Shown: positions 1 to 64,000 of the stretch, in pieces
How positions within the stretch are numbered: position 1 is the first letter of the stretch
Layout of the letters: the number at the start of each line of letters is the position of its first letter
DNA from: an uncultured Pelagibacteraceae bacterium
GTDB taxonomy: Bacteria; Pseudomonadota; Alphaproteobacteria; Pelagibacterales; Pelagibacteraceae
Direction of reading: 5' to 3'
Assembly (NCBI GenBank): GCA_902632315.1
Contig: CACPCD010000001.1
Coordinates: 62,001-126,000, forward strand
Length of the DNA stretch: 64,000 nt
Made by a program: the position numbers and the translations under genes
Notes under the pieces: model-generated
What the model saw: the letters and a program-made list of their open reading frames with translations, nothing else
Told to the model about the DNA's origin: nothing
The model's database searches: none

Positions 1-503
1 GGAATTTTTGATCCAGTTGGTGTACCAAAACAAATTGGATTAGTCCCAAATAAACTCTTTAATGATCCATGCGGTGCAACCGCAGGAGGGGCATTTGTGT
101 AAATCATGGTAACTAATTTTTTTTTGACAGCTTGTTCTGCATAATACCCTGATAGACCGTAGTGACCACTATTTTTCACTGCAACTAATCCAATACCAGT
201 TTTTTGTGCATTTTTAATTGCTGTTTTAATTGCTATATCAGCAGCAACAAATCCAATACTGTCATCAGCATCAATATGTGAAATAGAATTTGAGATTTTT
301 TTTATTTTTATTTTTGGTTTAGGGTTGATTACTTTTTTTTTAATTCGATCACAATACATTTTTAATCTTGCAAGACCATGCCCATACGCCCCAACAAGTT
401 CCGCATTTATAAGTGCGTCTGTTGAAATTTTGGCATGTTCATTTGATAAATCATGTTTTATGAGAATTGTTTTTATGATATTTTTTAACTGACCAGTATT
501 CAT
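1..503 (-). CDS. Ldh family malate/L-lactate/ureidoglycolate-type dehydrogenase, N-terminal part
   Basis: This is the N-terminal 167 codons of a gene whose 3' part lies beyond the left edge. The ATG is at 501-503 and the frame is open to base 1. The translation begins MNTGQLKNIIKTILIKHDLS and contains the family blocks around DALINAELVGAYGHGL, GHYGLSGYYAEQA and the APHGSLKSLFGTNP region. These mark the Ldh_2 family of NAD(P)-dependent 2-hydroxyacid dehydrogenases (malate, L-lactate, ureidoglycolate, 2,3-diketogulonate), which are unrelated to Rossmann-fold dehydrogenases. Substrate cannot be told from this part. It lies 8 bp downstream of the MocA-type oxidoreductase on the same strand, so the two are probably co-transcribed. 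Confidence 0.85.
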   Translation of the reverse strand, partial: MNTGQLKNIIKTILIKHDLSNEHAKISTDALINAELVGAYGHGLARLKMYCDRIKKKVINPKPKIKIKKISNSISHIDADDSIGFVAADIAIKTAIKNAQKTGIGLVAVKNSGHYGLSGYYAEQAVKKKLVTMIYTNAPPAVAPHGSLKSLFGTNPICFGTPTGSKI

Positions 504-511
504 AGTGTCTA

Positions 512-1447
512 TTAATTCATCCAATCATTAATTAAACGCATACTGATAGAGGATTTTTCTATACCAAATAGATTATTTTTCAAATTTTCATCCATAAAAC
601 TTTTGGAAACATTTTCGATTTGATTAGCATAAACTGACAAATTAGATTTTATTTGTTTTATATAAAAATGATTTTTATTGGAAATTTCAATAACAGTCTC
701 TTTATTTGGTAGCCATGGACTATTTACTTTTATTGATCCTTTTGTTCCATGAATAACACAACTATTTTCTAAATTAGATTTGATACTCACTTTAATTTTG
801 CCTTTAAATTTATTATTGTATTCTAAATTTGCTGTTGCCTCATCATCCACACCTGACTTTGCATAACTTAATTTTTTATCATTGAGGGAAATTTTATCCT
901 TGGAGTTAGCAAATAACATAAAAAAACTTATAGGATAACAACCCAAATCTAAAATAGAGCCACCGCCTAGTTCTTTATTATATATTCTAGAAGACGGTCT
1001 GAATTTTGCTTTGAAACCAAAACTACTTTCAATAGTCTTAATTTCTCCTATCTCGTCATTTTCAATTAAATTTAGCAATTCTATTGTTTGGGGGTGAGAA
1101 TAATATGCAATTGCTTCATAAAATTGAATTTTTTTTTCTGAAATAATTTTTTCAACTTCAAACATGTCTTTTAAATTCATAGAAACTGGTTTTTCACATA
1201 AAATTTTTTTATTTTTATCACTTAATAATTTAATTAAATCTTTGTGGGTATTATTTAAAGTTGAGATATATACTGCATCAATATCTTTATTATTGATCAA
1301 ATCTTCATAAGTCTTATTTTCGAAGTCATTAAAAGTTTTTCCAGACTTACTTGCTATGTCTATTAACTTTGAATTAGAGGTTTCATTTATAGCATTCGCA
1401 AATGTTGAGCCCATTCTTCCTAAGCCTAAAATTCCCCAATTAATCAT
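512..1447 (-). CDS. Gfo/Idh/MocA family NAD(P)-dependent oxidoreductase
   Basis: The 311-residue protein opens with a Rossmann dinucleotide motif (GILGLGRMGSTFA, residues 5-17). It also has the family's EKPVSMNL block (Lys near residue 87), where the lysine takes part in catalysis, and a GGGSILDLGCYPI segment in the C-terminal alpha/beta domain. Members oxidise or reduce sugars, inositols and related polyols; the length is slightly under the usual 330-380. The exact substrate is unknown. It sits just upstream of the Ldh-type gene on the same strand and 37 bp downstream of the tauC-like gene, so it may lie at the distal end of that transcript. Start is the ATG at 1447. Confidence 0.85.
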   Translation of the reverse strand: MINWGILGLGRMGSTFANAINETSNSKLIDIASKSGKTFNDFENKTYEDLINNKDIDAVYISTLNNTHKDLIKLLSDKNKKILCEKPVSMNLKDMFEVEKIISEKKIQFYEAIAYYSHPQTIELLNLIENDEIGEIKTIESSFGFKAKFRPSSRIYNKELGGGSILDLGCYPISFFMLFANSKDKISLNDKKLSYAKSGVDDEATANLEYNNKFKGKIKVSIKSNLENSCVIHGTKGSIKVNSPWLPNKETVIEISNKNHFYIKQIKSNLSVYANQIENVSKSFMDENLKNNLFGIEKSSISMRLINDWMN

Positions 1448-1484
1448 TTAACATCTCTCATTAGATTAATGAATCAAATAAACA

Positions 1485-3410
1485 TTAACCTTTACCACGC
1501 CATGGGATAGTTTTATCTATAATCTTTCTCAATGTAATATCAAATAAAAGACCAAGCATTCCCATTATAAAAATAGTGATCCAAATAACCTCATATTGGA
1601 AATACTTTTTAGCCACGTTTTCAACGAAACCAATTCCTGTCGTTCCCGCTAAAAATTCTGCTGCAACTAAAGTTCCCCAGCACATACCAACAGCAACTCT
1701 TATTCCTGTTAAAATTTCAGGTAATGAATTGGGAAAAATTACATACCTTAATATTTGTTTCTTAGAAGCACCTAAAGAGTGAGCAGCATGAATTTTTGAT
1801 AATTGTGTTCCTGATGCACCAGCTCTTGCTGAAATAATCATAATAGACAACGACACCATAAATAATAAGAAAACTTTACCTGTATTATCAATTCCTAAAA
1901 CGGAGATAATTAATGGTGCCCAAGCCAAAGGAGGAACTGGTCTGTAAAGTTCAATTAATGGATCAAAAAAACCTTTTGCAAATCTATTTAATCCCATAAA
2001 TAATCCCAATGGGACACCAATAATGATACCAAAAACTAATCCCAAAAATACTCTCATAAATGAATCCCAAATATGACCGTAGGGAACAGGTATCTTAAGT
2101 AATTTAAAGTCACCTGTGACAAATTTAAGAACTGCTCCTTTAAAATTTTGTTTAACTATTCCATCTTTACTATGAACTGGATATTCACCCGGTAAAACAT
2201 CTGCAATCCAATCTGGCATTATAAAACCGATCCAAGTACTTATATCTACCATCTTGATCCATAAAAGGGGTATATCCTTATAACCAACACTTGGTTTTGA
2301 CATTAATACAAATTTATTAAAAGTATCAGATGGTTTCGGCAACCATCTTCCAGAACCTTGTTCCGAACAACTTGGTCCACTAGCAACAATTGTACCAGCT
2401 GGAAACAAAAAGATATCTATAAATCTTAAACCGCCTTGAGCATTTAATTGAGCGTTATCAAATTTGATAATAGCATTCTGCATTTTATTTAATGCATTAG
2501 GTGGATAAATACTTGCAAACTCTATTCTTCGTGCAATTTTGACAATATTCTTTGCGTATGTGGATGCAATTTCCTCACTATCATTTAAATCATTTCTATA
2601 AACTTTAATTTCATTTTTAATTTCTTTAATTTTGTTTTTGAATTCTGGATTATGGTTTCTTAATTTAAAAAATTCATCACTTATCAAATTTAACTCTTGA
2701 GCAGCTGCATGAAATTTTAAGCCTCTATTTGTAGCTGGCACGAGAGGTACCTCTAATGTATTTTCAATACTTCCAGAACCCGCATCTATTTTTGTGATAC
2801 CCCAACCACCTTCTTCTTTTACTGCTTTAAGTCTTTCATTTAGTTCTTGCTCAGTTTCAAACGGATAATCTTGTTTTTGAAAATTTTCTGTTAAAAGATT
2901 AATTTTACCGGTTATATCATCAATTTTTTGTCTAGTTTCATTTTCAAGTAAATCTTCGTTAGTCAATAAAGGAATTAATTCATTTGTTTTTTTTATAAAA
3001 CTTAAAAGAATAGTCTTTTGCTCATTATTGAGTTCTTTAGAGTTTTTAATCTCAATAGAGATCTTTTCTAGGTTCTTATTTTCTTTTTTAATTTGAGAAG
3101 TACTTTTAAACTCTCTTTCATCTATAGGAAATTGATATTTCAAACCTAATAAAGAGTCATTTACTTTTCCTACTTGGCAAAGTTCATTAGCAGATTTTGG
3201 ATAAAAACCTTTTGCGATATCCCAAGAATAGTAAAGCCAAATTAAAAGAAGAAAACTACTCCCAACAATAACCCAATGTGTTCCACCCAATGCTCTCTCA
3301 GGATTTCCAAAAACCGCATCAATTTTTTCAGTTTTGATAAGACGCCTGCCATAAAGGATACAGCCAATAACAGCAAAAAATATTAAAAATGTTACTATTT
3401 GTGTAAACAT
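1485..3410 (-). CDS. tauC: NitT/TauT-type ABC transporter permease with long N-terminal periplasmic insert (TauC-like)
   Basis: At 641 residues this inner-membrane permease is more than twice the usual TauC length (about 275). The C-terminal 200 residues are the standard BPD_transp_1 domain, including the EAA loop (GASKKQILRYVIFPNSLPE, about residues 547-565) that docks on the ATPase. The first 65 residues hold two predicted membrane segments. Between about 80 and 430 is a hydrophilic, Lys/Glu-rich region with heptad-like stretches that would lie in the periplasm. It is translated directly after tauB, with no gap, and takes its specificity from the taurine-type binding protein encoded upstream. 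The insert's function is unknown. I see no frameshift. Confidence 0.88.
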   Translation of the reverse strand: MFTQIVTFLIFFAVIGCILYGRRLIKTEKIDAVFGNPERALGGTHWVIVGSSFLLLIWLYYSWDIAKGFYPKSANELCQVGKVNDSLLGLKYQFPIDEREFKSTSQIKKENKNLEKISIEIKNSKELNNEQKTILLSFIKKTNELIPLLTNEDLLENETRQKIDDITGKINLLTENFQKQDYPFETEQELNERLKAVKEEGGWGITKIDAGSGSIENTLEVPLVPATNRGLKFHAAAQELNLISDEFFKLRNHNPEFKNKIKEIKNEIKVYRNDLNDSEEIASTYAKNIVKIARRIEFASIYPPNALNKMQNAIIKFDNAQLNAQGGLRFIDIFLFPAGTIVASGPSCSEQGSGRWLPKPSDTFNKFVLMSKPSVGYKDIPLLWIKMVDISTWIGFIMPDWIADVLPGEYPVHSKDGIVKQNFKGAVLKFVTGDFKLLKIPVPYGHIWDSFMRVFLGLVFGIIIGVPLGLFMGLNRFAKGFFDPLIELYRPVPPLAWAPLIISVLGIDNTGKVFLLFMVSLSIMIISARAGASGTQLSKIHAAHSLGASKKQILRYVIFPNSLPEILTGIRVAVGMCWGTLVAAEFLAGTTGIGFVENVAKKYFQYEVIWITIFIMGMLGLLFDITLRKIIDKTIPWRGKG

Positions 3411-4208
3411 TTAATTTTCTTTCCCCATAATTTCTTCTTCCATATTCCAAATCATCTCTAAAATTTCTTCTCTCTTAGCAGAAAAATCTTTATTCTTTTT
3501 AATTTCTCTTAAATCTTGTTTAAGTCCCATTGATGCAAATGGAAGATTGTATTCTTTATGTATACGACCTGGTCGTGGAGCCATCACATATAATCTTTCA
3601 CCAAGTAATAAAGCTTCCTCGACTGAGTGTGTAATTAAAATAATTGTTTTTCCAGTTTCTTTCCAAATTTTCAAAACTAAAGACTGCATCTTTTCTCTTG
3701 TTAAAGCATCTAGTGCTCCTAAAGGTTCGTCCATTAGAATTAAATCTGGGTCATTTATAAGACATCTTGCAAGAGCAACTCTTTGCTGCATTCCACCAGA
3801 TAGTTGATAGGTTGGAGTATTTCCAAAACCTTTAAGACCAACAATTTCTAACCATTCGTCTACTCTCTTTGAAGTTTTGATTGGATCTTCTTTTTTCATT
3901 CTTAATCCAAAGTTTACATTTTCAGCAACTGTTAACCATTCAAACAAAGCTCCTTGTTGAAAAACCATTCCTCTTTCAACACCTGGACCGTCTATTTCTT
4001 TATTATTTAAAGTGATACTTCCAGACGTTGGTCTAATAAAACCTGCAGTGATATTTAATAAGGTTGTTTTTCCACAACCAGAGGGTCCAAGCACAGTCAA
4101 AAGCTCTCCTTTTTTTAGAGTAAAATTTAAGTCTTTTAATGCATGAACTGTTTCCCCTTTTGGAGTTTTAAAAATCATATTTAGATTCTGAGAAATAAGA
4201 TCACTCAT
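3411..4208 (-). CDS. tauB: NitT/TauT-type ABC transporter ATP-binding protein (TauB-like)
   Basis: This is a complete 265-residue ABC ATPase that powers uptake at the cytoplasmic face of TauC. Walker A is GPSGCGKTT (residues 41-49), the Q-loop is MVFQQGALF (81-89), the signature is LSGGMQQR (136-143), Walker B is LILMDE (156-161) and the switch histidine is in ITHSVEEA (His194). Length and the GPGVERGMVFQ block match the nitrate/taurine/sulfonate subfamily. It is preceded by a hairpin terminator after tauA and followed without a gap by tauC, so tauB and tauC should be produced at a lower level than the binding protein. Confidence 0.92.
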   Translation of the reverse strand: MSDLISQNLNMIFKTPKGETVHALKDLNFTLKKGELLTVLGPSGCGKTTLLNITAGFIRPTSGSITLNNKEIDGPGVERGMVFQQGALFEWLTVAENVNFGLRMKKEDPIKTSKRVDEWLEIVGLKGFGNTPTYQLSGGMQQRVALARCLINDPDLILMDEPLGALDALTREKMQSLVLKIWKETGKTIILITHSVEEALLLGERLYVMAPRPGRIHKEYNLPFASMGLKQDLREIKKNKDFSAKREEILEMIWNMEEEIMGKEN

Positions 4209-4235
4209 AGAATATCTTTATATTAGAGTTTTTAT

Positions 4236-4273
4236 TAAAAAAATAGGCACCAATTTAAAAAATTGGCGCCTAT
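4236..4273 (-). terminator. Rho-independent (probably leaky) terminator between tauA and tauBC
   Basis: Read on the minus strand, ATAGGCGCCAATTT and AAATTGGTGCCTAT form a 14-bp stem with a 3-nt loop and a single G-U wobble. On the plus strand the same site has an A-C mismatch, which suggests selection for the minus-strand RNA. Seven U residues follow (plus-strand A-run 4237-4243). It lies 25 bp after the tauA stop and 28 bp before the tauB start. It would end most transcripts after the binding-protein gene or protect their 3' end while some read on into tauBC. Confidence 0.85.
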
Positions 4274-4297
4274 TAAATTTTTCTATCTCTATAAAAA

Positions 4298-5239
4298 TTA
4301 TAGAGGTAAGAAACTAGTGTCTACGTTTCCTCTTGGTGTTCCCATTCCTTTTAAGAATGCATCAAGATTTCCTTTAGTCATAGAGTGCTTAGTTTCTTCT
4401 GGTGTTAAGAATTTGAAACCACTTAACGTTTCTTTCATATCACCAACTTTCATTTCTGAAGCTTTAGCCATAACATTCATGTTGCTTTTACCAGCTTTGT
4501 ATCTAGCATTTGCTTCATGAGTTACTTCTATAAAAGTTCTTAGCATTTCAGGATTTTCCTTCATAAACTTTGTAGTTACTGAAGTAATATCTATACCTAA
4601 GATACCAGCGTCTCTAGCTTCTTGAACAGTAAGCAATCTAGATCCAACTGCAGTTGCAGCTTTAATAGAGTTACCACCAAATAAACATGCCATTACAACA
4701 TCACCGCTTACTAAAGCAGCAGCTCCTTCTTCAGGATCCATTTGAATAATATCCATTTTTTTTCTGTCAGCTCCAACAACTTTCATACTTTCATCGAAAA
4801 CATATTCAGCCATTGTTCCTAGTGGAACAGCAACTTTTTTACCTTCTAATTCAGTAGCATTTGCTTTTGTAATACCTGAAGCGTTAGAAGTAACACAAGT
4901 TGTTCCTCCCATTCCGTATTCCATAGCAATATCAACTAGTTTAATTGGTGCTTTTGATTTTACCGCATTAATAAAAGGCACTAATCCTTGAGAGTAAGAT
5001 ATATCAATATCTCCCGCTAACATTGCATCAGTCATTGCTCCACCGTTAGTAAAGTTGGTCCATTTTACTGGAACACCTAAAGCTTTAGCAAAATTTTTCT
5101 TCTGCATGTCCTCTAAATTTGGACTTGGCCATTCTAGAAAGTAAGCAACTCTAACTTCATTCGCTGCAGAATTCGCAACAGAAATGCTAAGGTTTAGAGC
5201 TACAAAACATCCTAAAATAAAACTAATTATTTTTTTCAT
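4298..5239 (-). CDS. tauA: Taurine-type ABC transporter periplasmic binding protein (TauA-like)
   Basis: The protein has 313 residues. The first 24 are a signal peptide (Lys-rich start, hydrophobic core, SVANSAANE cleavage region). The mature part starts with VRVAYFLEWPSP and contains WTNFTNGGAMTDAMLAGDID and ISYSQGLVPFINAV, blocks I recognise from alphaproteobacterial TauA proteins of the NitT/TauT family. It should capture taurine or a close sulfonate in the periplasm. AGAGGA lies 5 nt upstream of the ATG as a ribosome-binding site. Divergent genes for an aminotransferase and alanine dehydrogenase fit amino-sulfonate or other omega-amine use. Ligand is inferred from similarity and context only. 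Confidence 0.88.
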   Translation of the reverse strand: MKKIISFILGCFVALNLSISVANSAANEVRVAYFLEWPSPNLEDMQKKNFAKALGVPVKWTNFTNGGAMTDAMLAGDIDISYSQGLVPFINAVKSKAPIKLVDIAMEYGMGGTTCVTSNASGITKANATELEGKKVAVPLGTMAEYVFDESMKVVGADRKKMDIIQMDPEEGAAALVSGDVVMACLFGGNSIKAATAVGSRLLTVQEARDAGILGIDITSVTTKFMKENPEMLRTFIEVTHEANARYKAGKSNMNVMAKASEMKVGDMKETLSGFKFLTPEETKHSMTKGNLDAFLKGMGTPRGNVDTSFLPL

Positions 5240-5316
5240 TTAATCCTCTTTGTTGATTTATATTACTAATAGTTAAAATTAAATTTTGCTGGATGTAAAA
5301 CAAAAAAGTGTTAATT

Positions 5317-5341
5317 TTGATACAACTAAGAGTTGCGTCAA
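5317..5341. promoter_or_regulatory. 25-bp imperfect inverted repeat, candidate operator for the taurine region
   Basis: The half-sites TTGATACAACT (5317-5327) and AGTTGCGTCAA (5331-5341) flank a 3-bp centre, with 9 of 11 positions complementary. The repeat sits midway in the 179-bp region between the divergent tauA and aminotransferase starts. That is where a dimeric regulator could control both directions. No regulator gene lies next to it, and the protein that binds is unknown; the site does not obviously match the direct-repeat sites described for TauR. Confidence 0.55.
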
Positions 5342-5366
5342 TTATTTTGGTGGTTAATTATACCTA

Positions 5367-5397
5367 TTTAGTCTAAAGAAACTTAGATTAGTATAAT
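5367..5397 (+). promoter_or_regulatory. Putative promoter of the aminotransferase operon
   Basis: A perfect TATAAT hexamer at 5392-5397 lies 21 bp before the ATG. No good -35 hexamer is seen at 16-18 bp upstream. Instead there is an 11-bp palindrome, TTTAGTCTAAA (5367-5377), which could mean the promoter depends on an activator. The transcript leader would be about 15 nt. Confidence 0.45.
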
Positions 5398-5418
5398 ATA
5401 AATTTAAAAAAAGATTCT

Positions 5419-6765
5419 ATGAGCTCAGAAAACCGCACTTCAGTTCCAAATTCATTAAATGAACATTGGATGCCATTTACGTCTAACAAGGATTTTAAAG
5501 CAAATCCGAGATTAATTACAGAAGCAAAAGGTGTTTACCTAAAAACACATCACGGCAAAACACAAATTGATGCGAGCTCAGGGTTATTTTGTAATCCTTT
5601 AGGACATGGAAGAAAAGAAATTACGGAAGCGGTTACTAAACAATTAGAAACTTTAGATTACGCTCAACCTTTTCAACAAGGTTTTGGAGGTTCATTTGAA
5701 TTAGCAACTAAAATTTCAAAACATACTCCAGGAAATCTTAATAAGATGTTTTATACAATTTGTGGATCTACTGCAGTTGAAACAGCGATCAAAATAGCTG
5801 TTGCTTATCATAGAGCTAAAGGAAATGCACATAGATTTAGATTTGTAGGAAGAGAAAGAGGATACCATGGAATGAACATTGGATGTGTATCAGTTGGGGG
5901 AATGATCAATAATGTAAAAACATTTGCAAGTATCTTAATGCCAGGTGTCCAACATATGAGACACACACATTTACCAGAGCACAAATTCGTAAGTGGGCAA
6001 CCTGAAACTGGCGGAGACTTAGCTAACGATTTAGAGAGAATAGCAAGTAATTTTGGTCCAGAAAATATAGCTGCATGTATTGTTGAACCAATCGCAGGAT
6101 CTACCGGAACACTAGTACCACCAAAAGGTTATTTACAAAAACTTAGAGAAATTTGTGATAAGCATGGAATACTTTTAATTTTTGATGAAGTAATTACAGG
6201 CTGGGGAAGAACAGGATCTTCTTTTGCAGGACATGAATTTGGTGTTACACCAGATATAATGACAATGGCCAAGGCAACAACAAATGGCGTGGTTCCAATG
6301 GGAGTGGTTGCATGTAAAGATGAAATTTACGATGCTGTGATGGATGCATCACCAATGGGTTCAGTAGAACTGTTTCATGGTTATACATATTCAGGAATTC
6401 CAGTCGCTGTAGCAGCCGCATTAGCTGTCCAAGATATTTTTGAAAAAGATGATATTTTTAATAGAGCAAAAAACTTAGCTCCATATTTCCAAAAAGGTTT
6501 ATTTTCTCTTCAAGACCTAGAGTCAGTTGAGAACATTAGAGGTTATGGAATGATGGGTGGAATTGATATGAAAATGAAAGGTAAACCCGGCAAAGCTGGT
6601 TATGAATGTTTCAAATCATGTTATGAAGCTGGTGTCAATTTTAAAGCAACAGGTGATTGTTTAATAATTGCTCCACAATTTATATGTGAGAAAAAACATA
6701 TTGATGAGATTATTGATAAACTACGAACTGGTATCACTAATTATCAAAAAAACCAAAAGAACTAA
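5419..6765 (+). CDS. Class III aminotransferase, omega-amino acid:pyruvate / taurine:pyruvate type
   Basis: This 448-residue PLP enzyme should move an omega-amino group to pyruvate, giving alanine. The PLP lysine is Lys285 (MAKATTNG), Asp256 is in the FDEVITGWGRTG motif, and residues 113-122 hold the phosphate-binding ICGSTAVETA loop. The N-terminal HWMPFTSNKDF block is typical of the beta-alanine:pyruvate and taurine:pyruvate branch. Facing tauABC and followed by alanine dehydrogenase, it most simply deaminates taurine to sulfoacetaldehyde, with Ald regenerating pyruvate. Beta-alanine or another omega-amine remains possible. Neither xsc nor a sulfoacetaldehyde reductase lies in the window. 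Confidence 0.87.
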   Translation: MSSENRTSVPNSLNEHWMPFTSNKDFKANPRLITEAKGVYLKTHHGKTQIDASSGLFCNPLGHGRKEITEAVTKQLETLDYAQPFQQGFGGSFELATKISKHTPGNLNKMFYTICGSTAVETAIKIAVAYHRAKGNAHRFRFVGRERGYHGMNIGCVSVGGMINNVKTFASILMPGVQHMRHTHLPEHKFVSGQPETGGDLANDLERIASNFGPENIAACIVEPIAGSTGTLVPPKGYLQKLREICDKHGILLIFDEVITGWGRTGSSFAGHEFGVTPDIMTMAKATTNGVVPMGVVACKDEIYDAVMDASPMGSVELFHGYTYSGIPVAVAAALAVQDIFEKDDIFNRAKNLAPYFQKGLFSLQDLESVENIRGYGMMGGIDMKMKGKPGKAGYECFKSCYEAGVNFKATGDCLIIAPQFICEKKHIDEIIDKLRTGITNYQKNQKN

Positions 6766-6808
6766 TAATCTTATATTTTTATATCTATATTAATTAAAGA
6801 GAAAGATA

Positions 6809-7927
6809 ATGCGTATAGGTGTACCTAAAGAAATTAAACCTCAAGAAAATAGAATTGGTCTAACACCCGATAGTGTAAAAGCTTTGACTTCAGAGGGGCA
6901 CGAAGTTTTAATTGAAAATAACGGTGGATTTGAAGCTGGTTTTGAAAATGAGCAATACACAAAAGCAGGTGCAAAGATAGTAAATAAAGCTTCAGATATT
7001 TTTAATGATGCTGAAATAATTGTTAAAGTTAAAGAGCCACAGAAAGTAGAGGTGGACATGATAAGAGAAAATCAAATTATTTATACTTATCTTCATTTAG
7101 CTGCTGCAAAAGAGTTAACAGAAGGATTAATAAAATCTAAAAGCATTAATATAGCTTATGAAACTGTTACTGATGATAATGGTAGATTGCCTTTACTAGC
7201 GCCAATGAGTGCAGTTGCAGGACGTATGTCAGTACAAGCTGGGGCACATTGTTTAGAAAAAAATCAAAAGGGTAGAGGTCTTTTATTAGGTGGCGCACCT
7301 GGAGTTACAGGGGGAACAGTTGTAATTTTAGGAGGCGGTGTTGTTGGAGAAAATGCTGCTGTAATTGCTACTGGTATGCAAGCAAAGGTGCATATTGTTG
7401 ATAAGTCGGAGTCAAGATTAAAACAATTAGTCCAGATGTTTGGTGATAAGATCATTCCGCAACAAAGTGATAAGATAGATTTAAATAAATTAGTCGCTGA
7501 AGCAGATTTATTAGTTGGTGGTGTATTAATTCCAGGAGCTGAAGCACCAAAATTAGTTACTAAAGATATGTTAAAATTTATGAAAAGAGGATCTGTGATA
7601 GTCGATGTGGCTATTGATCAAGGAGGTTGTGTTGAGACGAGTAAACCAACAACGCATGGAGATCCTACTTATATTGTAGATGATGTAGTTCATTATTGTG
7701 TTGCCAATATGCCTGGTGGAGTTCCCAGAACTTCAACTTTTGCACTTAATAAGGCAACTCTTCCTTACTTAATAAAATTAGCAAATAAAGGTTACCAAAA
7801 AGCTTTGGGTGAAGATAAAAACTTTTTAGCAGGATTAAATGTTCATAAGGGACATGTGACTTATAAAGCAGTTGCAGATGTATTTGGACATCAATATGTT
7901 GACCCAGGAGAAGCAATCAAAAATTAA
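6809..7927 (+). CDS. ald: Alanine dehydrogenase
   Basis: The 372-residue length matches the family. The N-terminus MRIGVPKEIKPQENRIGLTP is diagnostic. Lys75 (VKVKEP) and His96 (TYLHLAA) fit the catalytic pair, and the NAD-binding GGGVVG lies at 175-180. The enzyme converts L-alanine to pyruvate and ammonia with NAD. Directly after the aminotransferase (43 bp), it completes a transamination cycle in which pyruvate is the recycled acceptor and nitrogen leaves as ammonium. A purine-rich AAAGAGAAAGA lies upstream of the ATG. It is followed after 4 bp by the FAD dehydrogenase gene, so all three are probably one operon. Confidence 0.95.
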   Translation: MRIGVPKEIKPQENRIGLTPDSVKALTSEGHEVLIENNGGFEAGFENEQYTKAGAKIVNKASDIFNDAEIIVKVKEPQKVEVDMIRENQIIYTYLHLAAAKELTEGLIKSKSINIAYETVTDDNGRLPLLAPMSAVAGRMSVQAGAHCLEKNQKGRGLLLGGAPGVTGGTVVILGGGVVGENAAVIATGMQAKVHIVDKSESRLKQLVQMFGDKIIPQQSDKIDLNKLVAEADLLVGGVLIPGAEAPKLVTKDMLKFMKRGSVIVDVAIDQGGCVETSKPTTHGDPTYIVDDVVHYCVANMPGGVPRTSTFALNKATLPYLIKLANKGYQKALGEDKNFLAGLNVHKGHVTYKAVADVFGHQYVDPGEAIKN

Positions 7928-7931
7928 TTAA

Positions 7932-10376
7932 ATGGACAAGAAACTACCAAGTAGCACAAAAGTTGTTGTTATTGGAGGTGGAGTAGTTGGATGTTCGGTA
8001 GCATATCATTTAGCAAAATTTGGCTGGAAGGATACAGTTCTATTAGAAAGAGATCAATTAACATCAGGAACAACCTGGCATGCCGCTGGACTCGTAAGTC
8101 AATTAGGTCCTTCAGCAGCAATAACCAAAATAAGAAAATATACTTTAGATTTATACAAAGAGCTTGAAAAAGAAGTTGATCACTCAGCAGGTTTAAGACT
8201 AAACGGTGCACTTTCAATTGCTCAAAACAAAGGAAGATGGCAAGAACTTCAAAGACAAGCAACTACTGCACAACTTTATGATGTTGATGTAAGAATTTTA
8301 GATAAAGATCAAATTAAAAAAAATTATCCAATAATTAACACTAATGAAGTAATAGGGGGAATTTTAATGCCAGGTGATGGTGCCGCTGATCCATCAGGTG
8401 TAACCCATATGCTTGCCAAAGGTGCAAGAATGCATGGAGCAAAAATTTTTGAAAAATCTCCAGTAGATGAAATTTTGACTAAGGATGGAAAAATTTCTGG
8501 AGTAAAAGTTAACGGTAAAAAAATTGAATGTGAATATATTGTTTTAGCTTCTGGTATGTGGTCAAGACAAATAGGGGAAAAAGCTGGAGTAAGCATTCCT
8601 TTATATCCAGCTGAACATTTTTATATAATAACTGAGCCAATAGAAAATCTTTCTAAGACTTTGCCCGTTATTAGAGATTTTGATAATAGAACTTATATTA
8701 AAGAGGATGCTGGTAAAATATTAGTTGGAATTTTTGAGGGAAATTCAATACCTGCCTGGAACAAAACAAATAAAGTGCCAGAGGATTTTTCTTTTGGTGA
8801 GTTTCAGGAAAATTTTGAGCATTTTGAACCTTATTTAGCATCTGCAATTGATAGGTTTCCAATTTTAGAAAAAGCAGGTATTAGAAAATTTTTTTCAGGT
8901 CCAGAGTCTTTTACTCCAGATACAAATACTTTATTGGGTGAAGTTCCAGAAATTAAGAACTTTTTTGTTTGTTGTGGTTTAAATAGTATTGGAATTGGAA
9001 GTGGAGGAGGCGTTGGTAAAGTTACAGCAGAATGGTTGATGACTGGTCATATAAATCAAGACATATTTAGCTATGATATTAAAAGATTTCAAAAATTCCA
9101 TTCCGAATTAGGTTTTATCAAAAAGAGAATTACAGAGTCGTTAGGCGACTTGTATGGAATGCATTGGCCATTTAAACAACACAAAACATCTAGAAACATT
9201 AAGACTCTACCTCATCATGACGATTTAAAGAGCTTTGGGGCATGTTTTGGAGTTTCAGGTGGTTATGAAAGACCGATGTGGTTTGCACTTGATGGAGAAA
9301 AAGCAGAGTATGAATATAGTTATAATTATCAAAGCTGGTACCCTTCCGCAGAGTATGAAACAAATAATACAATTAAAAATGTTGGTTTATTTGATTTAAC
9401 CCCTTTTTCTAAGTTTGAAATAAAATCAAATAAAGCTCATCAAGAACTGCAAAAAATTTGCACTGCAAATATTAAAAACGAAGCTGGGAAATGTGTTTAT
9501 ACGCATATGCTTAATTCTGATGGTGGAATAGAGACAGATTTAACAGTAGTTTGTATTGAAAATAATCATTTTAGAATAATAAGTTCTGCCGCAACAAGAG
9601 AAAGAGATAAGTTTCACATTAAAAAACACATTTCAAAAGATGTAGAGTTAAAAGATATTACTGATGATCTCTGCGTTTTTGGATTATTTGGTCCAAAAAG
9701 CAGAGAACTTTTAAAAGTAGTGTCTGAAGATAATTTTGATAATGAGAATTTTAAATTTGGAACAGCAAAATATATTTCAATAGAGGGAACTAAGATTTGG
9801 GCGCAAAGATTATCTTATGTAGGCGAATTAGGTTATGAATTATATGTAGAATTTAAAGATGCAAAAAAAATATTTGAATTAATCATTGATAAAGGCAAAG
9901 ATTTTAATCTCTCAAATTGTGGTATGCATGCAATGGATATTATGCGTATGGAAAGTGGTTTTTTACATTGGGGGCATGATATTTCACCTGAAGAAAATCA
10001 ATACCAAGCAGGATTATCTTTTACCATCAGTAAAAAGAAAGATGTAAACTTTATAGGCAAGGAAGCATTAGAAAAAATTAAAGAGGATAAGATTAAAAGC
10101 AGATTTGCAATGTTTACGTTAAAAGAAAGTGAGCCAGGTAAACCTTTATTACTTCATGATGAGCCCATTTATATTGATGATAAGATTATAGGAAGATCGA
10201 CTTCAGGTAATTATTCATTTAATTTCAAAAAGAATTTAGTATTTGGGTATATAAAAAATGATCTCACAAATAATGAACTTCAATCTAAAAATTTATATAT
10301 AGAGGTTGAGAAGCAAAAATATCCAATCTCGATCCAATTAGAGCCCCTAAAACGAACAGATTTTAAAAATTTATAA
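7932..10376 (+). CDS. FAD-dependent dimethylglycine/sarcosine dehydrogenase-like protein with GcvT fold
   Basis: The 814-residue protein has two halves. Residues 10-400 form a DAO-type FAD domain with GGGVVG (15-20) and SGTTWHAAGL, where His50 corresponds to the histidine that binds FAD covalently in dimethylglycine dehydrogenase. Residues 430-810 are a GcvT/aminomethyltransferase-like folate-binding domain. Relatives demethylate dimethylglycine or sarcosine and pass one carbon to tetrahydrofolate. Its place straight after ald, 4 bp away, suggests a role in the same amine pathway, for example N-methylated substrates, but this is inference. It ends exactly where the convergent transporter gene ends, with no intergenic base. 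Confidence 0.87.
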   Translation: MDKKLPSSTKVVVIGGGVVGCSVAYHLAKFGWKDTVLLERDQLTSGTTWHAAGLVSQLGPSAAITKIRKYTLDLYKELEKEVDHSAGLRLNGALSIAQNKGRWQELQRQATTAQLYDVDVRILDKDQIKKNYPIINTNEVIGGILMPGDGAADPSGVTHMLAKGARMHGAKIFEKSPVDEILTKDGKISGVKVNGKKIECEYIVLASGMWSRQIGEKAGVSIPLYPAEHFYIITEPIENLSKTLPVIRDFDNRTYIKEDAGKILVGIFEGNSIPAWNKTNKVPEDFSFGEFQENFEHFEPYLASAIDRFPILEKAGIRKFFSGPESFTPDTNTLLGEVPEIKNFFVCCGLNSIGIGSGGGVGKVTAEWLMTGHINQDIFSYDIKRFQKFHSELGFIKKRITESLGDLYGMHWPFKQHKTSRNIKTLPHHDDLKSFGACFGVSGGYERPMWFALDGEKAEYEYSYNYQSWYPSAEYETNNTIKNVGLFDLTPFSKFEIKSNKAHQELQKICTANIKNEAGKCVYTHMLNSDGGIETDLTVVCIENNHFRIISSAATRERDKFHIKKHISKDVELKDITDDLCVFGLFGPKSRELLKVVSEDNFDNENFKFGTAKYISIEGTKIWAQRLSYVGELGYELYVEFKDAKKIFELIIDKGKDFNLSNCGMHAMDIMRMESGFLHWGHDISPEENQYQAGLSFTISKKKDVNFIGKEALEKIKEDKIKSRFAMFTLKESEPGKPLLLHDEPIYIDDKIIGRSTSGNYSFNFKKNLVFGYIKNDLTNNELQSKNLYIEVEKQKYPISIQLEPLKRTDFKNL

Positions 10377-11228
10377 TCAAGTCTGTCTTCTTAAGATAAG
10401 TACAAAAATTACAGAAGTTGTCATCATGATCAGAGCGTAAGCTGCAGTTGGCACCATGTAAGTCATATTTGTACCAAATAATTGAGTTCCTACAAAAACA
10501 GCTAATGTTCCATTTTGTAGTCCACACTCGAGAGATATACATCTTCTTTGTGCAACTCCAGTTGCAAAAAATTTAGCTACATAAAAACCGACAATCATCA
10601 TTGTAACATTTAAGATAAAAGCAATGGTTCCAGCTTTGGTTATAAACATTACAATGCTATTCCACTCTTCAATATAAATAGCAACAAAAACAATAACAAA
10701 TAATCCAATAGAAATTCTCTGAATAATTTTCATATTATTAAGAATAAAATTATCTGCAAATTTTCTTATCAACATCCCTAATATCACTGGTACTGTTACA
10801 ACAAAAAACATTTTTAAAGATATCCCAAGCATTGAAACTTCTTTTTGAACGTAAGTAATATCGAATATTTCAATTGATAAAAAAACTACATAAGGAACTG
10901 ATACGATACTAATTAAACTTGTAATCGCCGTTAAAGATATTGATAGAGCTACGTCTCCATCTGCAAATTTTGTAAGTACATTTGAGGTAACACCACCAGG
11001 AGCTGCAGCTATTAACATTACACCTAAGGCTAATTCTGTAGGCGTCTTTAAAATGATTATTAATAGATATGCAATTAGCGGAAGCACTACTAATTGACAA
11101 ACTAATCCTACAAAAAATTCTTTAGGGTTTTGAGCAACTCTTGTAAAATCTTTTACTGTCAATGAAGCACCTAGACCTAACATAATAAGCGCTAAAGCTA
11201 CCGGTGCAATCGTTGTTACTATTCCCAT
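10377..11228 (-). CDS. BASS-family (bile acid:sodium symporter-like) transporter
   Basis: The 283-residue protein is almost wholly hydrophobic, with about nine predicted membrane helices. The block LIAAAPGGVTSNVLTKFADGDVALS (about residues 72-96) and the SLECGLQNGTLAVFVG segment match the sodium-binding cores of bile acid:sodium symporters (SBF/BASS). Bacterial members move organic anions such as pantoate, keto acids or small carboxylates. It converges on the dehydrogenase gene and is expressed away from the regulator gene, which ends at a 50-bp gap upstream. The substrate is unknown; linkage to the amine/sulfonate region suggests an organic acid. Confidence 0.85.
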   Translation of the reverse strand: MGIVTTIAPVALALIMLGLGASLTVKDFTRVAQNPKEFFVGLVCQLVVLPLIAYLLIIILKTPTELALGVMLIAAAPGGVTSNVLTKFADGDVALSISLTAITSLISIVSVPYVVFLSIEIFDITYVQKEVSMLGISLKMFFVVTVPVILGMLIRKFADNFILNNMKIIQRISIGLFVIVFVAIYIEEWNSIVMFITKAGTIAFILNVTMMIVGFYVAKFFATGVAQRRCISLECGLQNGTLAVFVGTQLFGTNMTYMVPTAAYALIMMTTSVIFVLILRRQT

Positions 11229-11278
11229 ATTTACCCCAAAAAAATTGTTTCTTCATAACAGAATAACAGAAAAATAAT

Positions 11279-12259
11279 TTAGGAAATAGTTAAAAGATTT
11301 AAAACCTTACGCAAAAATTTAGCCTTATTTCTAAAAACTTTTTTTTGATAGGGAAGTATTCTGGAGATATTAAAACCAGTCATTACATATTGTTTTTTGT
11401 CATTAAGTTTTAAATAACCATTTGAGACAAGATATTTACATTTTCTAATTACTGTTGCTCGAGGGATGTTTGTCATATCAGATATCGACATCGCACTTAC
11501 GCCAGTTGAAGGTCCTCCTTCTTCAATAAGACCTTTATTAAATGTCATATAGTCAGGAGTTAAATTGTAAACATTTGTACCATTTAAATTTCTTTTATAG
11601 TTAAAAGCTTGGTTCATTGCTACAGTTCCCCATATATGAAATGTTGCTACATCTTCAAACATTTCATGATATCCTATAACCATAGGAATTTGCATTCTAT
11701 AAAACCATCTCCAACAAATACTAAAGTTTCTTTTCATTGTATATTCAATTAATTTTGCATCTAGATTTTTTGAATAAATTTTATCTTTATTTAATATTTG
11801 AGAAACCAAATAAATATATTTAGAAGTTAATTTTAATTGTCTTTCAGGTTTTACTTGTGGAAAGACTGAACGATCTATAATTATTTGTTTTTTTTGTCTT
11901 TTTAATACACCTAATTTTTCAAGTTCTAAAACTTTTCGTCTTACAGTTTCTTTAGGCAACTGAAGTTTTTCACAAAGTTCAGAAATACTAAATTTTTCAA
12001 TTTGAAGATTTGGTTTTGAGTAAAATTGATCAAATGTATATTTAATATTCATCTGATCATAAAATTGTAAGGTTTTTTCAACTAAAGAAATTATAATTAA
12101 ATATTTATAATGATCTTTAAAAGCAGAGTAAGTATTGGTCATCCAATTCCATTGATGAACTATCCAGTCTCTTCCTAACTGTTCATAGCTATCCATCATG
12201 TGATCATAAACTTGATCGTCTGAAAGGACTTTTGTAAAATCTATCTGTCTTAGGCTCAT
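11279..12259 (-). CDS. Putative transcriptional regulator with two winged-helix segments
   Basis: I do not recognise a named family for this 326-residue protein. Two stretches look like separate winged helix-turn-helix domains: about residues 90-130 (FSISELCEKLQLPKETVRRKV, then a Lys-rich wing) and about 245-290 (VSAMSISDMTNIPRATVIRK, then a second wing). The middle is rich in aromatic residues (FSICWRWFYRMQIPM) and may be a ligand or dimer domain. It reads away from two small membrane-protein genes across a 98-bp divergent gap and precedes the BASS gene on the same strand. It could control either neighbour. Confidence 0.65.
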   Translation of the reverse strand: MSLRQIDFTKVLSDDQVYDHMMDSYEQLGRDWIVHQWNWMTNTYSAFKDHYKYLIIISLVEKTLQFYDQMNIKYTFDQFYSKPNLQIEKFSISELCEKLQLPKETVRRKVLELEKLGVLKRQKKQIIIDRSVFPQVKPERQLKLTSKYIYLVSQILNKDKIYSKNLDAKLIEYTMKRNFSICWRWFYRMQIPMVIGYHEMFEDVATFHIWGTVAMNQAFNYKRNLNGTNVYNLTPDYMTFNKGLIEEGGPSTGVSAMSISDMTNIPRATVIRKCKYLVSNGYLKLNDKKQYVMTGFNISRILPYQKKVFRNKAKFLRKVLNLLTIS

Positions 12260-12357
12260 AATTTATTAAAAATTTAATATGAAACCCAAAATGAACATGT
12301 GTCAACCAAATAGTGACCCACTTTGAACTTGGTTAAAATTGTATCTTTAAGAGTTTA

Positions 12358-12603
12358 ATGTTTAAATTTGGCATGAGTGATAAAGGCTTTACAGAACAAA
12401 TGACTAGTATCGAGACCCCAAATGGTGGTAGTTATTCTGAAAAGCCTTTAAAACCACAAAAAGTTAAACCAAATAGAGTCGACATAAACGTTTTAAAATC
12501 CAAGCTTCAAGAGTCTGAAAGTAAAGAATTTAAAAAAAATCTATATATTCTTTCATCGTTGATTTTAGGACTTGGTATTCTGGGAATTTATCTTTCGCTC
12601 TAA
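12358..12603 (+). CDS. Small tail-anchored protein of unknown function (paralogue 1)
   Basis: The 81-residue protein has a polar N-terminal part and one C-terminal hydrophobic segment (about residues 62-80), so it is probably anchored in the inner membrane by its tail. Residues 43-47 (DINVL) and the KEFKKNLYI block just before the helix reappear in the next gene, so the two are paralogues. An ATG at 12373 (MSDKGF) is an alternative start. I know no function for it. It is divergent from the twin-wHTH regulator. Confidence 0.65.
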   Translation: MFKFGMSDKGFTEQMTSIETPNGGSYSEKPLKPQKVKPNRVDINVLKSKLQESESKEFKKNLYILSSLILGLGILGIYLSL

Positions 12604-12644
12604 GGTGATTTGCAAAAAATTCAAATTCGTGCTTTAATTGAATT

Positions 12645-12851
12645 ATGAAAAACTTAGGTCAATCCGTAAAAGATAAACTAGTAGCAAAGTATTTAGATAA
12701 AAGCTCTCCACAGAATGTACCTAAGAGTACTGATATTAATGTTTTATTAAATAGAGTAAAAAATAATCAGAAAAATGAATATAAGAGAAAACTTTACTTC
12801 TCAGCTGCAGCATCGACTGGTTTACTTTTATTTGGGTTTATTATTTTTTAA
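12645..12851 (+). CDS. Small tail-anchored protein of unknown function (paralogue 2)
   Basis: The 68-residue protein has a basic N-terminal half, the DINVLLNRVK block at about 29-38, KNEYKRKLY just before the membrane segment, and a C-terminal hydrophobic stretch (about 51-68). Layout and motifs match the preceding 81-residue protein, pointing to tandem duplication and divergence. The genes are 41 bp apart and probably co-transcribed. No function is known to me. Confidence 0.62.
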   Translation: MKNLGQSVKDKLVAKYLDKSSPQNVPKSTDINVLLNRVKNNQKNEYKRKLYFSAAASTGLLLFGFIIF

Positions 12852-12900
12852 TAAACAAAGCTTTTTAGCAAAATCTAAGTTTTATCTACACTAATTGATA

Positions 12901-12928
12901 TTGAATCAAAATAACAAACGATTATAAA
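12901..12928 (+). promoter_or_regulatory. Putative promoter of tRNA-Met
   Basis: TTGAAT (12901-12906) and TATAAA (12923-12928) are separated by 16 bp and end 18 bp before the tRNA 5' end. This is the best sigma70-like pair in the 95-bp gap. Confidence 0.45.
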
Positions 12929-12946
12929 TCATTTAAACTAAAATAA

Positions 12947-13023
12947 GGCGGGGTAGCTCAGTTGGTTAGAGCGCGGGACTCATAAGCCCGAGGTCAGTGG
13001 TTCGATCCCACTTCCCGCTACCA
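12947..13023 (+). tRNA. tRNA-Met (CAT), elongator type
   Basis: The 77-nt sequence folds into a full cloverleaf. The acceptor pairs GGCGGGG with TCCCGCT (G-U at both ends), the D stem is GCTC/GAGC, the anticodon loop is CTCATAA and the T arm is AGTGG-TTCGATC-CCACT; the CCA end is encoded. The G1-U72 pair differs from the C1xA72 mismatch of initiator tRNA, and the anticodon stem ends in an A31xG39 mismatch, so elongator Met is preferred. A lysidine-modified tRNA-Ile2 also has a CAT anticodon in the gene and cannot be wholly excluded. Confidence 0.95.
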
Positions 13024-13029
13024 TAATTC

Positions 13030-13560
13030 TTAACTTCTTTTAATAAGTCTTTTAAACTCCTTAAAACTGATATTTTTTTTGTCTTTTTTTGAAAGGATTA
13101 CTTTTTTTGATGGCCACTTGATTTTTAAATCATTGTCATCCCATTTAATACCAGTTTCTGAATTGATATGTCTATAATTCGAACATTTATAATGAATAAT
13201 GACGTTATTTGTAAGTGCGTACATTCCATGAGCAAATCCAGCTGGTATAAATAGAGACTTATTTTCTCTATCTGAAAGTTTTATAGAAAAATACTTACCA
13301 AAAGTTTTTGAATTTTTCCGACAATCAACACATACATCAAATATTTCTCCTTTTAATACAGTAAGTAGTTTTTTTTGACTATTCTTTAATTGAAGATGCA
13401 ATCCTCTTAAAACATTCTTTTTTGAATATGACATAATATCAAAAGGAAATTTGGTTTTAAAATGCTTTTGAAGATAAAGCTCTCTAAAATAGCCTCTTTT
13501 ATCTCTAAAGGTATTTTTCTCATAAATAACAAGATCTTTAAATTTTGTTTTTTTAATCAT
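13030..13560 (-). CDS. rfbC: dTDP-4-dehydrorhamnose 3,5-epimerase
   Basis: The 176-residue cupin enzyme epimerises C3 and C5 of dTDP-4-keto-6-deoxyglucose. It shows FRDKRGYFREL near the start, the RGLHLQ block with the catalytic histidine, and FIPAGFAHGMYAL. The frame is open for 12 codons upstream, but the ATG at 13560 is chosen. It overlaps the rfbA stop by one base (TAATG), the usual spacing for coupled translation here, and gives the expected length. The gene ends 6 bp from the tRNA. rfbD, the reductase that would complete dTDP-rhamnose, is not in the window. Confidence 0.92.
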   Translation of the reverse strand: MIKKTKFKDLVIYEKNTFRDKRGYFRELYLQKHFKTKFPFDIMSYSKKNVLRGLHLQLKNSQKKLLTVLKGEIFDVCVDCRKNSKTFGKYFSIKLSDRENKSLFIPAGFAHGMYALTNNVIIHYKCSNYRHINSETGIKWDDNDLKIKWPSKKVILSKKDKKNISFKEFKRLIKRS

Positions 13561-14429
13561 TAAATAAGTTTTTTTAGATATGCAGAATATTCGCAATTAC
13601 CATAAAATTTTATTGCGTCAAGTATATTTTTTTTATTAATCCATCCATTTGATAAAGCGATTTCTTCTAGACAAGCTATTTTAAAACCTTGTCGATTTTC
13701 AACTGCTTGCACAAAAGCAGAAGTCTTGTAGTAATCACTTATTGATCCAGTATCTAACCAGGCACCGCCTCTGCCGATGTATTCTGCTGATAATTTATTT
13801 GATTTTTTATATTGATTGATAAGATCAATTATTTCAAGCTCACCTCTTTTTGAAGGCTTTAATTTTTTTGCAAAATGAACAACTTTTTTATCAAAAAAAT
13901 ACAGTCCAGTGATTGCAAAATTTGAAATAAATTTTTTTGGCTTCTCTACAATTTTTAAAATTTTTTTATTTTTTTCATTAATTTTTGCAACACCAAATAA
14001 CTCTGGATTTTTTACACTATGAAGAACTATTTTTGCACCATGTTTAAGTTTAGCACTATTGTGTAATAATTTGGATAAGCTTTGACCATAGAAAAAATTA
14101 TCACCTAATATTAAAGCTACATTTGAATTATCAATAAATTTTTCACCTAGTATAAATGCATCTGGCAAACCTTTAGGGCTTGGTTGTTCTTTGAAGCTGA
14201 TTTTGATCCCAAGATTTTTTTCATTAATAAATAATTTTTTGTATTGACTTAACTGCCCCTTATTTACAATAATTAAAATATCTCTTATTTTTGCTAACAT
14301 TAAAATTGATAAAGGATAATATATTAATGGTTTGTCATATATTGGTAATAGTTGTTTATTTACAGCTTTTGTTAAAGGACTCATTCTTGTTCCCATTCCA
14401 CCAGCTAAAATAATTCCTTTTTTTATCAT
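13560..14429 (-). CDS. rfbA: Glucose-1-phosphate thymidylyltransferase
   Basis: The 289-residue cytoplasmic nucleotidyltransferase makes dTDP-glucose from dTTP and glucose-1-phosphate. It starts with the signature GGMGTRMSPLTKAVNKQLLP (residues 10-29), followed by YDKPLIYYPL, then ALILGDNFFYG with the metal-binding Asp, and GGAWLDTGSISDYY near the end. Length matches family. The 4-bp overlap with rfbB upstream and 1-bp overlap with rfbC downstream make a tight rfbB-rfbA-rfbC operon for an activated 6-deoxy sugar used in surface polysaccharide. Confidence 0.95.
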   Translation of the reverse strand: MIKKGIILAGGMGTRMSPLTKAVNKQLLPIYDKPLIYYPLSILMLAKIRDILIIVNKGQLSQYKKLFINEKNLGIKISFKEQPSPKGLPDAFILGEKFIDNSNVALILGDNFFYGQSLSKLLHNSAKLKHGAKIVLHSVKNPELFGVAKINEKNKKILKIVEKPKKFISNFAITGLYFFDKKVVHFAKKLKPSKRGELEIIDLINQYKKSNKLSAEYIGRGGAWLDTGSISDYYKTSAFVQAVENRQGFKIACLEEIALSNGWINKKNILDAIKFYGNCEYSAYLKKLI

Positions 14430-15442
14430 TTATTACCTAATCTCTTAGTGATATCTTTTTTTGAAATAGATTTATAGTAAGTCTTATTATTTTTATACCA
14501 TTCAAATGTTAATCTAATTCCTTTTTTAAAGTTTGTTTTTGGATGCCATTTTAATGTTTTTCTAATTTTATTACTATTTAAAGCATATCTTAAATCATGA
14601 CCAGGACGGTCTTTAATAAATAAAATTTTCACTTTATTTCTAAAATTGTCTATTTTTTTCGTTGTATTAATCAAACTTTTACAAACCTCGAGATTATTTA
14701 AGTTTATGTTAGAGCCAATATTATAAAATTCACCAAGCTTACCTTTTTTATAAACTTTGATTAAAGCTTCACAATGGTCTTTCACATAAATCCATTCCCT
14801 AGAGTTTCTTCCTTTACCATAAATTGGTAGAGGCCTATTATTCAAAATGTTGTAAATTAATTTAGGAATAAGTTTTTCTGGGTGTTGTTTTGGACCATAG
14901 TTATTCGAACAATTAGTTACAATTGCTGGAATTTTATATGTTCTTATGTATGAACTTACTAAATGATCTGAAGCAGCTTTACTTGCAGCATAAGGGGAAC
15001 TAGGATTGTACGGATAGATCTCAGAGGACCTACCCCTTAGAACATCACCATATACTTCATCTGTGGAAATATGAATGAGTCTACTTTTTTTATTTTTTTT
15101 TGAGAAATTTCTGAAAACTTCCAATAAATTATATACTCCAACTATATTGCTTTGGATAAAACTCTCGGGGTTATCTATTGATCTGTCAACGTGAGTTTCT
15201 GCAGCTAAATTAAAAATACAGTCTGGATTAAAATTAAATATGATCTTTTTAATCTTCTTTTCTTTAATATCACATTTTATAAATTTGTATTTTTTTGATT
15301 TTATGTATTCTCTTGTATTATAAAAATTTGATGAATAGGTTACTTTATCAATATTTAGAACTCTATAATTACTTTTTAAAAGTAGATCTATAAGATTACT
15401 TCCAATAAAACCTAATCCTCCTGTGACTATTATTTTTTTCAT
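14426..15442 (-). CDS. rfbB: dTDP-glucose 4,6-dehydratase
   Basis: The 338-residue extended SDR enzyme converts dTDP-glucose to dTDP-4-keto-6-deoxyglucose with bound NAD. GGLGFIGSN (residues 8-16) is the NAD motif. HISTDEVYGD carries the catalytic Thr-Asp-Glu, and YAASKAASDHLV holds the YxxxK pair. It is the first gene of the rfbBAC operon and is divergent from a glycosyltransferase over a 59-bp gap, so both may share a promoter region. Confidence 0.95.
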   Translation of the reverse strand: MKKIIVTGGLGFIGSNLIDLLLKSNYRVLNIDKVTYSSNFYNTREYIKSKKYKFIKCDIKEKKIKKIIFNFNPDCIFNLAAETHVDRSIDNPESFIQSNIVGVYNLLEVFRNFSKKNKKSRLIHISTDEVYGDVLRGRSSEIYPYNPSSPYAASKAASDHLVSSYIRTYKIPAIVTNCSNNYGPKQHPEKLIPKLIYNILNNRPLPIYGKGRNSREWIYVKDHCEALIKVYKKGKLGEFYNIGSNINLNNLEVCKSLINTTKKIDNFRNKVKILFIKDRPGHDLRYALNSNKIRKTLKWHPKTNFKKGIRLTFEWYKNNKTYYKSISKKDITKRLGNK

Positions 15443-15501
15443 TAGATAAATTATTTTTTACATTAGCAGAAAGTATTAGTATAGTTGAATATACTTATCA
15501 T

Positions 15502-16380
15502 ATGTCAATATCTAGGCAAAATTTAACGGCTGTAATAGTATCTTTTAAAAGTGATCAAGTAATTGATAATTGTATTAGATCCATTCCAAGTGAAATTAAG
15601 ATAATTATTGTTGATAATTCAAATGATAGAAAATTTAAAGAAAATATAGAAAAAAAATACCCAAATGTTGAATGCATATTATCTTTAACTAACTTAGGTA
15701 TGGGATCTGGAAATAACTTTGGTCTGAAATATGTAAAAACTGATTTTGCAATTATTATTAATCCAGATGTAATTTTTGAAGAAAACTCAGTTGATGAACT
15801 TATTAGTGAATTAAAAAAAATAGAAACATTTGCAATTTCAGCTCCGATTTCATCAGATGCAAAATACCCTAATTACAAAATTGACAAAAAATTTTTAAGA
15901 AATGAAAATAATTTGGAGCCATTTAAGGTAAAAAGTATTGATGGCTATGCAATGGTTTTAAATTTAAAAAAATTAAATGAAATTGAAAACTTTTATTTTT
16001 TTGATGAAAATTTCTTTATGTATCTTGAAAATGATGATCTTTGTAAAAGATTAAAAAATCACGGTGGAAATATATTTATTGTACCAAAATCTAAAATAAA
16101 TCATTTAGGTGGCAAAGCAGTTAATTCAAAATATAATTATGAGATCGAACTTTCAAGAAATTGGCACTGGGTATGGTCAAAATTTTACTTTAATAAAAAA
16201 CATTATGGTTTCTTATTTGCATTTATAAATGGATTGCCAAGTTTTTTTTCATCTACAATTAAATTTTTTTTGTATTTTTTAATAAAAAGAAATAATGAGA
16301 AACAAATTTACTTGCAAAGGATTTTGGGTTTTTTAAATGCCGTGGCTGGAAAAAAATCTTCCTATAGACCGAAAATTTAA
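15502..16380 (+). CDS. GT2-family glycosyltransferase (rhamnosyltransferase-like)
   Basis: The 292-residue GT-A enzyme has the N-terminal TAVIVSFKSDQVIDNCIRSI strand, IIVDNSND, NLGMGSGNNFGL and the INPDV metal-binding region at about residue 92. MYLENDDLCKRL follows in the acceptor half. Residues 230-260 contain a hydrophobic stretch that may associate with the membrane. It faces away from rfbBAC, so the likely donor is a dTDP-6-deoxy sugar such as rhamnose for lipopolysaccharide or glycan. Donor and acceptor are not proven. It converges on apt with 2 bp between stops. Confidence 0.85.
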   Translation: MSISRQNLTAVIVSFKSDQVIDNCIRSIPSEIKIIIVDNSNDRKFKENIEKKYPNVECILSLTNLGMGSGNNFGLKYVKTDFAIIINPDVIFEENSVDELISELKKIETFAISAPISSDAKYPNYKIDKKFLRNENNLEPFKVKSIDGYAMVLNLKKLNEIENFYFFDENFFMYLENDDLCKRLKNHGGNIFIVPKSKINHLGGKAVNSKYNYEIELSRNWHWVWSKFYFNKKHYGFLFAFINGLPSFFSSTIKFFLYFLIKRNNEKQIYLQRILGFLNAVAGKKSSYRPKI

Positions 16381-16382
16381 AA

Positions 16383-16910
16383 TTAATGACCAGGGAATTC
16401 TATTAGATTTTCAACTTTATAGTTTTTGTTAATTAATTTTTCACATCCCCCTAAATCAAATAAATTTATTACAAATATAAAAGCTGAGACCTGACCTTTA
16501 GAAATTTCAATTAGTTTTGCTGCAGCTTCAGCTGTACCACCTGTTGCTATTAAATCATCAATAATTAAAACCGTGTCATTCTTATCAATGGAATCTTTAT
16601 GCACTTCTATAGTCGCTGTACCGTATTCAAGTTCAAAATCTACAGAATGAACATCAGCTGGAAGTTTATCTTTTTTTCTAAGCATTATAAAAGGTTTCTT
16701 TAATATATATGAAACTGCAGAAGCAAAAACAAAACCACGCGACTCAATGGCTGCAATTTTATTAAAATTAAAGTTCTTAGATTTTTCAACAATTTGGTTA
16801 ATTGTTTCTGCAAAAGCTTTTTCATCTTTAATTAATGTAGTTATATCTCTAAATAAAATACCTTTTTTGGGATAATCTGGAATAGATCGAATAAAATTTT
16901 TTAAATTCAT
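16383..16910 (-). CDS. apt: Adenine phosphoribosyltransferase
   Basis: The 175-residue type I phosphoribosyltransferase makes AMP from adenine and PRPP. It has FRDITTLIKD near the N-terminus, the AAIESRGFVFASAV block and the PRPP loop LIIDDLIATGGTA (about residues 119-131). Length is normal. It is divergent from mtnP over 41 bp. MtnP releases adenine, so the pairing lets the cell recover the base straight away. A shared, possibly co-regulated promoter region is likely. Confidence 0.95.
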   Translation of the reverse strand: MNLKNFIRSIPDYPKKGILFRDITTLIKDEKAFAETINQIVEKSKNFNFNKIAAIESRGFVFASAVSYILKKPFIMLRKKDKLPADVHSVDFELEYGTATIEVHKDSIDKNDTVLIIDDLIATGGTAEAAAKLIEISKGQVSAFIFVINLFDLGGCEKLINKNYKVENLIEFPGH

Positions 16911-16951
16911 AATAGCTATTTATTAAAGTATAAATAAATCAAATTTTAAAC

Positions 16952-17824
16952 ATGACAATAAATAAATTAGCAATAATTGGAGGAAGTGGTCTTTATGATG
17001 TTGAGGAGTTTGAAAGCAGAGAATTTCTTGATTTAAATACCCCCTGGGGAAAACCATCTGATCAAATTTTAAAAACAAATTTTAATAACAAAGAGATCTA
17101 TTTCTTACCTAGACATGGCAAGGGACATTTTATACCTCCATCCAAAATTAATTTTAGAGCCAATATTGATGCTCTCAAACAATTAGGGGTAACAGATATT
17201 GTATCAGTATCTGCAGTTGGTTCTTTAAAAGAAGATTTGCCACCAGGGAAATTTGTAATTGTTGATCAATTTATAGACCGAACATTTGCAAGAGAAAAAA
17301 CATTTTTTGACGACGAGATAGTTGCACACGTTTCAATGGCCCACCCAACATCCAGTGGTTTGATGAATGCTTGTGAAGAAGCAATCAAAAAAGAAAAAAT
17401 TGAATATCAAAGAAATGGGACATACGTGGTTATGGAGGGCCCTCAATTCTCAACTCTTGCAGAATCAAATTTATATAGATCATGGAAAGCAGATGTAATC
17501 GGTATGACAAATATGCCAGAAGCAAAATTAGCTAGAGAGGCAGAAATTAGATACGCATCTGTATCAATGGTTACCGATTATGATTGCTGGCATCCAGATC
17601 ATGAAAATGTTGATGTTCAACAGGTGGTAAAAGTTTTATTAGGTAATGCTGCTAAGGCAAAAAATATGATTAAGAACTTAATAGAAAATTTTGAAAATCA
17701 TATTGATCCTAAAGATCCTACAAATAACTGTTTGGATGTGGCAATTATTACTGCACCTGAAAAAAGAACTAAAAAAACTATAGAGAAATTAAAAACAGTT
17801 GCTGGAAGAGTTTTAAATAAATGA
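16952..17824 (+). CDS. mtnP: S-methyl-5'-thioadenosine phosphorylase
   Basis: The 290-residue class I nucleoside phosphorylase cleaves MTA (and possibly 5'-deoxyadenosine) with phosphate to adenine and methylthioribose-1-phosphate. The N-terminal LAIIGGSGLYD block, LPRHGKGHFIPPS, VMEGPQFSTLAES and NMPEAKLAREAEI are characteristic of MtnP. It overlaps mtnA by 4 bp (ATGA). It is the first gene of an operon ending in an aminopropyltransferase fusion, the enzyme type that produces MTA, so substrate supply and removal are encoded together. Confidence 0.95.
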   Translation: MTINKLAIIGGSGLYDVEEFESREFLDLNTPWGKPSDQILKTNFNNKEIYFLPRHGKGHFIPPSKINFRANIDALKQLGVTDIVSVSAVGSLKEDLPPGKFVIVDQFIDRTFAREKTFFDDEIVAHVSMAHPTSSGLMNACEEAIKKEKIEYQRNGTYVVMEGPQFSTLAESNLYRSWKADVIGMTNMPEAKLAREAEIRYASVSMVTDYDCWHPDHENVDVQQVVKVLLGNAAKAKNMIKNLIENFENHIDPKDPTNNCLDVAIITAPEKRTKKTIEKLKTVAGRVLNK

Positions 17825-18891
17825 AAATTGAAGGAAAAGAATATCGAACAATTTGGTTCGAAAATGATCTTGTTAAAATTATTGATCAGACAAAACTTCC
17901 TCACCGATTTTTAATCAAAGATCTTAAAACAGTCAAAGATGCAATTAATGCAATCAAAATAATGGAAGTAAGAGGAGCACCTTTAATAGGAGCAACAGCA
18001 GCTTATGGATTAGTTTTGGCTATTATTGAAAACAACGATCAGTCTTTTTTAAAAAAATCAGCAGAAAATTTAATTAACTCAAGACCAACAGCAATTAATT
18101 TAAAGTGGGCTGTTGAGAGGATGATGAACAAATTATCAGGTGTTAATAGTGATAAAATTTTACATATAGCTAAGAATGAAGCAAAAGAAATTTGTGAGGA
18201 AGATATAAAGTTCTGTAAAAGTATAGGATTAAATGGTCTTAAAATAATTGAGGAAATTTATAATAAAAAAAAGGATACAATAAATATTTTAACTCATTGT
18301 AATGCAGGTTGGTTAGCGACAATTAATTGGGGGACTGCAACTTCTCCAATATATCACGCACACAAAAAAGGTATTCCAGTCCATGTTTGGGCTGACGAAA
18401 CAAGGCCAAGAAATCAAGGAGCTAATTTAACCTCTTACGAATTAAATGAAGAGGGGATTAAAAATACAATCATCGCAGATAATACTGGTGGTATTTTAAT
18501 GCAAAGAGGTGAAGTTGATATATGTATTGTTGGAACTGACAGAACTTTAGCTAATGGAGATGTTTGTAATAAAGTTGGAACTTACTTAAAAGCACTTGCA
18601 GCTCACGATAATAAAATTCCTTTTTATGTAGCATTACCAAGCTCAACAATTGACTGGAATATAAAAAATCATAAAGATATTCCTATAGAAGAGAGAAATT
18701 CAGAAGAATTATCTCATATGGAAGGTTTAGATGAAAAAGGAGATATAAAAAAAATACAAATTTATCCCAATAAAAGTAAAGCAATGAACCTTGCTTTTGA
18801 TGTTACACCTGCAAAATATATAACAGGTTTAATAACTGAAAAAGGTGTATGTAAAGCGTCTTCAGAAGGATTAGAGAAATTATTTAAATGA
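17821..18891 (+). CDS. mtnA: Methylthioribose-1-phosphate isomerase
   Basis: The 356-residue eIF2B-related isomerase turns methylthioribose-1-phosphate into methylthioribulose-1-phosphate. Family blocks include EVRGAPLIGATAAYG, LTHCNAGWLAT with the catalytic cysteine, VWADETRPRNQGANLTSYEL and VGTDRTLANGDVCNKVGTY with the catalytic aspartate. Length fits. It overlaps mtnP upstream and the aldolase gene downstream by 4 bp each (ATGA), so translation is probably coupled. Confidence 0.95.
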   Translation: MKIEGKEYRTIWFENDLVKIIDQTKLPHRFLIKDLKTVKDAINAIKIMEVRGAPLIGATAAYGLVLAIIENNDQSFLKKSAENLINSRPTAINLKWAVERMMNKLSGVNSDKILHIAKNEAKEICEEDIKFCKSIGLNGLKIIEEIYNKKKDTINILTHCNAGWLATINWGTATSPIYHAHKKGIPVHVWADETRPRNQGANLTSYELNEEGIKNTIIADNTGGILMQRGEVDICIVGTDRTLANGDVCNKVGTYLKALAAHDNKIPFYVALPSSTIDWNIKNHKDIPIEERNSEELSHMEGLDEKGDIKKIQIYPNKSKAMNLAFDVTPAKYITGLITEKGVCKASSEGLEKLFK

Positions 18892-19544
18892 AAAATTTAG
18901 ATCAAAGAAATCAAATTATTGAATATTCCTTAAAGCTGAATTCTACAAACCTTTCGCCACTTAGATCAGGCAATATATCTCTAAGATCTAGAGAAAATGG
19001 TAATGAGGGTTATTTAATTACTCCTTCTGGAAAAAAATATGAAACTTTAAAACCAGATGATATTGTTTTTATGGGTTTAAATGAAGAAGTAGATAAAAAC
19101 GACTCAGGTAATAATCCCTCATCTGAATGGAGATTTCACAGAGATATTTATGTTAATAAAAAAGATGCTCAAGCTATTGTCCATGCACATTCTCCACACG
19201 CAACGGCTGTATCTTCACATGGAAAAGCAATTCCTCCGTTTCATTATATGATTGCTTTAGCTGGCGGTGAGGACATAAAATGTGCTGAATACGCTACTTT
19301 TGGAACTGAGGAGTTGTCTAAAAATGTAATAAAAGCTCTACAAGACAGAAGTGCTTGCTTGATGTCTAATCACGGTCAGGTTGCCTTTGGTAAAAATTTA
19401 GAACAAGCTTTTGAACTTGCACAAGAGGTAGAAAATATTTGTCATCAATACACTATTGCTCTAAGGTTAGGACAACCTAAGATTCTTTCATTTGAAGAAA
19501 TGAAAAAAGTTTTAGATAAGGCTAAAAATTATAAAAAAGGGTAA
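18888..19544 (+). CDS. Class II (FucA-like) aldolase, probable methylthioribulose/deoxyribulose-1-phosphate aldolase
   Basis: The 218-residue enzyme keeps every metal and catalytic residue of E. coli fuculose-1-phosphate aldolase at a constant offset of seven: Glu80 (SSEWRFH), His99 and His101 (VHAHSPH) and His162 (SNHGQ). CAEYATFGTEEL and PPFHYMIALAGG are also FucA-type. Placed after mtnP-mtnA, it should split methylthioribulose-1-phosphate into DHAP and a methylthio-aldehyde, as the Ald2 enzymes of the DHAP shunt do. MtnB, the dehydratase of the classical Met salvage route, belongs to the same fold, but the FucA pattern argues for aldol cleavage. Confidence 0.85.
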   Translation: MKNLDQRNQIIEYSLKLNSTNLSPLRSGNISLRSRENGNEGYLITPSGKKYETLKPDDIVFMGLNEEVDKNDSGNNPSSEWRFHRDIYVNKKDAQAIVHAHSPHATAVSSHGKAIPPFHYMIALAGGEDIKCAEYATFGTEELSKNVIKALQDRSACLMSNHGQVAFGKNLEQAFELAQEVENICHQYTIALRLGQPKILSFEEMKKVLDKAKNYKKG

Positions 19545-19545
19545 G

Positions 19546-20586
19546 ATGATTAAAGTTGGGGAGCATATTACTTTAGATATAATTGGTACTTCGAAGGAGT
19601 ATGACCCTTCTGTTTATGAAAAAGTTATCAAGAAAATTGCTGAAGCAGCAGATGTAACTATCTTAAATATTTCTAAATATAAATTTGAACCTCAGGGCTT
19701 TACTATTTTGGCATTATTAGCGGAGAGTCATATTAGTTTTCATACATTCCCTGAAAAGGGAATAATAAGTTTTGATTTTTTTACTTGCGGGAAAATAAGC
19801 CCATCGGTGGCAATTGATATCGTCAAAAAAGAATTTAATCATAAAAGAATTGTAAAAAAGAAATTTAACAGAGATACAAGATCTCTTTATCACGATATTT
19901 ATAGCTCTCCTGGATTACAAAAATCTTATGTCGTTAATGATGTATTAGAAGATTTTAAATCAAAAGTTGGTCAACACATTGAAATTCTTGATTTAGAACA
20001 ATTTGGTAAATCTTTATTTATTGATGGAGAAATTCAAGTAGCAGCTTCAGATGAACATTTATATAGTTCTACGTTTGTTGGTTCAGGTTTAAAATTAAAT
20101 AAAAATAATGAAAAGGCTGCAATAATTGGTGGAGGAGATGGTGGTGTTGCAAGAGAATGTATATCTAAAAAATTTAATTTTATTGATTGGTACGAACTTG
20201 ATCCGGAAGTGGTTGAGATTTGCAATAAACATCTGGGAAATATTGGAAAAAAAGCTACAGAAAAAAATTCTGTTAAATGTGTATGGGGTGATGCTTTTGA
20301 AAGTATCAAAGCTGTAAAAGAAGATACTTATGATCATATATTTGTTGATTTAAATGATGATCAATTTTGTATTGATCTTGCTGCGAAAAATATGGACTCG
20401 CTAGTTAGGATTTTAAAACCAAAAGGAGTAATCACTGCCCAGGTTGGAAGCCAGGATAAAAAACCCCATCAAGTTGAAAATTGGCTGAATGTCTTTCATC
20501 ACCATTTTGGTAATACCAAATTATCTAGGGTTTACGTGCCTAGTTTTGACTGTTCTTGGAATTTTTCATCATCAATAAATCATTAA
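19546..20586 (+). CDS. speD-speE: Fused S-adenosylmethionine decarboxylase - aminopropyltransferase (SpeD-SpeE)
   Basis: This single 346-residue frame joins two enzymes. Residues 1-115 are a prokaryotic AdoMet decarboxylase. Ser61 in LLAESHISFHTFPE is the self-processing residue that becomes pyruvoyl, with Ser43, His66 and Cys81 (FFTCG) as partners. Residues 125-346 are a spermidine-synthase-type domain with GGGDGG (195-200) and YELDP (216-220). The acidic pair Asp268/Asp271 survives, but the usual DSSDPxGP loop reads DLNDDQF. The product would be a triamine and MTA, which the three upstream genes recycle. Acceptor amine is uncertain. The start ATG lies 1 bp after the aldolase stop. Confidence 0.9.
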   Translation: MIKVGEHITLDIIGTSKEYDPSVYEKVIKKIAEAADVTILNISKYKFEPQGFTILALLAESHISFHTFPEKGIISFDFFTCGKISPSVAIDIVKKEFNHKRIVKKKFNRDTRSLYHDIYSSPGLQKSYVVNDVLEDFKSKVGQHIEILDLEQFGKSLFIDGEIQVAASDEHLYSSTFVGSGLKLNKNNEKAAIIGGGDGGVARECISKKFNFIDWYELDPEVVEICNKHLGNIGKKATEKNSVKCVWGDAFESIKAVKEDTYDHIFVDLNDDQFCIDLAAKNMDSLVRILKPKGVITAQVGSQDKKPHQVENWLNVFHHHFGNTKLSRVYVPSFDCSWNFSSSINH

Positions 20587-20647
20587 TTTTTCCTTTTTAT
20601 CATCTGCAATTTGTGAAATACTATTTTTTTTATTAAAGGAGAGAATA

Positions 20648-21475
20648 ATGAATATATTCAAAAAATTTATTTTTTCAGTTTTACTTTCTTTATTAGTAAT
20701 AGGGAATGCAAATGCTGATAAAATAAGAATAGGAACAGAAGGCGCTTACCCTCCATGGAACTCAAAAGATGAGTCTGGTAAATTAATCGGATTTGAAGTG
20801 GAGTTAGCTTACACATTGTGCAGATATATTGGACAACAGTGTACGATAGTGGAACAAGATTGGGATGGAATGATACCAGCACTAATTATGAGAAAGTTTG
20901 ATGCAATAATGGCAGGAATGTCAATTACAGCAGAAAGACAAAAGGCAATTAATTTTTCTCAGGGTTATGCTGATGAAGTTGCATCTTTAGCTGTCATGAA
21001 AGGTTCAAGTTTAGAGGGTTTAGATACTCCAGCTGGAATTAATCTTACTAAACCAAATGCAGCTGCAAAAAAAGCATTAAAAACTCTTACAGCGGCACTA
21101 GCAGGTAAAACTGTTTGTGTACAAACTGCAACAATTCACCAAAACTTTTTAGATTCAGGTGATGTTGGAAAAGTAAATGTAAGAACATATAAAACACAAG
21201 ACGAAGTAAACTTAGATTTGGCTTCAGGAAGATGTGATGCTGCATTAGCTGCTGCGGTAGCATTTAGCGATTATGCAGAAAAATCTGGTAAACCTGTTGT
21301 GTTAACAGGCCCAACTTTTTCAGGTGGTGCATTCGGAAACGGTGTTGGAGTTGGTATTAGAAAAGATGATACTGAACTTTTGAAAAAGTTTAATGCTGCA
21401 ATCAATAAAGCAAGAAAGAACGGAGATATTAGTAGAATAGCTACTAAATGGTTCGGTTTCGACGCTTCTATGTAA
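20648..21475 (+). CDS. Amino-acid ABC transporter periplasmic binding protein (Lys/Arg/Orn/octopine type)
   Basis: The 275-residue protein has a signal peptide (residues 1-23, cut near NANADK). The mature part starts IRIGTEGAYPPWN and includes LIGFEVELAYTLC, DWDGMIPALIMRKFDAIMAGMSIT and the R-x-x-x-INFSQGYA segment, all typical of HisJ/ArgT/OccT binding proteins for cationic amino acids or opines. AAAGGAGAG lies 6 nt upstream as a strong ribosome-binding site. A perfect hairpin follows the stop before the permease genes. The exact ligand is not determined; a basic amino acid or polyamine precursor would suit the preceding operon. Confidence 0.9.
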   Translation: MNIFKKFIFSVLLSLLVIGNANADKIRIGTEGAYPPWNSKDESGKLIGFEVELAYTLCRYIGQQCTIVEQDWDGMIPALIMRKFDAIMAGMSITAERQKAINFSQGYADEVASLAVMKGSSLEGLDTPAGINLTKPNAAAKKALKTLTAALAGKTVCVQTATIHQNFLDSGDVGKVNVRTYKTQDEVNLDLASGRCDAALAAAVAFSDYAEKSGKPVVLTGPTFSGGAFGNGVGVGIRKDDTELLKKFNAAINKARKNGDISRIATKWFGFDASM

Positions 21476-21489
21476 TTAAATTTTAGATT

Positions 21490-21514
21490 TGGCGACTATC
21501 ATGTATAGTCGCCA
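21490..21514 (+). promoter_or_regulatory. Intercistronic stem-loop between binding-protein and permease genes
   Basis: TGGCGACTAT (21490-21499) and ATAGTCGCCA (21505-21514) are exact inverse complements around a 5-nt loop, CATGT. No U-run follows, so it is not a standard terminator. In binding-protein operons such hairpins commonly stabilise the upstream mRNA and lower downstream expression. It starts 14 bp after the stop codon and ends 6 bp before the permease ATG, so it may also hide that ribosome-binding site. Confidence 0.8.
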
Positions 21515-21520
21515 GTCTGT

Positions 21521-22213
21521 ATGGAACTTCTAGCATTTGGTGATACTGGTTGGGGAGACGAGTTATTCCGAGCCACATTAATGACGATAGCTGTATCAGT
21601 TACAGCAATGTTGATAGGTTTTAGTTTTGCTGCAATTTTTACCCCATTAAAATTATCTAAATTTAAATCGTTAAACTTAATCGCAAATATCTACACAACA
21701 GTAATTAGAGGTGTACCGGAACTTCTTGTGATTTACCTTTTCTTTTTTGGAGGGAGTGGAGCAATTATGTTTGTAGCTTCAATGTTTGGTTATAATGATT
21801 ATATAGAGATCAATGCGTTTGTTACTGGTTCATTCGCTATTGGAATTATTTCAGGCGCTTATTCTACAGAAGTTTTTAGAGGGGCAATTCAATCAATAGA
21901 CAAAGGTCAATTTGAGGCTGCTAAAGTTTTAGGATTCAATAAATTTAAACAATTTTATAAAATCATTCTTCCCCAAATGCTAAGACTTGCAATCCCAAAT
22001 TTAAGTAACGTTTGGCAAATCACACTTAAAGATACATCTTTAATTTCTGTAACAGGCTTAGTTGAAATAATGAGACAATCATATATCGCAGCTGGATCTA
22101 CAAGAGACCCCTTATTCTTTTATTCTTTTGCAGCAGTTTTATATCTGTTGCTGACATTCTTAAGTATGAAATTGATAAACAAATTAGAAGTTAAGTATAG
22201 CAGGGGGTATTAA
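21521..22213 (+). CDS. Amino-acid ABC transporter permease, subunit 1 (HisQ-like)
   Basis: The 230-residue inner-membrane protein has about five membrane helices. The HisMQ-type sequence TVIRGVPELLVIYLFFFGG lies near residues 62-80, and the EAA loop EAAKVLGFNKFKQFYKIILP lies near 129-148. Together with the next permease it would form the heterodimeric channel for the upstream binding protein. Its ATG follows the hairpin by 6 bp and I see no clear Shine-Dalgarno outside the stem. It overlaps the next gene by 1 bp (TAATG). Confidence 0.92.
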   Translation: MELLAFGDTGWGDELFRATLMTIAVSVTAMLIGFSFAAIFTPLKLSKFKSLNLIANIYTTVIRGVPELLVIYLFFFGGSGAIMFVASMFGYNDYIEINAFVTGSFAIGIISGAYSTEVFRGAIQSIDKGQFEAAKVLGFNKFKQFYKIILPQMLRLAIPNLSNVWQITLKDTSLISVTGLVEIMRQSYIAAGSTRDPLFFYSFAAVLYLLLTFLSMKLINKLEVKYSRGY

Positions 22214-22887
22214 TGGATTTTGAATTAATGATAAATAGTTTTCCAAAGTTACTAAATGCTGCTGTAGTAACTTTAAAACTTTTATCAGTGTCTTTAATTG
22301 TAGGATTATTTATTGGACTATTATTTGCAATTTTAAGATTAAATAAAAACGTTTTTATTAATAAGTTTGCTTATGTATATTCATACATTTTCAGAGGAAC
22401 TCCATTATTAGTACAAATATTCATTATTTATTTTGGTCTAGGTCAAATTGAGTCTATAAGATATTCATTTTTATGGGTGATTTTGAAAGAACCTTATTGG
22501 TGTGCAATAATTGCCTTTGCACTAAATACTGGTGCTTATACATCTGAAATTTTAAGATCAGCTTTTCAAACAATCAAACCTGGCATAGTTGAAGCCGGGC
22601 GAAGTCTAGGTATATCAAGCAAAGTTATATTTTATAAAATTCAAATTCCAATAGCTATTAGACAGTCATTACCAGCATATGGAAATGAAATTATTTTAAT
22701 GATGAAAGGAACTTCGTTAGCAAGCACAGTCACTTTAATGGACTTAACTGGTGTTGCAAAATATATTATTTCTACAACTTTTAAACCAATAGAAGTATTT
22801 ATTGTAGCTGGTGGTATTTATTTATTTATGACTTTCATAATACATAATGTGATTAAATTTTTAGAGAAAAAATATAGTTTCAATTGA
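22213..22887 (+). CDS. Amino-acid ABC transporter permease, subunit 2 (HisM-like)
   Basis: The 224-residue partner permease has the FRGTPLLVQIFIIYFGLGQ block and the EAA loop EAGRSLGISSKVIFYKIQIP. It also contains the NTGAYTSEILRSAFQ stretch typical of polar amino-acid permeases. An AGGGGG lies just before the start. The expected ATPase gene (HisP/OccP-like) does not follow; the next gene encodes a small secreted protein and the strand then turns. The transporter must borrow an ATPase encoded elsewhere. Confidence 0.92.
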   Translation: MDFELMINSFPKLLNAAVVTLKLLSVSLIVGLFIGLLFAILRLNKNVFINKFAYVYSYIFRGTPLLVQIFIIYFGLGQIESIRYSFLWVILKEPYWCAIIAFALNTGAYTSEILRSAFQTIKPGIVEAGRSLGISSKVIFYKIQIPIAIRQSLPAYGNEIILMMKGTSLASTVTLMDLTGVAKYIISTTFKPIEVFIVAGGIYLFMTFIIHNVIKFLEKKYSFN

Positions 22888-22917
22888 AATTAAATTTGAT
22901 TAAAAGTAATATTTCTC

Positions 22918-23226
22918 ATGAAAAAAATTTTTTCTTTTCTTATTTTAACTTTTATCACCATAAACTTAGCCTATGCAGATTTAAAATCTGAGACACAAAC
23001 AATAGTTAACAAAGCACAAGAATGTTATTTTTCATTACCAAGCTATGCTCAAGATGGTGCAATTGATAGCTGGATAGATACAATGACATGGTGGAATGAT
23101 GCTGTTAAAGAGGAAAATATGGGTGATCCAAGAGGTCTTGCTACACCATTTTATAACAATGCAAAATCATATGCAGGTGTTGTATTAACGATTGGCAGTG
23201 CTTACGGAAGTAAAGTTTGTCAGTAA
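22918..23226 (+). CDS. Small secreted protein of unknown function
   Basis: The 102-residue protein begins with a clear Sec signal peptide (MKKIFSFLILTFITINLAYA, cut before Asp21). The mature part of about 82 residues is rich in Trp and Tyr (SWIDTMTWWNDAVK) and has two cysteines, near residues 36 and 101, able to form one disulfide. I do not recognise the family. It lies 30 bp after the permease gene in the same direction and may be co-transcribed, perhaps as a periplasmic accessory. Confidence 0.7.
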   Translation: MKKIFSFLILTFITINLAYADLKSETQTIVNKAQECYFSLPSYAQDGAIDSWIDTMTWWNDAVKEENMGDPRGLATPFYNNAKSYAGVVLTIGSAYGSKVCQ

Positions 23227-23244
23227 TATAATTTATCTTTAAGT

Positions 23245-24396
23245 CTATAAAATAATTAAATCTAATTTTTGTTTGCCTAGCCTTTTATTACCCTCGTCGG
23301 TGACTAAGTAGGTTTCACCCAAATTCATTGCTAGTTGGTTTTCTGAGTCCATTAAAATCATATGCATAAAGAAGACATTTCCAGGTTCAATGACGTATGG
23401 ATTACCGGTGTAAAGCATTGGCCAATCCATCCAATTTGGAGAGAATGTAGTACCTAATGAATAACCACATGCATTCATTCTTGCTTTATTAAAACCGAGA
23501 TCATCAAAAGTTTTTGCATGAGCATCAAAAACTTCTCCAATTTTATTTCCAGGTTTAAGTTTATTTTCACAATTCATTAATGCATCAACACAAGCTTCAT
23601 GCATTTTATAATGTTTAGGATCTGCTTTACCAATAGGAATAGTTCTAAACATTGCTGAATGATAATGTCTATAAGTTCCAGCCCATTCTACAGTTAACTG
23701 ATCTTGATTATTTAAAATTTGTTTTTCTGCTTGATAACGACAAAGAAGAGCATTTTTTCCTGAACCAATAATAAATTCATTTGCAGGATAATCTCCACCT
23801 CCCTCAAATATAACTCTATTCATTTCAGCTAATATCTTAGATTCACTTACACCCGCTTTTGCATGTTTCCATACTTCATCCAAAGCTTTATCAGCAAGCT
23901 CAGCAGCTTTTTTTACATATACAATTTCCTCTTTAGATTTAACTACTCTTAACTTTGTTATTAATTCTGATTTATCTTCTACATTACAATAATTCTCTAA
24001 AGATTTATTAAGTCGAAGTGCATTACGTCCGGTTAAACCATAAGCTTCATATTCTATACCTAATTTTTTTCCTTTAAGGTTTAGTTCATTTAAAATAATT
24101 TTAAGATTATCAGTTGGGTTTGATCCATCTTTATCAACCCAAATTCTGATATCTTCTATATTAGATGTATTTTGAGCCTGCCTTAAATCAGGAGCCCTAG
24201 TAAGGAGTATTAAGTTTCCATTTTTATCTAAGATTAATGTTTGAAAAAAAACATATCCAAAGGTGTCATATCCTGTTAACCAATACATAGACTCTTGCCT
24301 AAACATTAAAAGAGCATCTATATTTTGCTCTTTCATTGAATTTAAAACTTTAGACTTTCTTAATTTAAATTCTTCCTCTGAAAAATGAAGTCCCAT
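23245..24396 (-). CDS. M24-fold hydrolase lacking metal ligands (ectoine hydrolase/creatinase-like)
   Basis: The 383-residue protein has the creatinase N-terminal domain (1-150) and the pita-bread M24 domain (155-375). Of the five metal ligands of Xaa-Pro peptidases only the two glutamates remain (Glu337 in VIEPG, Glu361 in ETYLV). The first Asp position reads Glu237 (VEWAG), the second falls at Ala248 (YHSAMFRT) and the histidine position reads Tyr312 (GYSLG). Such loss is known in metal-independent members such as creatinase and ectoine hydrolase (DoeA/EutD), so a small C-N bond hydrolase is more likely than a peptidase. No other ectoine genes are nearby. Confidence 0.8.
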   Translation of the reverse strand: MGLHFSEEEFKLRKSKVLNSMKEQNIDALLMFRQESMYWLTGYDTFGYVFFQTLILDKNGNLILLTRAPDLRQAQNTSNIEDIRIWVDKDGSNPTDNLKIILNELNLKGKKLGIEYEAYGLTGRNALRLNKSLENYCNVEDKSELITKLRVVKSKEEIVYVKKAAELADKALDEVWKHAKAGVSESKILAEMNRVIFEGGGDYPANEFIIGSGKNALLCRYQAEKQILNNQDQLTVEWAGTYRHYHSAMFRTIPIGKADPKHYKMHEACVDALMNCENKLKPGNKIGEVFDAHAKTFDDLGFNKARMNACGYSLGTTFSPNWMDWPMLYTGNPYVIEPGNVFFMHMILMDSENQLAMNLGETYLVTDEGNKRLGKQKLDLIIL

Positions 24397-24786
24397 TTAA
24401 TAATTAGTATACTCTTTAATTTCCTTGATTACTGATCCTGTGTGATTATTAATTTCTAGTTTAATTTTTGCACGATCATCATTTAAGAAATGGACATCTC
24501 TTGAAAGTTTAACAAATTTTTCACCAAAATCTTTATCTTTTTCACATTGTCTTTTGTCATCTTCAATAACCCAAAGCTTAGCATTTATTTCTTTTAAAGA
24601 TTTATAAAGATCATTGAGTTTGTTATCAGTCTTAATATTCTTTTCTAATTGATTTTTCAAAATAGAGTGTTCATTGTTGATAAATTTTAACTTTTCAGAA
24701 TCTTTTATTTTTTCTTGTTTAATCTCTAAAATTGAAATTTTGTCTAAAAGTTCACCAATTGAAACCTCTACGATAATTTTATTCAT
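24397..24786 (-). CDS. DUF6165-type small protein
   Basis: The 129-residue protein begins MNKIIVEVSIGELLDKISIL and is mostly helical and charged, with heptad-like spacing through the middle, and no signal or membrane segment. It matches my recollection of the DUF6165 family, small proteins often encoded near glycosyltransferases. It lies directly upstream of the M24 gene and divergent (32 bp) from a GT9 glycosyltransferase, which fits that pattern. Function unknown. Confidence 0.7.
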   Translation of the reverse strand: MNKIIVEVSIGELLDKISILEIKQEKIKDSEKLKFINNEHSILKNQLEKNIKTDNKLNDLYKSLKEINAKLWVIEDDKRQCEKDKDFGEKFVKLSRDVHFLNDDRAKIKLEINNHTGSVIKEIKEYTNY

Positions 24787-24818
24787 AAAATTTAATACTG
24801 TGCTATCTTGTTATAAAT

Positions 24819-25757
24819 ATGTCTAATATTTTAATTATTAAACACGGATCATTGGGAGATATAGCCCAAGCAAGCGGTGCAATTCAAGATATATCTGAAA
24901 ACCATAAAAATGATCAAATATTTCTGCTTACAACCAAACCTTACATTGATTTATTCAAGAAAAATCCTTTCATTCACAAGGTAATTTTAGATAAAAGATT
25001 ACCAAAATATAATTTGATTTATTTATATTTTTTAATGAGAGAGCTAAAGAAATATAACTTTTCAAAAGTTTTTGATCTTCAAAATTCCTCTAGAACTAAT
25101 TTTTATAAGAATATTCTTTTTCCAAAAGCTGATAAAGCAGTTTGGTCTAGTTCAATCTCAACATTGCCATTAGATAAAGATAAAGAAGAATTTGACAAAA
25201 TTTCAGTGCTTGAAAGATTTAATCATCAATTAAAAGAATCTGGTTTAAATACATCAAATACTTTAAAGCCTGACTTTAATTGGGCTTCTATTGACATTAG
25301 TGAAATAAAAAATTTTTATAAGCTTGATAAATATATTTTGCTATTTCCTTTTTGTTCTCCCCATTTGACAACAAAAAAATGGCCTTATTTCAATGAACTT
25401 ATTCAAAAAATTTCTACTAGATATGGAGATACTTATAAGATCGTTACAGCTCCTGGTCCGACCGAAATTAAAGATGCAAAAAATATCAATGCAATTGCAT
25501 TATTAGATAATGGAAGAGCCTTAGACATAACTCAATTAACATCATTAATTAAAGGTAGTTCTTTCGTAATTGCTAATGATACTGGTCCTGCACATATAAC
25601 AGCTCATACTGGAACTAAAGGTATTACATTATTTGGTAAACATACAACAGCTTACAAAGTAAGTATTGAAAGAAAAAATTTTAAAGCAATTGAAGTAAGT
25701 GATCTAAATAACTTAAGTGCTGAAAAAGTTTTTGAGAGATTAGCTAATTTATTGTAA
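24819..25757 (+). CDS. GT9 (heptosyltransferase-like) glycosyltransferase
   Basis: The 312-residue GT-B enzyme starts ILIIKHGSLGDIAQASGAI, the hallmark of ADP-heptose:LPS heptosyltransferases. It has KKWPYFNELI in the middle and the donor-site block VIANDTGPAHITAHTGTKGI, then LFGKHTTAY, near the C-terminus. It probably adds a sugar to the lipopolysaccharide core at the inner face of the inner membrane; whether the donor is a heptose is not known. Its last 9 bp overlap the end of the convergent GT4 gene. Confidence 0.87.
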   Translation: MSNILIIKHGSLGDIAQASGAIQDISENHKNDQIFLLTTKPYIDLFKKNPFIHKVILDKRLPKYNLIYLYFLMRELKKYNFSKVFDLQNSSRTNFYKNILFPKADKAVWSSSISTLPLDKDKEEFDKISVLERFNHQLKESGLNTSNTLKPDFNWASIDISEIKNFYKLDKYILLFPFCSPHLTTKKWPYFNELIQKISTRYGDTYKIVTAPGPTEIKDAKNINAIALLDNGRALDITQLTSLIKGSSFVIANDTGPAHITAHTGTKGITLFGKHTTAYKVSIERKNFKAIEVSDLNNLSAEKVFERLANLL

Positions 25758-26831
25758 GATTTTTTTATACTTTTCAATTGTATTAGACCAATTAAACTTA
25801 GAAGAAAGTTCTTTTGCATTTTTTCCAAGTTCTAAATATTTTTTATCCTCTATCATTGAATTGAGTGATGAATAAATATCTTCCAGATTATTTCCATCAC
25901 AAATAAACCCTGTTTTGTCATGTTGAATGGCATCAGATGCACCGCCATCTTTTCCTCCAAGAGAAGGAATCCCGTATTGAGCAGCCTCTACATAAGCTAT
26001 CCCAAATCCTTCAACAGATGTTTTGTGGATAATTGAAGGCATAACAAAAATATTTGACTTAGCTATTAAGGAATTTTTTAAATCATTACCTATATCTTTA
26101 AAAAACATAACTTGTGAACTTAAATTAAGCTCTTTAACTAAATTTTTAATATTTTCCTCTTCATCTCCATAACCAATACAAATATAAACTATATCTGGGT
26201 ATATTTGTTTTAAATTTCTCAGTGCCATAATTACTTTTTCATGGTTTTTTCTTTTATCGAATCTCGAAACCGTGATTAATCTTGGTGATTTAATTTTAAG
26301 TAAACTCTCAACTTTTTCTAAAGATTTTTTATTTAAGTTTTGAACTGGATCAACTCCAGGATTAATCACAACAATTTTTTCTTTATCCACTCCAATATCA
26401 ATAGCTAAATTTTTTGTATATTCTGAATTAGCAATTACTTTCTCAACATTATTTAAAACTTTAATAATTTTTTTGTTTTGAAAACTTCCCCTTGAATAAT
26501 TAATTTCTTTGCCATGTATTAAACAATATTTCTTTCTTTTAGTTTCAATTAGCTCTAGGCTTTTCCAGTGGTCGGCTATAATGCCTTGAATTTTATTTTC
26601 TTTTAAAAAATTATTTACCAATTGAGCTTTTCTAATTTTTCGTAAAAACTTAATTCCGCCAACTCTTACTATTGAAAAATTTGCCTCTTTATCGAATTCT
26701 TTGTGGTTTTCATGATAGTCAGCAAAAACTTTAATCATAAAATTTTTAGACATCTCTTTAGCTAGACCCCACATTAAGCTTTGCATACCACCTAATTCAG
26801 GGGGGAAAGTTCTTGTAACAATTAAATACAT
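25749..26831 (-). CDS. GT4-family glycosyltransferase
   Basis: The 360-residue GT-B glycosyltransferase has the N-terminal acceptor signature TFPPELGGMQSLMWGLAKEM. In the C-terminal half come LITVSRFDKRKNHEKVIMAL and the donor-binding E-x7-E stretch EGFGIAYVEAAQYGIPSLGG. Such enzymes build lipopolysaccharide or other glycans from nucleotide sugars at the cytoplasmic membrane face. Donor is unknown. It starts 1 bp into the thioredoxin-like gene's stop and converges with the GT9 gene. Confidence 0.88.
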   Translation of the reverse strand: MYLIVTRTFPPELGGMQSLMWGLAKEMSKNFMIKVFADYHENHKEFDKEANFSIVRVGGIKFLRKIRKAQLVNNFLKENKIQGIIADHWKSLELIETKRKKYCLIHGKEINYSRGSFQNKKIIKVLNNVEKVIANSEYTKNLAIDIGVDKEKIVVINPGVDPVQNLNKKSLEKVESLLKIKSPRLITVSRFDKRKNHEKVIMALRNLKQIYPDIVYICIGYGDEEENIKNLVKELNLSSQVMFFKDIGNDLKNSLIAKSNIFVMPSIIHKTSVEGFGIAYVEAAQYGIPSLGGKDGGASDAIQHDKTGFICDGNNLEDIYSSLNSMIEDKKYLELGKNAKELSSKFNWSNTIEKYKKILQ

Positions 26832-27385
26832 TAATTATTTTTCCACTTAATACTACATCCAGCACTTGGAATTTGTTGTTCTGGCCCTTTACCAGTCTCT
26901 GAAATCTGTTTCATTGCTTTAAATAAATCACTTTCACCATCTCTTACCGGTACTAAATTTTTTAGCTCTCTTAATCTTCCTCTATACTGAAGCTTTAATT
27001 CTTTATTATAACCAAAGAAATCTGGTGTGCATACTGCATCATAAGTTTTAGCAATATCTTGTGTTTCATCTACTAAATAAGGAAAATCAAACTGATTTTT
27101 TTTAGCAAATAAAATCATGTTATCAAATGAATCTTCAGGATAATTTTCAGCATCATTTGCACAAATAGCAACTGTATTAACACCTAGATTTTTTAATTTT
27201 TTACAATCCTCTACAATATCTTTAGTGACCGCTTTGACGTAAGGACAATGGTTACAAATAAACATTATTAAAGTTCCGTTTTCACCTTTAATATCATCTA
27301 GAGAAATTATTTTATTATCCGTTGATTTAAGCTTAAAGTCGTGTGCCTTCTGGCCGAAATCACATATTGGAGTTTGTATTGGCAT
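26831..27385 (-). CDS. Thioredoxin-fold protein of the AhpC/TSA-like class
   Basis: The 184-residue cytoplasmic protein shows a peroxiredoxin/thioredoxin-like fold with MFICNHCPYVKAV near residues 46-58, a CxxC-type site. PDFFGYNKELKLQYRGRL follows in the C-terminal half. The cis-proline region (VCTPDFFG) is present. Such proteins are usually annotated as thioredoxin family and their partners are unknown. A further Cys lies near the end (PSAGCSIKW). It is divergent from the carbonic-anhydrase-like gene with 20 bp between starts. Confidence 0.83.
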   Translation of the reverse strand: MPIQTPICDFGQKAHDFKLKSTDNKIISLDDIKGENGTLIMFICNHCPYVKAVTKDIVEDCKKLKNLGVNTVAICANDAENYPEDSFDNMILFAKKNQFDFPYLVDETQDIAKTYDAVCTPDFFGYNKELKLQYRGRLRELKNLVPVRDGESDLFKAMKQISETGKGPEQQIPSAGCSIKWKNN

Positions 27386-27405
27386 AATGTAATAATATAT
27401 AAATT

Positions 27406-27918
27406 ATGTTTTACGATTTAAAAGATAAAAAACCAAAAAACTCTGGTGAAAATTGGGTAGCTCCTAATGCTGTTGTTATAGGCGATGTTACACTAGAAAA
27501 AAATACAAGTATCTGGTTCAACGCAACGTTGAGAGGAGATATAGAAAATATTCATATTGGTGAAGGTTCGAATATTCAGGATGGAAGTGTATTACATACA
27601 GATCCAGGCTGTCCTTTAAAGGTTGGAAAAGACGTAACAGTTGGACATTTAGTTATGCTTCATGGATGCACGATAGGGGACAATAGTTTAATTGGAATTG
27701 GTGCAGTGATTCTTAATAACGCTAAAATTGGAAAAAATTGCATCATTGGTGCCAAAGCTTTAATCACTGAAAATAAAGTAATACCAGATAATTCACTTGT
27801 CATAGGTTCACCAGGTAAAGTGGTAAGAGAGGTTACTGAAGAGGAAAAAAAGGCAGTTTGGGAAAACACTAAACATTACCAGGATAATTGGAAGAAGTAT
27901 TCTAAATCTATATTCTAA
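27406..27918 (+). CDS. Gamma-carbonic-anhydrase-like hexapeptide-repeat protein
   Basis: The 170-residue protein is a left-handed beta-helix with repeated hexapeptides (for example [24 protein letters not shown]). Histidines in [15 protein letters not shown] and MLHGCTIG match the three zinc ligands of the gamma class. The family includes YrdA/PaaY-type proteins, several with carbonic anhydrase or thioesterase activity. It precedes the serine-hydrolase gene by 3 bp. Activity is inferred from fold and histidines only. Confidence 0.88.
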
Positions 27919-27921
27919 AAG

Positions 27922-29070
27922 ATGAAAAAAATAATTTTAATCTTTTTATTTTATTTACTTATTTTTACAAATTCTTATGCCAAACACCAATACGAGGAAT
28001 ATAGTTTTGATGCTTTTTGGAAATATGAAATAAAAGGGTCTAATAATTATTATAAATTCAGATCAGATTTAATTGAAGACAAAGATGTAAAAAAAGAGTT
28101 AAAAAATAAAAAGAAAACACGTTTAGTTAGCTATTTATTATTTGAAGATAATAAAATTAAAATAGATGAACATGACCTTCCATTTTATATTAAAAGCAAC
28201 AAAGGTTTGCTCCCATCACATTCGATGGGTAAAAGTTTAGTGTCATATGTAACAGGTTATGCAATATGTGAAGGTTATATAAATAATATCAATGTCAAAT
28301 TAGATGACTGGTCTACTGTAAAAGGCACACTTTATGAGGGGCAAAAACTTATTGATTTACTCAATATGACTGCAGGTGATCAAAAATTTATTGGTGAGAG
28401 AAATTTTAATTCAGATAACAAAATAAAAGATCTCAAATTTTTTAATGTTAACGTTTATCCTATTATAGATGTAATGGAGTCAGATACTTTGCAGAATACG
28501 AAAAAATCAAGTCCAATTTATAATTATAATGCTTTGGCCACAAACACTATAATGAATTATACAATTTTCAAAGTAGGTGATGATTATCAGAAATTATTAA
28601 ATAAAGTTTTTAAAGAAGATGCAAAAATTAAAAATAGTGTTTTTTTTAGTAAAACTATAAGAAGATCACATTCTGATAAAGAAAAAGGGGAGTATGGAAG
28701 ATATTCTTTTTATGCTGATAGATATGATTATCTGAGAATTGCAAAATCAATTATGGATCATTGGAATAATGATACTTGCGTAGGAAAATATTTGAAAACT
28801 ATTTATGAAAAAAGAGTAAATAAAAGTAAAAGAAGTTATGATGGAGATAGATCTGGTCAGTTTGATGTAGCGATGTATTCAAAAAAATATGGTGGTCAAT
28901 TCCATTTTGATATAATTGGACTATCTAAAAGAAAAATTTTAGGAATGAGTGGTTTTGGTGGACAAAATATCATTATTGATTTTGAAAAAGAAAGAATAAT
29001 CGTAGTTAATTCAAGAGATAGACATTATAACTGGAAAAAGATAGTTCTTAAAAAATTAAAGCAAAAATAA
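27922..29070 (+). CDS. Secreted serine hydrolase of the beta-lactamase/penicillin-binding fold
   Basis: The 382-residue protein has a signal peptide (residues 1-20, MKKIILIFLFYLLIFTNSYA). The catalytic SxxK reads SMGK in LLPSHSMGKSLVSYVTG (near residue 98) and a YxN-like element occurs as YNYNALATN. A Gly-rich strand (MSGFGGQNIIIDF) stands where the third motif is expected. Members act as D-Ala-D-Ala carboxypeptidases, esterases or amidases in the periplasm. The basic, Lys/Arg-rich body is unusual. Substrate unknown. Confidence 0.78.
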   Translation: MKKIILIFLFYLLIFTNSYAKHQYEEYSFDAFWKYEIKGSNNYYKFRSDLIEDKDVKKELKNKKKTRLVSYLLFEDNKIKIDEHDLPFYIKSNKGLLPSHSMGKSLVSYVTGYAICEGYINNINVKLDDWSTVKGTLYEGQKLIDLLNMTAGDQKFIGERNFNSDNKIKDLKFFNVNVYPIIDVMESDTLQNTKKSSPIYNYNALATNTIMNYTIFKVGDDYQKLLNKVFKEDAKIKNSVFFSKTIRRSHSDKEKGEYGRYSFYADRYDYLRIAKSIMDHWNNDTCVGKYLKTIYEKRVNKSKRSYDGDRSGQFDVAMYSKKYGGQFHFDIIGLSKRKILGMSGFGGQNIIIDFEKERIIVVNSRDRHYNWKKIVLKKLKQK

Positions 29071-29083
29071 AAAAAATTTTAAG

Positions 29084-29896
29084 ATGACTTTAACCAATAA
29101 CCTCAAATCAATTGCTGAATCTTATAATACAGACAAACTTGAGCACGGTTATATCAAAATATATGAAAAATATTTTGAAAGTATAAGAGATAAAAATTTA
29201 AAGATACTTGAAATAGGAATTGCGGATGGAAAATCTTTATTGATGTGGTCAGACTATTTTAAAAATTCTTCTATAATTGGCATTGATATACATAAAATAG
29301 ATATTAAAGAAAAAAAATTAGATAAAAATAATATTAAAGTTCACCAGGGCTCACAAAGTGATGATAAATTTATTAGTGAAATCATTAAAGAATATGTAAA
29401 TTTTGATATTATAATTGATGATGGTAGCCATTTAAGAAAAGATGTTATCAAAAGTTTTCACTTGCTTTTTCCTCATCTAAACAATGATGGTTTATACGTG
29501 GTTGAAGATATGCAAACTAGTTACAACCATTTTTTTGGAGGAAATCCGTTTGATTTGAAATATTCAAACTCTCATATGAATTTTTTTAAGCATTTAACTG
29601 ATAGACTTAATTACCAAGAAATAGCTAATCCTTTTTATATTTCTAATAAATATGATGCCAAAATTACAAATGTTTCTTTTTATCACAATCTTGTTTTTGT
29701 AAGAAAAGGTGTAAATGATAGATTAAGCAAGGAAGTTATTAATCACTCTTATGAAGATATGAAATTTAATGAAAAATCTTCAAGAACTGGTAATTCATTT
29801 AAGTATTATATTAAGTATAAAGTTTTTTATAAAATCTATACATTTCTTTTTATGATATTTAATATAATAAAGAAGTTATTGTTATTAAGATTCTAG
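29084..29896 (+). CDS. Class I SAM-dependent methyltransferase (CmcI/rhamnosyl O-methyltransferase-like)
   Basis: The 270-residue protein has the SAM-binding LKILEIGIADGKSLLMWSDYF (motif I, about residues 38-58), IIGIDIHK as the acidic loop, and FDIIIDDGSH. The IDDGSHLRKDVIKSFHLLFP stretch and VVEDMQTSY fit the group that includes CmcI and sugar O-methyltransferases. Neighbouring glycosyltransferases suggest a glycan substrate. The C-terminal 30 residues are hydrophobic and may associate with the membrane. Its last 4 bp overlap the convergent oxidase gene. Confidence 0.8.
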   Translation: MTLTNNLKSIAESYNTDKLEHGYIKIYEKYFESIRDKNLKILEIGIADGKSLLMWSDYFKNSSIIGIDIHKIDIKEKKLDKNNIKVHQGSQSDDKFISEIIKEYVNFDIIIDDGSHLRKDVIKSFHLLFPHLNNDGLYVVEDMQTSYNHFFGGNPFDLKYSNSHMNFFKHLTDRLNYQEIANPFYISNKYDAKITNVSFYHNLVFVRKGVNDRLSKEVINHSYEDMKFNEKSSRTGNSFKYYIKYKVFYKIYTFLFMIFNIIKKLLLLRF

Positions 29897-30492
29897 GGAA
29901 CTAACCAATTATTTTTGTTATTTTCCAAATCAAACTTAGCTCTTCGATGTCCTTTTGCAGCAAGATATAGCCATTCAATAGATTTAATTTTACACTTTAT
30001 AACAGTAAAGTTTTTATAACCTTCTTCACTTTGCTCCATAGTGTAATCAAAATCCTCTAATTTAGAAATCATTCCAGATGTTGGATTTTCTGATGTAGTT
30101 CCTGGTGGACTGTCAGTTAAATAACAACGTCTACTTATATGTTGAGTTTTCTTCCATGACTCTTCAGTAGTAGAATTTTGATTATTTATTTCACAATCAA
30201 CTTTAGCCCTTAATTGGATTTTTTCTTCTTTATTATAGAATATTAGTGAAGCTTTGTTATTTTTCTTAAGAATATCTACCTTTGGAGATCTAAAATCAGT
30301 GTGAAATTGTAATAGTTTATTTTCTCTATCTGACTTTCTTAAAACTACAATTCTACCGTCAACTTCATCTTGATGAGCACAGATAAAGACTGGAATTCTA
30401 AAAGGTGATGATCTATTAGTCACTGCTTCATCCAGCATTGACCAATACTTGTTTTGAATTTCTTCTAAGTTTTCATAGTATGCTGGCTGCAT
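29893..30492 (-). CDS. Pyridoxamine 5'-phosphate oxidase-fold flavoprotein (Alr4036-like)
   Basis: The 199-residue protein shows the split-barrel FMN-binding pattern: VVLRKSDRENKLLQFHTDFRSPKV at residues 49-72, KASLIFYN, and the C-terminal EWLYLAAKGHRRAKF. This is the PNPOx-like subgroup with an Alr4036-type N-terminal domain. Substrate is unknown; true PdxH function is possible but lacks support from context. It is followed after 3 bp upstream by the HIBADH-family gene on the same strand, so the two are probably co-expressed. Confidence 0.78.
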   Translation of the reverse strand: MQPAYYENLEEIQNKYWSMLDEAVTNRSSPFRIPVFICAHQDEVDGRIVVLRKSDRENKLLQFHTDFRSPKVDILKKNNKASLIFYNKEEKIQLRAKVDCEINNQNSTTEESWKKTQHISRRCYLTDSPPGTTSENPTSGMISKLEDFDYTMEQSEEGYKNFTVIKCKIKSIEWLYLAAKGHRRAKFDLENNKNNWLVP

Positions 30493-30495
30493 ACA

Positions 30496-31365
30496 TTACT
30501 TTCTAAATCTTTTAATTAAACTCGATGTATCCCAACGATTACCACCCATTTCCTGAACTTCTCCATAATATTTATCAACTAACTCAGTTATAGGTAATAA
30601 TGAACCATTATTTTTTGCTTCATCCATTGCAATTTTTAAATCTTTTCTCATCCAATCAACCGCAAAACCAAAATCAAATTTATCGTCAATCATTGTTTTA
30701 TATCTATTTTCCATTTGCCAAGATTGAGCGGCACCTTTGGAAATAACCTCAATTACATCTTCCATGTTTAATCCAGCCTTCATTCCAAAATTAATTCCTT
30801 CAGATAATCCTTGAACTAATCCTGCAATACAAATTTGATTAACCATTTTTGCTAATTGTCCACAACCAGCTTTACCAAGTAATTTCATTTTTTTGCTGTA
30901 GCAATCAATTTTATCTTTTGCTTTATTAAAGTCAGATTGATCACCACCAATCATAACAGTTAATGCACCATTCTCAGCACCAGCTTGTCCACCAGATACA
31001 GGAGCATCCAGTGCTCCAAATCCATTTTTCTTTGCGTATTCGTAAATTTCTTTTGCTATTGTTGCTGAAGCAGTAGTGTTATCAATATATATTGCACCTT
31101 TCTTAATATTTTTAAATGCACCTTTGTCACCAAAAGTAACTTCTCTTAAGTCATTATCGTTTCCAACACAGGTAAAAACATATTCAGCATCTTTTGCAGC
31201 TTCAGCTGGTGTTTCTGCAATTTTACCATTGTATTCCTTAATCCATTTTTCTGCTTTAGATTTAGTTCTGTTAAAAACAGTTACATTGTGCCCACCTTTT
31301 GATATATAACCAGCCATTGGATAACCCATGACACCAAGACCTATGAAAGCAACATTACAACTCAT
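30496..31365 (-). CDS. HIBADH-family NAD(P)-dependent beta-hydroxyacid dehydrogenase (GarR/GlxR-like)
   Basis: The 289-residue enzyme has a Rossmann motif VAFIGLGVMGYPMA (residues 5-18) and FNRTKSK. The substrate signature DAPVSGGQAGAENGALTVMI is near 118-137, and GCGQLAKMVNQI carries the catalytic lysine. It oxidises or reduces 3-hydroxyisobutyrate, tartronate semialdehyde or similar acids; the sequence alone does not decide which. Its start codon is only 8 bp from the start of the divergent MFS gene, so the promoters must reach into coding sequence. Confidence 0.88.
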   Translation of the reverse strand: MSCNVAFIGLGVMGYPMAGYISKGGHNVTVFNRTKSKAEKWIKEYNGKIAETPAEAAKDAEYVFTCVGNDNDLREVTFGDKGAFKNIKKGAIYIDNTTASATIAKEIYEYAKKNGFGALDAPVSGGQAGAENGALTVMIGGDQSDFNKAKDKIDCYSKKMKLLGKAGCGQLAKMVNQICIAGLVQGLSEGINFGMKAGLNMEDVIEVISKGAAQSWQMENRYKTMIDDKFDFGFAVDWMRKDLKIAMDEAKNNGSLLPITELVDKYYGEVQEMGGNRWDTSSLIKRFRK

Positions 31366-31373
31366 AATTTTTT

Positions 31374-32576
31374 ATGTTTAATAATTTAAGTTTAAAAGTA
31401 ATTATATTTGGATTTATTTTTACATTTTTTTCTAGCTTTGGACAGAGTTTTTTTCTTGGTTTGTTTAATTCCAGTATACGTGAGACACTTTCTATTACAC
31501 AGGGACAATTTGGATCAATTTATGCTTCAGCTACATTACTAAGTAGTTTTCTTTTGATTTGGGTTGGAAAAAAAATAGATGATATTAATATATTTAAATT
31601 CGCTTTTTTTGTAACATTACTCCTTTCTTTTTCTTGTTATTTCTTCTCTAAAATTTCTTCTATAGTATTTTTATTTGTTGCAATTTTTTTAATGAGGTTT
31701 TCAGGCCAAGGAATGATGTCTCATACTGCAACGACAACTATTTCAAGATATTTTACAAAATCTAGAGGAAAAGCTTTAAGCACATGTTGGTTTGGTTTAT
31801 CAACAGCTGAATTTATTTTACCAGTATTAATTGTTTTTTTATTAACCATCACAACTTGGCAAAATATATGGATATTTATATCGTTATTAGTTTTGGTATT
31901 TTTACCGATTGCATCTTTTTTCTTGATAAAAAAATTAAATTTTGAGTCAAGAGAGGAAACAAATGATGACGATCCTAAAAATATTAAACAATGGAAAAGA
32001 GCTGACGTAATTAAAGATTATAGATTTTATGTTGTATGTTTAAATATGCTAGCAATGCCATGGATTGCAACTGGTGTTTTTGTTTATCAATCATTTATAA
32101 CGGAATCAAAAGGGTGGGGTGAATTTGTAATTGCACAATCTTTCATGGTCTATTCAGCATTATCAGTAATTACTTTGTTGGTATCTGGTTTTTTAATAGA
32201 TAAATTTACTAGTAGAAAACTATTAATTTTCATGAACATTCCTTTGTTAATGTCAGCGTTGGTATTAATTTTTTTTGATATTCCTTTATCAGCATTTATT
32301 TTTTTAGGTCTTATTGGTGTTTCAAATGGTTTGGCTAATGTTTTGGGTTCTTCGACTTGGGCTGAAATTTATGGCGTTAAGTATATTGGTTCAATTAAAG
32401 CTCTTACAACAGCCTTAATGGTTTTTTCTACTGCATTTGGAACAGCTTTATTTGGATTTTTAATTGATAACGGGTTTTCAATCGAACAAATAGCATTAGT
32501 CTCTGTTTTTTATATCTCTTTATCTGTTACTCTCTTATTTTTTACAAGAAATAAGCTAAATCCACACTATATATAA
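31374..32576 (+). CDS. MFS transporter
   Basis: The 400-residue protein has about twelve hydrophobic segments in two halves split by a charged loop (about residues 190-220). The first loop has GKKIDDINIFKF in the place of the family's motif A, and the seventh-helix region has GFLIDKFTSRKLLI. The pattern resembles oxalate/formate or monocarboxylate-type MFS carriers. Substrate unknown; the divergent hydroxyacid dehydrogenase suggests an organic acid. The 44 bp downstream lead straight to rpoZ. Confidence 0.85.
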   Translation: MFNNLSLKVIIFGFIFTFFSSFGQSFFLGLFNSSIRETLSITQGQFGSIYASATLLSSFLLIWVGKKIDDINIFKFAFFVTLLLSFSCYFFSKISSIVFLFVAIFLMRFSGQGMMSHTATTTISRYFTKSRGKALSTCWFGLSTAEFILPVLIVFLLTITTWQNIWIFISLLVLVFLPIASFFLIKKLNFESREETNDDDPKNIKQWKRADVIKDYRFYVVCLNMLAMPWIATGVFVYQSFITESKGWGEFVIAQSFMVYSALSVITLLVSGFLIDKFTSRKLLIFMNIPLLMSALVLIFFDIPLSAFIFLGLIGVSNGLANVLGSSTWAEIYGVKYIGSIKALTTALMVFSTAFGTALFGFLIDNGFSIEQIALVSVFYISLSVTLLFFTRNKLNPHYI

Positions 32577-32620
32577 AAAATCTCCTTGATTTTTTTTTGT
32601 TCACTGTGTAATTACTCCGC

Positions 32621-33157
32621 ATGGCAAGAGTTACCGTTGAAGATTGTATAGATAAAGTTGATAGCCCTTATGAATTAGTTTTAGTAGCAAAAGAGAGAGC
32701 AACTCAACTAAATTCTGGGATTGAACCAACCTTAGATAGAGATAATGATAAAAATACTGTGATTGCCTTAAGAGAAATTGCAGAAGAAAATGTAAAAGTT
32801 CCAGAATTAACTGAAAGTGCTGTTTACAAATTAAGAAAACATGTTGAGCAGGTTGATGAAAGTGCAGAGGCAGATGAAGATGTGGGTGATGATTTTGAGA
32901 GTTTATACAAAGGTGAAATTTCAAAAAGTGGAACGCCTATTTTACCATCTAAAAGAGCAAGAAAAGCTCCAGAAAAAATTCAAGTTTCAAAAGAGGATTT
33001 AGCAGAACTTTCACAAACAGCTCAACCAGATGTAGATGTACCTGATACCAACGATACAGAAACAGAAAATAGTGATGTTTCTTTAGAGGAAGTTTCTGAA
33101 AGTGAAAATCAAGAATCAAACATTCAAAATGATGATTCTGAAACTTCAAACTCTTAA
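32621..33157 (+). CDS. rpoZ: RNA polymerase omega subunit with long acidic tail
   Basis: Residues 1-75 are a standard omega domain ([40 protein letters not shown]), which helps assemble beta' into RNA polymerase. The protein is 178 residues against about 90-130 in most proteobacteria. The extra region from about 78 is low-complexity: an acidic segment, a short basic patch ([11 protein letters not shown]), then an Asp/Glu/Ser/Asn-rich end of about 50 residues. The extension is in frame with no sign of fusion to a known domain. It is followed by dusA after 24 bp. Confidence 0.93.
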
Positions 33158-33181
33158 AAAAATATTATATAAACATTAATC

Positions 33182-34165
33182 ATGAACAGGAAAGTTTCAG
33201 TTGCTCCAATGATGGATTGCACAGATCGTCATGAACGTTATTTTTTAAGACTAATATCCAAAAATACACTTTTATACACTGAAATGATTGTTGATGAAGC
33301 AATTAGCAGGGGTGATAAAAAAAAATTATTAGAATTTAATATAAGTGAAAAACCGGTGGCATTACAATTAGGAGGGTCTTCACCAAAACTTTTATCTGAA
33401 GCATCAAAAATTGGAGAAGACTTTGGTTATGATGAAATAAATCTTAATTTAGGATGCCCAAGTAGAAAAGTAGAGAAAAATAAGTTTGGAGCTTGTTTAA
33501 TGAAAGAACCAAAATTAGTAGCAGAATGTTTAGAAAAAATGCAATCTGCAACAAAGCTCCCAGTTACCATAAAAACTAGAATTGGGTATGATGATGTTGA
33601 AGAATATGAAAATTTTTTTAATTTTATATCAACTATAAGATCGACAGGGGTAAAGACTTTCATTATTCATGCTAGAAAAGCAATGTTAGGAAAATTTACA
33701 CCAAAACAAAATTTAAATATTCCTCCATTAAAATATAATTATGCCTACAAATTAAAAAAAGATTTTCCTGATGATGAAATTATAATTAATGGGGGTATAA
33801 CTAGCATTGAAGAAATTAAAAATCATTTAGACAAAACAAATGGTGTTATGATTGGTAGAGCAGCATATCACACTCCATATTTTTTAGCAGAAATTGAAAA
33901 AGAAATTTTTAAAAACAAAGATATACTTTCAAGACAAGAGGTAATTAAAAAACTAATCCCGTATATTAAAGAAGAAACCAAGAAAGGCACAAGATTAAAT
34001 CAAATAATGAGACACACTTTAGGTTTGTTCCACGGCCAAACAGGAGCTGGTTTTTGGAAAAGATATTTAAGTGAAAATATGTGTGTAAGAGATGCTGATA
34101 TAAAGAAAATTGATCACATCATGGATAAAATACAATATAAAAATCTAGAGGCAAGAGTAGGTTAA
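33182..34165 (+). CDS. dusA: tRNA-dihydrouridine synthase A
   Basis: The 327-residue flavoprotein reduces uridines in the D-loop of tRNA. It starts VSVAPMMDCTDRHERYFLRL, the DusA-specific variant of the FMN-barrel start. NLNLGCPSRKVEKNKFGACLM (around residues 88-108) includes the catalytic Cys in FGACLM, followed by IIHARKAML and IGRAAYHTPY. Length matches DusA (about 330). Confidence 0.95.
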   Translation: MNRKVSVAPMMDCTDRHERYFLRLISKNTLLYTEMIVDEAISRGDKKKLLEFNISEKPVALQLGGSSPKLLSEASKIGEDFGYDEINLNLGCPSRKVEKNKFGACLMKEPKLVAECLEKMQSATKLPVTIKTRIGYDDVEEYENFFNFISTIRSTGVKTFIIHARKAMLGKFTPKQNLNIPPLKYNYAYKLKKDFPDDEIIINGGITSIEEIKNHLDKTNGVMIGRAAYHTPYFLAEIEKEIFKNKDILSRQEVIKKLIPYIKEETKKGTRLNQIMRHTLGLFHGQTGAGFWKRYLSENMCVRDADIKKIDHIMDKIQYKNLEARVG

Positions 34166-34214
34166 TCTGCTTAGTTCAATTCTATCAAACGATTATAGTT
34201 ACATTATTTTACTA

Positions 34215-35000
34215 ATGGTGTTAACAGCAGTTGTTGTAGGATTTGTAGCTGGACTTTTTGGAATTGGAGGTGGATTAATTACTGTTCCATTTCTTTATTA
34301 TATTTTTGATAGTCAAGGACTTGACTCAAGATATTTAATGCATTTAGCTGTTGGAACTTCTTTTGCAATAATTATTCCTACATCAATAGCATCAGTTTTG
34401 ACTCATCATAAGTTTAAAGCTGTAGACTTTGATATCGTTAAAAGTTATGGAATTTTTGTAATCATAGGGGTGATAATAGGAACAATATTTGCAGCAAGTC
34501 TAAAAACAAAGTCTTTAGTCTTATTTTTTTCAATCGTGATTTTTATCTTAGGTATTTATTTATTGTTATTAAAAGAAAAAGAGAAAAATATAGTTATTAA
34601 TATTAAATTATATTTAAAAATCATATTAGGATTTATTGTAGGTTTTATCTCTGCTCCAATGGGAATAGGGGGCGCGATAATGAATGTTCCAATATTAAAA
34701 TTTTTTGGATATTCAATAAAGAGGGCAATAGGAAGTGCTGCAGCAATAGGTTTTTTGATAGCTGTATTTGGAGCACTAGGATTTTTAACGACTGGAAGTT
34801 ATTTAAAAACAAATCTTCCAATGAGCATAGGTTTTTTAAATATTCCTGCTTTTTTAATATTTATTCCAATTACAACATTTATGGCTCGTATTGGAGCGAA
34901 GACAGTACATTCAATAGATAAAAATAGAATAAGTAAAATATTTGGAATTTTTTTATTAATTATTTCTTTAAAATTTTTATTAGAATTTTTTAATTTGTGA
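34215..35000 (+). CDS. TSUP-family (TauE/SafE) membrane exporter
   Basis: The 261-residue protein has about eight membrane segments in two repeats, each with the family's Gly-rich motif (GLFGIGGGLITVPF, near residue 13, and APMGIGGAIMNVP, near 148). Relatives export sulfite, sulfoacetate or other sulfonates. With the taurine genes elsewhere in the window a sulfur-anion export role is attractive but unproven. The frame is open 16 codons upstream of the ATG without another ATG, so a longer N-terminus from a rare start is possible. A GC-rich hairpin follows the stop. Confidence 0.85.
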   Translation: MVLTAVVVGFVAGLFGIGGGLITVPFLYYIFDSQGLDSRYLMHLAVGTSFAIIIPTSIASVLTHHKFKAVDFDIVKSYGIFVIIGVIIGTIFAASLKTKSLVLFFSIVIFILGIYLLLLKEKEKNIVINIKLYLKIILGFIVGFISAPMGIGGAIMNVPILKFFGYSIKRAIGSAAAIGFLIAVFGALGFLTTGSYLKTNLPMSIGFLNIPAFLIFIPITTFMARIGAKTVHSIDKNRISKIFGIFLLIISLKFLLEFFNL

Positions 35001-35002
35001 GG

Positions 35003-35036
35003 TTGGGGTGGCTTCAGTCTCCCTCTACCACCCTAA
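35003..35036. promoter_or_regulatory. GC-rich hairpin downstream of the TSUP gene
   Basis: TTGGGGTGG (35003-35011) pairs with CCACCCTAA (35028-35036) over 9 bp (one G-U) around a 16-nt pyrimidine-rich loop. It begins 3 bp after the stop and is far more GC-rich than its surroundings. No U-run follows on either strand. It may end or protect the 3' end of the TSUP mRNA or be part of a small RNA. Confidence 0.5.
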
Positions 35037-35039
35037 ATC

Positions 35040-35065
35040 AATAATAAGCGATTCTCTTATTTATT
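35040..35065. terminator. AT-rich hairpin between convergent genes
   Basis: AATAATAAG (35040-35048) pairs with CTTATTTATT (35056-35065) with one bulged base and a 7-nt loop. It follows the GC-rich hairpin, between the TSUP stop and the stop of the convergent lipoprotein gene at 35091. It could be a weak bidirectional terminator, but AT-rich DNA forms such pairs easily. Confidence 0.3.
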
Positions 35066-35090
35066 AAAAACTCGTAATAATTGAAATTTG

Positions 35091-35390
35091 TTAAGGAAGA
35101 GGTTCTGGCTCCAAAACTTCAGATATTTTTATTTTATCAACAGCATATGTTAATAAAATGACCGGCTCTTTTTCAGAAGAAGTTAAAGTAGGTTCAAAAG
35201 ATAAAGATTCTGAAAATATTTTATTTTTTTTAAATTCATTTATGATTTTTCCAGAACCAAACGAGAGTGTTGCCTGATAAACACTACCAGTTCGCGCACC
35301 AGTAATTACGGGTCCTAGCAAAGCAGAACCATTAGTCACACAATTTGTAAGTAGAAAGAAACATGAAAGTAAAAACAAATTTTTAATCAT
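35091..35390 (-). CDS. Small putative lipoprotein of unknown function
   Basis: The 99-residue protein opens with a lipoprotein-like signal: a Lys, a hydrophobic core and LLTNC with Cys17 as the possible lipidated residue. The -1 Asn is not the ideal Gly/Ala. The short mature part has GSALLGPVITGARTGSVYQA and a Pro-rich end. I do not recognise a family. It is convergent with the TSUP gene and divergent from the helical protein gene. Confidence 0.6.
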   Translation of the reverse strand: MIKNLFLLSCFFLLTNCVTNGSALLGPVITGARTGSVYQATLSFGSGKIINEFKKNKIFSESLSFEPTLTSSEKEPVILLTYAVDKIKISEVLEPEPLP

Positions 35391-35581
35391 AAAATATTTT
35401 TTGCTAGTATCAGATTCTTTAATATTGTGATAAAAGTTTAATTTAAAAAAAATACACGCTTAAATTGAAATTAGTAAAATTTAAAAAAAATTTTGAATTT
35501 TTTCAAGAATAACACATTTTTAAAAACTCAATATAAACACTTCTAATATTTTTAATTTACTCAAAATTGTTAACATTTTGT

Positions 35582-36724
35582 ATGAGCCCTAAAAAAATTA
35601 ATAAAAAAAGTAAATTGGGCATAGACAATTTAAAATCTTTAATTCCAAAAAATTTAAATCTACCCAATGTAAAAATAAACCCTTCTGGATTAATTGAAGA
35701 TACGAAAAAAAAAATTGGAAATTTTTACGATGATTTCAAAAAAGAAAGAGAAAAAGAGAAAAAAAGATTAGAGAGAAAAAGAATTTTTGATGAAAAAAAA
35801 GAATTAGAGAGACAGAAAAAACAAGTACAGCAAGAAAAAATAAGAAAAATTCGAGATGAAAAACGTCAAATAATTGCTCAGAAAAAATTAATAATCGATA
35901 ATGAGAAACAAATTAGAAAGAATGAGGAAAAAAGAAAAAAAATAGAGGCAAAAAGAATCAAAATAGAACAACAAAAAATTAAAGATGAAGAAACTAGAAA
36001 ATTAAGAGAAGATGCTCAAAGACTTAAAGAAGAAGAATTAAGATTAAAAATGTTGGAAAGACAAAGAGTTAGAGAGGAGAAAATAAAAGCTAAGGAAGAA
36101 GCAATAAAAGCCAAGGAAATTGAAGCTCAAAGAATCAGAGAAGAGAAAGAAAAAGAAAGACAAGAGCGGAATAGACTTAAAGAGATAGAAAGACAAAAAA
36201 GACTTGATGAAGAGCAAAAAATTCGTGAAGCAGCTAGAAAGTTAAAATATGAAGAAGAGAAATTAAGAGAGACAGAAAACAGATTAAGACAATTAGAAAT
36301 TGATAGACAACAGGAAATTGAGAGACAACTTTTAAAGGAACAAGCAAATCAAAGGGCTAAAGAAGAGGAGCTTAGACAAAAAGAGGAAAAAATTAAAGCT
36401 GCTGAACAGGAAAGAATTTTAAAAGAAAAAGAGCAAAGAGAAAAAGTTGAAGCTTTGAGAAAAGAAGAAGAAGAACAAAGAAAATTAGAGGAGGAGAGGG
36501 CTATCGCACTTAAACATAAACTAGAGGAAGAAGAAAGAATTAAAGAGGAAAATAGAAGAATTAAAGAGTGGGAAGATAAATTTGATCAAGAACAAAAAAG
36601 AAAAGAAGATGAATTAATAAAAAAATTTTATAGTGATAATTCACTTGATCAAGATAAAGAAAAAGATTTAAAAGAAGATGAAAATGTTAATTTGAGTGAA
36701 AACGAGGAAAATAAAAGTAATTAG
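35582..36724 (+). CDS. Highly charged Lys/Glu/Arg-rich helical protein
   Basis: The 380-residue protein is over half Lys, Glu, Arg and Gln from about residue 55 to 345, with frequent Glu-Lys/Arg i to i+4 spacing. It should form a very long single helix or coiled coil. It has no signal peptide and no membrane segment; the first 55 residues are less biased and the last 30 are acidic. Start is the ATG at 35582 rather than the upstream TTG at 35567. Similar tracts occur in TolA and in structural proteins, but no domain supports a function. Its stop abuts the convergent phosphohexomutase stop with no gap. Confidence 0.75.
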   Translation: MSPKKINKKSKLGIDNLKSLIPKNLNLPNVKINPSGLIEDTKKKIGNFYDDFKKEREKEKKRLERKRIFDEKKELERQKKQVQQEKIRKIRDEKRQIIAQKKLIIDNEKQIRKNEEKRKKIEAKRIKIEQQKIKDEETRKLREDAQRLKEEELRLKMLERQRVREEKIKAKEEAIKAKEIEAQRIREEKEKERQERNRLKEIERQKRLDEEQKIREAARKLKYEEEKLRETENRLRQLEIDRQQEIERQLLKEQANQRAKEEELRQKEEKIKAAEQERILKEKEQREKVEALRKEEEEQRKLEEERAIALKHKLEEEERIKEENRRIKEWEDKFDQEQKRKEDELIKKFYSDNSLDQDKEKDLKEDENVNLSENEENKSN

Positions 36725-38179
36725 TTATAGTTTTTGATCATACTCTCCAACTTTTCCGGTTTTCGTTAATAATTGCTCTATAAATCTAAATATCTTTATT
36801 TTCCTTTCATCTGAAGTTGGACTCTCGGTTACGACAACAAGAGATGGTTTATTAGAAGAAGCTCTAACAAGACCCCATGAGCCATCTTTAAAAGAAAATC
36901 TTACACCGTTTACTGTTAATATTTCCTTAATTTCTTGATTATCAATTTTAATTTTTTCTTTTCTAACTTTTTCTATTTCCTTAGCAATGTTTTCTATAAC
37001 TTTATATTTTTCGTTATCTTCACAAAATGGTGCCATTGTAGGTGATTGAAAAGTTTTTGGAAGTTCGTTAATTAATTCACTCATATTTTTTTTTTGATTA
37101 TCTAGTAAATGGCAAACTTGAATTGCAGAATTTATTCCATCATCATATCCGTATCCAATAGGTTGATTAAAAAAGAAATGACCACTTTTTTCAAATCCTG
37201 CAAGTGCCTTTTCATAATTAACCTTTCTTTTGATGTGTGAGTGACCTGTTTTCCAATAGATTGTTTTACATTTATTTTTATTAAGTACTTCATCATTTAT
37301 AAAAAGACCTGTTGATTTTACATCAACTATAAACTTTGAATTTTTATATTTTTTCGATAAATTTCTAGCAATCAATAAACCAATTTTATCTGAAAATATT
37401 TCATTACCATTATTATCGATGACCCCAACTCTATCTCCATCACCGTCAAAACCAAAACCTATATCTGCTTTATTTTTTTTTACAGCTTTAGTTATTTCTT
37501 TAAGCATCTCTAAATCCTCTGGATTTGGATTGTACTTTGGAAAATTCCAATCCAAATTACAATCTAGCTCAATAACCTCACAACCTACTTGTCTCAAAAT
37601 ATCTGGAGCGAAAATTCCTGCAGTTCCATTTCCACAAGCTACAACTACTTTTATCTTTTTATTTATTTGTTTTTTATAGGTAAGGTTTTTTTTATAGATT
37701 TCTTGAAAGTTTTTAATTTCTTTTTCCTCACCTTTTCCAGAAATAAATTTTTCTTTTAATGTAATATCTTTTAATTCAGTCATTTCTTCAGGAGCGTGTG
37801 TTAACCCTTTTTTGATACCCATTTTTACTCCAGTCCATCCATTTTCATTGTGACTAGCAGTAACCATTGCTATTGCATCAGCATCTAATTCAAATTGAGC
37901 AAAGTAAACCATTGGAGATAATGAAAGTCCTATATCTTCAACAAAACATCCTGTAGAGATTAAGCCTTTTTTTAATGCTTTTTTGATATTCTCGCTATAA
38001 GATCTATAATCATGACCAACTATTACTCTTGGATTTTTTTTAGTGGTGTGTTTAATTATTTGTGTACCTAAACCTTTACCAAGGTTAGTGATTCCATTTG
38101 AGTTAATATCTTTTTCATAAATCCATCGTGCGTCATATTCTCTGAAGCCATATGGATCTATTTTTAATGATTGATTCAT
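36725..38179 (-). CDS. Phosphomannomutase/phosphoglucomutase
   Basis: The 484-residue alpha-D-phosphohexomutase interconverts hexose 1- and 6-phosphates. The phosphoserine loop is VTASHNENGWTG (near residue 105), the metal loop is FGFDGDGDRVGV, the sugar-specificity loop is GFEKSGHFFF and the C-terminal phosphate-binding segment lies near VRASSNKPSLVV. The family (ManB/AlgC) supplies mannose-1-P or glucose-1-P for nucleotide sugars, which feeds the rfb genes elsewhere in the window. It is divergent from nrdA over 158 bp. Confidence 0.92.
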   Translation of the reverse strand: MNQSLKIDPYGFREYDARWIYEKDINSNGITNLGKGLGTQIIKHTTKKNPRVIVGHDYRSYSENIKKALKKGLISTGCFVEDIGLSLSPMVYFAQFELDADAIAMVTASHNENGWTGVKMGIKKGLTHAPEEMTELKDITLKEKFISGKGEEKEIKNFQEIYKKNLTYKKQINKKIKVVVACGNGTAGIFAPDILRQVGCEVIELDCNLDWNFPKYNPNPEDLEMLKEITKAVKKNKADIGFGFDGDGDRVGVIDNNGNEIFSDKIGLLIARNLSKKYKNSKFIVDVKSTGLFINDEVLNKNKCKTIYWKTGHSHIKRKVNYEKALAGFEKSGHFFFNQPIGYGYDDGINSAIQVCHLLDNQKKNMSELINELPKTFQSPTMAPFCEDNEKYKVIENIAKEIEKVRKEKIKIDNQEIKEILTVNGVRFSFKDGSWGLVRASSNKPSLVVVTESPTSDERKIKIFRFIEQLLTKTGKVGEYDQKL

Positions 38180-38256
38180 GCTGTTAATTACTTACATTTT
38201 TTTCTTTTTTATAGTTGAATTTTTTTTATGTTGTTCTATAAATGTTCTATTGATTT

Positions 38257-38303
38257 ACTGATTATATAGTATATTAATACCCAGCGTACACAACATATAG
38301 TTG
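38257..38303 (+). promoter_or_regulatory. Pair of NrdR-like boxes upstream of nrdAB
   Basis: Two 16-bp sites, ACTGATTATATAGTAT (38257-38272) and ACACAACATATAGTTG (38288-38303), match the NrdR consensus ACACWATATATWGTGT at about 12 and 13 of 16 positions. They start 31 bp apart, three helical turns, the spacing described for tandem NrdR boxes. NrdR is an ATP/dATP-sensing repressor of ribonucleotide reductase operons. The second box overlaps a -35 region. Confidence 0.75.
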
Positions 38304-38328
38304 TTTTCGCTTAATAACTAAATATAAT
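38301..38328 (+). promoter_or_regulatory. Putative nrdAB promoter
   Basis: TTGTTT (38301-38306) and TATAAT (38323-38328) are separated by 16 bp and end 9 bp before the nrdA ATG. The mRNA would be leaderless or nearly so, which agrees with the lack of a Shine-Dalgarno sequence there. An upstream alternative is TTGATT (38250) with TATTAA (38272). Confidence 0.5.
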
Positions 38329-38337
38329 ACATAAAAT

Positions 38338-40278
38338 ATGAACAAAATTCTGTCTCAGGCCTTAAAGAAAGCTGTCTCCGAATATAGCCCAAATGTAAAG
38401 GAGGTTTCAAAAGACAATAGACCTGACTTATTCTCATTAAATAATGAAACCGAACTTTTTCAAAATGATAAAGGCATCATTATTAAAATTGATCGTTCTA
38501 AAGACTCTAATTTGACAGATTTTGGAAAAGCAACATTACAAGATAGGTATCTAGGACATAATGAGTCTTTTCAAGATTTATTTGCTAGAGTGTCGAGCAC
38601 ATATGCAGATGATAATTTACATGCTCAAAGAATTTATAACTACATCAGTAATTTATGGTTCATGCCAGCAACACCAGTTTTGTCAAATGGTGGAACAAAA
38701 AGAGGATTACCAATATCTTGTTTCTTAAATGAAGCTTCTGATAGTTTGGGGGGCATCTTGGATTTATGGAGTGAAAATGTTTGGCTAGCAGCTAAAGGTG
38801 GAGGTATAGGAAGTTATTGGGGAAACTTAAGATCAATCGGAGAAAAAATAGGCAAAGTTGGAAAAACCTCTGGAATAATACCTTTCATTAAGGTTATGGA
38901 CTCTTTAACAATGGCCATTAGCCAGGGTTCGTTAAGAAGAGGCTCAGCTGCTTGTTACCTTCCAGTTGATCATCCTGAAATAGAAGAATTTATGGAAATG
39001 AGAAGACCAACAGGTGGTGACCCAAATAGAAAAGCATTAAATTTACATCATGGTGTTTTAGTTTCAGACGCCTTTATGCGAGCAGTTGAAAATGATGAAC
39101 AGTGGGCATTAAAAAGTCCAGCTGATGGCACTATTCAACAAACTATATCAGCAAGAAATTTATGGATAAGATTGTTAACAGCAAGAATAGAAACAGGAGA
39201 GCCTTACATAATTTACATCGATACTGTTAATAGACAAATTCCACAACATCACAAATTAGCAAATCTTACTGTTAAAACTTCTAATCTTTGTAGTGAAATA
39301 ACTTTACCAACAGGCATTGATAAAGACGGAAGAGACAGAACAGCTGTTTGTTGTTTGTCCTCTTTAAATTTGGAAAAATATGATGAGTGGAAAGATGATC
39401 CTAATATGATTGGAGATGTAATGAGATTTTTGGATAATGTTTTATCTGACTTCATTAATAAAGCACCTGAACAATTTAGAGATGCAAAATATTCTGCTGA
39501 AAGAGAAAGAAGTGTCGGACTAGGAGTAATGGGTTTTCATTCTTTCTTACAAAAACATAGAATTCCACTTGAATCTGTAATGGCTAAAGCTTGGAATAAA
39601 AAAATATTTAAACAAATTGATGAACAGGTTAATCAAGCGTCAAAAGATTTAGCAGAAGAGAGAGGTGCTTGCCCAGATGCAGCAGAATACGGTTTCAAAG
39701 AAAGATTTTCTAATAAAACTGCAATAGCACCAACAGCATCTATTTCTATTATTTGTGGAGGTGCTTCACCTGGAGTTGAGCCAATAGCAGCTAATAGCTA
39801 CACTCATAAAACATTATCAGGATCTTTCAACGTCAGAAATAGATACTTAGAGGAGATTTTAGAAAGTCACGGTAAAAACGATGATGAGACTTGGTCTACA
39901 ATTACGACCAATCAAGGTTCTGTTTCACATTTAGATTTTTTGACTGACTTAGAAAAAGATGTTTTTAAAACAGCTTTTGAATTAAACCAAAAATGGATTA
40001 TTGAGCTTAGTGGAGATAGAACACCTTTTATTTCTCAAGCTCAATCAGTTAACTTGTTTTTGCCGGCCGATGTTCACAAAAAAGAATTACATAGAATTCA
40101 TTTTGATGCATGGAAAAAAGGACTGAAAAGCCTTTACTATTGCAGATCAAAATCAATTCAAAGAGCTGAAAATATCAATAATGCTCAATCAACTGATATT
40201 ACAGCCAATGTATATAAATCTAAAAATAAACAAACTAACGATCAACCAGAATATGAGGAGTGTCTATCATGTCAGTAA
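38338..40278 (+). CDS. nrdA: Class I ribonucleotide reductase, large (alpha) subunit
   Basis: The 646-residue subunit reduces ribonucleotides. Active-site residues are Asn316, Cys318 and Glu320 in SNLCSEI, the redox pair is Cys128 with Cys338/339, and the C-terminal shuttle is CLSC (642-645). GNLRSIGEKIGKVGKTSGI is typical of the barrel. It is about 115 residues shorter than E. coli NrdA (761). I see no N-terminal ATP-cone, so dATP feedback through that domain is probably absent. It overlaps nrdB by 10 bp. Confidence 0.93.
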   Translation: MNKILSQALKKAVSEYSPNVKEVSKDNRPDLFSLNNETELFQNDKGIIIKIDRSKDSNLTDFGKATLQDRYLGHNESFQDLFARVSSTYADDNLHAQRIYNYISNLWFMPATPVLSNGGTKRGLPISCFLNEASDSLGGILDLWSENVWLAAKGGGIGSYWGNLRSIGEKIGKVGKTSGIIPFIKVMDSLTMAISQGSLRRGSAACYLPVDHPEIEEFMEMRRPTGGDPNRKALNLHHGVLVSDAFMRAVENDEQWALKSPADGTIQQTISARNLWIRLLTARIETGEPYIIYIDTVNRQIPQHHKLANLTVKTSNLCSEITLPTGIDKDGRDRTAVCCLSSLNLEKYDEWKDDPNMIGDVMRFLDNVLSDFINKAPEQFRDAKYSAERERSVGLGVMGFHSFLQKHRIPLESVMAKAWNKKIFKQIDEQVNQASKDLAEERGACPDAAEYGFKERFSNKTAIAPTASISIICGGASPGVEPIAANSYTHKTLSGSFNVRNRYLEEILESHGKNDDETWSTITTNQGSVSHLDFLTDLEKDVFKTAFELNQKWIIELSGDRTPFISQAQSVNLFLPADVHKKELHRIHFDAWKKGLKSLYYCRSKSIQRAENINNAQSTDITANVYKSKNKQTNDQPEYEECLSCQ

Positions 40279-41285
40279 CAGATAAGATTAAAACAGAGAA
40301 GAAGGAAATAATTCAACCAAAAAAAATGGGTTTATTAGTAGAAAATCCAGTATACAAACCGTTTAGGTATCCTTGGTGCTACGATGCATGGTTAACCCAA
40401 CAAAGAATTCATTGGTTACCAGAAGAAGTTCCTCTTGGTGATGATGTAAGAGACTGGCAAAAAAACTTATCACAACCAGAAAAGAATTTGGTTACACAAA
40501 TTTTTAGATTTTTTACACAAGCTGATGTTGAAGTTAACAACTGTTATTTGAGACACTACACAACAGTTTTTAAACCAACAGAAGTTTTAATGATGATGAC
40601 AGCCTTTGCTGCAATGGAAACAGTTCACGTAGCTGCTTATTCTCATTTGTTAGATACAATTGGTATGCCCGAGTCTGAATACTCAGCTTTCATGAAATAC
40701 AAAGAGATGAAAGATAAATATGATTACATGCAAGGATTTAACGTAAATTCAAAAGAAGATATTGCAAAAACAGTTGCAGTGTTTAGTGCATTTACAGAAG
40801 GATTACAATTATTCGCAAGTTTTGCAATATTGTTAAACTTTCCTAGACATAATAAACTTAAAGGCATGGGCCAGATTGTTACTTGGTCGGTTAGAGACGA
40901 AACTCTTCATTGCAATTCAATGATCAGAATCTTCAAAGAATTTATAAAAGAAAATCCTGAAATTTGGACACCAAAATTAAAAAAAGAACTTTACGAAGCA
41001 TGTAGAACAATCATCTCTCATGAAGATGCTTTTATTGATCTAGCCTTTGAGATGGGTCCAATGGAGGGTTTAACTGCCCAAGAAGTCAAAGACTACATTA
41101 GATTTATTGGAAACAGAAGACTCGTACAATTAGGCTTAGAACCAATCTATGATGTAGAAAAAAATCCTCTTGGATGGCTTGATACGATGTTAAATGCAGT
41201 TGAGCATATGAATTTCTTTGAGGGTCGTGCAACAGAATATTCTAAAGCATCAACACAAGGAACTTGGGTAGAAGCTTTTAGTTAA
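40269..41285 (+). CDS. nrdB: Class I ribonucleotide reductase, small (beta) subunit
   Basis: The 338-residue diiron protein supplies the tyrosyl radical. Metal ligands are Asp86, Glu117, His120, Glu177, Glu211 and His214. The radical tyrosine is Tyr124, four residues after His120 as in E. coli (Y122 after H118). The ATG at 40269 is chosen because GAGGAG lies 8 nt before it (40255-40260); the upstream GTG at 40260 overlaps that site. No ATP-cone is fused to this subunit either. Confidence 0.95.
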   Translation: MSVTDKIKTEKKEIIQPKKMGLLVENPVYKPFRYPWCYDAWLTQQRIHWLPEEVPLGDDVRDWQKNLSQPEKNLVTQIFRFFTQADVEVNNCYLRHYTTVFKPTEVLMMMTAFAAMETVHVAAYSHLLDTIGMPESEYSAFMKYKEMKDKYDYMQGFNVNSKEDIAKTVAVFSAFTEGLQLFASFAILLNFPRHNKLKGMGQIVTWSVRDETLHCNSMIRIFKEFIKENPEIWTPKLKKELYEACRTIISHEDAFIDLAFEMGPMEGLTAQEVKDYIRFIGNRRLVQLGLEPIYDVEKNPLGWLDTMLNAVEHMNFFEGRATEYSKASTQGTWVEAFS

Positions 41286-41307
41286 AAAATAAATCTATTT
41301 ATCATAA

Positions 41308-41871
41308 ATGGAAAGTGAATTTTTCCAAAAAAGAAGGTCTGTGCTTGCTAAAAAAATGTTGGCAAAAACAATTCCTGATGAAGATCTAAAAAAAATTCTA
41401 GAAGCTGGTATAAGAGTCCCAGATCATGGCGCATTAAATCCATGGGCTATAAAAGTAATCAAAGGACAAAAATTAAAGTTTATTGACGAAGAAATTATTT
41501 TAAAGGAATTTAAAAAAGAAAACCCAGATGCAAATATAACCCAAATTGAAATAGAGTCTAAAAGATTACAAAGAGCATCGGTGGTCTTGGCTGTTTTATC
41601 TACACCTGTTGAACATCCAAAGATACCAGAATGGGAGATGGTATTATCCTCAGGTGCTGTTTGTATGAATTTATTGTCGTGCGCACAATCATTAGGATAT
41701 GCCTCTCAATGGTTAACCGAATGGTATGCTTATAATGATAAAATGTTAGAATATTTAGGAGCTCGAAAAAATTTAGACAAGATTTCTGGGTTTATATATA
41801 TAGGACATAAAAATGAAGAACCTAATGAAAGAAGAAGACCCGACCCAAAAAAAATTATCAGTTATCTCTGA
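41308..41871 (+). CDS. Nitroreductase-family flavoprotein
   Basis: The 187-residue FMN protein has RRSVLAKKM near the start, RVPDHGALNPWAIKVI (the FMN-binding turn, residues 36-51), SSGAVCMNLLSCAQSLGYASQW and a closing GHKNEEPNERRRPD. It belongs to the NfsB/YdjA-like oxidoreductases, which reduce nitro compounds, quinones or flavins with NAD(P)H. Natural substrate unknown. Its end overlaps the convergent prpC end by 10 bp. Confidence 0.88.
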   Translation: MESEFFQKRRSVLAKKMLAKTIPDEDLKKILEAGIRVPDHGALNPWAIKVIKGQKLKFIDEEIILKEFKKENPDANITQIEIESKRLQRASVVLAVLSTPVEHPKIPEWEMVLSSGAVCMNLLSCAQSLGYASQWLTEWYAYNDKMLEYLGARKNLDKISGFIYIGHKNEEPNERRRPDPKKIISYL

Positions 41872-42986
41872 TTAAGTTGGACAACTTTTCTGTGCTGATT
41901 ACCTTTATAGCTTGCAAGTGGTCTAATTAATTTATTTGCAGCATGTTGTTCCATAATATGTGCTGACCAACCTGTTATTCTAGAAATTACAAAAATCGGA
42001 GTGAAAAAATCTGTATCAAATCCCATTAAATGATATGTAGGACCTGTTGGATAATCGACATTAGGATGAATATTTTTTTGATCAATCATTACTTTTTCAA
42101 CGATGTCATAGATTTTTTCAAATTTTTTATCTTTTTTTATTTTTGCAACTTTTGCAAAATATTTTCTCATTGTTGGAACTCTTGAATCTCCAGATTTATA
42201 AACTCTATGACCAAATCCCATTACAACTTCTTTATTTTTTAAAGCATTATTAATCCATTTTAAGGCATTTTCTGGTTTTTTTATCTTATTCATCATGTGC
42301 ATTACCTCTTCGTTTGCTCCCCCATGTAATGGACCTTTTAAGCTAGCAATCGCTCCCGTAATAGCACCATGTATATCGGACAGACTAGATGTAATTGTTC
42401 TTGCTGTGAAAGTTGAAACATTAAAACTATGTTCCGCATACAAAATTAACGAAACATCAAATGCTTTAACTATTTCTTTTTGAGGAACTTTTCCAAAGCA
42501 CATGTAGAAAAAATTTTCAGCAATGTTTAAATCTTTTTTAGGTTTAATTATTTTCTTTCCTTTTCTTAATCTGTAAAATGCAGCTAAAGCAGTTGGCGTT
42601 TTGGCCAAAATTCTTATTGCTTTTCTCATGTTTGCCTCTGGAGATGAATCTGAGGTTTCCTTATCCTCTAACCCCATGATACTTACTGCTGTTCTTGCAA
42701 CATCCATTGGATGTGATTTTTTTGGCATACGTTTTATAATTGAATATAAATCACTCGATAAATCTCTGTTTGTTTTTTCTTCTTTTTCGAATTTTCTAAG
42801 TTGAATTGTGTTTGGTAAATCTTTATTTAAAATTAAATATGCAACTTCTTCAAATCTACAATATTCACACAAATCTTGTGCTGCATACCCTCTGTAAGTA
42901 AGAGAATTAATCTCTGGCATCACCTTAGACACTTCTGTTTCGTCAACTACTATACCTAATAAACCTTTTTTAATTTCATCTGTCAT
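41862..42986 (-). CDS. prpC: 2-methylcitrate synthase (citrate-synthase family)
   Basis: The 374-residue enzyme condenses propionyl-CoA with oxaloacetate. Catalytic blocks are LHGGANEEVM (His), GFGHRVYKSGDSR (His) and VDYPTGPTYHLMGFDTDFFTPIF (Asp). The short form of about 370 residues and the GLLGIVVDETEVSKV start are typical of PrpC rather than of GltA. Clustering with prpB and prpD decides between them. The prpB stop overlaps this start by 1 bp. Confidence 0.92.
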   Translation of the reverse strand: MTDEIKKGLLGIVVDETEVSKVMPEINSLTYRGYAAQDLCEYCRFEEVAYLILNKDLPNTIQLRKFEKEEKTNRDLSSDLYSIIKRMPKKSHPMDVARTAVSIMGLEDKETSDSSPEANMRKAIRILAKTPTALAAFYRLRKGKKIIKPKKDLNIAENFFYMCFGKVPQKEIVKAFDVSLILYAEHSFNVSTFTARTITSSLSDIHGAITGAIASLKGPLHGGANEEVMHMMNKIKKPENALKWINNALKNKEVVMGFGHRVYKSGDSRVPTMRKYFAKVAKIKKDKKFEKIYDIVEKVMIDQKNIHPNVDYPTGPTYHLMGFDTDFFTPIFVISRITGWSAHIMEQHAANKLIRPLASYKGNQHRKVVQLNQR

Positions 42987-43882
42987 TATTCGTGTCCCTC
43001 AGTGCTAAAATTATAAATTTTTTCATCTAAACTATTATATTTTTCGTAATCAACAAGTTCATATAATCTTTTTCTAGTTTGCATTTTATCTATAATATTA
43101 TTTTGATGTCCATTTGCATAAATGTCCCTTAATCCATCCTCAACATTTTTCATAGCTAACCTTTGTGTTGTAACTGGATAAATAACAATATTATAGCCAA
43201 GACTTTCAAGCTCTTTATAATTAAATAATTTTGATTTCCCAAATTCTGTCATATTGGCAAGCAGATAGCACGATAGTTCTTTTCTTACTTTCTCAAAATC
43301 TTTTTCATCTTGAAGAGCTTCTGGAAAAACAATTTCTGCACCAGCATCGATATAAGCCTTACATCTCTCAATCATCTTATCAATACCTTCAACACTTTTT
43401 GCATCAGATCTAGCAATAATTTTAAAATTTTCATCTTTTCTTGCTGAAACGCATTCCTTAATCTTTTTAACCATGGAGTCAGTGGTTATTAATTCTTTAT
43501 TGTCTAAATGACCGCATCTTTTCCTTTCAATTTGATCTTCTAAATGCACGGCAGAAATTCCAAACTCCTCAAAAGTTTCAATAGTTTCTTTACAAGACTT
43601 AAAACCTGTATCAATATCGACAATTGTCGGAAGATTTGTAACTCTTGAAATTAAATATGAGCGTGTACTAACATCTTGCAACGTGGTGAGACCTATATCT
43701 GGAAAACCAAGATCATTTGCCATTACACCACCCGAAACATAAACAGCATCATAACCAATTTCTTCAATTAATTTTGCTGTAAGAGGATTGTATGCACCTG
43801 GGACTCTTAAAATCTTATTTGATTTTAATTTTTTAGTAAAATCTAATCTTTTTTGTATTGGCTCTTTTTCAACAAAATGCAT
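42986..43882 (-). CDS. prpB: 2-methylisocitrate lyase
   Basis: The 298-residue lyase splits 2-methylisocitrate into pyruvate and succinate. It has RVPGAYNPLTAKLIEEIGYDAVYVSGG, VDIDTGFKS (metal-binding Asp), and the KRCGH active loop (ERKRCGHLDNKEL) with the catalytic cysteine. IARSDAKSVEGID is typical of PrpB. It is the middle gene of prpDBC, with 1-bp overlaps on both sides. Confidence 0.94.
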   Translation of the reverse strand: MHFVEKEPIQKRLDFTKKLKSNKILRVPGAYNPLTAKLIEEIGYDAVYVSGGVMANDLGFPDIGLTTLQDVSTRSYLISRVTNLPTIVDIDTGFKSCKETIETFEEFGISAVHLEDQIERKRCGHLDNKELITTDSMVKKIKECVSARKDENFKIIARSDAKSVEGIDKMIERCKAYIDAGAEIVFPEALQDEKDFEKVRKELSCYLLANMTEFGKSKLFNYKELESLGYNIVIYPVTTQRLAMKNVEDGLRDIYANGHQNNIIDKMQTRKRLYELVDYEKYNSLDEKIYNFSTEGHE

Positions 43883-45384
43883 TAAAAAATACCCTTCTTA
43901 TAATTTCTATTAAGTTTATTTTTTCTTACTTCTATATTTAACATATCTAATTGACCTGGTTTTAATTTTTTTAGGTTTTGCACAGTTTTTAAAAACCTAT
44001 TACTTTCCTTTTGATCTAGAATACTATCTGTTAATGATAAAAATTTTTTAATATAGTTTTTTCTTTTAAAAGGTCTTGAGCCATAAGGATGTGCATCAGC
44101 TCTATCTTGTTGTTCAGTTATTTTTTTTCCATTTTTTAAAGTAATTACAACTTTTGCACCAAATGCTTTTTTTTTGGGGTTTGGATCATGATACTTTTTA
44201 GTCCACTTTCTATCCTCATGAGTTTTAATAGATCTCCAAATTTTTAGGGTACTTTTTCTTTTAGCTCTTGATTTAGTGTATGATTTTATATGATGCCAGC
44301 TACCATCTTCCAAAGCTACAGCAAATATATACATAATAGAGTGATCTAAAGTTTCCCTGCTTGCATTTGGATCCATTTTTTGAGGATCATTTGCACCTGT
44401 ACCAATTACGTAATGAGTATGATGACTGGTGTAAATATCGATCTTTTTTATTTGATTTAAATTAGGTACATTCTTTTTAAGTTTTTTTGCTAAATCAATT
44501 AAAGCTTGAGATTGATATTCGGCAGAGTATTCTTTTGTATAAGTTTCGAGTATTGCTTTTTTAGCTTCACCTTTTTTTGGTAGGGGAACGTTGTATAGTG
44601 CTTTTTTCCCATCTAATATTCTTGCAATTACACTATCTTCTCCTTCATAAATTGGACTAGGTGCCCCCTCACCACGCATTACTCTATCAACTGCTTCTAT
44701 GGCAAGTTTTCCCGCATGAGCCGGAGCATAAGCTTTCCAACTTGAAATTTCTCCTTTTCTAGATTGTCTTGTCGAAATAGTTGTGTGTAAAGCTTGTTGA
44801 ATAGCTTGATAAATTGTTTCAGTGCTTAACTTTAACATCGAACCAAGTCCAGCAGCCACACTAGGACCTAAGTGAGCTATATGATCAACTTTATGTTTAT
44901 GTAAACAAATTCCTTTTACTAAATTTACCTGAACTTCATAGGCAGTAATTATTCCCCTTAAAAGATCCATACCACTTTTTTTATTTTGTTGAGCAACACT
45001 TATTAAGGGAGGTATGTTATCACCCGGATGACTATAATCAGCTGCTAAAAAAGTATCATGAAAATCCAATTCTCTTACTGCAGTTCCATTAGACCAAGCT
45101 GCCCATTCACAATCAAATTTAAATTTTTTGTTAACACCAAATAAAGTAGCTCCATTTTTCCTAGTGTGTTTTAATGCCATCTCTCTTGATGAAATCACCG
45201 GCTTTCTATTTAAAGATGCAACAGCAACTGAAGCATTATCAATAATTCTATTTATAACCATCTCGATTGCTTCTTTATCTAATTTAGAGTTATCACTAGC
45301 TATCTCAGCAATTTTCCATGCAAGCTGATTTTTTTTGGGAAGATGTATTTTAGATGGATAAACCTTTACTTTATGTATTATCAA
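43882..45384 (-). CDS. prpD: 2-methylcitrate dehydratase
   Basis: The 500-residue MmgE/PrpD-family protein contains [60 protein letters not shown] and [15 protein letters not shown]. It dehydrates 2-methylcitrate in the first step after PrpC. The start is TTG at 45384, supported by AGGAG (45390-45394) 5 nt upstream; the next in-frame Met is about 40 codons in. No acnD/prpF pair is present. The re-hydration step would need an aconitase encoded elsewhere. Confidence 0.92.
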
Positions 45385-45438
45385 TATAACTCCTAATTTT
45401 CGAAATTGTTTTTAATAGTTAAAAAAAAATAATCAATA

Positions 45439-46122
45439 TTAAAGATATTTTACTACAATCTTTTCTATATCCACAAAGTCCTTTATTAAGTGATTATGAT
45501 ATATTTCGGTTGTATTTTTTTCTGTATAGCCATCTTCTAATAAGATAACTGGAATTCCAGCATTTTGTGCAGCGTTAGCATCTGTCTCACTATCACCAAT
45601 CATTAAAGATTTTTTGGTATCACCACCTAATATTTCAATTACTGAAGTGAGATGTCTAGGATCAGGCTTGCAGTATTCAAATGTATTATGACCAGCCACG
45701 TAATCAAAAAAACTATAGATACCAATTTTTTTTAAAAGATCTATTGCTAAATGTTCTTGTTTGTTAGTGCAAACACCCATTACAATTTTTTTTTCCCTAC
45801 ACCAAATTAAAAATTCCTTAACACCATTTATTAATTTACTTTCATTAACAATATTCTTTCCATAAAAATCTACAAAATCTTTCACCATGTCTTTTTTAAT
45901 TTTTTCATCCTGTACTTTACCAAATTCTTTTTTAGCCTGACCCCAAATAGATCTTCCAAGCATAGCCCCAGCCCCTTGGCCAACTAAATTTCTAATTTCC
46001 TCAGTTGATTTTGTTGGATAACCAAATTTTTTCATTACGTAATTGTGTGCACGCATTAAATCAGGTGCAGTATCAACTAAAGTACCATCTAGATCAAAAA
46101 GAATTGTAAATTGCTGCGTCAT
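45439..46122 (-). CDS. gph: HAD-family phosphatase, phosphoglycolate phosphatase-like
   Basis: The 227-residue protein has all HAD motifs: FDLDGTLVDTAPDLMRAHN (motif I, near residue 9), VCTNK (motif II), and MIGDSETDANAAQNAGIP (motif IV), with a helical cap in between. The TAPDL form is usual in Gph, which removes 2-phosphoglycolate from DNA repair and metabolism. The ATG at 46122 is used; the TTG six bases upstream is less likely. Pyrophosphatase or sugar-phosphatase activity is possible. Confidence 0.87.
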   Translation of the reverse strand: MTQQFTILFDLDGTLVDTAPDLMRAHNYVMKKFGYPTKSTEEIRNLVGQGAGAMLGRSIWGQAKKEFGKVQDEKIKKDMVKDFVDFYGKNIVNESKLINGVKEFLIWCREKKIVMGVCTNKQEHLAIDLLKKIGIYSFFDYVAGHNTFEYCKPDPRHLTSVIEILGGDTKKSLMIGDSETDANAAQNAGIPVILLEDGYTEKNTTEIYHNHLIKDFVDIEKIVVKYL

Positions 46123-46193
46123 AATCAAAAGTATTTTTAAGAAATATTTTGTGAATTAAGAAAAATATATACTTAATATAAAGAATTTACTAG

Positions 46194-46811
46194 ATGAAGC
46201 AATTAAATATACAAAAACAGCAAAACAGACTAAGAAATAAATTTTTAAAGTCTGGTGTAAAAATGTTAGGACCTGAATCAATTTATTTTTCAAAAGATAC
46301 TAAAATTGGAAAAAATGTATTCATTGAACCCTTTGTGGTTTTTGGACCAAAAGTAAAAATTGGAAATAATGTTACAATTAAATCTTTTTCACATTTAGAA
46401 AATTGTAAAATAGAAAATAAAGTAGATATAGGACCTTATGCAAGAATAAGGCCAGGAGTGACTCTTAAAGAGGGTTCTAAAGTAGGTAACTTTGTTGAAA
46501 TTAAAAAAAGTATAATTGGTAAAAAATCAAAAGTAAGTCATCTTTCTTACATAGGCGATAGCAACATTGGAAAATCAGTTAATGTGGGAGCTGGAACTAT
46601 CACATGTAATTATGATGGTATAAAAAAAAATAAGACAAATATTAAAGACAATGTGTTTATCGGATCTAATTCTTCATTAGTAGCACCCGTAACCATTGGA
46701 TTAGGCAGTGTAGTCGGTGCTGGTTCAGTAATAACAAAAAGTGTTAAAAAAAAATCATTAGCACTGACCAGAAGTTTACAAACTGAAGTAAGAAACTATA
46801 AAAAGAAATAA
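46194..46811 (+). CDS. GlmU C-terminal acetyltransferase domain, free-standing
   Basis: The 205-residue hexapeptide-repeat protein matches the acetyltransferase half of GlmU: GPYARIRPG, GNFVEIKKS, HLSYIGD, VGAGTITCNYDG and FIGSNSSLVAPVTIG. It even keeps a linker-like NRLRNKFLKSGVKMLGPES before the helix. The 230-residue uridylyltransferase domain that normally precedes this is absent, and upstream lies a gene on the other strand. It would acetylate glucosamine-1-phosphate made from GlmS product. glmS follows after 2 bp, so amino-sugar synthesis is coupled, but UDP-GlcNAc formation needs another enzyme. Confidence 0.88.
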   Translation: MKQLNIQKQQNRLRNKFLKSGVKMLGPESIYFSKDTKIGKNVFIEPFVVFGPKVKIGNNVTIKSFSHLENCKIENKVDIGPYARIRPGVTLKEGSKVGNFVEIKKSIIGKKSKVSHLSYIGDSNIGKSVNVGAGTITCNYDGIKKNKTNIKDNVFIGSNSSLVAPVTIGLGSVVGAGSVITKSVKKKSLALTRSLQTEVRNYKKK

Positions 46812-46813
46812 TT

Positions 46814-48634
46814 ATGTGTGGAATAATAGGTATCAATAGTAATAAATCGGTTTCAGCTACAATTATTAATTCCTTGAAAAAACTTGAATACAGAGGATAT
46901 GACTCTGCAGGAATTGCCACTCTCTCAAATGGATTTATTAATGAAATAAAATCAGAGGGTAGAGTAGAAAATCTTGAAAAAAATTCTTCAGTTCAAAATA
47001 TGGAAGGTAATATTGGTATTGGGCATGTTAGATGGGCCACTCATGGATTACCAAATAGCATAAATGCACATCCACACTCATCACAAAATGTTTCAGTTGT
47101 TCATAATGGTATTATTGAAAATTCAACTTTATTAAAAAAATTTTTAGTAAGTAAAGGTCACAAGTTTAAATCTCAAACTGATACTGAAGTGATAGTTCAT
47201 TTAATCACAGAAAATTTAAAAACAGAAAATATTGTAAACTCAATTAAAAAAACTTTAAAAGCTCTTCATGGAAGTTTTGCTTTGGGAATTATATTTAAAG
47301 ATCAACCTGATTTAATTGTAGGTGCAAGAAGAGGCTCACCCCTAGCAGTTGGCTATGGCCCAAATGAAAATTATTTAGGATCTGACTCTTACGCTCTTAA
47401 GTCAATGACTAACAAAATTACTTATCTAAATGATGGAGAATTTTGTGTAATTAAAAAAGATCATGTTGAATTTTTTAATGAAGATGGAACTAAAATTAAC
47501 AAAAAAGTTTTGGAATTATCAAGTGAAGATGAAAAATATGATAAGGGTGATTATAAACATTTTATGGCTAAAGAAATTGAGGAACAGCCAATTACTCTAA
47601 AAAATGGAATAAAGGAATATATTGACTCAGCAAATAACGATATAAATATTTATAATATTCCATGGAAAAAAAATGAAATTTCTTCCATAACTTTGATTGG
47701 TTGTGGTACAGCATATCATTCATGTTTGATGGCAAAATATTGGTTTGAGGAATTAACTTCACTTGATGTTAATGTCGATATAGCCTCTGAATTTAGATAT
47801 AGGAAAAATAGATTCAAAAAAGATACTTTATACGTCTTTGTTTCTCAGTCTGGTGAAACAGCAGATACTTATGCAGCTTTAGATTTATGTAAGAAAAATG
47901 GTATGAAAACTTGCTCAGTGGTGAATGTTATTGAAAGTTCTATAGCTAGAGACTCAGAGTTTGTTCTGCCAATTCATTGTGGTATTGAGATAGGTGTTGC
48001 GTCAACAAAAGCTTTTTTAGGTCAAATTCTTATTCTATATATCTTAGCTTTAAAATTGGCATTAGTAAGGGGAGATTTAGAAAAAAAAGATCTTTCAAAA
48101 AAATTGAAAGATTTAAAAGAATTACCAAAATTGGTTGAAAAAACTTTACAAACAGACAATAAAATCCAAAATGTATCAAGTACTTTTAATGAAGCAAAAG
48201 GATCTATGTTTTTAGGAAGAGGCTTCTCTTATCCTATTGCATTAGAAGGTGCGTTAAAATTAAAAGAATTATCTTATGTTCATGCTGAGGGCTACCCAGC
48301 AGGTGAGATGAAACATGGACCTTTAGCTTTAATTGAAGAGGGTATGCCAGTAGTAGTTTTAGCTCCAAGAGATACTTATTATAAAAAAACAATTTCAAAT
48401 ATGCAGGAAGTAATCGCCAGAGGAGCAAAAGTTTTATTAATTACTAATAAAAGCTCTGATGAAATAATTTCTGAAAATATTTGGGAAACTATAGAAGTTG
48501 AGAGCACAAATGAGGATCTCTTACCATTTCTTTTAACTATACCGCTTCAAAAACTAGCTTATTATTCGGCTTTAAAAAAAGGTTTAGATATCGATAAGCC
48601 TAGAAATTTAGCTAAATCTGTAACCGTTGAATAA
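46814..48634 (+). CDS. glmS: Glutamine-fructose-6-phosphate aminotransferase (isomerising)
   Basis: The 606-residue enzyme makes glucosamine-6-phosphate. MCGIIGI provides the N-terminal nucleophile Cys, HVRWATHGLPN and HNGIIEN belong to the glutaminase domain (1-240), and two SIS domains follow with CGTAYHS, SQSGETADT and the C-terminal DKPRNLAKSVTVE. Length and ends are standard. No glmS ribozyme-like leader is possible, since only 2 bp separate it from the preceding gene. Confidence 0.96.
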   Translation: MCGIIGINSNKSVSATIINSLKKLEYRGYDSAGIATLSNGFINEIKSEGRVENLEKNSSVQNMEGNIGIGHVRWATHGLPNSINAHPHSSQNVSVVHNGIIENSTLLKKFLVSKGHKFKSQTDTEVIVHLITENLKTENIVNSIKKTLKALHGSFALGIIFKDQPDLIVGARRGSPLAVGYGPNENYLGSDSYALKSMTNKITYLNDGEFCVIKKDHVEFFNEDGTKINKKVLELSSEDEKYDKGDYKHFMAKEIEEQPITLKNGIKEYIDSANNDINIYNIPWKKNEISSITLIGCGTAYHSCLMAKYWFEELTSLDVNVDIASEFRYRKNRFKKDTLYVFVSQSGETADTYAALDLCKKNGMKTCSVVNVIESSIARDSEFVLPIHCGIEIGVASTKAFLGQILILYILALKLALVRGDLEKKDLSKKLKDLKELPKLVEKTLQTDNKIQNVSSTFNEAKGSMFLGRGFSYPIALEGALKLKELSYVHAEGYPAGEMKHGPLALIEEGMPVVVLAPRDTYYKKTISNMQEVIARGAKVLLITNKSSDEIISENIWETIEVESTNEDLLPFLLTIPLQKLAYYSALKKGLDIDKPRNLAKSVTVE

Positions 48635-48669
48635 TAAGAAAACTCTGATACAACAATCGTGAGTTGAAC

Positions 48670-50049
48670 ATGAAAAATTGGAAAATAAATAGTTGGAGAA
48701 AATATCCAGTCAAACATATTCCTGAATATCAGGATAAAAAAGAATTGGATCAGGTTTTAAATAAAATAAAATCCTTTCCCCCACTTGTTTTTGCTGAGGA
48801 AACAAGACATTTGAAAAAACAATTAGCTGAGGTAGTAGATGGTAAAGCATTTTTACTTCAAGGTGGAGATTGTGCAGAGAGTTTCGCAGAATTTAATCCA
48901 GATAATATAAGAGATTTCTTTAAAGTAATTCTTCAGATGTCATTAGTATTAACTTATTCAGCTTCACTTCCAGTAATTAAACTTGGAAGAATAGCTGGTC
49001 AATTTGCAAAACCAAGAAGTGCCCCGACTGAAAAACAAGGCGATACTGAACTACCGAGTTACCTTGGTGACAACGTGAATGGCATAGAGTTTACAGAGAA
49101 GGCCAGAAAGCATGATCCAAAAAGACTCTTTAAAGCTTATTCACAATCAGCCTCAACATTAAATCTTTTGAGAGCATTTTCACATGGTGGATTTGCAGAT
49201 TTAAAAAAAGTTCACTTATGGAATTTAGGTTATATAAAAAAAAGTCCGCAAGCCAAAAAATTTAAAGAATTAGAAGACAAGATTGCAGATGCATTAGCAT
49301 TTATGGATGCTTGCGGGATTAATTCAGAGTTTAACAGAAGACTTAAGACTGTTAATTTTTGGACATCTCATGAGGCTCTACACTTGCCTTTTGAAGAAAG
49401 CATGACGAGAATTGATTCAACTACAGGAGAACATCACGCAACATCAGCACATTTTGTATGGATTGGTGATAGAACAAGACAATTAGATGGAGGCCATGTC
49501 GAATATTGCAGGGGTATAGAAAATCCTATTGGAATTAAATGTGGACCAACAAGCAAACCTGATGAAATAGTAAAGATTTGCAATTTGATTAATCCTGCAA
49601 ATGAAAAAGGTAAAATTACTTTAATATCAAGATTTGGACATGACAGTGTTGGAAAATATTTACCAAAACTTATTCGTGGAATTAAGAAAGAGGGTATAAA
49701 TGTCATTTGGTCATGTGATCCAATGCATGGAAACACAATTCAATCTACTACCGGTTTTAAAACAAGACGTTTTAACAACGTATTAAAAGAAGTTAAAGAT
49801 GTATTTGCTGTACACCAAAGCGAAGGATCTTATGCGGGAGGATTGCATATTGAAATGACTGGTCAAAATGTAACAGAATGTACGGGTGGTGCTAAAAATA
49901 TTCAAGATCAAGATTTATCTAGCAGATATCACACTCACTGTGACCCAAGACTTAATGCAGATCAAGCTTTGGAATTAGCTTTTTTAATTTCAGATGAGAT
50001 AAAAAAGAATAGCAGCTATTCCAAAAATGCTATTCAAGCGGCATCTTAA
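48670..50049 (+). CDS. 3-deoxy-7-phosphoheptulonate synthase, class II
   Basis: The 459-residue plant-type DAHP synthase condenses PEP and erythrose-4-phosphate to open the shikimate pathway. It contains LLQGGDCAESFAEF, GRIAGQFAKPRS, WTSHEALHLPFEE and SCDPMHGNT (metal site), and HIEMTGQNVTECTGG near the end. The ATG at 48670 is preferred to the TTG at 48664. It has no link to glmS except direction, with a 35-bp gap. Class II enzymes have no similarity to E. coli AroFGH. Confidence 0.95.
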   Translation: MKNWKINSWRKYPVKHIPEYQDKKELDQVLNKIKSFPPLVFAEETRHLKKQLAEVVDGKAFLLQGGDCAESFAEFNPDNIRDFFKVILQMSLVLTYSASLPVIKLGRIAGQFAKPRSAPTEKQGDTELPSYLGDNVNGIEFTEKARKHDPKRLFKAYSQSASTLNLLRAFSHGGFADLKKVHLWNLGYIKKSPQAKKFKELEDKIADALAFMDACGINSEFNRRLKTVNFWTSHEALHLPFEESMTRIDSTTGEHHATSAHFVWIGDRTRQLDGGHVEYCRGIENPIGIKCGPTSKPDEIVKICNLINPANEKGKITLISRFGHDSVGKYLPKLIRGIKKEGINVIWSCDPMHGNTIQSTTGFKTRRFNNVLKEVKDVFAVHQSEGSYAGGLHIEMTGQNVTECTGGAKNIQDQDLSSRYHTHCDPRLNADQALELAFLISDEIKKNSSYSKNAIQAAS

Positions 50050-50087
50050 GCTATTGCTATAAAAATTTAGATTGTTAAATAAGTATT

Positions 50088-50825
50088 ATGAATCCTTCGG
50101 AAAAAGTAAAATATATTTCAAACTGGATCAAAACTTACGTTGATCAAATGCCAAATAGAGCTCAATCATTAGTGATTGGAATTTCTGGAGGCATAGATTC
50201 GTCTGTATCGAGTACATTGAGTGCAATGACTGGTTTAAAAACTATTGTGTTAACAATGCCTATAAAGCAAAAAGAAAATCAACACGACTTAAGTTTAAAG
50301 CATCAACAATGGCTAGTAAAAAATTTCAAAAATGTTGAAGCTCATACTTTAAGTTTAGACAAACTTTTTGAGACATTTTCTACAACACTTAATAAATTTG
50401 ATAACGAACATGGTTTTGCTAATTCAAGAGCCAGACTCAGAATGACTACTCTTTATCAAGTTGCAGCCGCAAATAAAGGAATTGTGGTTGGAACAGGTAA
50501 TAAAGTAGAGGATTTCGGTGTAGGTTTTTATACAAAATACGGAGATGGTGGTGTTGATATATCTCCTATAGCAGATTGTAATAAAACTGAAGTATGGGAA
50601 TTAGGAAAAGAATTGGGTATTCTAAAAGAAATTATTGATGCTCCGCCTACGGATGGTTTGTGGGACGATGGAAGAACAGATGAGGGTCAACTAGGATTTA
50701 AATATTCAGAGCTTGAAGATGCAATGGGTAACCCAAATTCACCCCACAGAGAACAATACGAAAAAATTAGAAATCAAAACTTGCATAAAATGGAGCCAAT
50801 TCCAGTTTGCAAGATTCCTAGTTAA
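50088..50825 (+). CDS. nadE: NH3-dependent NAD+ synthetase
   Basis: The 245-residue N-type ATP pyrophosphatase has the loop GISGGIDSSV (near residue 31), NSRARLRMTTLYQVAA, GTGNKVEDFGVGFYTKYGDGGVD and a C-terminal PPTDGLWDDGRTDEGQLG. It amidates nicotinic acid adenine dinucleotide. There is no N-terminal glutaminase (nitrilase) domain, so it should use ammonia. Length fits the short form. Confidence 0.93.
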   Translation: MNPSEKVKYISNWIKTYVDQMPNRAQSLVIGISGGIDSSVSSTLSAMTGLKTIVLTMPIKQKENQHDLSLKHQQWLVKNFKNVEAHTLSLDKLFETFSTTLNKFDNEHGFANSRARLRMTTLYQVAAANKGIVVGTGNKVEDFGVGFYTKYGDGGVDISPIADCNKTEVWELGKELGILKEIIDAPPTDGLWDDGRTDEGQLGFKYSELEDAMGNPNSPHREQYEKIRNQNLHKMEPIPVCKIPS

Positions 50826-50876
50826 TCAATTAGATTAACAAATCATCAAATAAGGTATATTTCTTAATCAATTGAT

Positions 50877-52220
50877 ATGGATATTTTTTTAACAAATAAT
50901 TTAAGTAATAAAAAAGAACTTTTTACTCCTAAAGAAAAAGTAAATGTGGGGATGTATGTTTGTGGACCTACAGTTTATGACGATCCACATATAGGAAACG
51001 CAAGACCATTAGTAATTTTTGATATTTTATTTAAAATACTTAAGAACAATTTTTCAAAAGTAACTTATGTTAGAAATATAACAGATATCGACGATAAAAT
51101 AATCAAATCATCACAAGAACTGAAAATTTCAACAAAAGAACTTACAGAAAAAGTAACCTCAAGTTTTTTGAAAGATTGTGAGTTTCTAAATTGTGAAAAT
51201 CCCACTCATCAGCCGAAAGCAACTGAGCATATTGATCTAATGATAGAAATGATTAATGAATTGATTAAAAAAGGATTTGCATATGAAAATAAAAAACATG
51301 TTTATTTTGAGGTGAAAAAATTTTCTGACTACGGAAAATTATCAAATAAAAATTTAGAAGATTTAATTGCTGGATCAAGAATAGAAATTAGTGAAAACAA
51401 AAAAAATTCTGAGGATTTTGTGCTATGGAAACCATCAAATAATGATGAGCCGGGCTGGGATTCTCCTTGGGGCAAAGGTAGACCAGGTTGGCATTTAGAG
51501 TGTTCAGCTATGTCAAAAAAATTCTTAGGTAATGAATTTGATATTCATGGTGGAGGTATAGATTTAATTTTTCCTCATCACGAAAATGAAATTGCCCAAT
51601 CTAGATGCGCTAACGACACAAAAGTTTTTGCAAATTATTGGGTCCATAATGCTTTTATTACAATGTCCAATGAAAAAATGGCCAAATCTCAAGGCAATAT
51701 TTTAAAGATTAAAGATTTCAGAAATAAGATTAGTGGCCAAATAATAAGATTGGCTTTAATGAGCGCACATTACAAACAACCATTAGATTGGAACGATAAA
51801 TTATTAAGAGATTGTGAAAACTCTTTAGATAAATGGTACAAAGTATTCTCACCAAATATACAAACTGTAAAAGTTTCAGACGAAATTTTAAAACCTTTGT
51901 ATGAAGATCTAAATACCCCAGGATATATTGCAAACCTTCACAAGTTGTATGAAAAAGCTAGCAAAGGTGAAGACGTAGACTTATTTATTTCAGCATGCAA
52001 ATTTATAGGTTTAATGAATGAAAATAATGAGGAATGGAATGATTTTAAAAAGAGAAGAATCTCTTTAACTGACTCTGAAATTGAAAATATGCTTAGTTTA
52101 AGAAATAAGGCTAGAGAAAATAAAGATTATAAAGAAGCTGATAGAATTAGAGATGACCTTTTGGACAAAGGTGTTTTAATAGAGGATAAAGATGGTAAAA
52201 CAATCTGGAAATTTAAATGA
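50877..52220 (+). CDS. cysS: Cysteinyl-tRNA synthetase
   Basis: The 447-residue class I synthetase has MYVCGPTVYDDPHIGNARP (zinc Cys and HIGH-type motif, about residues 27-45). WHLECSAM and GGGIDLIFPHHENE provide the other zinc ligands, and EKMAKSQGN is the KMSKS motif. Length is slightly below E. coli's (461). It overlaps cimA by 4 bp (ATGA). Confidence 0.97.
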   Translation: MDIFLTNNLSNKKELFTPKEKVNVGMYVCGPTVYDDPHIGNARPLVIFDILFKILKNNFSKVTYVRNITDIDDKIIKSSQELKISTKELTEKVTSSFLKDCEFLNCENPTHQPKATEHIDLMIEMINELIKKGFAYENKKHVYFEVKKFSDYGKLSNKNLEDLIAGSRIEISENKKNSEDFVLWKPSNNDEPGWDSPWGKGRPGWHLECSAMSKKFLGNEFDIHGGGIDLIFPHHENEIAQSRCANDTKVFANYWVHNAFITMSNEKMAKSQGNILKIKDFRNKISGQIIRLALMSAHYKQPLDWNDKLLRDCENSLDKWYKVFSPNIQTVKVSDEILKPLYEDLNTPGYIANLHKLYEKASKGEDVDLFISACKFIGLMNENNEEWNDFKKRRISLTDSEIENMLSLRNKARENKDYKEADRIRDDLLDKGVLIEDKDGKTIWKFK

Positions 52221-53818
52221 GTAAAGAAAAATTATACATTTTTGACACAACTCTAAGAGATGGAGCTCAAACGCAAGGCGTTGACTTTTCTATAGAAGAT
52301 AAAGAAAAAATTGCCTTAGCTTTGGATAATTTGGGCGTAGACTACATCGAGGCAGGTTGGCCTGGAGCTAATCCAACTGATACAGAGTTTTTTCAAAAGA
52401 AACATAACTTTAAAAATTCAATACTAACATCTTTTGGAATGACCAAGAAATCAGGACGAAGCGCAGAAAACGATACAGGTTTATCAGCACTTATGAATTC
52501 AAACACTTCTGCTGTATGTTTGGTTGGTAAGTCCTGGGATTTTCATGTTGATGTTGCTTTAGGGATAACAAATGATGAAAATTTAGAAAATATTACTGAA
52601 AGTGCCAAACATTTCGTCAAAGCAAAAAAAGAATTCATGTTTGATGCAGAGCATTTTTTTGATGGTTATAAAGCAAATTCAAAATATGCTCTTTCTTGTA
52701 TCAAAGCTGCTTATGATCAAGGTGCTAGGTGGGTTGTACTGTGTGATACAAATGGCGGAACACTTCCGCATGAAATTTCACAGATAGTTAGTGAAGTCAC
52801 TAATGTAATACCTGGAAAAAACTTAGGAATTCATGCTCATAATGATACAGGGAATGCAGTTGCAAATACTTTAGCTGCTGTAATATCAGGAGTTCGTCAA
52901 GTTCAGGGAACAATTAATGGTTTAGGAGAAAGGTGCGGAAATGCAAATTTAATGTCATTAATTCCAACATTTTTTTTAAAAAAAGATTTTTCATCTAAAT
53001 TTGAAACAAGTATCAAATCTACTAATATCAAGAATTTAACAGAATGTTCGAGATTACTAGATGAAGTTTTAAATCGAAAACCAAACATGCATTTACCATA
53101 TGTAGGAGCAGCTGCTTTTTCTCATAAAGGAGGGCTACATGTTTCTGCAGTCCAAAAAGATCCAAAAACTTACGAACATATTGACCCAGAAAGCGTAGGG
53201 AATAACAGAAATATAGTAATTTCAGATCAGTCAGGTAAATCAAATATAATTTCAAGATTAAAAACTATAAATATTAATATCGATGAGAATGATCCAAAGA
53301 TTAAAAAGCTTTTGAATGAAGTAAAAGATAGAGAATTTATTGGTTATAGTTATGATGGTGCTGATGCCTCTTTTGAATTATTAGCCAGAAGAATAATTGG
53401 TGAAATTCCAAGATACATTTCGATTACTGAGTATGATGTTTCAGTAAAAAAAGATATTTCTGGAAAAATAATTTCATCAGCAAAAGCTCAATTAGAAGTT
53501 GATGGAGAAAAAATTATTTGTGAAGGTGAGGGTAATGGTCCAGTAAATGCTTTGGATAACGCTATTAGAAAAAATGTTGATCGATTGGCTAAATATTCAA
53601 AATACTTAAAAGATTTGAGATTAGTTGATTATAAAGTAAGAATTTTAAATACTGGTACAGAGGCAGTTACAAGAGTTTCTATAGAAAGCACAGACTCAAA
53701 TGGCAAGAATTGGTTTACCATCGGAGTGTCCACAAATATTATCGAAGCTTCTTTTAAAGCATTAGTTGATAGTTTAGATTACAAACTTTTTAAGGATAAT
53801 GCTCCAGCAAGCAAATAG
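52217..53818 (+). CDS. cimA: (R)-citramalate synthase
   Basis: The 533-residue protein has an HMGL-type TIM barrel (FDTTLRDGAQTQGVDFS, residues 9-25, and GIHAHNDTGNAVANTLAA with the metal histidines). The GGLHVSAVQKDPKTYEHI lid follows, then a LeuA-type allosteric dimer domain from about residue 390. The DGAQTQGV variant and long linker are CimA rather than LeuA features. It makes citramalate from pyruvate and acetyl-CoA for threonine-independent isoleucine synthesis. Stop and the trmJ ATG abut. Confidence 0.92.
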   Translation: MSKEKLYIFDTTLRDGAQTQGVDFSIEDKEKIALALDNLGVDYIEAGWPGANPTDTEFFQKKHNFKNSILTSFGMTKKSGRSAENDTGLSALMNSNTSAVCLVGKSWDFHVDVALGITNDENLENITESAKHFVKAKKEFMFDAEHFFDGYKANSKYALSCIKAAYDQGARWVVLCDTNGGTLPHEISQIVSEVTNVIPGKNLGIHAHNDTGNAVANTLAAVISGVRQVQGTINGLGERCGNANLMSLIPTFFLKKDFSSKFETSIKSTNIKNLTECSRLLDEVLNRKPNMHLPYVGAAAFSHKGGLHVSAVQKDPKTYEHIDPESVGNNRNIVISDQSGKSNIISRLKTININIDENDPKIKKLLNEVKDREFIGYSYDGADASFELLARRIIGEIPRYISITEYDVSVKKDISGKIISSAKAQLEVDGEKIICEGEGNGPVNALDNAIRKNVDRLAKYSKYLKDLRLVDYKVRILNTGTEAVTRVSIESTDSNGKNWFTIGVSTNIIEASFKALVDSLDYKLFKDNAPASK

Positions 53819-54532
53819 ATGAGTAAAAGTAATATCTCTTTTATTCTTCACAAACCTCAATTGTCAGAAAATATTGGTGCTTGTGCTAGAGCTATTAAAA
53901 ATTTTGATTTTAAGAAACTAATTGTAGTCAATCCCAAACCAATTTTTCCAAATGACAAAATTTTAGCTACTTCTGTTGGTGCTAAAAATATAATTAATGA
54001 CAGCAAAGTCTATCAAGATTTAGAGCAAGCTCTTGGAAATATTGATATTGTTGTTGCTACCTCTGCAAGATTTAGAAATAAGAATATAAAACATATAAAT
54101 TTGGAAGAATTAAAAAAAATTAATTTTAAAAAAAAAGTAGGTTTTCTGTTTGGATCTGAGGCATCTGGATTATCAAATAATGAGATAAGTTATGCTAATT
54201 ATACACTTCAAATACCCACAAATCCCAATTTTAAATCACTTAATTTATCACATAGTTTGATTATCATCGCGCAATATGTCTCTAGTATTATCAAATTTAA
54301 AAATCCTAAATTTGATAGATCAAAAAAAGTAAAATCTGCTTCAAAAAAAGATATTCAATCAATGGTAAATTTATGTGTTAAAAATTTAGATTTGATAAAT
54401 TTCTTTAGGCCAAAGGAAAAGCGATCAATAATGTTAGAAAATTTGAGAAATATTTTCTATAAGATGGATCTTTCTGATAAAGAAACCCGTATATTATCAA
54501 GTGTATTTGCAAGTTTAGGTAAAAAACGTTGA
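53819..54532 (+). CDS. trmJ: SPOUT-family tRNA/rRNA methyltransferase (TrmJ-like)
   Basis: The 237-residue protein starts ISFILHKPQLSENIGACARAIKNF, typical of the TrmH/TrmJ group. The C-terminal knot contains GFLFGSEASGLSNNEI and ANYTLQIPTNPNFKSLNLSHSL, the SAM-binding trefoil, and a helical tail follows. TrmJ 2'-O-methylates position 32 of several tRNAs. A related SPOUT enzyme with another target is possible. It begins directly after the cimA stop. Confidence 0.87.
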   Translation: MSKSNISFILHKPQLSENIGACARAIKNFDFKKLIVVNPKPIFPNDKILATSVGAKNIINDSKVYQDLEQALGNIDIVVATSARFRNKNIKHINLEELKKINFKKKVGFLFGSEASGLSNNEISYANYTLQIPTNPNFKSLNLSHSLIIIAQYVSSIIKFKNPKFDRSKKVKSASKKDIQSMVNLCVKNLDLINFFRPKEKRSIMLENLRNIFYKMDLSDKETRILSSVFASLGKKR

Positions 54533-54560
54533 TTGACAAAATTAGGAGTAAGTTTATAAA
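54533..54560 (+). promoter_or_regulatory. Promoter of rpsD
   Basis: TTGACA (54533-54538) is a perfect -35 hexamer that begins directly after the trmJ stop. TATAAA (54555-54560) follows at 16 bp and ends 12 bp before the rpsD ATG. The leader would be only about 5 nt and has no Shine-Dalgarno sequence. Confidence 0.7.
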
Positions 54561-54572
54561 GCCCAATATTAA

Positions 54573-55190
54573 ATGACAAAACGATTAAACTCTAAACATA
54601 AAGTTGACAGAAGATTAAAAGTAAATCTTTGGGGGAGACCCAAAAGTCCTTTTAACACTAGAGCTTATGGACCAGGCCAGCATGGTCAAACAAAAACCTC
54701 CAAACCATCTGATTATGGAATTCAACTTCAAGCAAAACAAAAACTTAAAGCATATTATGGCAATATTAATGAAAGACAATTTAGAAATATTTATAAAAAA
54801 GCAAGTATGCTCAAAGGAGATACTAGTGAAAATTTAATTGGTTTACTTGAAAGAAGACTTGATGCAGTTATCTATAGAGCAAAGTTTGCCACTACAATAT
54901 TTTCTGCAAGGCAATTAATAAATCATGGTCACGTTAAAGTTAATGGAAAAAAAGTAAATATTTCGAGCTATTCAGTAAGAGAAGAAGACACAATAGAAAT
55001 AAGAGACAAATCTAAACAATTAGCAATAATTGATATAGCTTTAGCTAATAAAGAGAGAGAAACACCAGAGTATATTCAAATGGACCAAAAAAATAAAAAA
55101 TTTAAATTTGTGAGAGTTCCAAAATTTGAAGAAGTTCCTTATCCGATAGCAATGGAACCAAACTTAGTTATCGAATATTATTCAAGATAA
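54573..55190 (+). CDS. rpsD: 30S ribosomal protein S4
   Basis: The 205-residue protein has the S4 N-terminal region ([27 protein letters not shown]) and the S4 RNA-binding domain ([40 protein letters not shown], about residues 95-134). It lacks the N-terminal zinc cysteines of some S4 proteins. Length is typical. It nucleates 30S assembly. It is a free-standing gene here, as in many alphaproteobacteria, rather than part of the alpha operon. Confidence 0.97.
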
Positions 55191-55229
55191 TAATAAGAAA
55201 TTTGATTATTCATTATCTTTTTTTAAAAG

Positions 55230-56810
55230 ATGAAACACAAAGATATTTTATTTAGCATTCTATTTTTTGCTTACATCTTATCGGGTTTATATCTTTCCTT
55301 ATTTAACGGAATTTCGCATGATCAATTTCACGAACAAGAAAATTGGAGAATTAATTTTCAAGCTATAAAAAGCATTTTTAATGGCGAGGGAGACTATAGC
55401 ATTTTATTAAATTATATTGATAGGTATCACGGCATAGCTTTTCATTATATCTCACAACCAATACAATTTTTAATTCATGGTTTAGTAGGTAGACTAAACG
55501 ATGTTACTTTAGAGGGGTCATATTATCTTTCAAGACATGCAGTTGTTTTTCTCACTTTCGTTACCGCAGGTTATTTTTTTTACTTATTATGCAATAAAAT
55601 TTCAAATGATAAAAATTTTTCTCTAATTTGTTTTAGTTTATTTTTATTATATCCTTATTTTTTTGGACATTCACAAATTAATGGAAAAGACATTCCGTTC
55701 TTATCGGTGTGGGTAATTTCAACATATCTTTTATTTAATATTATTGAAAATTTCTATTATGAAAAAAAAATAGATTTAAAAAGTATTTTTTTTATTTCTT
55801 TATGCACCGCTTTCTTAATTAGTATTAGAATAACTGGATTATTAATTTTACTAGAATATTTGATTGCTCTCATGATTTTGTTGAATGTTAAAGATCAAAA
55901 ATTTTTTTCATTTTTAGGTAAAAACAAAAAGTTTTTCTTATTTTTTTCATTATTTCTTATACTTTTTGTTTATATTTTAAATCCGATATTTTGGTCCAAT
56001 CCATTAGAAATAATTAACTCTGTGAAATGGATGAGTAAATACTACAACAATACATGCACACTTACTTTAGGAAGTTGTATGAGAGCACAAAATTTACCTA
56101 CGAGTTACATTTTTATCTGGCTTTTTTTTAAACTTCCAATTTTAGTACTCTTTGGTTTAGCAATTTACCCTCTAATTGAAAAAAAAATATTCAATAATGG
56201 CATAAAGACGATCTATTATGGGACATTAGCTTTAACAGTTTTATCATTATTATTTCTTTTTATTTTAAGAAATGTTGCCCTCTATGATGAGATAAGACAT
56301 ATAATGTTTTTAATACCCGCTATATTAATTTTATCTTTGTATAATATTTATGTTTTCAATAAGAAGATTTTTTTTTATTCTTCTATACTTGTGATAATAT
56401 TTTTTGTTGCTGAAAATATTTCATTAAAAAAATATCAATATACTTGGTTAAACTCGTTTGCAAAATTGACAAATATTCAAAAAAACTTTGAGTTAGAGTA
56501 TATGGGGGTCAGTAATAAGAATTTACAAAAACAAATTAATGATTATTCGATAAAAAATAATATTCTTAAAGATACATGTATTTATGGAAATATGTATGCA
56601 AATGTTTTTTTAGAAAAAAAAGGATTTACATGTTTTAATTCTTATAGTTCATTAGATAGCGCCAAACAAAGACCTCTCTTCGCTTATCAAAATGCTAGAA
56701 ATATAAAAAGATCTGATCCCAAGGATTGTGATTTAATCTATGAAGATAAATATAATTATTTTTTATTTAATGAAGACATAATCACAGGAAAATTATGGTA
56801 TTGTGATTAA
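55230..56810 (+). CDS. Multi-spanning membrane protein, GT-C glycosyltransferase-like
   Basis: The 526-residue protein has about ten to eleven membrane helices. The first large loop after helix 1 contains an acidic/His cluster (NGISHDQFHEQENWRINFQA), the position where GT-C enzymes such as PMT or ArnT carry catalytic Asp/Glu. A C-terminal soluble part of about 130 residues holds several Cys. It probably transfers a sugar from a polyprenyl carrier at the periplasmic face, but no specific family could be assigned. It converges with the small membrane protein gene. Confidence 0.65.
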   Translation: MKHKDILFSILFFAYILSGLYLSLFNGISHDQFHEQENWRINFQAIKSIFNGEGDYSILLNYIDRYHGIAFHYISQPIQFLIHGLVGRLNDVTLEGSYYLSRHAVVFLTFVTAGYFFYLLCNKISNDKNFSLICFSLFLLYPYFFGHSQINGKDIPFLSVWVISTYLLFNIIENFYYEKKIDLKSIFFISLCTAFLISIRITGLLILLEYLIALMILLNVKDQKFFSFLGKNKKFFLFFSLFLILFVYILNPIFWSNPLEIINSVKWMSKYYNNTCTLTLGSCMRAQNLPTSYIFIWLFFKLPILVLFGLAIYPLIEKKIFNNGIKTIYYGTLALTVLSLLFLFILRNVALYDEIRHIMFLIPAILILSLYNIYVFNKKIFFYSSILVIIFFVAENISLKKYQYTWLNSFAKLTNIQKNFELEYMGVSNKNLQKQINDYSIKNNILKDTCIYGNMYANVFLEKKGFTCFNSYSSLDSAKQRPLFAYQNARNIKRSDPKDCDLIYEDKYNYFLFNEDIITGKLWYCD

Positions 56811-56811
56811 A

Positions 56812-57075
56812 TTACTGAGCTTCGTTTAATTCTTTTCTTATTTTACCTAAAAAATCATTTATCAGTTTTGCGTCTTCTTCTGAGAGATATCTCTCTTTTT
56901 TTATCGCTCTTCTTAATTCCTCTCTAATTTTGTTGACGGAGTCTTTTCTACCTTCTTTTGTAGAAACAACATCGATCTTTTCATAAACTTGTGAAATTTT
57001 ATTTCCAATGGTAAATTCAAAAAGAACAATAACAGCAACTAAAATTATGATTGTTTTATAGATAAATTGTTTCAT
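56812..57075 (-). CDS. Small membrane-anchored protein of unknown function
   Basis: The 87-residue protein has one N-terminal membrane segment (about residues 5-22) and a charged helical remainder (KIREELRRAIKKERYLSEED). The start is taken as the ATG at 57075, 2 bp after the grxD stop; the frame also opens 11 codons upstream inside grxD, which seems less likely. It is the last gene of the sfsA-to-grxD operon. No family recognised. Confidence 0.65.
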   Translation of the reverse strand: MKQFIYKTIIILVAVIVLFEFTIGNKISQVYEKIDVVSTKEGRKDSVNKIREELRRAIKKERYLSEEDAKLINDFLGKIRKELNEAQ

Positions 57076-57076
57076 A

Positions 57077-57409
57077 TTATTTCTTAAAAGAAATATTTTT
57101 TTCTTCAAAAATCTTTTTCAACTCTCCACTTTCATACATTTCTTTGACAATATCACAGCCACCCACAAATTCATTTTTTATATAAAGCTGTGGTATTGTT
57201 GGCCAATCACTAAAAACTTTAATTCCTTCCCTTAATGATTGATCTTCTAATACGTTTACACCTTTATATTTTACTTCTAATATTTTAAGCATGTTCGAAA
57301 CAGCCATTGAAAAACCACACTGTGGTGCATCGGGCGTTCCTTTCATAAATAAACAAACCTCATTATTTTTAATATAATCTTGAATTAAATTTTTAGTTTT
57401 ACCATCCAT
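57077..57409 (-). CDS. grxD: Monothiol glutaredoxin (Grx4/GrxD type)
   Basis: The 110-residue protein has the CGFS active site (GTPDAPQCGFSMAV, Cys near residue 31), KGTPDAP before it, WPTIPQLYIKNEFVGGCDI with the cis-Pro glutathione site, and normal length. CGFS glutaredoxins bind a [2Fe-2S] cluster and form complexes with BolA proteins. The bolA-type gene lies immediately upstream (stop-start overlap TAATG), so the two partners are made together. Confidence 0.95.
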   Translation of the reverse strand: MDGKTKNLIQDYIKNNEVCLFMKGTPDAPQCGFSMAVSNMLKILEVKYKGVNVLEDQSLREGIKVFSDWPTIPQLYIKNEFVGGCDIVKEMYESGELKKIFEEKNISFKK

Positions 57410-57639
57410 TATTTTTCCTTTGTTTTTATAGCTAGAGCATGTAGTTCATTACCCATTCTTCCTTTTAGAGAATTATATACCATCTTATGTTGCTCAATTT
57501 TACTCTTACCCATGAATTCTGAGGAAGTGACTATTGCAGAATAGTGATTGCCATCACCTGCTAAGTCTTGAATATCAACCACAGCATCGGGCATAGCCTC
57601 TTTAATAAATTTCTCAATTTCTTTTAAATCCATTGCCAT
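57409..57639 (-). CDS. BolA-family protein
   Basis: The 76-residue protein starts at the ATG at 57639, which overlaps the purL stop by one base (TAATG). A frame extension of nine codons into purL exists but is not needed. It contains IEKFIKEAMPDAVVDIQDLAGDGNHYSAIV, with the conserved GDGNH(Y) and the KIEQHKMVYNSLKGRM helix with its conserved His. BolA proteins work with CGFS glutaredoxins in Fe-S handling. It resembles the IbaG/BolA2 group. Confidence 0.9.
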   Translation of the reverse strand: MAMDLKEIEKFIKEAMPDAVVDIQDLAGDGNHYSAIVTSSEFMGKSKIEQHKMVYNSLKGRMGNELHALAIKTKEK

Positions 57640-59831
57640 TATGATCTCATATAATTCTTCAACCAATTACTATTATATGATTTTAATTCGTCAATTGTAA
57701 CTTTTGTCTTTTGATTAATAATAAGTTCATTATCGATGATTATACCCAATTCTTCATAGTGCACCGAATTTTTGTCTAAAATTTTTGTGACTTCTTTTAA
57801 ATCTTTTGGATTTATCTCAATAATATACCTTCCTTGATCCTCTGAAAAAAAATACTCGATTTCATTCATTAAATTTTTAGATTTATTCAGCTTGATTCCT
57901 TTATTTCCTTTGATGCACATTTTGCTGACTGCCGTTAGCAACCCACCCAAAGAAATATCATGAGCACTTTTTATAAAATCTTTTTGAATTAAGTCTAAAA
58001 TTGACTCTCCATTATTTTTTTCATTAAAAAGGTTTACCTCAGGTGGAGGACCATTTTTTTCATCCAAAATTATTCGTGCAAATAAACTCTGATCTATGTG
58101 GCCCTCAGTTTTTCCTACTATTAGAACAAGATTATTGACCTCTTTAAATTTCATTGTTATCATTTTCTTGTAATTTTTGATTAAACCGACTCCGCCTATC
58201 GCAGGTGTAGGTTTGATCCCCACTTCTTTTGTTTGATTATAAAAAGAAACATTTCCTGATACGATGGGAAAATTTAGGTATTTGCTTGCTTCAGCAATCC
58301 CCTGCACACATTCTACAAATTCTCCCATATTTTCTTCATTCTCTGGACTACCAAAATTTAGACAGTTTGTAATAGCTATAGGTTTAGCTCCTACTGAAAT
58401 TAAGTTTCTCCAACTTTCAGCAACAACTTGTTTACCTCCTGTTAAAGGGTGGGCCCAACAATAAACTGCTGATGAGTCAACTGATGCTGCTACTGCCTTA
58501 TTTGTTCCATGAACTCTAACAACCCCAGAGTCGCCACCAGGTTTTTGAATAGTATCACCCATTACAGTGTGATCGTACTGCTGCCATATCCATTCTTTAC
58601 TACAAACATTATAATTTGATAAAATTTTTTTTAAAACATCTTTTATTTTTAAATTATTAAAATCTTCGTTTTTAAATTTATTTTTTTTTGGTAATTTAGC
58701 TTTTTTCCATTTTCGATCATACATAGGAGAGTTTTCTACCAAAGTATTTATTGGAATATTTGCTACCTGCTCATTATTAAAAAATAATTCAATATTTTTA
58801 GAATTAGTCGTCTTACCTATGACAGCAAAATCTAAATTCCATTTTTCAAAAATTTTTTTTGCATGTTCTTCTTTTCCATTCTCTAAAACTATCAGCATTC
58901 TCTCTTGGCTTTCAGAAAGCATTATTTCATAGGGAGTCATTTTTGTTTCTCTGCATGGAACCTTATCTAAATTAATCTTAATTCCTAAACTTCCTTTTGA
59001 TGCCATCTCAATGCTAGATGAAGTAAGACCAGCTGCTCCCATATCTTGAATTGCAATAATAGAATCACCTGCCATTAATTCTAAACAAGCTTCAAGAAGA
59101 AGTTTTTCTGTGAAAGGATCACCAACCTGTACTGTAGGTTTTTTTTCCTCAATTTTTTCATCAAAACTTGCTGATGCCATACTGGCACCATGGATGCCAT
59201 CTCTCCCAGTCTTTGATCCAACATAGATTACAGGTTTATTCAAACCAGCAGCTTTTGAGTAAAATATTTTATCTTTTTTGACTAAACCTAAAGTCATTGC
59301 GTTTACAAGAATATTTCCATTGTAAGAACTGTCAAAAGATGTTTGCCCTGCAATAGTTGGCACACCCATACAGTTTCCATATCCACCAATTCCATGAACA
59401 ACACCTCTTAATAAATTCTTAGTTTTTTTATTTTGAGGTGAACCAAAATGTATTGAATTTAAATTAGCAATAGGTCGTGCCCCCATTGTAAATACATCTC
59501 TCATTATTCCACCAACTCCAGTAGCTGCACCTTGATAAGGTTCTATAAAAGATGGATGATTATGACTCTCAATCTTAAAAACAATAGCGTCATTATCTTC
59601 AATATCAATAACCCCCGCGTTTTCGCCCGGTCCTTGAATTACTTTATTACCTTTTGTGGGTAATTTTTTTAAATGTAATCTAGATGATTTATATGAACAG
59701 TGTTCATTCCACATTGCAGAAAAAATTCCAAGTTCAGTTAAATTTGGAACTCTTTTTAAAAGATCACAAATCTTTTTATATTCATCAGCTTTTAGACCAT
59801 GTTCAATAGCTACTTTTTCATTTACTAACAT
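57639..59831 (-). CDS. purL: Phosphoribosylformylglycinamidine synthase, large subunit PurL
   Basis: The 730-residue form is the small PurL that needs separate PurS and PurQ, and both genes lie directly upstream. It shows SYKSSRLHLKKLPT, GPGENAGVIDIED, the SHNHPSFIEPYQGAATGVGG ATP-binding block, IQDMGAAGL and PGGDSGVVRVHGT. The enzyme makes FGAM from FGAR with ammonia tunnelled from PurQ. It overlaps purQ and the bolA-type gene by one base each. Confidence 0.97.
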   Translation of the reverse strand: MLVNEKVAIEHGLKADEYKKICDLLKRVPNLTELGIFSAMWNEHCSYKSSRLHLKKLPTKGNKVIQGPGENAGVIDIEDNDAIVFKIESHNHPSFIEPYQGAATGVGGIMRDVFTMGARPIANLNSIHFGSPQNKKTKNLLRGVVHGIGGYGNCMGVPTIAGQTSFDSSYNGNILVNAMTLGLVKKDKIFYSKAAGLNKPVIYVGSKTGRDGIHGASMASASFDEKIEEKKPTVQVGDPFTEKLLLEACLELMAGDSIIAIQDMGAAGLTSSSIEMASKGSLGIKINLDKVPCRETKMTPYEIMLSESQERMLIVLENGKEEHAKKIFEKWNLDFAVIGKTTNSKNIELFFNNEQVANIPINTLVENSPMYDRKWKKAKLPKKNKFKNEDFNNLKIKDVLKKILSNYNVCSKEWIWQQYDHTVMGDTIQKPGGDSGVVRVHGTNKAVAASVDSSAVYCWAHPLTGGKQVVAESWRNLISVGAKPIAITNCLNFGSPENEENMGEFVECVQGIAEASKYLNFPIVSGNVSFYNQTKEVGIKPTPAIGGVGLIKNYKKMITMKFKEVNNLVLIVGKTEGHIDQSLFARIILDEKNGPPPEVNLFNEKNNGESILDLIQKDFIKSAHDISLGGLLTAVSKMCIKGNKGIKLNKSKNLMNEIEYFFSEDQGRYIIEINPKDLKEVTKILDKNSVHYEELGIIIDNELIINQKTKVTIDELKSYNSNWLKNYMRS

Positions 59832-60514
59832 TATTTTAGATTATTTATTAGGTTATCAAAAAATATAGAACCATCTTCACCTGACAAACTTTGATCAATC
59901 ATTCTCTCAGGGTGGGGCATCATTCCGAGAACATTCTTTTCTTTATTAAATATTCCGGCAATATTTTTTAGAGAACCATTGGGATTATGTTGGTCATCTA
60001 ATTGACCTTTTTCATTGCAATAATAAATAGCAACTTGGTTGTTGTCATTAATCTCTTTTAATTGATCTTTTGTACAAAAATAATTACCTTCGTTGTGAGC
60101 TATATGAAATTCGAAAATATTTTTATCAAGATTTTTAAAATATGGATTTTCCTTATCATTAACTTTTACATGTACATTTTTACAAATAAATTCTAAATAT
60201 TTGTTTCTCAACAAAACTCCAGGTACTAAGCCTGTCTCAACTAATATTTGAAAACCATTACAAATACCCATAACTAGTCCACCAGATTTTGCAAAATTTA
60301 TAACTGATTGCATTATTCTAGATTTTGAGGCCATACTACCGCATCGTAGATAGTCTCCATATGAAAAGCCACCAGGCAAAACTACTAAATCACTTTTTGG
60401 CAGTTCGTTATCATCATGCCAAACCATTTTATTCACAAATCCAAATTTATTTAAAGCAACATCCATATCTCTATCACAATTTGATCCAGGAAAAGTGATA
60501 ACAGATGACTTCAT
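59831..60514 (-). CDS. purQ: Phosphoribosylformylglycinamidine synthase, glutaminase subunit PurQ
   Basis: The 227-residue class I amidotransferase has VITFPGSNCDRDM, LPGGFSYGDYLRCG, the nucleophile loop GICNGFQIL (Cys near residue 86) and the C-terminal GMMPHPERM with His and Glu. It hydrolyses glutamine and feeds ammonia to PurL. The ATG at 60514 is chosen over the TTG one codon upstream. The purS stop lies 3 bp before it. Confidence 0.97.
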   Translation of the reverse strand: MKSSVITFPGSNCDRDMDVALNKFGFVNKMVWHDDNELPKSDLVVLPGGFSYGDYLRCGSMASKSRIMQSVINFAKSGGLVMGICNGFQILVETGLVPGVLLRNKYLEFICKNVHVKVNDKENPYFKNLDKNIFEFHIAHNEGNYFCTKDQLKEINDNNQVAIYYCNEKGQLDDQHNPNGSLKNIAGIFNKEKNVLGMMPHPERMIDQSLSGEDGSIFFDNLINNLK

Positions 60515-60517
60515 CAA

Positions 60518-60760
60518 TTATTTTGTTTCAATAATTTTATAATTTTCAATGACAAGATTTGCTAAAAGTTTTTTACACATCTCTTCAACATTTTCTTTAG
60601 CTTTTTGAGGGTCATTTTCTTGAACTTCTATTTCAAAATATTTTCCTTGTCTAACTTCAGATATATCTTTGAATCCCATTCCATCTAAAGTTTGGTGAAT
60701 AACCTTACCCTGCGGATCTAAAACATCTTTTTTAAGTGTAATAACTGCAGAAACTTTCAT
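60518..60760 (-). CDS. purS: Phosphoribosylformylglycinamidine synthase, PurS subunit
   Basis: The 80-residue protein has [40 protein letters not shown] and a C-terminal [14 protein letters not shown], which are the PurS signatures. PurS bridges PurL and PurQ. Start overlaps the purC stop by 4 bp (ATGA). Confidence 0.97.
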
Positions 60761-61545
60761 TTACTTTTTTTTTTAACGGATGATAATTTTGTGACATTCA
60801 CAGCTGTTACATTAGATTGTTCATGTAAAATTCCTAATCGTTTTGCTACCTCTGTATAAGCAGGTATTAAATCTCCAAGATCTTTTCTAAATCTGTCTTT
60901 ATCAAGTTTCTTATCAGTAATTGAGTCCCACAATCTACAAGTATCTGGACTTATTTCATCAGCAAGAATTATTTCATTTTTTCCATTAATTTTAATTCTT
61001 CCAAATTCTAACTTAAAATCAATTAACTTAATTCCAATTCCTCTAAACATACCGATCATGAAATCATTTATTCTTAAAATCATTTTCTTAACTTTTTCAA
61101 TTTCTTTTTTAGTTGCCCAATCAAAAGCATAAATATGTTCTTCAGCAATCAACGGGTCGCCTAAAGCATCATCTTTCAAACAATATTCAAGCAAAGGCTC
61201 TTTAAGAACAGTACCGTCCTCAATTCCTAGTCTTTTTGTGATTGATCCTGAAGCTACATTACGAACAACAAATTCTATTGGAATTATCTCAACTAATTTA
61301 ATAATTTGTTCACGCATATTAAGTCTTTTGACTAAGTGATTCTTTATACCAATTTGCGAAAGATTTGAGAGTATATGTTCTGAAATTCTATTATTTAGAA
61401 CCCCTTTACCCTCAATGGTGCTTTTTTTTTGATTATTAAATGCTGTTGCATCATCTTTAAAATATTGAATAACTAAATTTTTATCTGAAGTTGCATAAAT
61501 TATCTTAGCTTTTCCCTCATATAATTTTTTTCCTTTTTTCATCAT
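60757..61545 (-). CDS. purC: SAICAR synthetase
   Basis: The 262-residue ligase joins aspartate to CAIR. It contains [13 protein letters not shown] at the start, the [14 protein letters not shown] segment, [11 protein letters not shown] and [15 protein letters not shown]. The start is either ATG at 61545 or the adjacent ATG at 61542; both overlap the purB stop. A C-terminal tail of about 20 residues goes beyond the core fold and is Lys/Ser-rich. Confidence 0.97.
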
Positions 61546-62834
61546 TTAAAAACTCTTCTGAAAATTAAATTTATATTTTTAAAATGTTTTGAATAACTAA
61601 ATATAGCCTTTAATTTCTTTTGAGAAATATTATTCATTATATATTTATCAGATTGAATTACATAAGATAAATCTAAATTTTCGGCAAAACATTTTTTTGC
61701 ATAGCTTTGTACTATTTTATAAGATTTTTCTCTACTCAAACCAGTTCTAGTTAATTCAAGCATCAACTCTTGAGAGAAAATCAATCCTTTAGTAATGTTT
61801 AAATTTTTTATCATCTTCTTCGGATAAACAACCATATTATCCAAAATATTTGCTAACCTGACTAATGAAAAATCAGTCGTAATATTTGCATCTGGTCCGA
61901 TATTTCTTTCAACACTAGAATGAGAGATATCTCTTTCATGCCACAAAGCGATATTTTCAAGAGCAGGTATAACAGCGCTTCTTACTACTCTTGAAAGACC
62001 AGTTAAATTTTCACTTAGTATAGGATTTTTTTTATGAGGCATAGCTGATGAACCCTTTTGATTTTTTGAAAAGTATTCTTGTAATTCATAAACTTCAGTT
62101 CTTTGTAAATGCCTAATTTCAGTTGCAACTCTCTCAATTGATCCGGCAATTATCCCTAAAACTGAAAAATAGAAAGCATGACGGTCTCTAGGGATAATCT
62201 GTGTTGAAATAGGCTCTACTTTTAATTTAAGTTTTTTTGCAACATGTTTTTCAACACTTGGGTTAATGTTTGCAAAAGTTCCTACAGCTCCTGAGATTGC
62301 ACAAGTTGATACTTCATCTATTGCATTAACGAGTCTTTTTCTATTTCTCTTAAATTCTTCATAAAAGGAAGCAAGCTTTAAACCAAAAGTAATTGGTTCT
62401 GCATGGATTCCATGACTTCTACCCATGCAAGGTGTAAATTTATATTTTCTTGCTTGTTTCTTTATTACTCTTAAAAGATTATCTAAATCTTTAAGAATTA
62501 TTTTACCTGATTGAACTAGTTGAATATTAAAACTAGTATCTAATACATCTGAAGAAGTCATTCCTTGATGAAGATATCTTGCTTTGATACCAGCCTTTTC
62601 TGTAATTGATGTTAAGAAAGCAATAACATCGTGTTTAACTTGAGACTCTATTTGATGAATCCTTTTAACATTAATTTTAGCTTTTTTCCTGACTGTTGCT
62701 GATACCCCTTTAGGTATTTGACCAAGCTTTTCCATAGCTTCTGCAGCTGCAATTTCGACCTCGAGCCAAATTTTGTATTTATTTTCCTCTGACCAAATAT
62801 CAGTGAGTTCTTTTCGCGAGTATCTTTTAATCAT
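61542..62834 (-). CDS. purB: Adenylosuccinate lyase
   Basis: The 430-residue fumarase/aspartase-superfamily lyase has [31 protein letters not shown] (catalytic His) and the signature loop [18 protein letters not shown] with the catalytic Ser. It acts twice in purine synthesis, on SAICAR and on adenylosuccinate. Length matches the short form in alphaproteobacteria and Gram-positives. It lies 3 bp from map. Confidence 0.96.
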
Positions 62835-62837
62835 TAA

Positions 62838-63611
62838 TTATAAATATGGAGGCTTAAGATAACCTTTAGCAGATTCTGTAAAGATTTCATAACCATTTTC
62901 AGTAATTCCAACAGTATGCTCAAATTGTGCTGATAAAGATTTATCTTTTGTAACAGCTGTCCACCCGTCATTAAGTACTTTGATATCAAATTTTCCCGCA
63001 TTGATCATAGGTTCTATTGTAAATGTCATTCCAGGTTTTAATTCCATGCCAGTGTTCTTTTTTCCATAATGTAGTATATTAGGAGACTCATGAAATGTTG
63101 TGCCAATTCCATGACCACAAAAATCTCTTACAACAGAAAAACCATTTTCTTCAACATGAGATTGAATTGTGTATCCGATGTCACCTAATTTAATTCCAGG
63201 TTTTAAAATTTGAATTGCCTTCATCATAGAATCATAGGTCACATTAATTAAATTGTTAAGTTTAACTGAAGTTTTTCCTATACAGAACATTCGACTAGTA
63301 TCACCATAATGATTATCCTTGATAGCTGTTACATCGACGTTAATAGCATCTCCCTCCTCTAAAATTCTTTCTTTAGAGGGTATACCATGGCAGACAACAT
63401 GGTTTAGAGAAGTACATAATGATTTATTAAAACCTCTATAAAATAATGGAGCTGAGTGTCCACCATTGTCTCGTATGAACTCATAGCCAAGTTTATCAAT
63501 ATAATCTGTTGAAATTCCTTCTTTGATGTTTTCAGTAAGCATATCTAAAGTTTGAGCTGCAAGTTTTCCAGCAATTCTCATTTTTTCAAATTTTTCAAAA
63601 TAATTATTCAT
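62838..63611 (-). CDS. map: Methionine aminopeptidase, type I
   Basis: The 257-residue metallopeptidase removes initiator Met. All five metal ligands are visible: Asp in VDVTAI, Asp in GDTSRM, His in CGHGIGTTFHESP, Glu in FTIEPM and Glu in QFEHTVGIT. Length fits the short bacterial type. This contrasts with the M24 relative at 23245-24396, which lost three of these. The map start overlaps the sfsA stop by 8 bp. Confidence 0.96.
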   Translation of the reverse strand: MNNYFEKFEKMRIAGKLAAQTLDMLTENIKEGISTDYIDKLGYEFIRDNGGHSAPLFYRGFNKSLCTSLNHVVCHGIPSKERILEEGDAINVDVTAIKDNHYGDTSRMFCIGKTSVKLNNLINVTYDSMMKAIQILKPGIKLGDIGYTIQSHVEENGFSVVRDFCGHGIGTTFHESPNILHYGKKNTGMELKPGMTFTIEPMINAGKFDIKVLNDGWTAVTKDKSLSAQFEHTVGITENGYEIFTESAKGYLKPPYL

Positions 63612-64000
63612 TTATAATTTTTAATTTTTTTTCAATCAAAATTTCTTTTGAACTTATCCTACATCTATAAGCTAAGAAATTTACACCAGCTTTTTTTGCT
63701 TTTAGATAATTTTTATAATATTCATCATCTATATCTTTAGCTATTTTAAAATATTCCATATTTTGTATTTGAACTAAGAAAATTAAATATGAATTATAAC
63801 CTTTTTTTATGGCATCAATAAGGGCAATTAAATGCTTGGAGCCTCTTGAAGTAATAGCATCAGGAAACTCTGCAGTTTTTTTATCTCTAAACAAGGTAAC
63901 ATTTTTGACCTCTACAAAATTTTTACGTTGATTTCGCTCAACTAAGAAGTCAAATCTTGTCTCTTTATTAAAAAAAACTTCTGATTTAATATTTCTACAA
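63604..64000 (-). CDS. sfsA: SfsA (sugar fermentation stimulation protein family), C-terminal part
   Basis: The C-terminal 131 codons are present; the N-terminal half is beyond the right edge. The visible part has FDFLVERNQRKNFVEVKNVT, then EFPDAITSRGSKHLIALIDAI and YKNYLKAKKAGVNFLAYRCRI, all typical of SfsA. The family is a predicted DNA-binding or nuclease-like protein of uncertain role. It heads the part of the purine-gene operon seen here. A TTG in this reading frame at 63894 is internal, not the start. Confidence 0.9.
   Translation of the reverse strand, partial: CRNIKSEVFFNKETRFDFLVERNQRKNFVEVKNVTLFRDKKTAEFPDAITSRGSKHLIALIDAIKKGYNSYLIFLVQIQNMEYFKIAKDIDDEYYKNYLKAKKAGVNFLAYRCRISSKEILIEKKLKIINE

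Follow-up and report, generated by a model that had tools for sequence, protein, structure and literature searches.

The DHAP shunt is an already known pathway, and the carriers of its three enzymes described in PMC5893883 were mostly terrestrial. It has been described in the alphaproteobacteria Rhodospirillum rubrum and Rhodopseudomonas palustris and in extraintestinal Escherichia coli. Related enzymes include DrdA, the 5-deoxyribulose-1-phosphate aldolase of Bacillus thuringiensis, and the rhamnulose-1-phosphate aldolase/lactaldehyde dehydrogenase RhaEW, for which NAD-dependent oxidation has been measured (PMC3870299, excerpted text). For SAR11, the excerpted text of PMC8437039 proposes that spermidine synthase runs in reverse; the excerpt holds no description of neighboring genes for the disposal of methylthioadenosine (MTA) or of their exchange, and mtnP and mtnA do not occur in the main text of that paper, whose supplementary text may already have put their presence in SAR11 into print. 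A reverse spermidine synthase would need MTA, yet the adjoining genes described below would destroy it.

Few heterotrophs in the ocean are as abundant as SAR11 bacteria, whose sulfur economy is a long-standing question. We analyzed a stretch of 64,000 nucleotides from an uncultured Pelagibacteraceae bacterium (the window) together with genomes of its family. The new part is the comparison across the family: in these SAR11-like streamlined bacteria, the spermidine gene almost always lies beside genes for the disposal of a toxic sulfur by-product. We consider it quite likely that the operon combines spermidine synthesis with by-product disposal through the DHAP shunt and that one slot in it is exchangeable among a stand-alone aldolase (state A), an aldolase-dehydrogenase fusion termed aldSDR (state B), and a nucleosidase-like gene (state C).

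Organization of the operon and predicted pathway

The genes are listed in Table 1. The gene order, the 4-bp overlaps of mtnP with mtnA and of mtnA with the aldolase gene, the 1-bp gap between the aldolase gene and speDE, and the divergent apt gene, all given in the original prediction, match the coordinates to the single base, and no internal stops are present.

Table 1. Features of the polyamine and MTA disposal locus, numbered from the first nucleotide of the window
Feature	Position	Strand	Supporting model
apt, adenine phosphoribosyltransferase	16383..16910	-	TIGR01090 196.9 bits, cut-off 185.85
Divergent intergenic region, 41 bp, between apt and mtnP	16911..16951		
mtnP, S-methyl-5'-thioadenosine phosphorylase	16952..17824	+	NF006492 448.9 bits, cut-off 437
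mtnA, S-methyl-5-thioribose-1-phosphate isomerase	17821..18891	+	TIGR00512 421.2 bits, cut-off 279
Class II (FucA/Ald2-type) aldolase	18888..19544	+	PF00596 180.5 bits, cut-off 22.2
speD-speE fusion (AdoMet decarboxylase + aminopropyltransferase)	19546..20586	+	TIGR03330, PF01564

Both domains of speDE lie in one frame. The SpeD part scores 95.2 bits with TIGR03330 (cut-off 75.65), with PF02675 covering residues 7 to 109, and the putative SpeD processing site is the Glu-Ser in LLAESHISFHTFPE (ESHISFH, from residue 60). The SpeE part, which carries the motif GGGDGG, scores 88.3 bits with PF01564 (cut-off 22.9; residues 170 to 340) and falls below the stand-alone SpeE model TIGR00417 (100.1 bits versus a cut-off of 249.55). 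No riboswitch family, SAM-related or other, reached its Rfam gathering score within the window, in which a tRNA was the sole element to do so.

SpeDE, the presumed source of MTA, would convert AdoMet and a diamine to a polyamine (spermidine) and MTA. MtnP would then phosphorolyze MTA to adenine and methylthioribose-1-phosphate, Apt would convert the adenine to AMP, MtnA would isomerize methylthioribose-1-phosphate to methylthioribulose-1-phosphate, and the FucA-type aldolase would cleave the latter to DHAP and 2-(methylthio)acetaldehyde, completing the DHAP shunt; 5'-deoxyadenosine is a probable further substrate of the same enzymes. We infer these reactions, their substrates and products, and the co-transcription of the genes from gene families and gene layout. 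The curated models and the operon anatomy bear out the predicted genetic tie of an MTA-producing fusion to a phosphorylase for MTA, to the isomerase, and to a class II aldolase, and adenine recovery by Apt is likewise supported. The description of the module as self-contained goes somewhat too far, as putrescine supply and aldehyde handling lie outside it.

Three exchangeable states beside speDE

Among 147 sampled genomes of the window's family, speDE was found in 116, and in 113 of these it is adjoined by one of three alternatives: the aldolase gene (67 genomes), aldSDR (40), or the nucleosidase-like gene (6). Counted exclusively, 67 genomes have the aldolase only, 39 have aldSDR only, 6 have the nucleosidase only, and 3 have none, while one has aldSDR plus a nucleosidase gene on another contig. 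In 67/67 genomes having both, the aldolase and speDE matches share a strand, and that of the aldolase lies 4 to 164 bp upstream; matches omit the stop codon, hence 4 bp between them corresponds to a 1-bp gap. aldSDR lies 84 to 479 bp from speDE on the opposite strand in 40/40 genomes, and the nucleosidase gene lies on the same contig and strand as speDE at 56 to 124 bp in 6/6. The aldolase and aldSDR never co-occur (0/147 genomes). mtnA is present in 109 genomes (103 over the cut-off), 66 with the aldolase, 41 with aldSDR, and 2 with neither, and for one such genome, G100, no reason is evident. In addition, mtnA tracks speDE: among the 53 genomes that are at least 90% complete, all 39 with mtnA have speDE, and none of the 5 lacking speDE has mtnA (p = 7e-4). 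Whichever state occupies the slot, apt adjoins it, with one exception seen, in which three other genes separate apt from mtnP (G003).

A tree of speDE requires at least 7 changes among the three states over 63 rows. Gene identities, order, linkage, mutual exclusion, and repeated switching are direct observations, and the linkage of the aldolase gene with speDE is not due to chance. Judged from these neighborhoods and the tree, the contents of the slot that separates apt from speDE have been exchanged repeatedly across the family.

In several genomes of one genus, a gene pair encoding an enoyl-CoA hydratase and a CoA-binding protein lies directly 3' of mtnA. This pair was considered as an aldolase replacement and dropped because in other genera it also sits away from mtnA and because it is aldSDR whose presence follows the loss of the aldolase.

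Identity of the stand-alone aldolase

The window aldolase is, by homology, a FucA-type class II enzyme. Its metal site is intact, with Glu80, His99, His101, and His162 each corresponding to the E. coli FucA position +7, and the Glu, His, His, and His are invariant across 15 aligned sequences, including E. coli FucA and Ald2. Solved FucA chains match it with a best E value of 1.7e-47, and DrdA (PDB 6btd) matches it at 1.1e-40. The original prediction based its assignment on these residues, which do identify an aldolase; as a guide to the substrate they were overstated, because E. coli FucA and the DHAP shunt Ald2 share the identical site and are sister sequences, each other's nearest kin in the tree. 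A substrate assignment from the metal site is thus ruled out; the enzyme is a proposed 5-methylthioribulose-1-phosphate aldolase.

That the gene encodes an L-fuculose-phosphate aldolase of sugar catabolism, placed there by chance, is very improbable. The best-scoring model does bear that name (NF005302, 199.1 bits), and the metal site is that of FucA, but every FucA model remains below its cut-off (NF005302, 199.1 versus 264; NF005984, 191.4 versus 264; TIGR01086, 172.7 versus 400.25), and the 4-bp overlap with mtnA, the invariable linkage with speDE, and the exclusion of the aldolase by aldSDR all argue against chance placement. In the tree, the SAR11 aldolases cluster with mtnA-linked alphaproteobacterial aldolases, apart from E. 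coli FucA. In the search of NCBIfam/Pfam-type models, no curated model names the window protein a methylthioribulose-phosphate aldolase.

MtnB, the methylthioribulose-1-phosphate dehydratase of the classical or a degenerate salvage pathway, is likewise a member of the class II aldolase family (PMC6302742, excerpted text), and the product of MtnA would be its substrate. However, the MtnB model TIGR03328 gives 64.9 bits with the window protein (cut-off 137.05), whereas FucA-type models reach 199 bits, and a different aldolase occupies the same place in genomes without the stand-alone enzyme. In addition, mtnB, mtnC, and mtnD are each over the curated cut-off in 0/147 family genomes, in searches that did detect them at that level among 14 control genomes (in 2, 1, and 2 genomes, respectively). 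The family genomes include the window's own (82.6% complete). On the model score and the missing genes together we reject MtnB, a reading to which we give almost no credence.

aldSDR as a candidate oxidative branch

In state B, mtnP and mtnA are retained and aldSDR lies on the strand opposite mtnA and speDE; because it runs against both, SAR11 aldSDR is outside the mtnA/speDE operon. The protein, of about 677 residues, is a fusion of a class II aldolase and an NAD-type short-chain dehydrogenase, in which the candidate metal-site residues E125, H139, H141, and H200 and the candidate dehydrogenase residues S563, Y576, and K580 are invariant in 12 sequences. A set of 152 alphaproteobacterial genomes contains 68 mtnA genes over the cut-off, and at least 31 of them, the window's own counted, adjoin a class II aldolase gene. 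aldSDR is present in 25 genomes of the set, 23 of which have mtnA (p = 2.5e-7), and no aldSDR genome is among the mtnA-aldolase cases. Alphaproteobacterial aldSDR often lies in clusters of the form mtnP-(apt-)mtnA or mtnK-mtnA, and copies on rhizobial plasmids lie near mtnK-mtnA.

mtnA or mtnP lies within 6 kb of aldSDR in only 19 of 46 named loci having nearly full flanks. Ten plasmid neighborhoods include seven annotated with mtnK, one unannotated region that encodes mtnA, and two without mtn genes, so that a role in MTA metabolism cannot be assumed for all aldSDR proteins. The relatives in these two mtn-less clusters have about 48% identity, and because they share the side of the tree with mtn-linked copies, the substrate cannot be read from membership in the family alone.

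By analogy with its distant relative RhaEW, which does so for rhamnose, aldSDR in state B probably cleaves methylthioribulose-1-phosphate and then oxidizes the aldehyde. In the full proposal, the mtn-linked aldSDR of Alphaproteobacteria unites in one chain a methylthioribulose-1-phosphate aldolase with a dehydrogenase for 2-(methylthio)acetaldehyde, yielding DHAP and (methylthio)acetate, and has been exchanged repeatedly in SAR11-like lineages with the aldolase and the nucleosidase at the one slot beside speDE; we regard its chances as evenly balanced. If true, aldSDR would make the DHAP shunt end oxidatively, in contrast to the reductive route that leads to 2-(methylthio)ethanol, and a function is proposed for a widespread protein that databases call only 'bifunctional aldolase/short-chain dehydrogenase'. 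A link between aldSDR and MTA disposal has apparently not been drawn before; the term 'bifunctional aldolase' did not occur in the open-licence papers listed.

The nucleosidase-like gene and the purpose of the route

State C consists of a short MTA-nucleosidase-like gene alone, without mtnA. Its product scores 57.3 bits with PF01048 (PNP_UDP_1), above the cut-off, and 95.8 bits with the nucleosidase model NF004168, below the cut-off of 129. Judged from gene content, lineages in this state would recover only adenine. Relatives of the gene occur in two genomes (G005 and G028) of a genus in which speDE was not found, so 5'-deoxyadenosine or SAH may be further substrates in state C.

These relatives also fit a main role of the route in clearing the 5'-deoxyadenosine of radical-SAM enzymes, with 5-deoxyribulose-1-phosphate as the physiological substrate and MTA as a secondary one. 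E. coli Ald2 accepts both substrates (PMC10986504, excerpted text), and DrdA takes 5-deoxyribulose-1-phosphate and tolerates various aldehydes (PMC6079011, excerpted text). We nevertheless regard this role as improbable, as the genes are fixed next to speDE and mtnA is absent from all 5 high-quality genomes lacking speDE, in which radical-SAM chemistry is presumably present.

SAR11 bacteria are considered to require reduced sulfur, and it had been suggested that keeping the methylthio group may matter. The release of methanethiol from MTA by MtnP, MtnA, and Ald2 in R. palustris in the presence of oxygen (PMC5893883) speaks for sulfur saving as the point of the route, which we consider unlikely. 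The shunt of E. coli gives up the sulfur in the form of 2-methylthioethanol (PMC10986504, excerpted text); the operon contains no gene for the conversion of the aldehyde to methanethiol; the fused dehydrogenase of state B would, as judged from RhaEW, oxidize the aldehyde; and state C lineages would discard methylthioribose. Sulfur saving finds no support across the family, because nucleosidase lineages without mtnA have no known further use for methylthioribose. We infer that the conserved purpose is MTA removal and adenine recovery, plus DHAP in state A, rather than sulfur saving. The slot thus offers a natural experiment in which one gene differing among close relatives would decide what spermidine-making cells export: if the scheme is true, the state sets whether a methylthio-acid, a methylthio-alcohol, or methylthioribose enters seawater.

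Comparison with known systems

The window shares with the R. rubrum and R. palustris shunt the MtnP, MtnA, and Ald2 families, the predicted order of reactions, and the use of MtnP rather than MtnN plus MtnK. Unlike in those bacteria, the genes are joined by overlaps to speD-speE, with a divergent apt, in a streamlined genome of 30% GC, and the aldolase is swapped within the family with aldSDR or a nucleosidase. In R. palustris, the aldehyde becomes methylthioethanol and then methanethiol. The family data extend the shunt carriers to a presumably marine group, beyond the mostly terrestrial set of PMC5893883.

The shunt of extraintestinal E. coli (mtnK-mtnA-ald2) has the same isomerase and aldolase families and metal-site residues as the window; it differs in its use of Pfs plus MtnK and in 5-deoxypentoses and 5'-deoxynucleosides serving as carbon source (PMC10986504, excerpted text), and the nearer relative of its Ald2 is E. 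coli FucA, with the alphaproteobacterial aldolases more distant. DrdA has the family and the active-site glutamate of the window aldolase (PMC6079011, excerpted text) and lies in a kinase-isomerase-aldolase cluster for 5-deoxyribose, away from polyamine genes, whereas the window aldolase lies beside speDE.

Candidatus Pelagibacter ubique has an AdoMet decarboxylase-spermidine synthase fusion of the same kind as the window SpeDE, and this protein is reportedly functional (Green et al. 2011, cited in PMC8437039). RhaEW has the same architecture of class II aldolase and short-chain dehydrogenase as aldSDR. In contrast to RhaEW-type proteins, to which its identity is 31 to 32%, aldSDR scores 441 bits with the RhaEW model TIGR02632 (cut-off 567.75) and is set apart on a branch with 100% support; its genes lie in mtn clusters in the window's family, in other Alphaproteobacteria, and on rhizobial plasmids, and not in rha loci, whereas the control RhaEW gene adjoins rhaI and rhaS.

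The five-gene operon and the stand-alone aldolase

The window has a GC content of 30%, and its source genome comprises 916,519 bases in 41 contigs and is 82.6% complete. Base composition, size, and gene content suggest an origin in Pelagibacteraceae (SAR11). The five genes apt, mtnP, mtnA, the aldolase gene, and speDE, which encodes a SpeD-SpeE fusion, were verified in the window sequence at the coordinates and with the overlaps of the original prediction. Apt, MtnP, MtnA, and SpeD each exceed the cutoff of a curated model; the SpeE part matches the Pfam spermidine-synthase domain without reaching the stand-alone SpeE model TIGR00417, and the third gene of the operon carries a class II aldolase domain (curated model).

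Features of the window around the speDE operon
Feature	Positions	Strand	Remarks
apt	16383-16910	-	
mtnP, mtnA, aldolase, speDE	16952-20586	+	
Amino acid-type ABC transporter	20648-22887		Binding protein and two permeases; downstream of speDE
Creatinase/prolidase-like M24 metallopeptidase	23245-24396		Resembles ectoine hydrolase and, weakly, DMSP lyase DddP models; far under both cutoffs

An amino acid-type ABC transporter also follows speDE in many other genomes (loci L062 to L069, L078, L079, and L090 to L093), whatever the disposal state described below, and a nitrilase/omega-amidase-like gene is often found downstream as well.

The predicted Glu/His/His/His site at FucA +7 was confirmed: these residues do not vary across an alignment of 15 sequences, among them FucA of E. 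coli and Ald2 of E. coli S88, the latter being the aldolase of the DHAP shunt (MtnP or MtnK, MtnA, and a class II aldolase). By sequence, the protein is of the FucA/DrdA type (best FucA chain, E = 1.7e-47; DrdA 6btd, 1.1e-40) and falls under every cutoff of the FucA models. Its identification as MtnB was rejected (64.9 bits versus the 137.05 required). Because the metal site does not separate FucA from Ald2 in the 15-sequence alignment, and because E. coli FucA and Ald2 pair together (support, 100/99) in a 27-row aldolase tree, in which four rows are of unusual residue composition, context is the basis for assigning the substrate. All 14 SAR11-type copies cluster together in this tree (98/94), and their nearest relatives are aldolases adjoining mtnA in other Alphaproteobacteria. 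Among 152 sampled alphaproteobacterial genomes, 68 have mtnA over the cutoff, and at least 31 of these, the window's own genome included, have a class II aldolase gene no more than 3 kb away, a lower bound from rows picked by eye among the matches listed. The window aldolase is the sole PF00596 match in its genome.

The predicted absence of the classical salvage genes held in the genomes sampled from the window's family: mtnD (PF03079), mtnC (TIGR01691), and mtnB (TIGR03328) each exceeded the curated cutoff in 0 of 147 genomes, including the window's own, 82.6% complete, and in 2, 1, and 2 of 14 control genomes, respectively. Weak matches under the cutoff occurred in 3 (mtnD), 89 (mtnC), and 84 (mtnB) of the 147; many of those to mtnB coincide with the aldolase's own coordinates, and the best (88.3 bits; genome G109) is a different class II gene.

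Three exchangeable states between apt and speDE

Within the family, 109 of the 147 genomes have mtnA (in 103 the match exceeds the cutoff), and the stand-alone aldolase exceeds 100 bits in just 68; three of these copies are truncated at a contig end, and another (G047) is interrupted by a stop. A second protein, aldSDR, is a fusion of about 677 residues between a class II aldolase and a short-chain dehydrogenase (NF006192, 901.7 bits; cutoff, 639); matches to it scoring 297 bits or above occur in 43 genomes. None of the 147 genomes has both. The 109 mtnA genomes divide into 66 with the aldolase (state A, as in the window), 41 with aldSDR (state B), and 2 with neither, namely, G092, where mtnA is cut by a contig end, and G100, which is 64% complete and for which no explanation was found. 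In speDE genomes lacking mtnA, a gene of about 175 residues from the nucleoside phosphorylase/nucleosidase family lies between apt and speDE (state C; 9 of 147 genomes carry such a gene). Its similarity to MTA/SAH nucleosidases is weak (best PDB match, 2.6e-9; NF004168 below the cutoff), and such an activity is a reasonable reading of the sequence and not a firm name. Two genomes of a genus in which no speDE was found (G005 and G028) both carry a relative, a hint that the enzyme may also act on 5'-deoxyadenosine or SAH.

The 116 speDE genomes comprise 67 with the aldolase only, 39 with aldSDR only, 6 with the nucleosidase only, 1 with aldSDR and a nucleosidase relative (G010, on different contigs, with 8% contamination), and 3 with none. 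Two of the latter (G032 and G124) have contigs beginning just before or within speDE; in the third, G048 (locus L096), mtnP is retained, mtnA gave no match, and a broken remnant of the aldolase's C terminus adjoins speDE, perhaps a decayed state between modules.

The arrangement is constant within each state, with distances measured between matched stretches. The aldolase lies upstream of speDE on the same strand in 67/67 genomes with both (4 to 164 bp), aldSDR adjoins speDE on the opposite strand in 40/40 (84 to 479 bp), and the nucleosidase shares the strand of speDE in 6/6 cases on one contig (56 to 124 bp). Over all 147 genomes, 103 have both mtnA and speDE, 6 only mtnA, 13 only speDE, and 25 neither; among the 53 with completeness of 90% or more and contamination of 5% or less, all 39 mtnA genomes have speDE, and mtnA occurs in 0/5 genomes without speDE (p = 7e-4). 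When 65 speDE proteins (63 with a state) were placed in a quick tree, whose rows are the loci fetched and not a random sample, the states required at least seven changes, a count on which recombination of speDE itself could bear.

In some genomes, mtnP, mtnA, and the gene for the aldolase or for aldSDR are separated by unrelated genes, such as alpha/beta hydrolase-like, tautomerase-like, and PhyH genes (L018, L025, L037, L065, L069, and L109), and the slot therefore seems prone to gene insertion. In several genomes of genus g2, a PRK08139-type enoyl-CoA hydratase and a CoA_binding_2 protein directly follow mtnA (L062:6033-7288, L051, L053, L058, L070, L071, L073, and L074), with a 4-bp overlap where read; relatives of this pair lie several kilobases from apt in other genera (L064, L075, L076, and L098).

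aldSDR beyond the family

At 44% identity or more, aldSDR is present in 25 of the 152 alphaproteobacterial genomes, 23 of which have mtnA, versus 47 of the 127 others (p = 2.5e-7), and it is missing from all 31 genomes counted above in which a class II aldolase is linked to mtnA. In 14 genomes aldSDR and mtnA share a contig, and in 12 they are on one strand and no more than 2 kb apart. Gene maps show the unidirectional orders mtnP-apt-mtnA-aldSDR or mtnP-mtnA-aldSDR (e.g., L124 and L117); the same mtnP-(apt-)mtnA layout accompanies a stand-alone aldolase in L136 and L138. Among the best 80 of 576 confirmed named loci, 31 have mtnA inside the flanking sequence retrieved, and in 30 of these the two genes share a strand; 19 of the 46 such loci of at least 13.5 kb have mtnA or mtnP, the majority thus being unlinked.

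Ten plasmid neighborhoods were examined out of 491 records with a match, and in eight of them mtnK, mtnA, or both lie close by, usually in the order regulator, aldSDR, sugar ABC transporter, mtnK, mtnA. Rhizobial plasmid loci L242 to L244 and L246 have a sugar-binding regulator, aldSDR, a sugar ABC importer, and mtnK and mtnA together with a pair of transketolase-like ORFs, a gene set that resembles a pathway for breaking down imported methylthioribose or 5-deoxyribose, with one additional step of a transketolase-like kind. The other two copies, at about 48% identity, sit in other clusters with no mtn genes nearby, one adjoining glycerol-phosphate dehydrogenase and sugar ABC genes (L247) and one adjoining alcohol dehydrogenase and SDR genes (L240), and this subgroup probably acts on another sugar phosphate. 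Some matches cover only part of aldSDR (L250 and hits H53 to H57): an aldolase-only relative in Alloyangia pacifica (residues 1 to 421, no dehydrogenase) adjoins an lsr-type autoinducer-2 ABC transporter, and Sinorhizobium meliloti has comparable partial matches.

The control RhaEW, a rhamnulose-1-phosphate aldolase/dehydrogenase fusion, adjoins rhaI and a rhamnose transporter gene. In a quick aldSDR tree, several rows of which have long branches or an unusual residue composition, a 100% branch sets RhaEW and one Bacillota protein apart from every mtn-linked member; the SAR11-type copies fall among the mtn-linked ones, and the two non-mtn plasmid copies are also on that side. Among five divergent alphaproteobacterial members, at 31 to 32% identity, one genome has mtnA.

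Proposed workings and relation to known systems

The analysis as a whole is one of comparative genomics, with many of the genomes incomplete. The speDE product would generate MTA, from which MtnP, MtnA, and the aldolase of state A would yield adenine, DHAP, and 2-(methylthio)acetaldehyde, with Apt recovering the adenine. The aldol step and the oxidation of the aldehyde would both fall to aldSDR in state B. Its Ser-Tyr-Lys residues are conserved, as is D462, an aspartate typical of NAD-dependent short-chain dehydrogenases. Since RhaEW uses NAD+ and showed no activity with NADH (PMC3870299), and aldSDR keeps these residues, the aldehyde is probably oxidized by aldSDR. In state C, the nucleosidase would release adenine and methylthioribose, which, where mtnA is lacking, would have no known fate except export. 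Retention of the methylthio group had been suggested as the point of the operon; only MTA removal and adenine, not sulfur, are probably common to all three states, which argues against that purpose. The shunt can feed methanethiol aerobically in R. palustris (PMC5893883) and need not yield methanethiol in E. coli (PMC10986504).

No description of the SAR11 aldolase operon, of the exchange of states, or of aldSDR in MTA metabolism was found in the available portions of PMC8437039, PMC6302742, PMC2211319, PMC12632272, PMC9992855, PMC6079011, PMC5893883, and PMC11698098; the term "bifunctional aldolase" was likewise not met among the papers listed in searches for an earlier description, which does not prove absence from print. 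Elsewhere in PMC8437039, outside its main text, mtnP and mtnA are mentioned once each. The DHAP shunt, RhaEW, and the SAR11 SpeD-SpeE fusion (described in PMC8437039, citing Green et al. 2011) are already known. The operon itself thus belongs to a known kind of system, and what appears to be new is the exchangeable slot with its fused enzyme.
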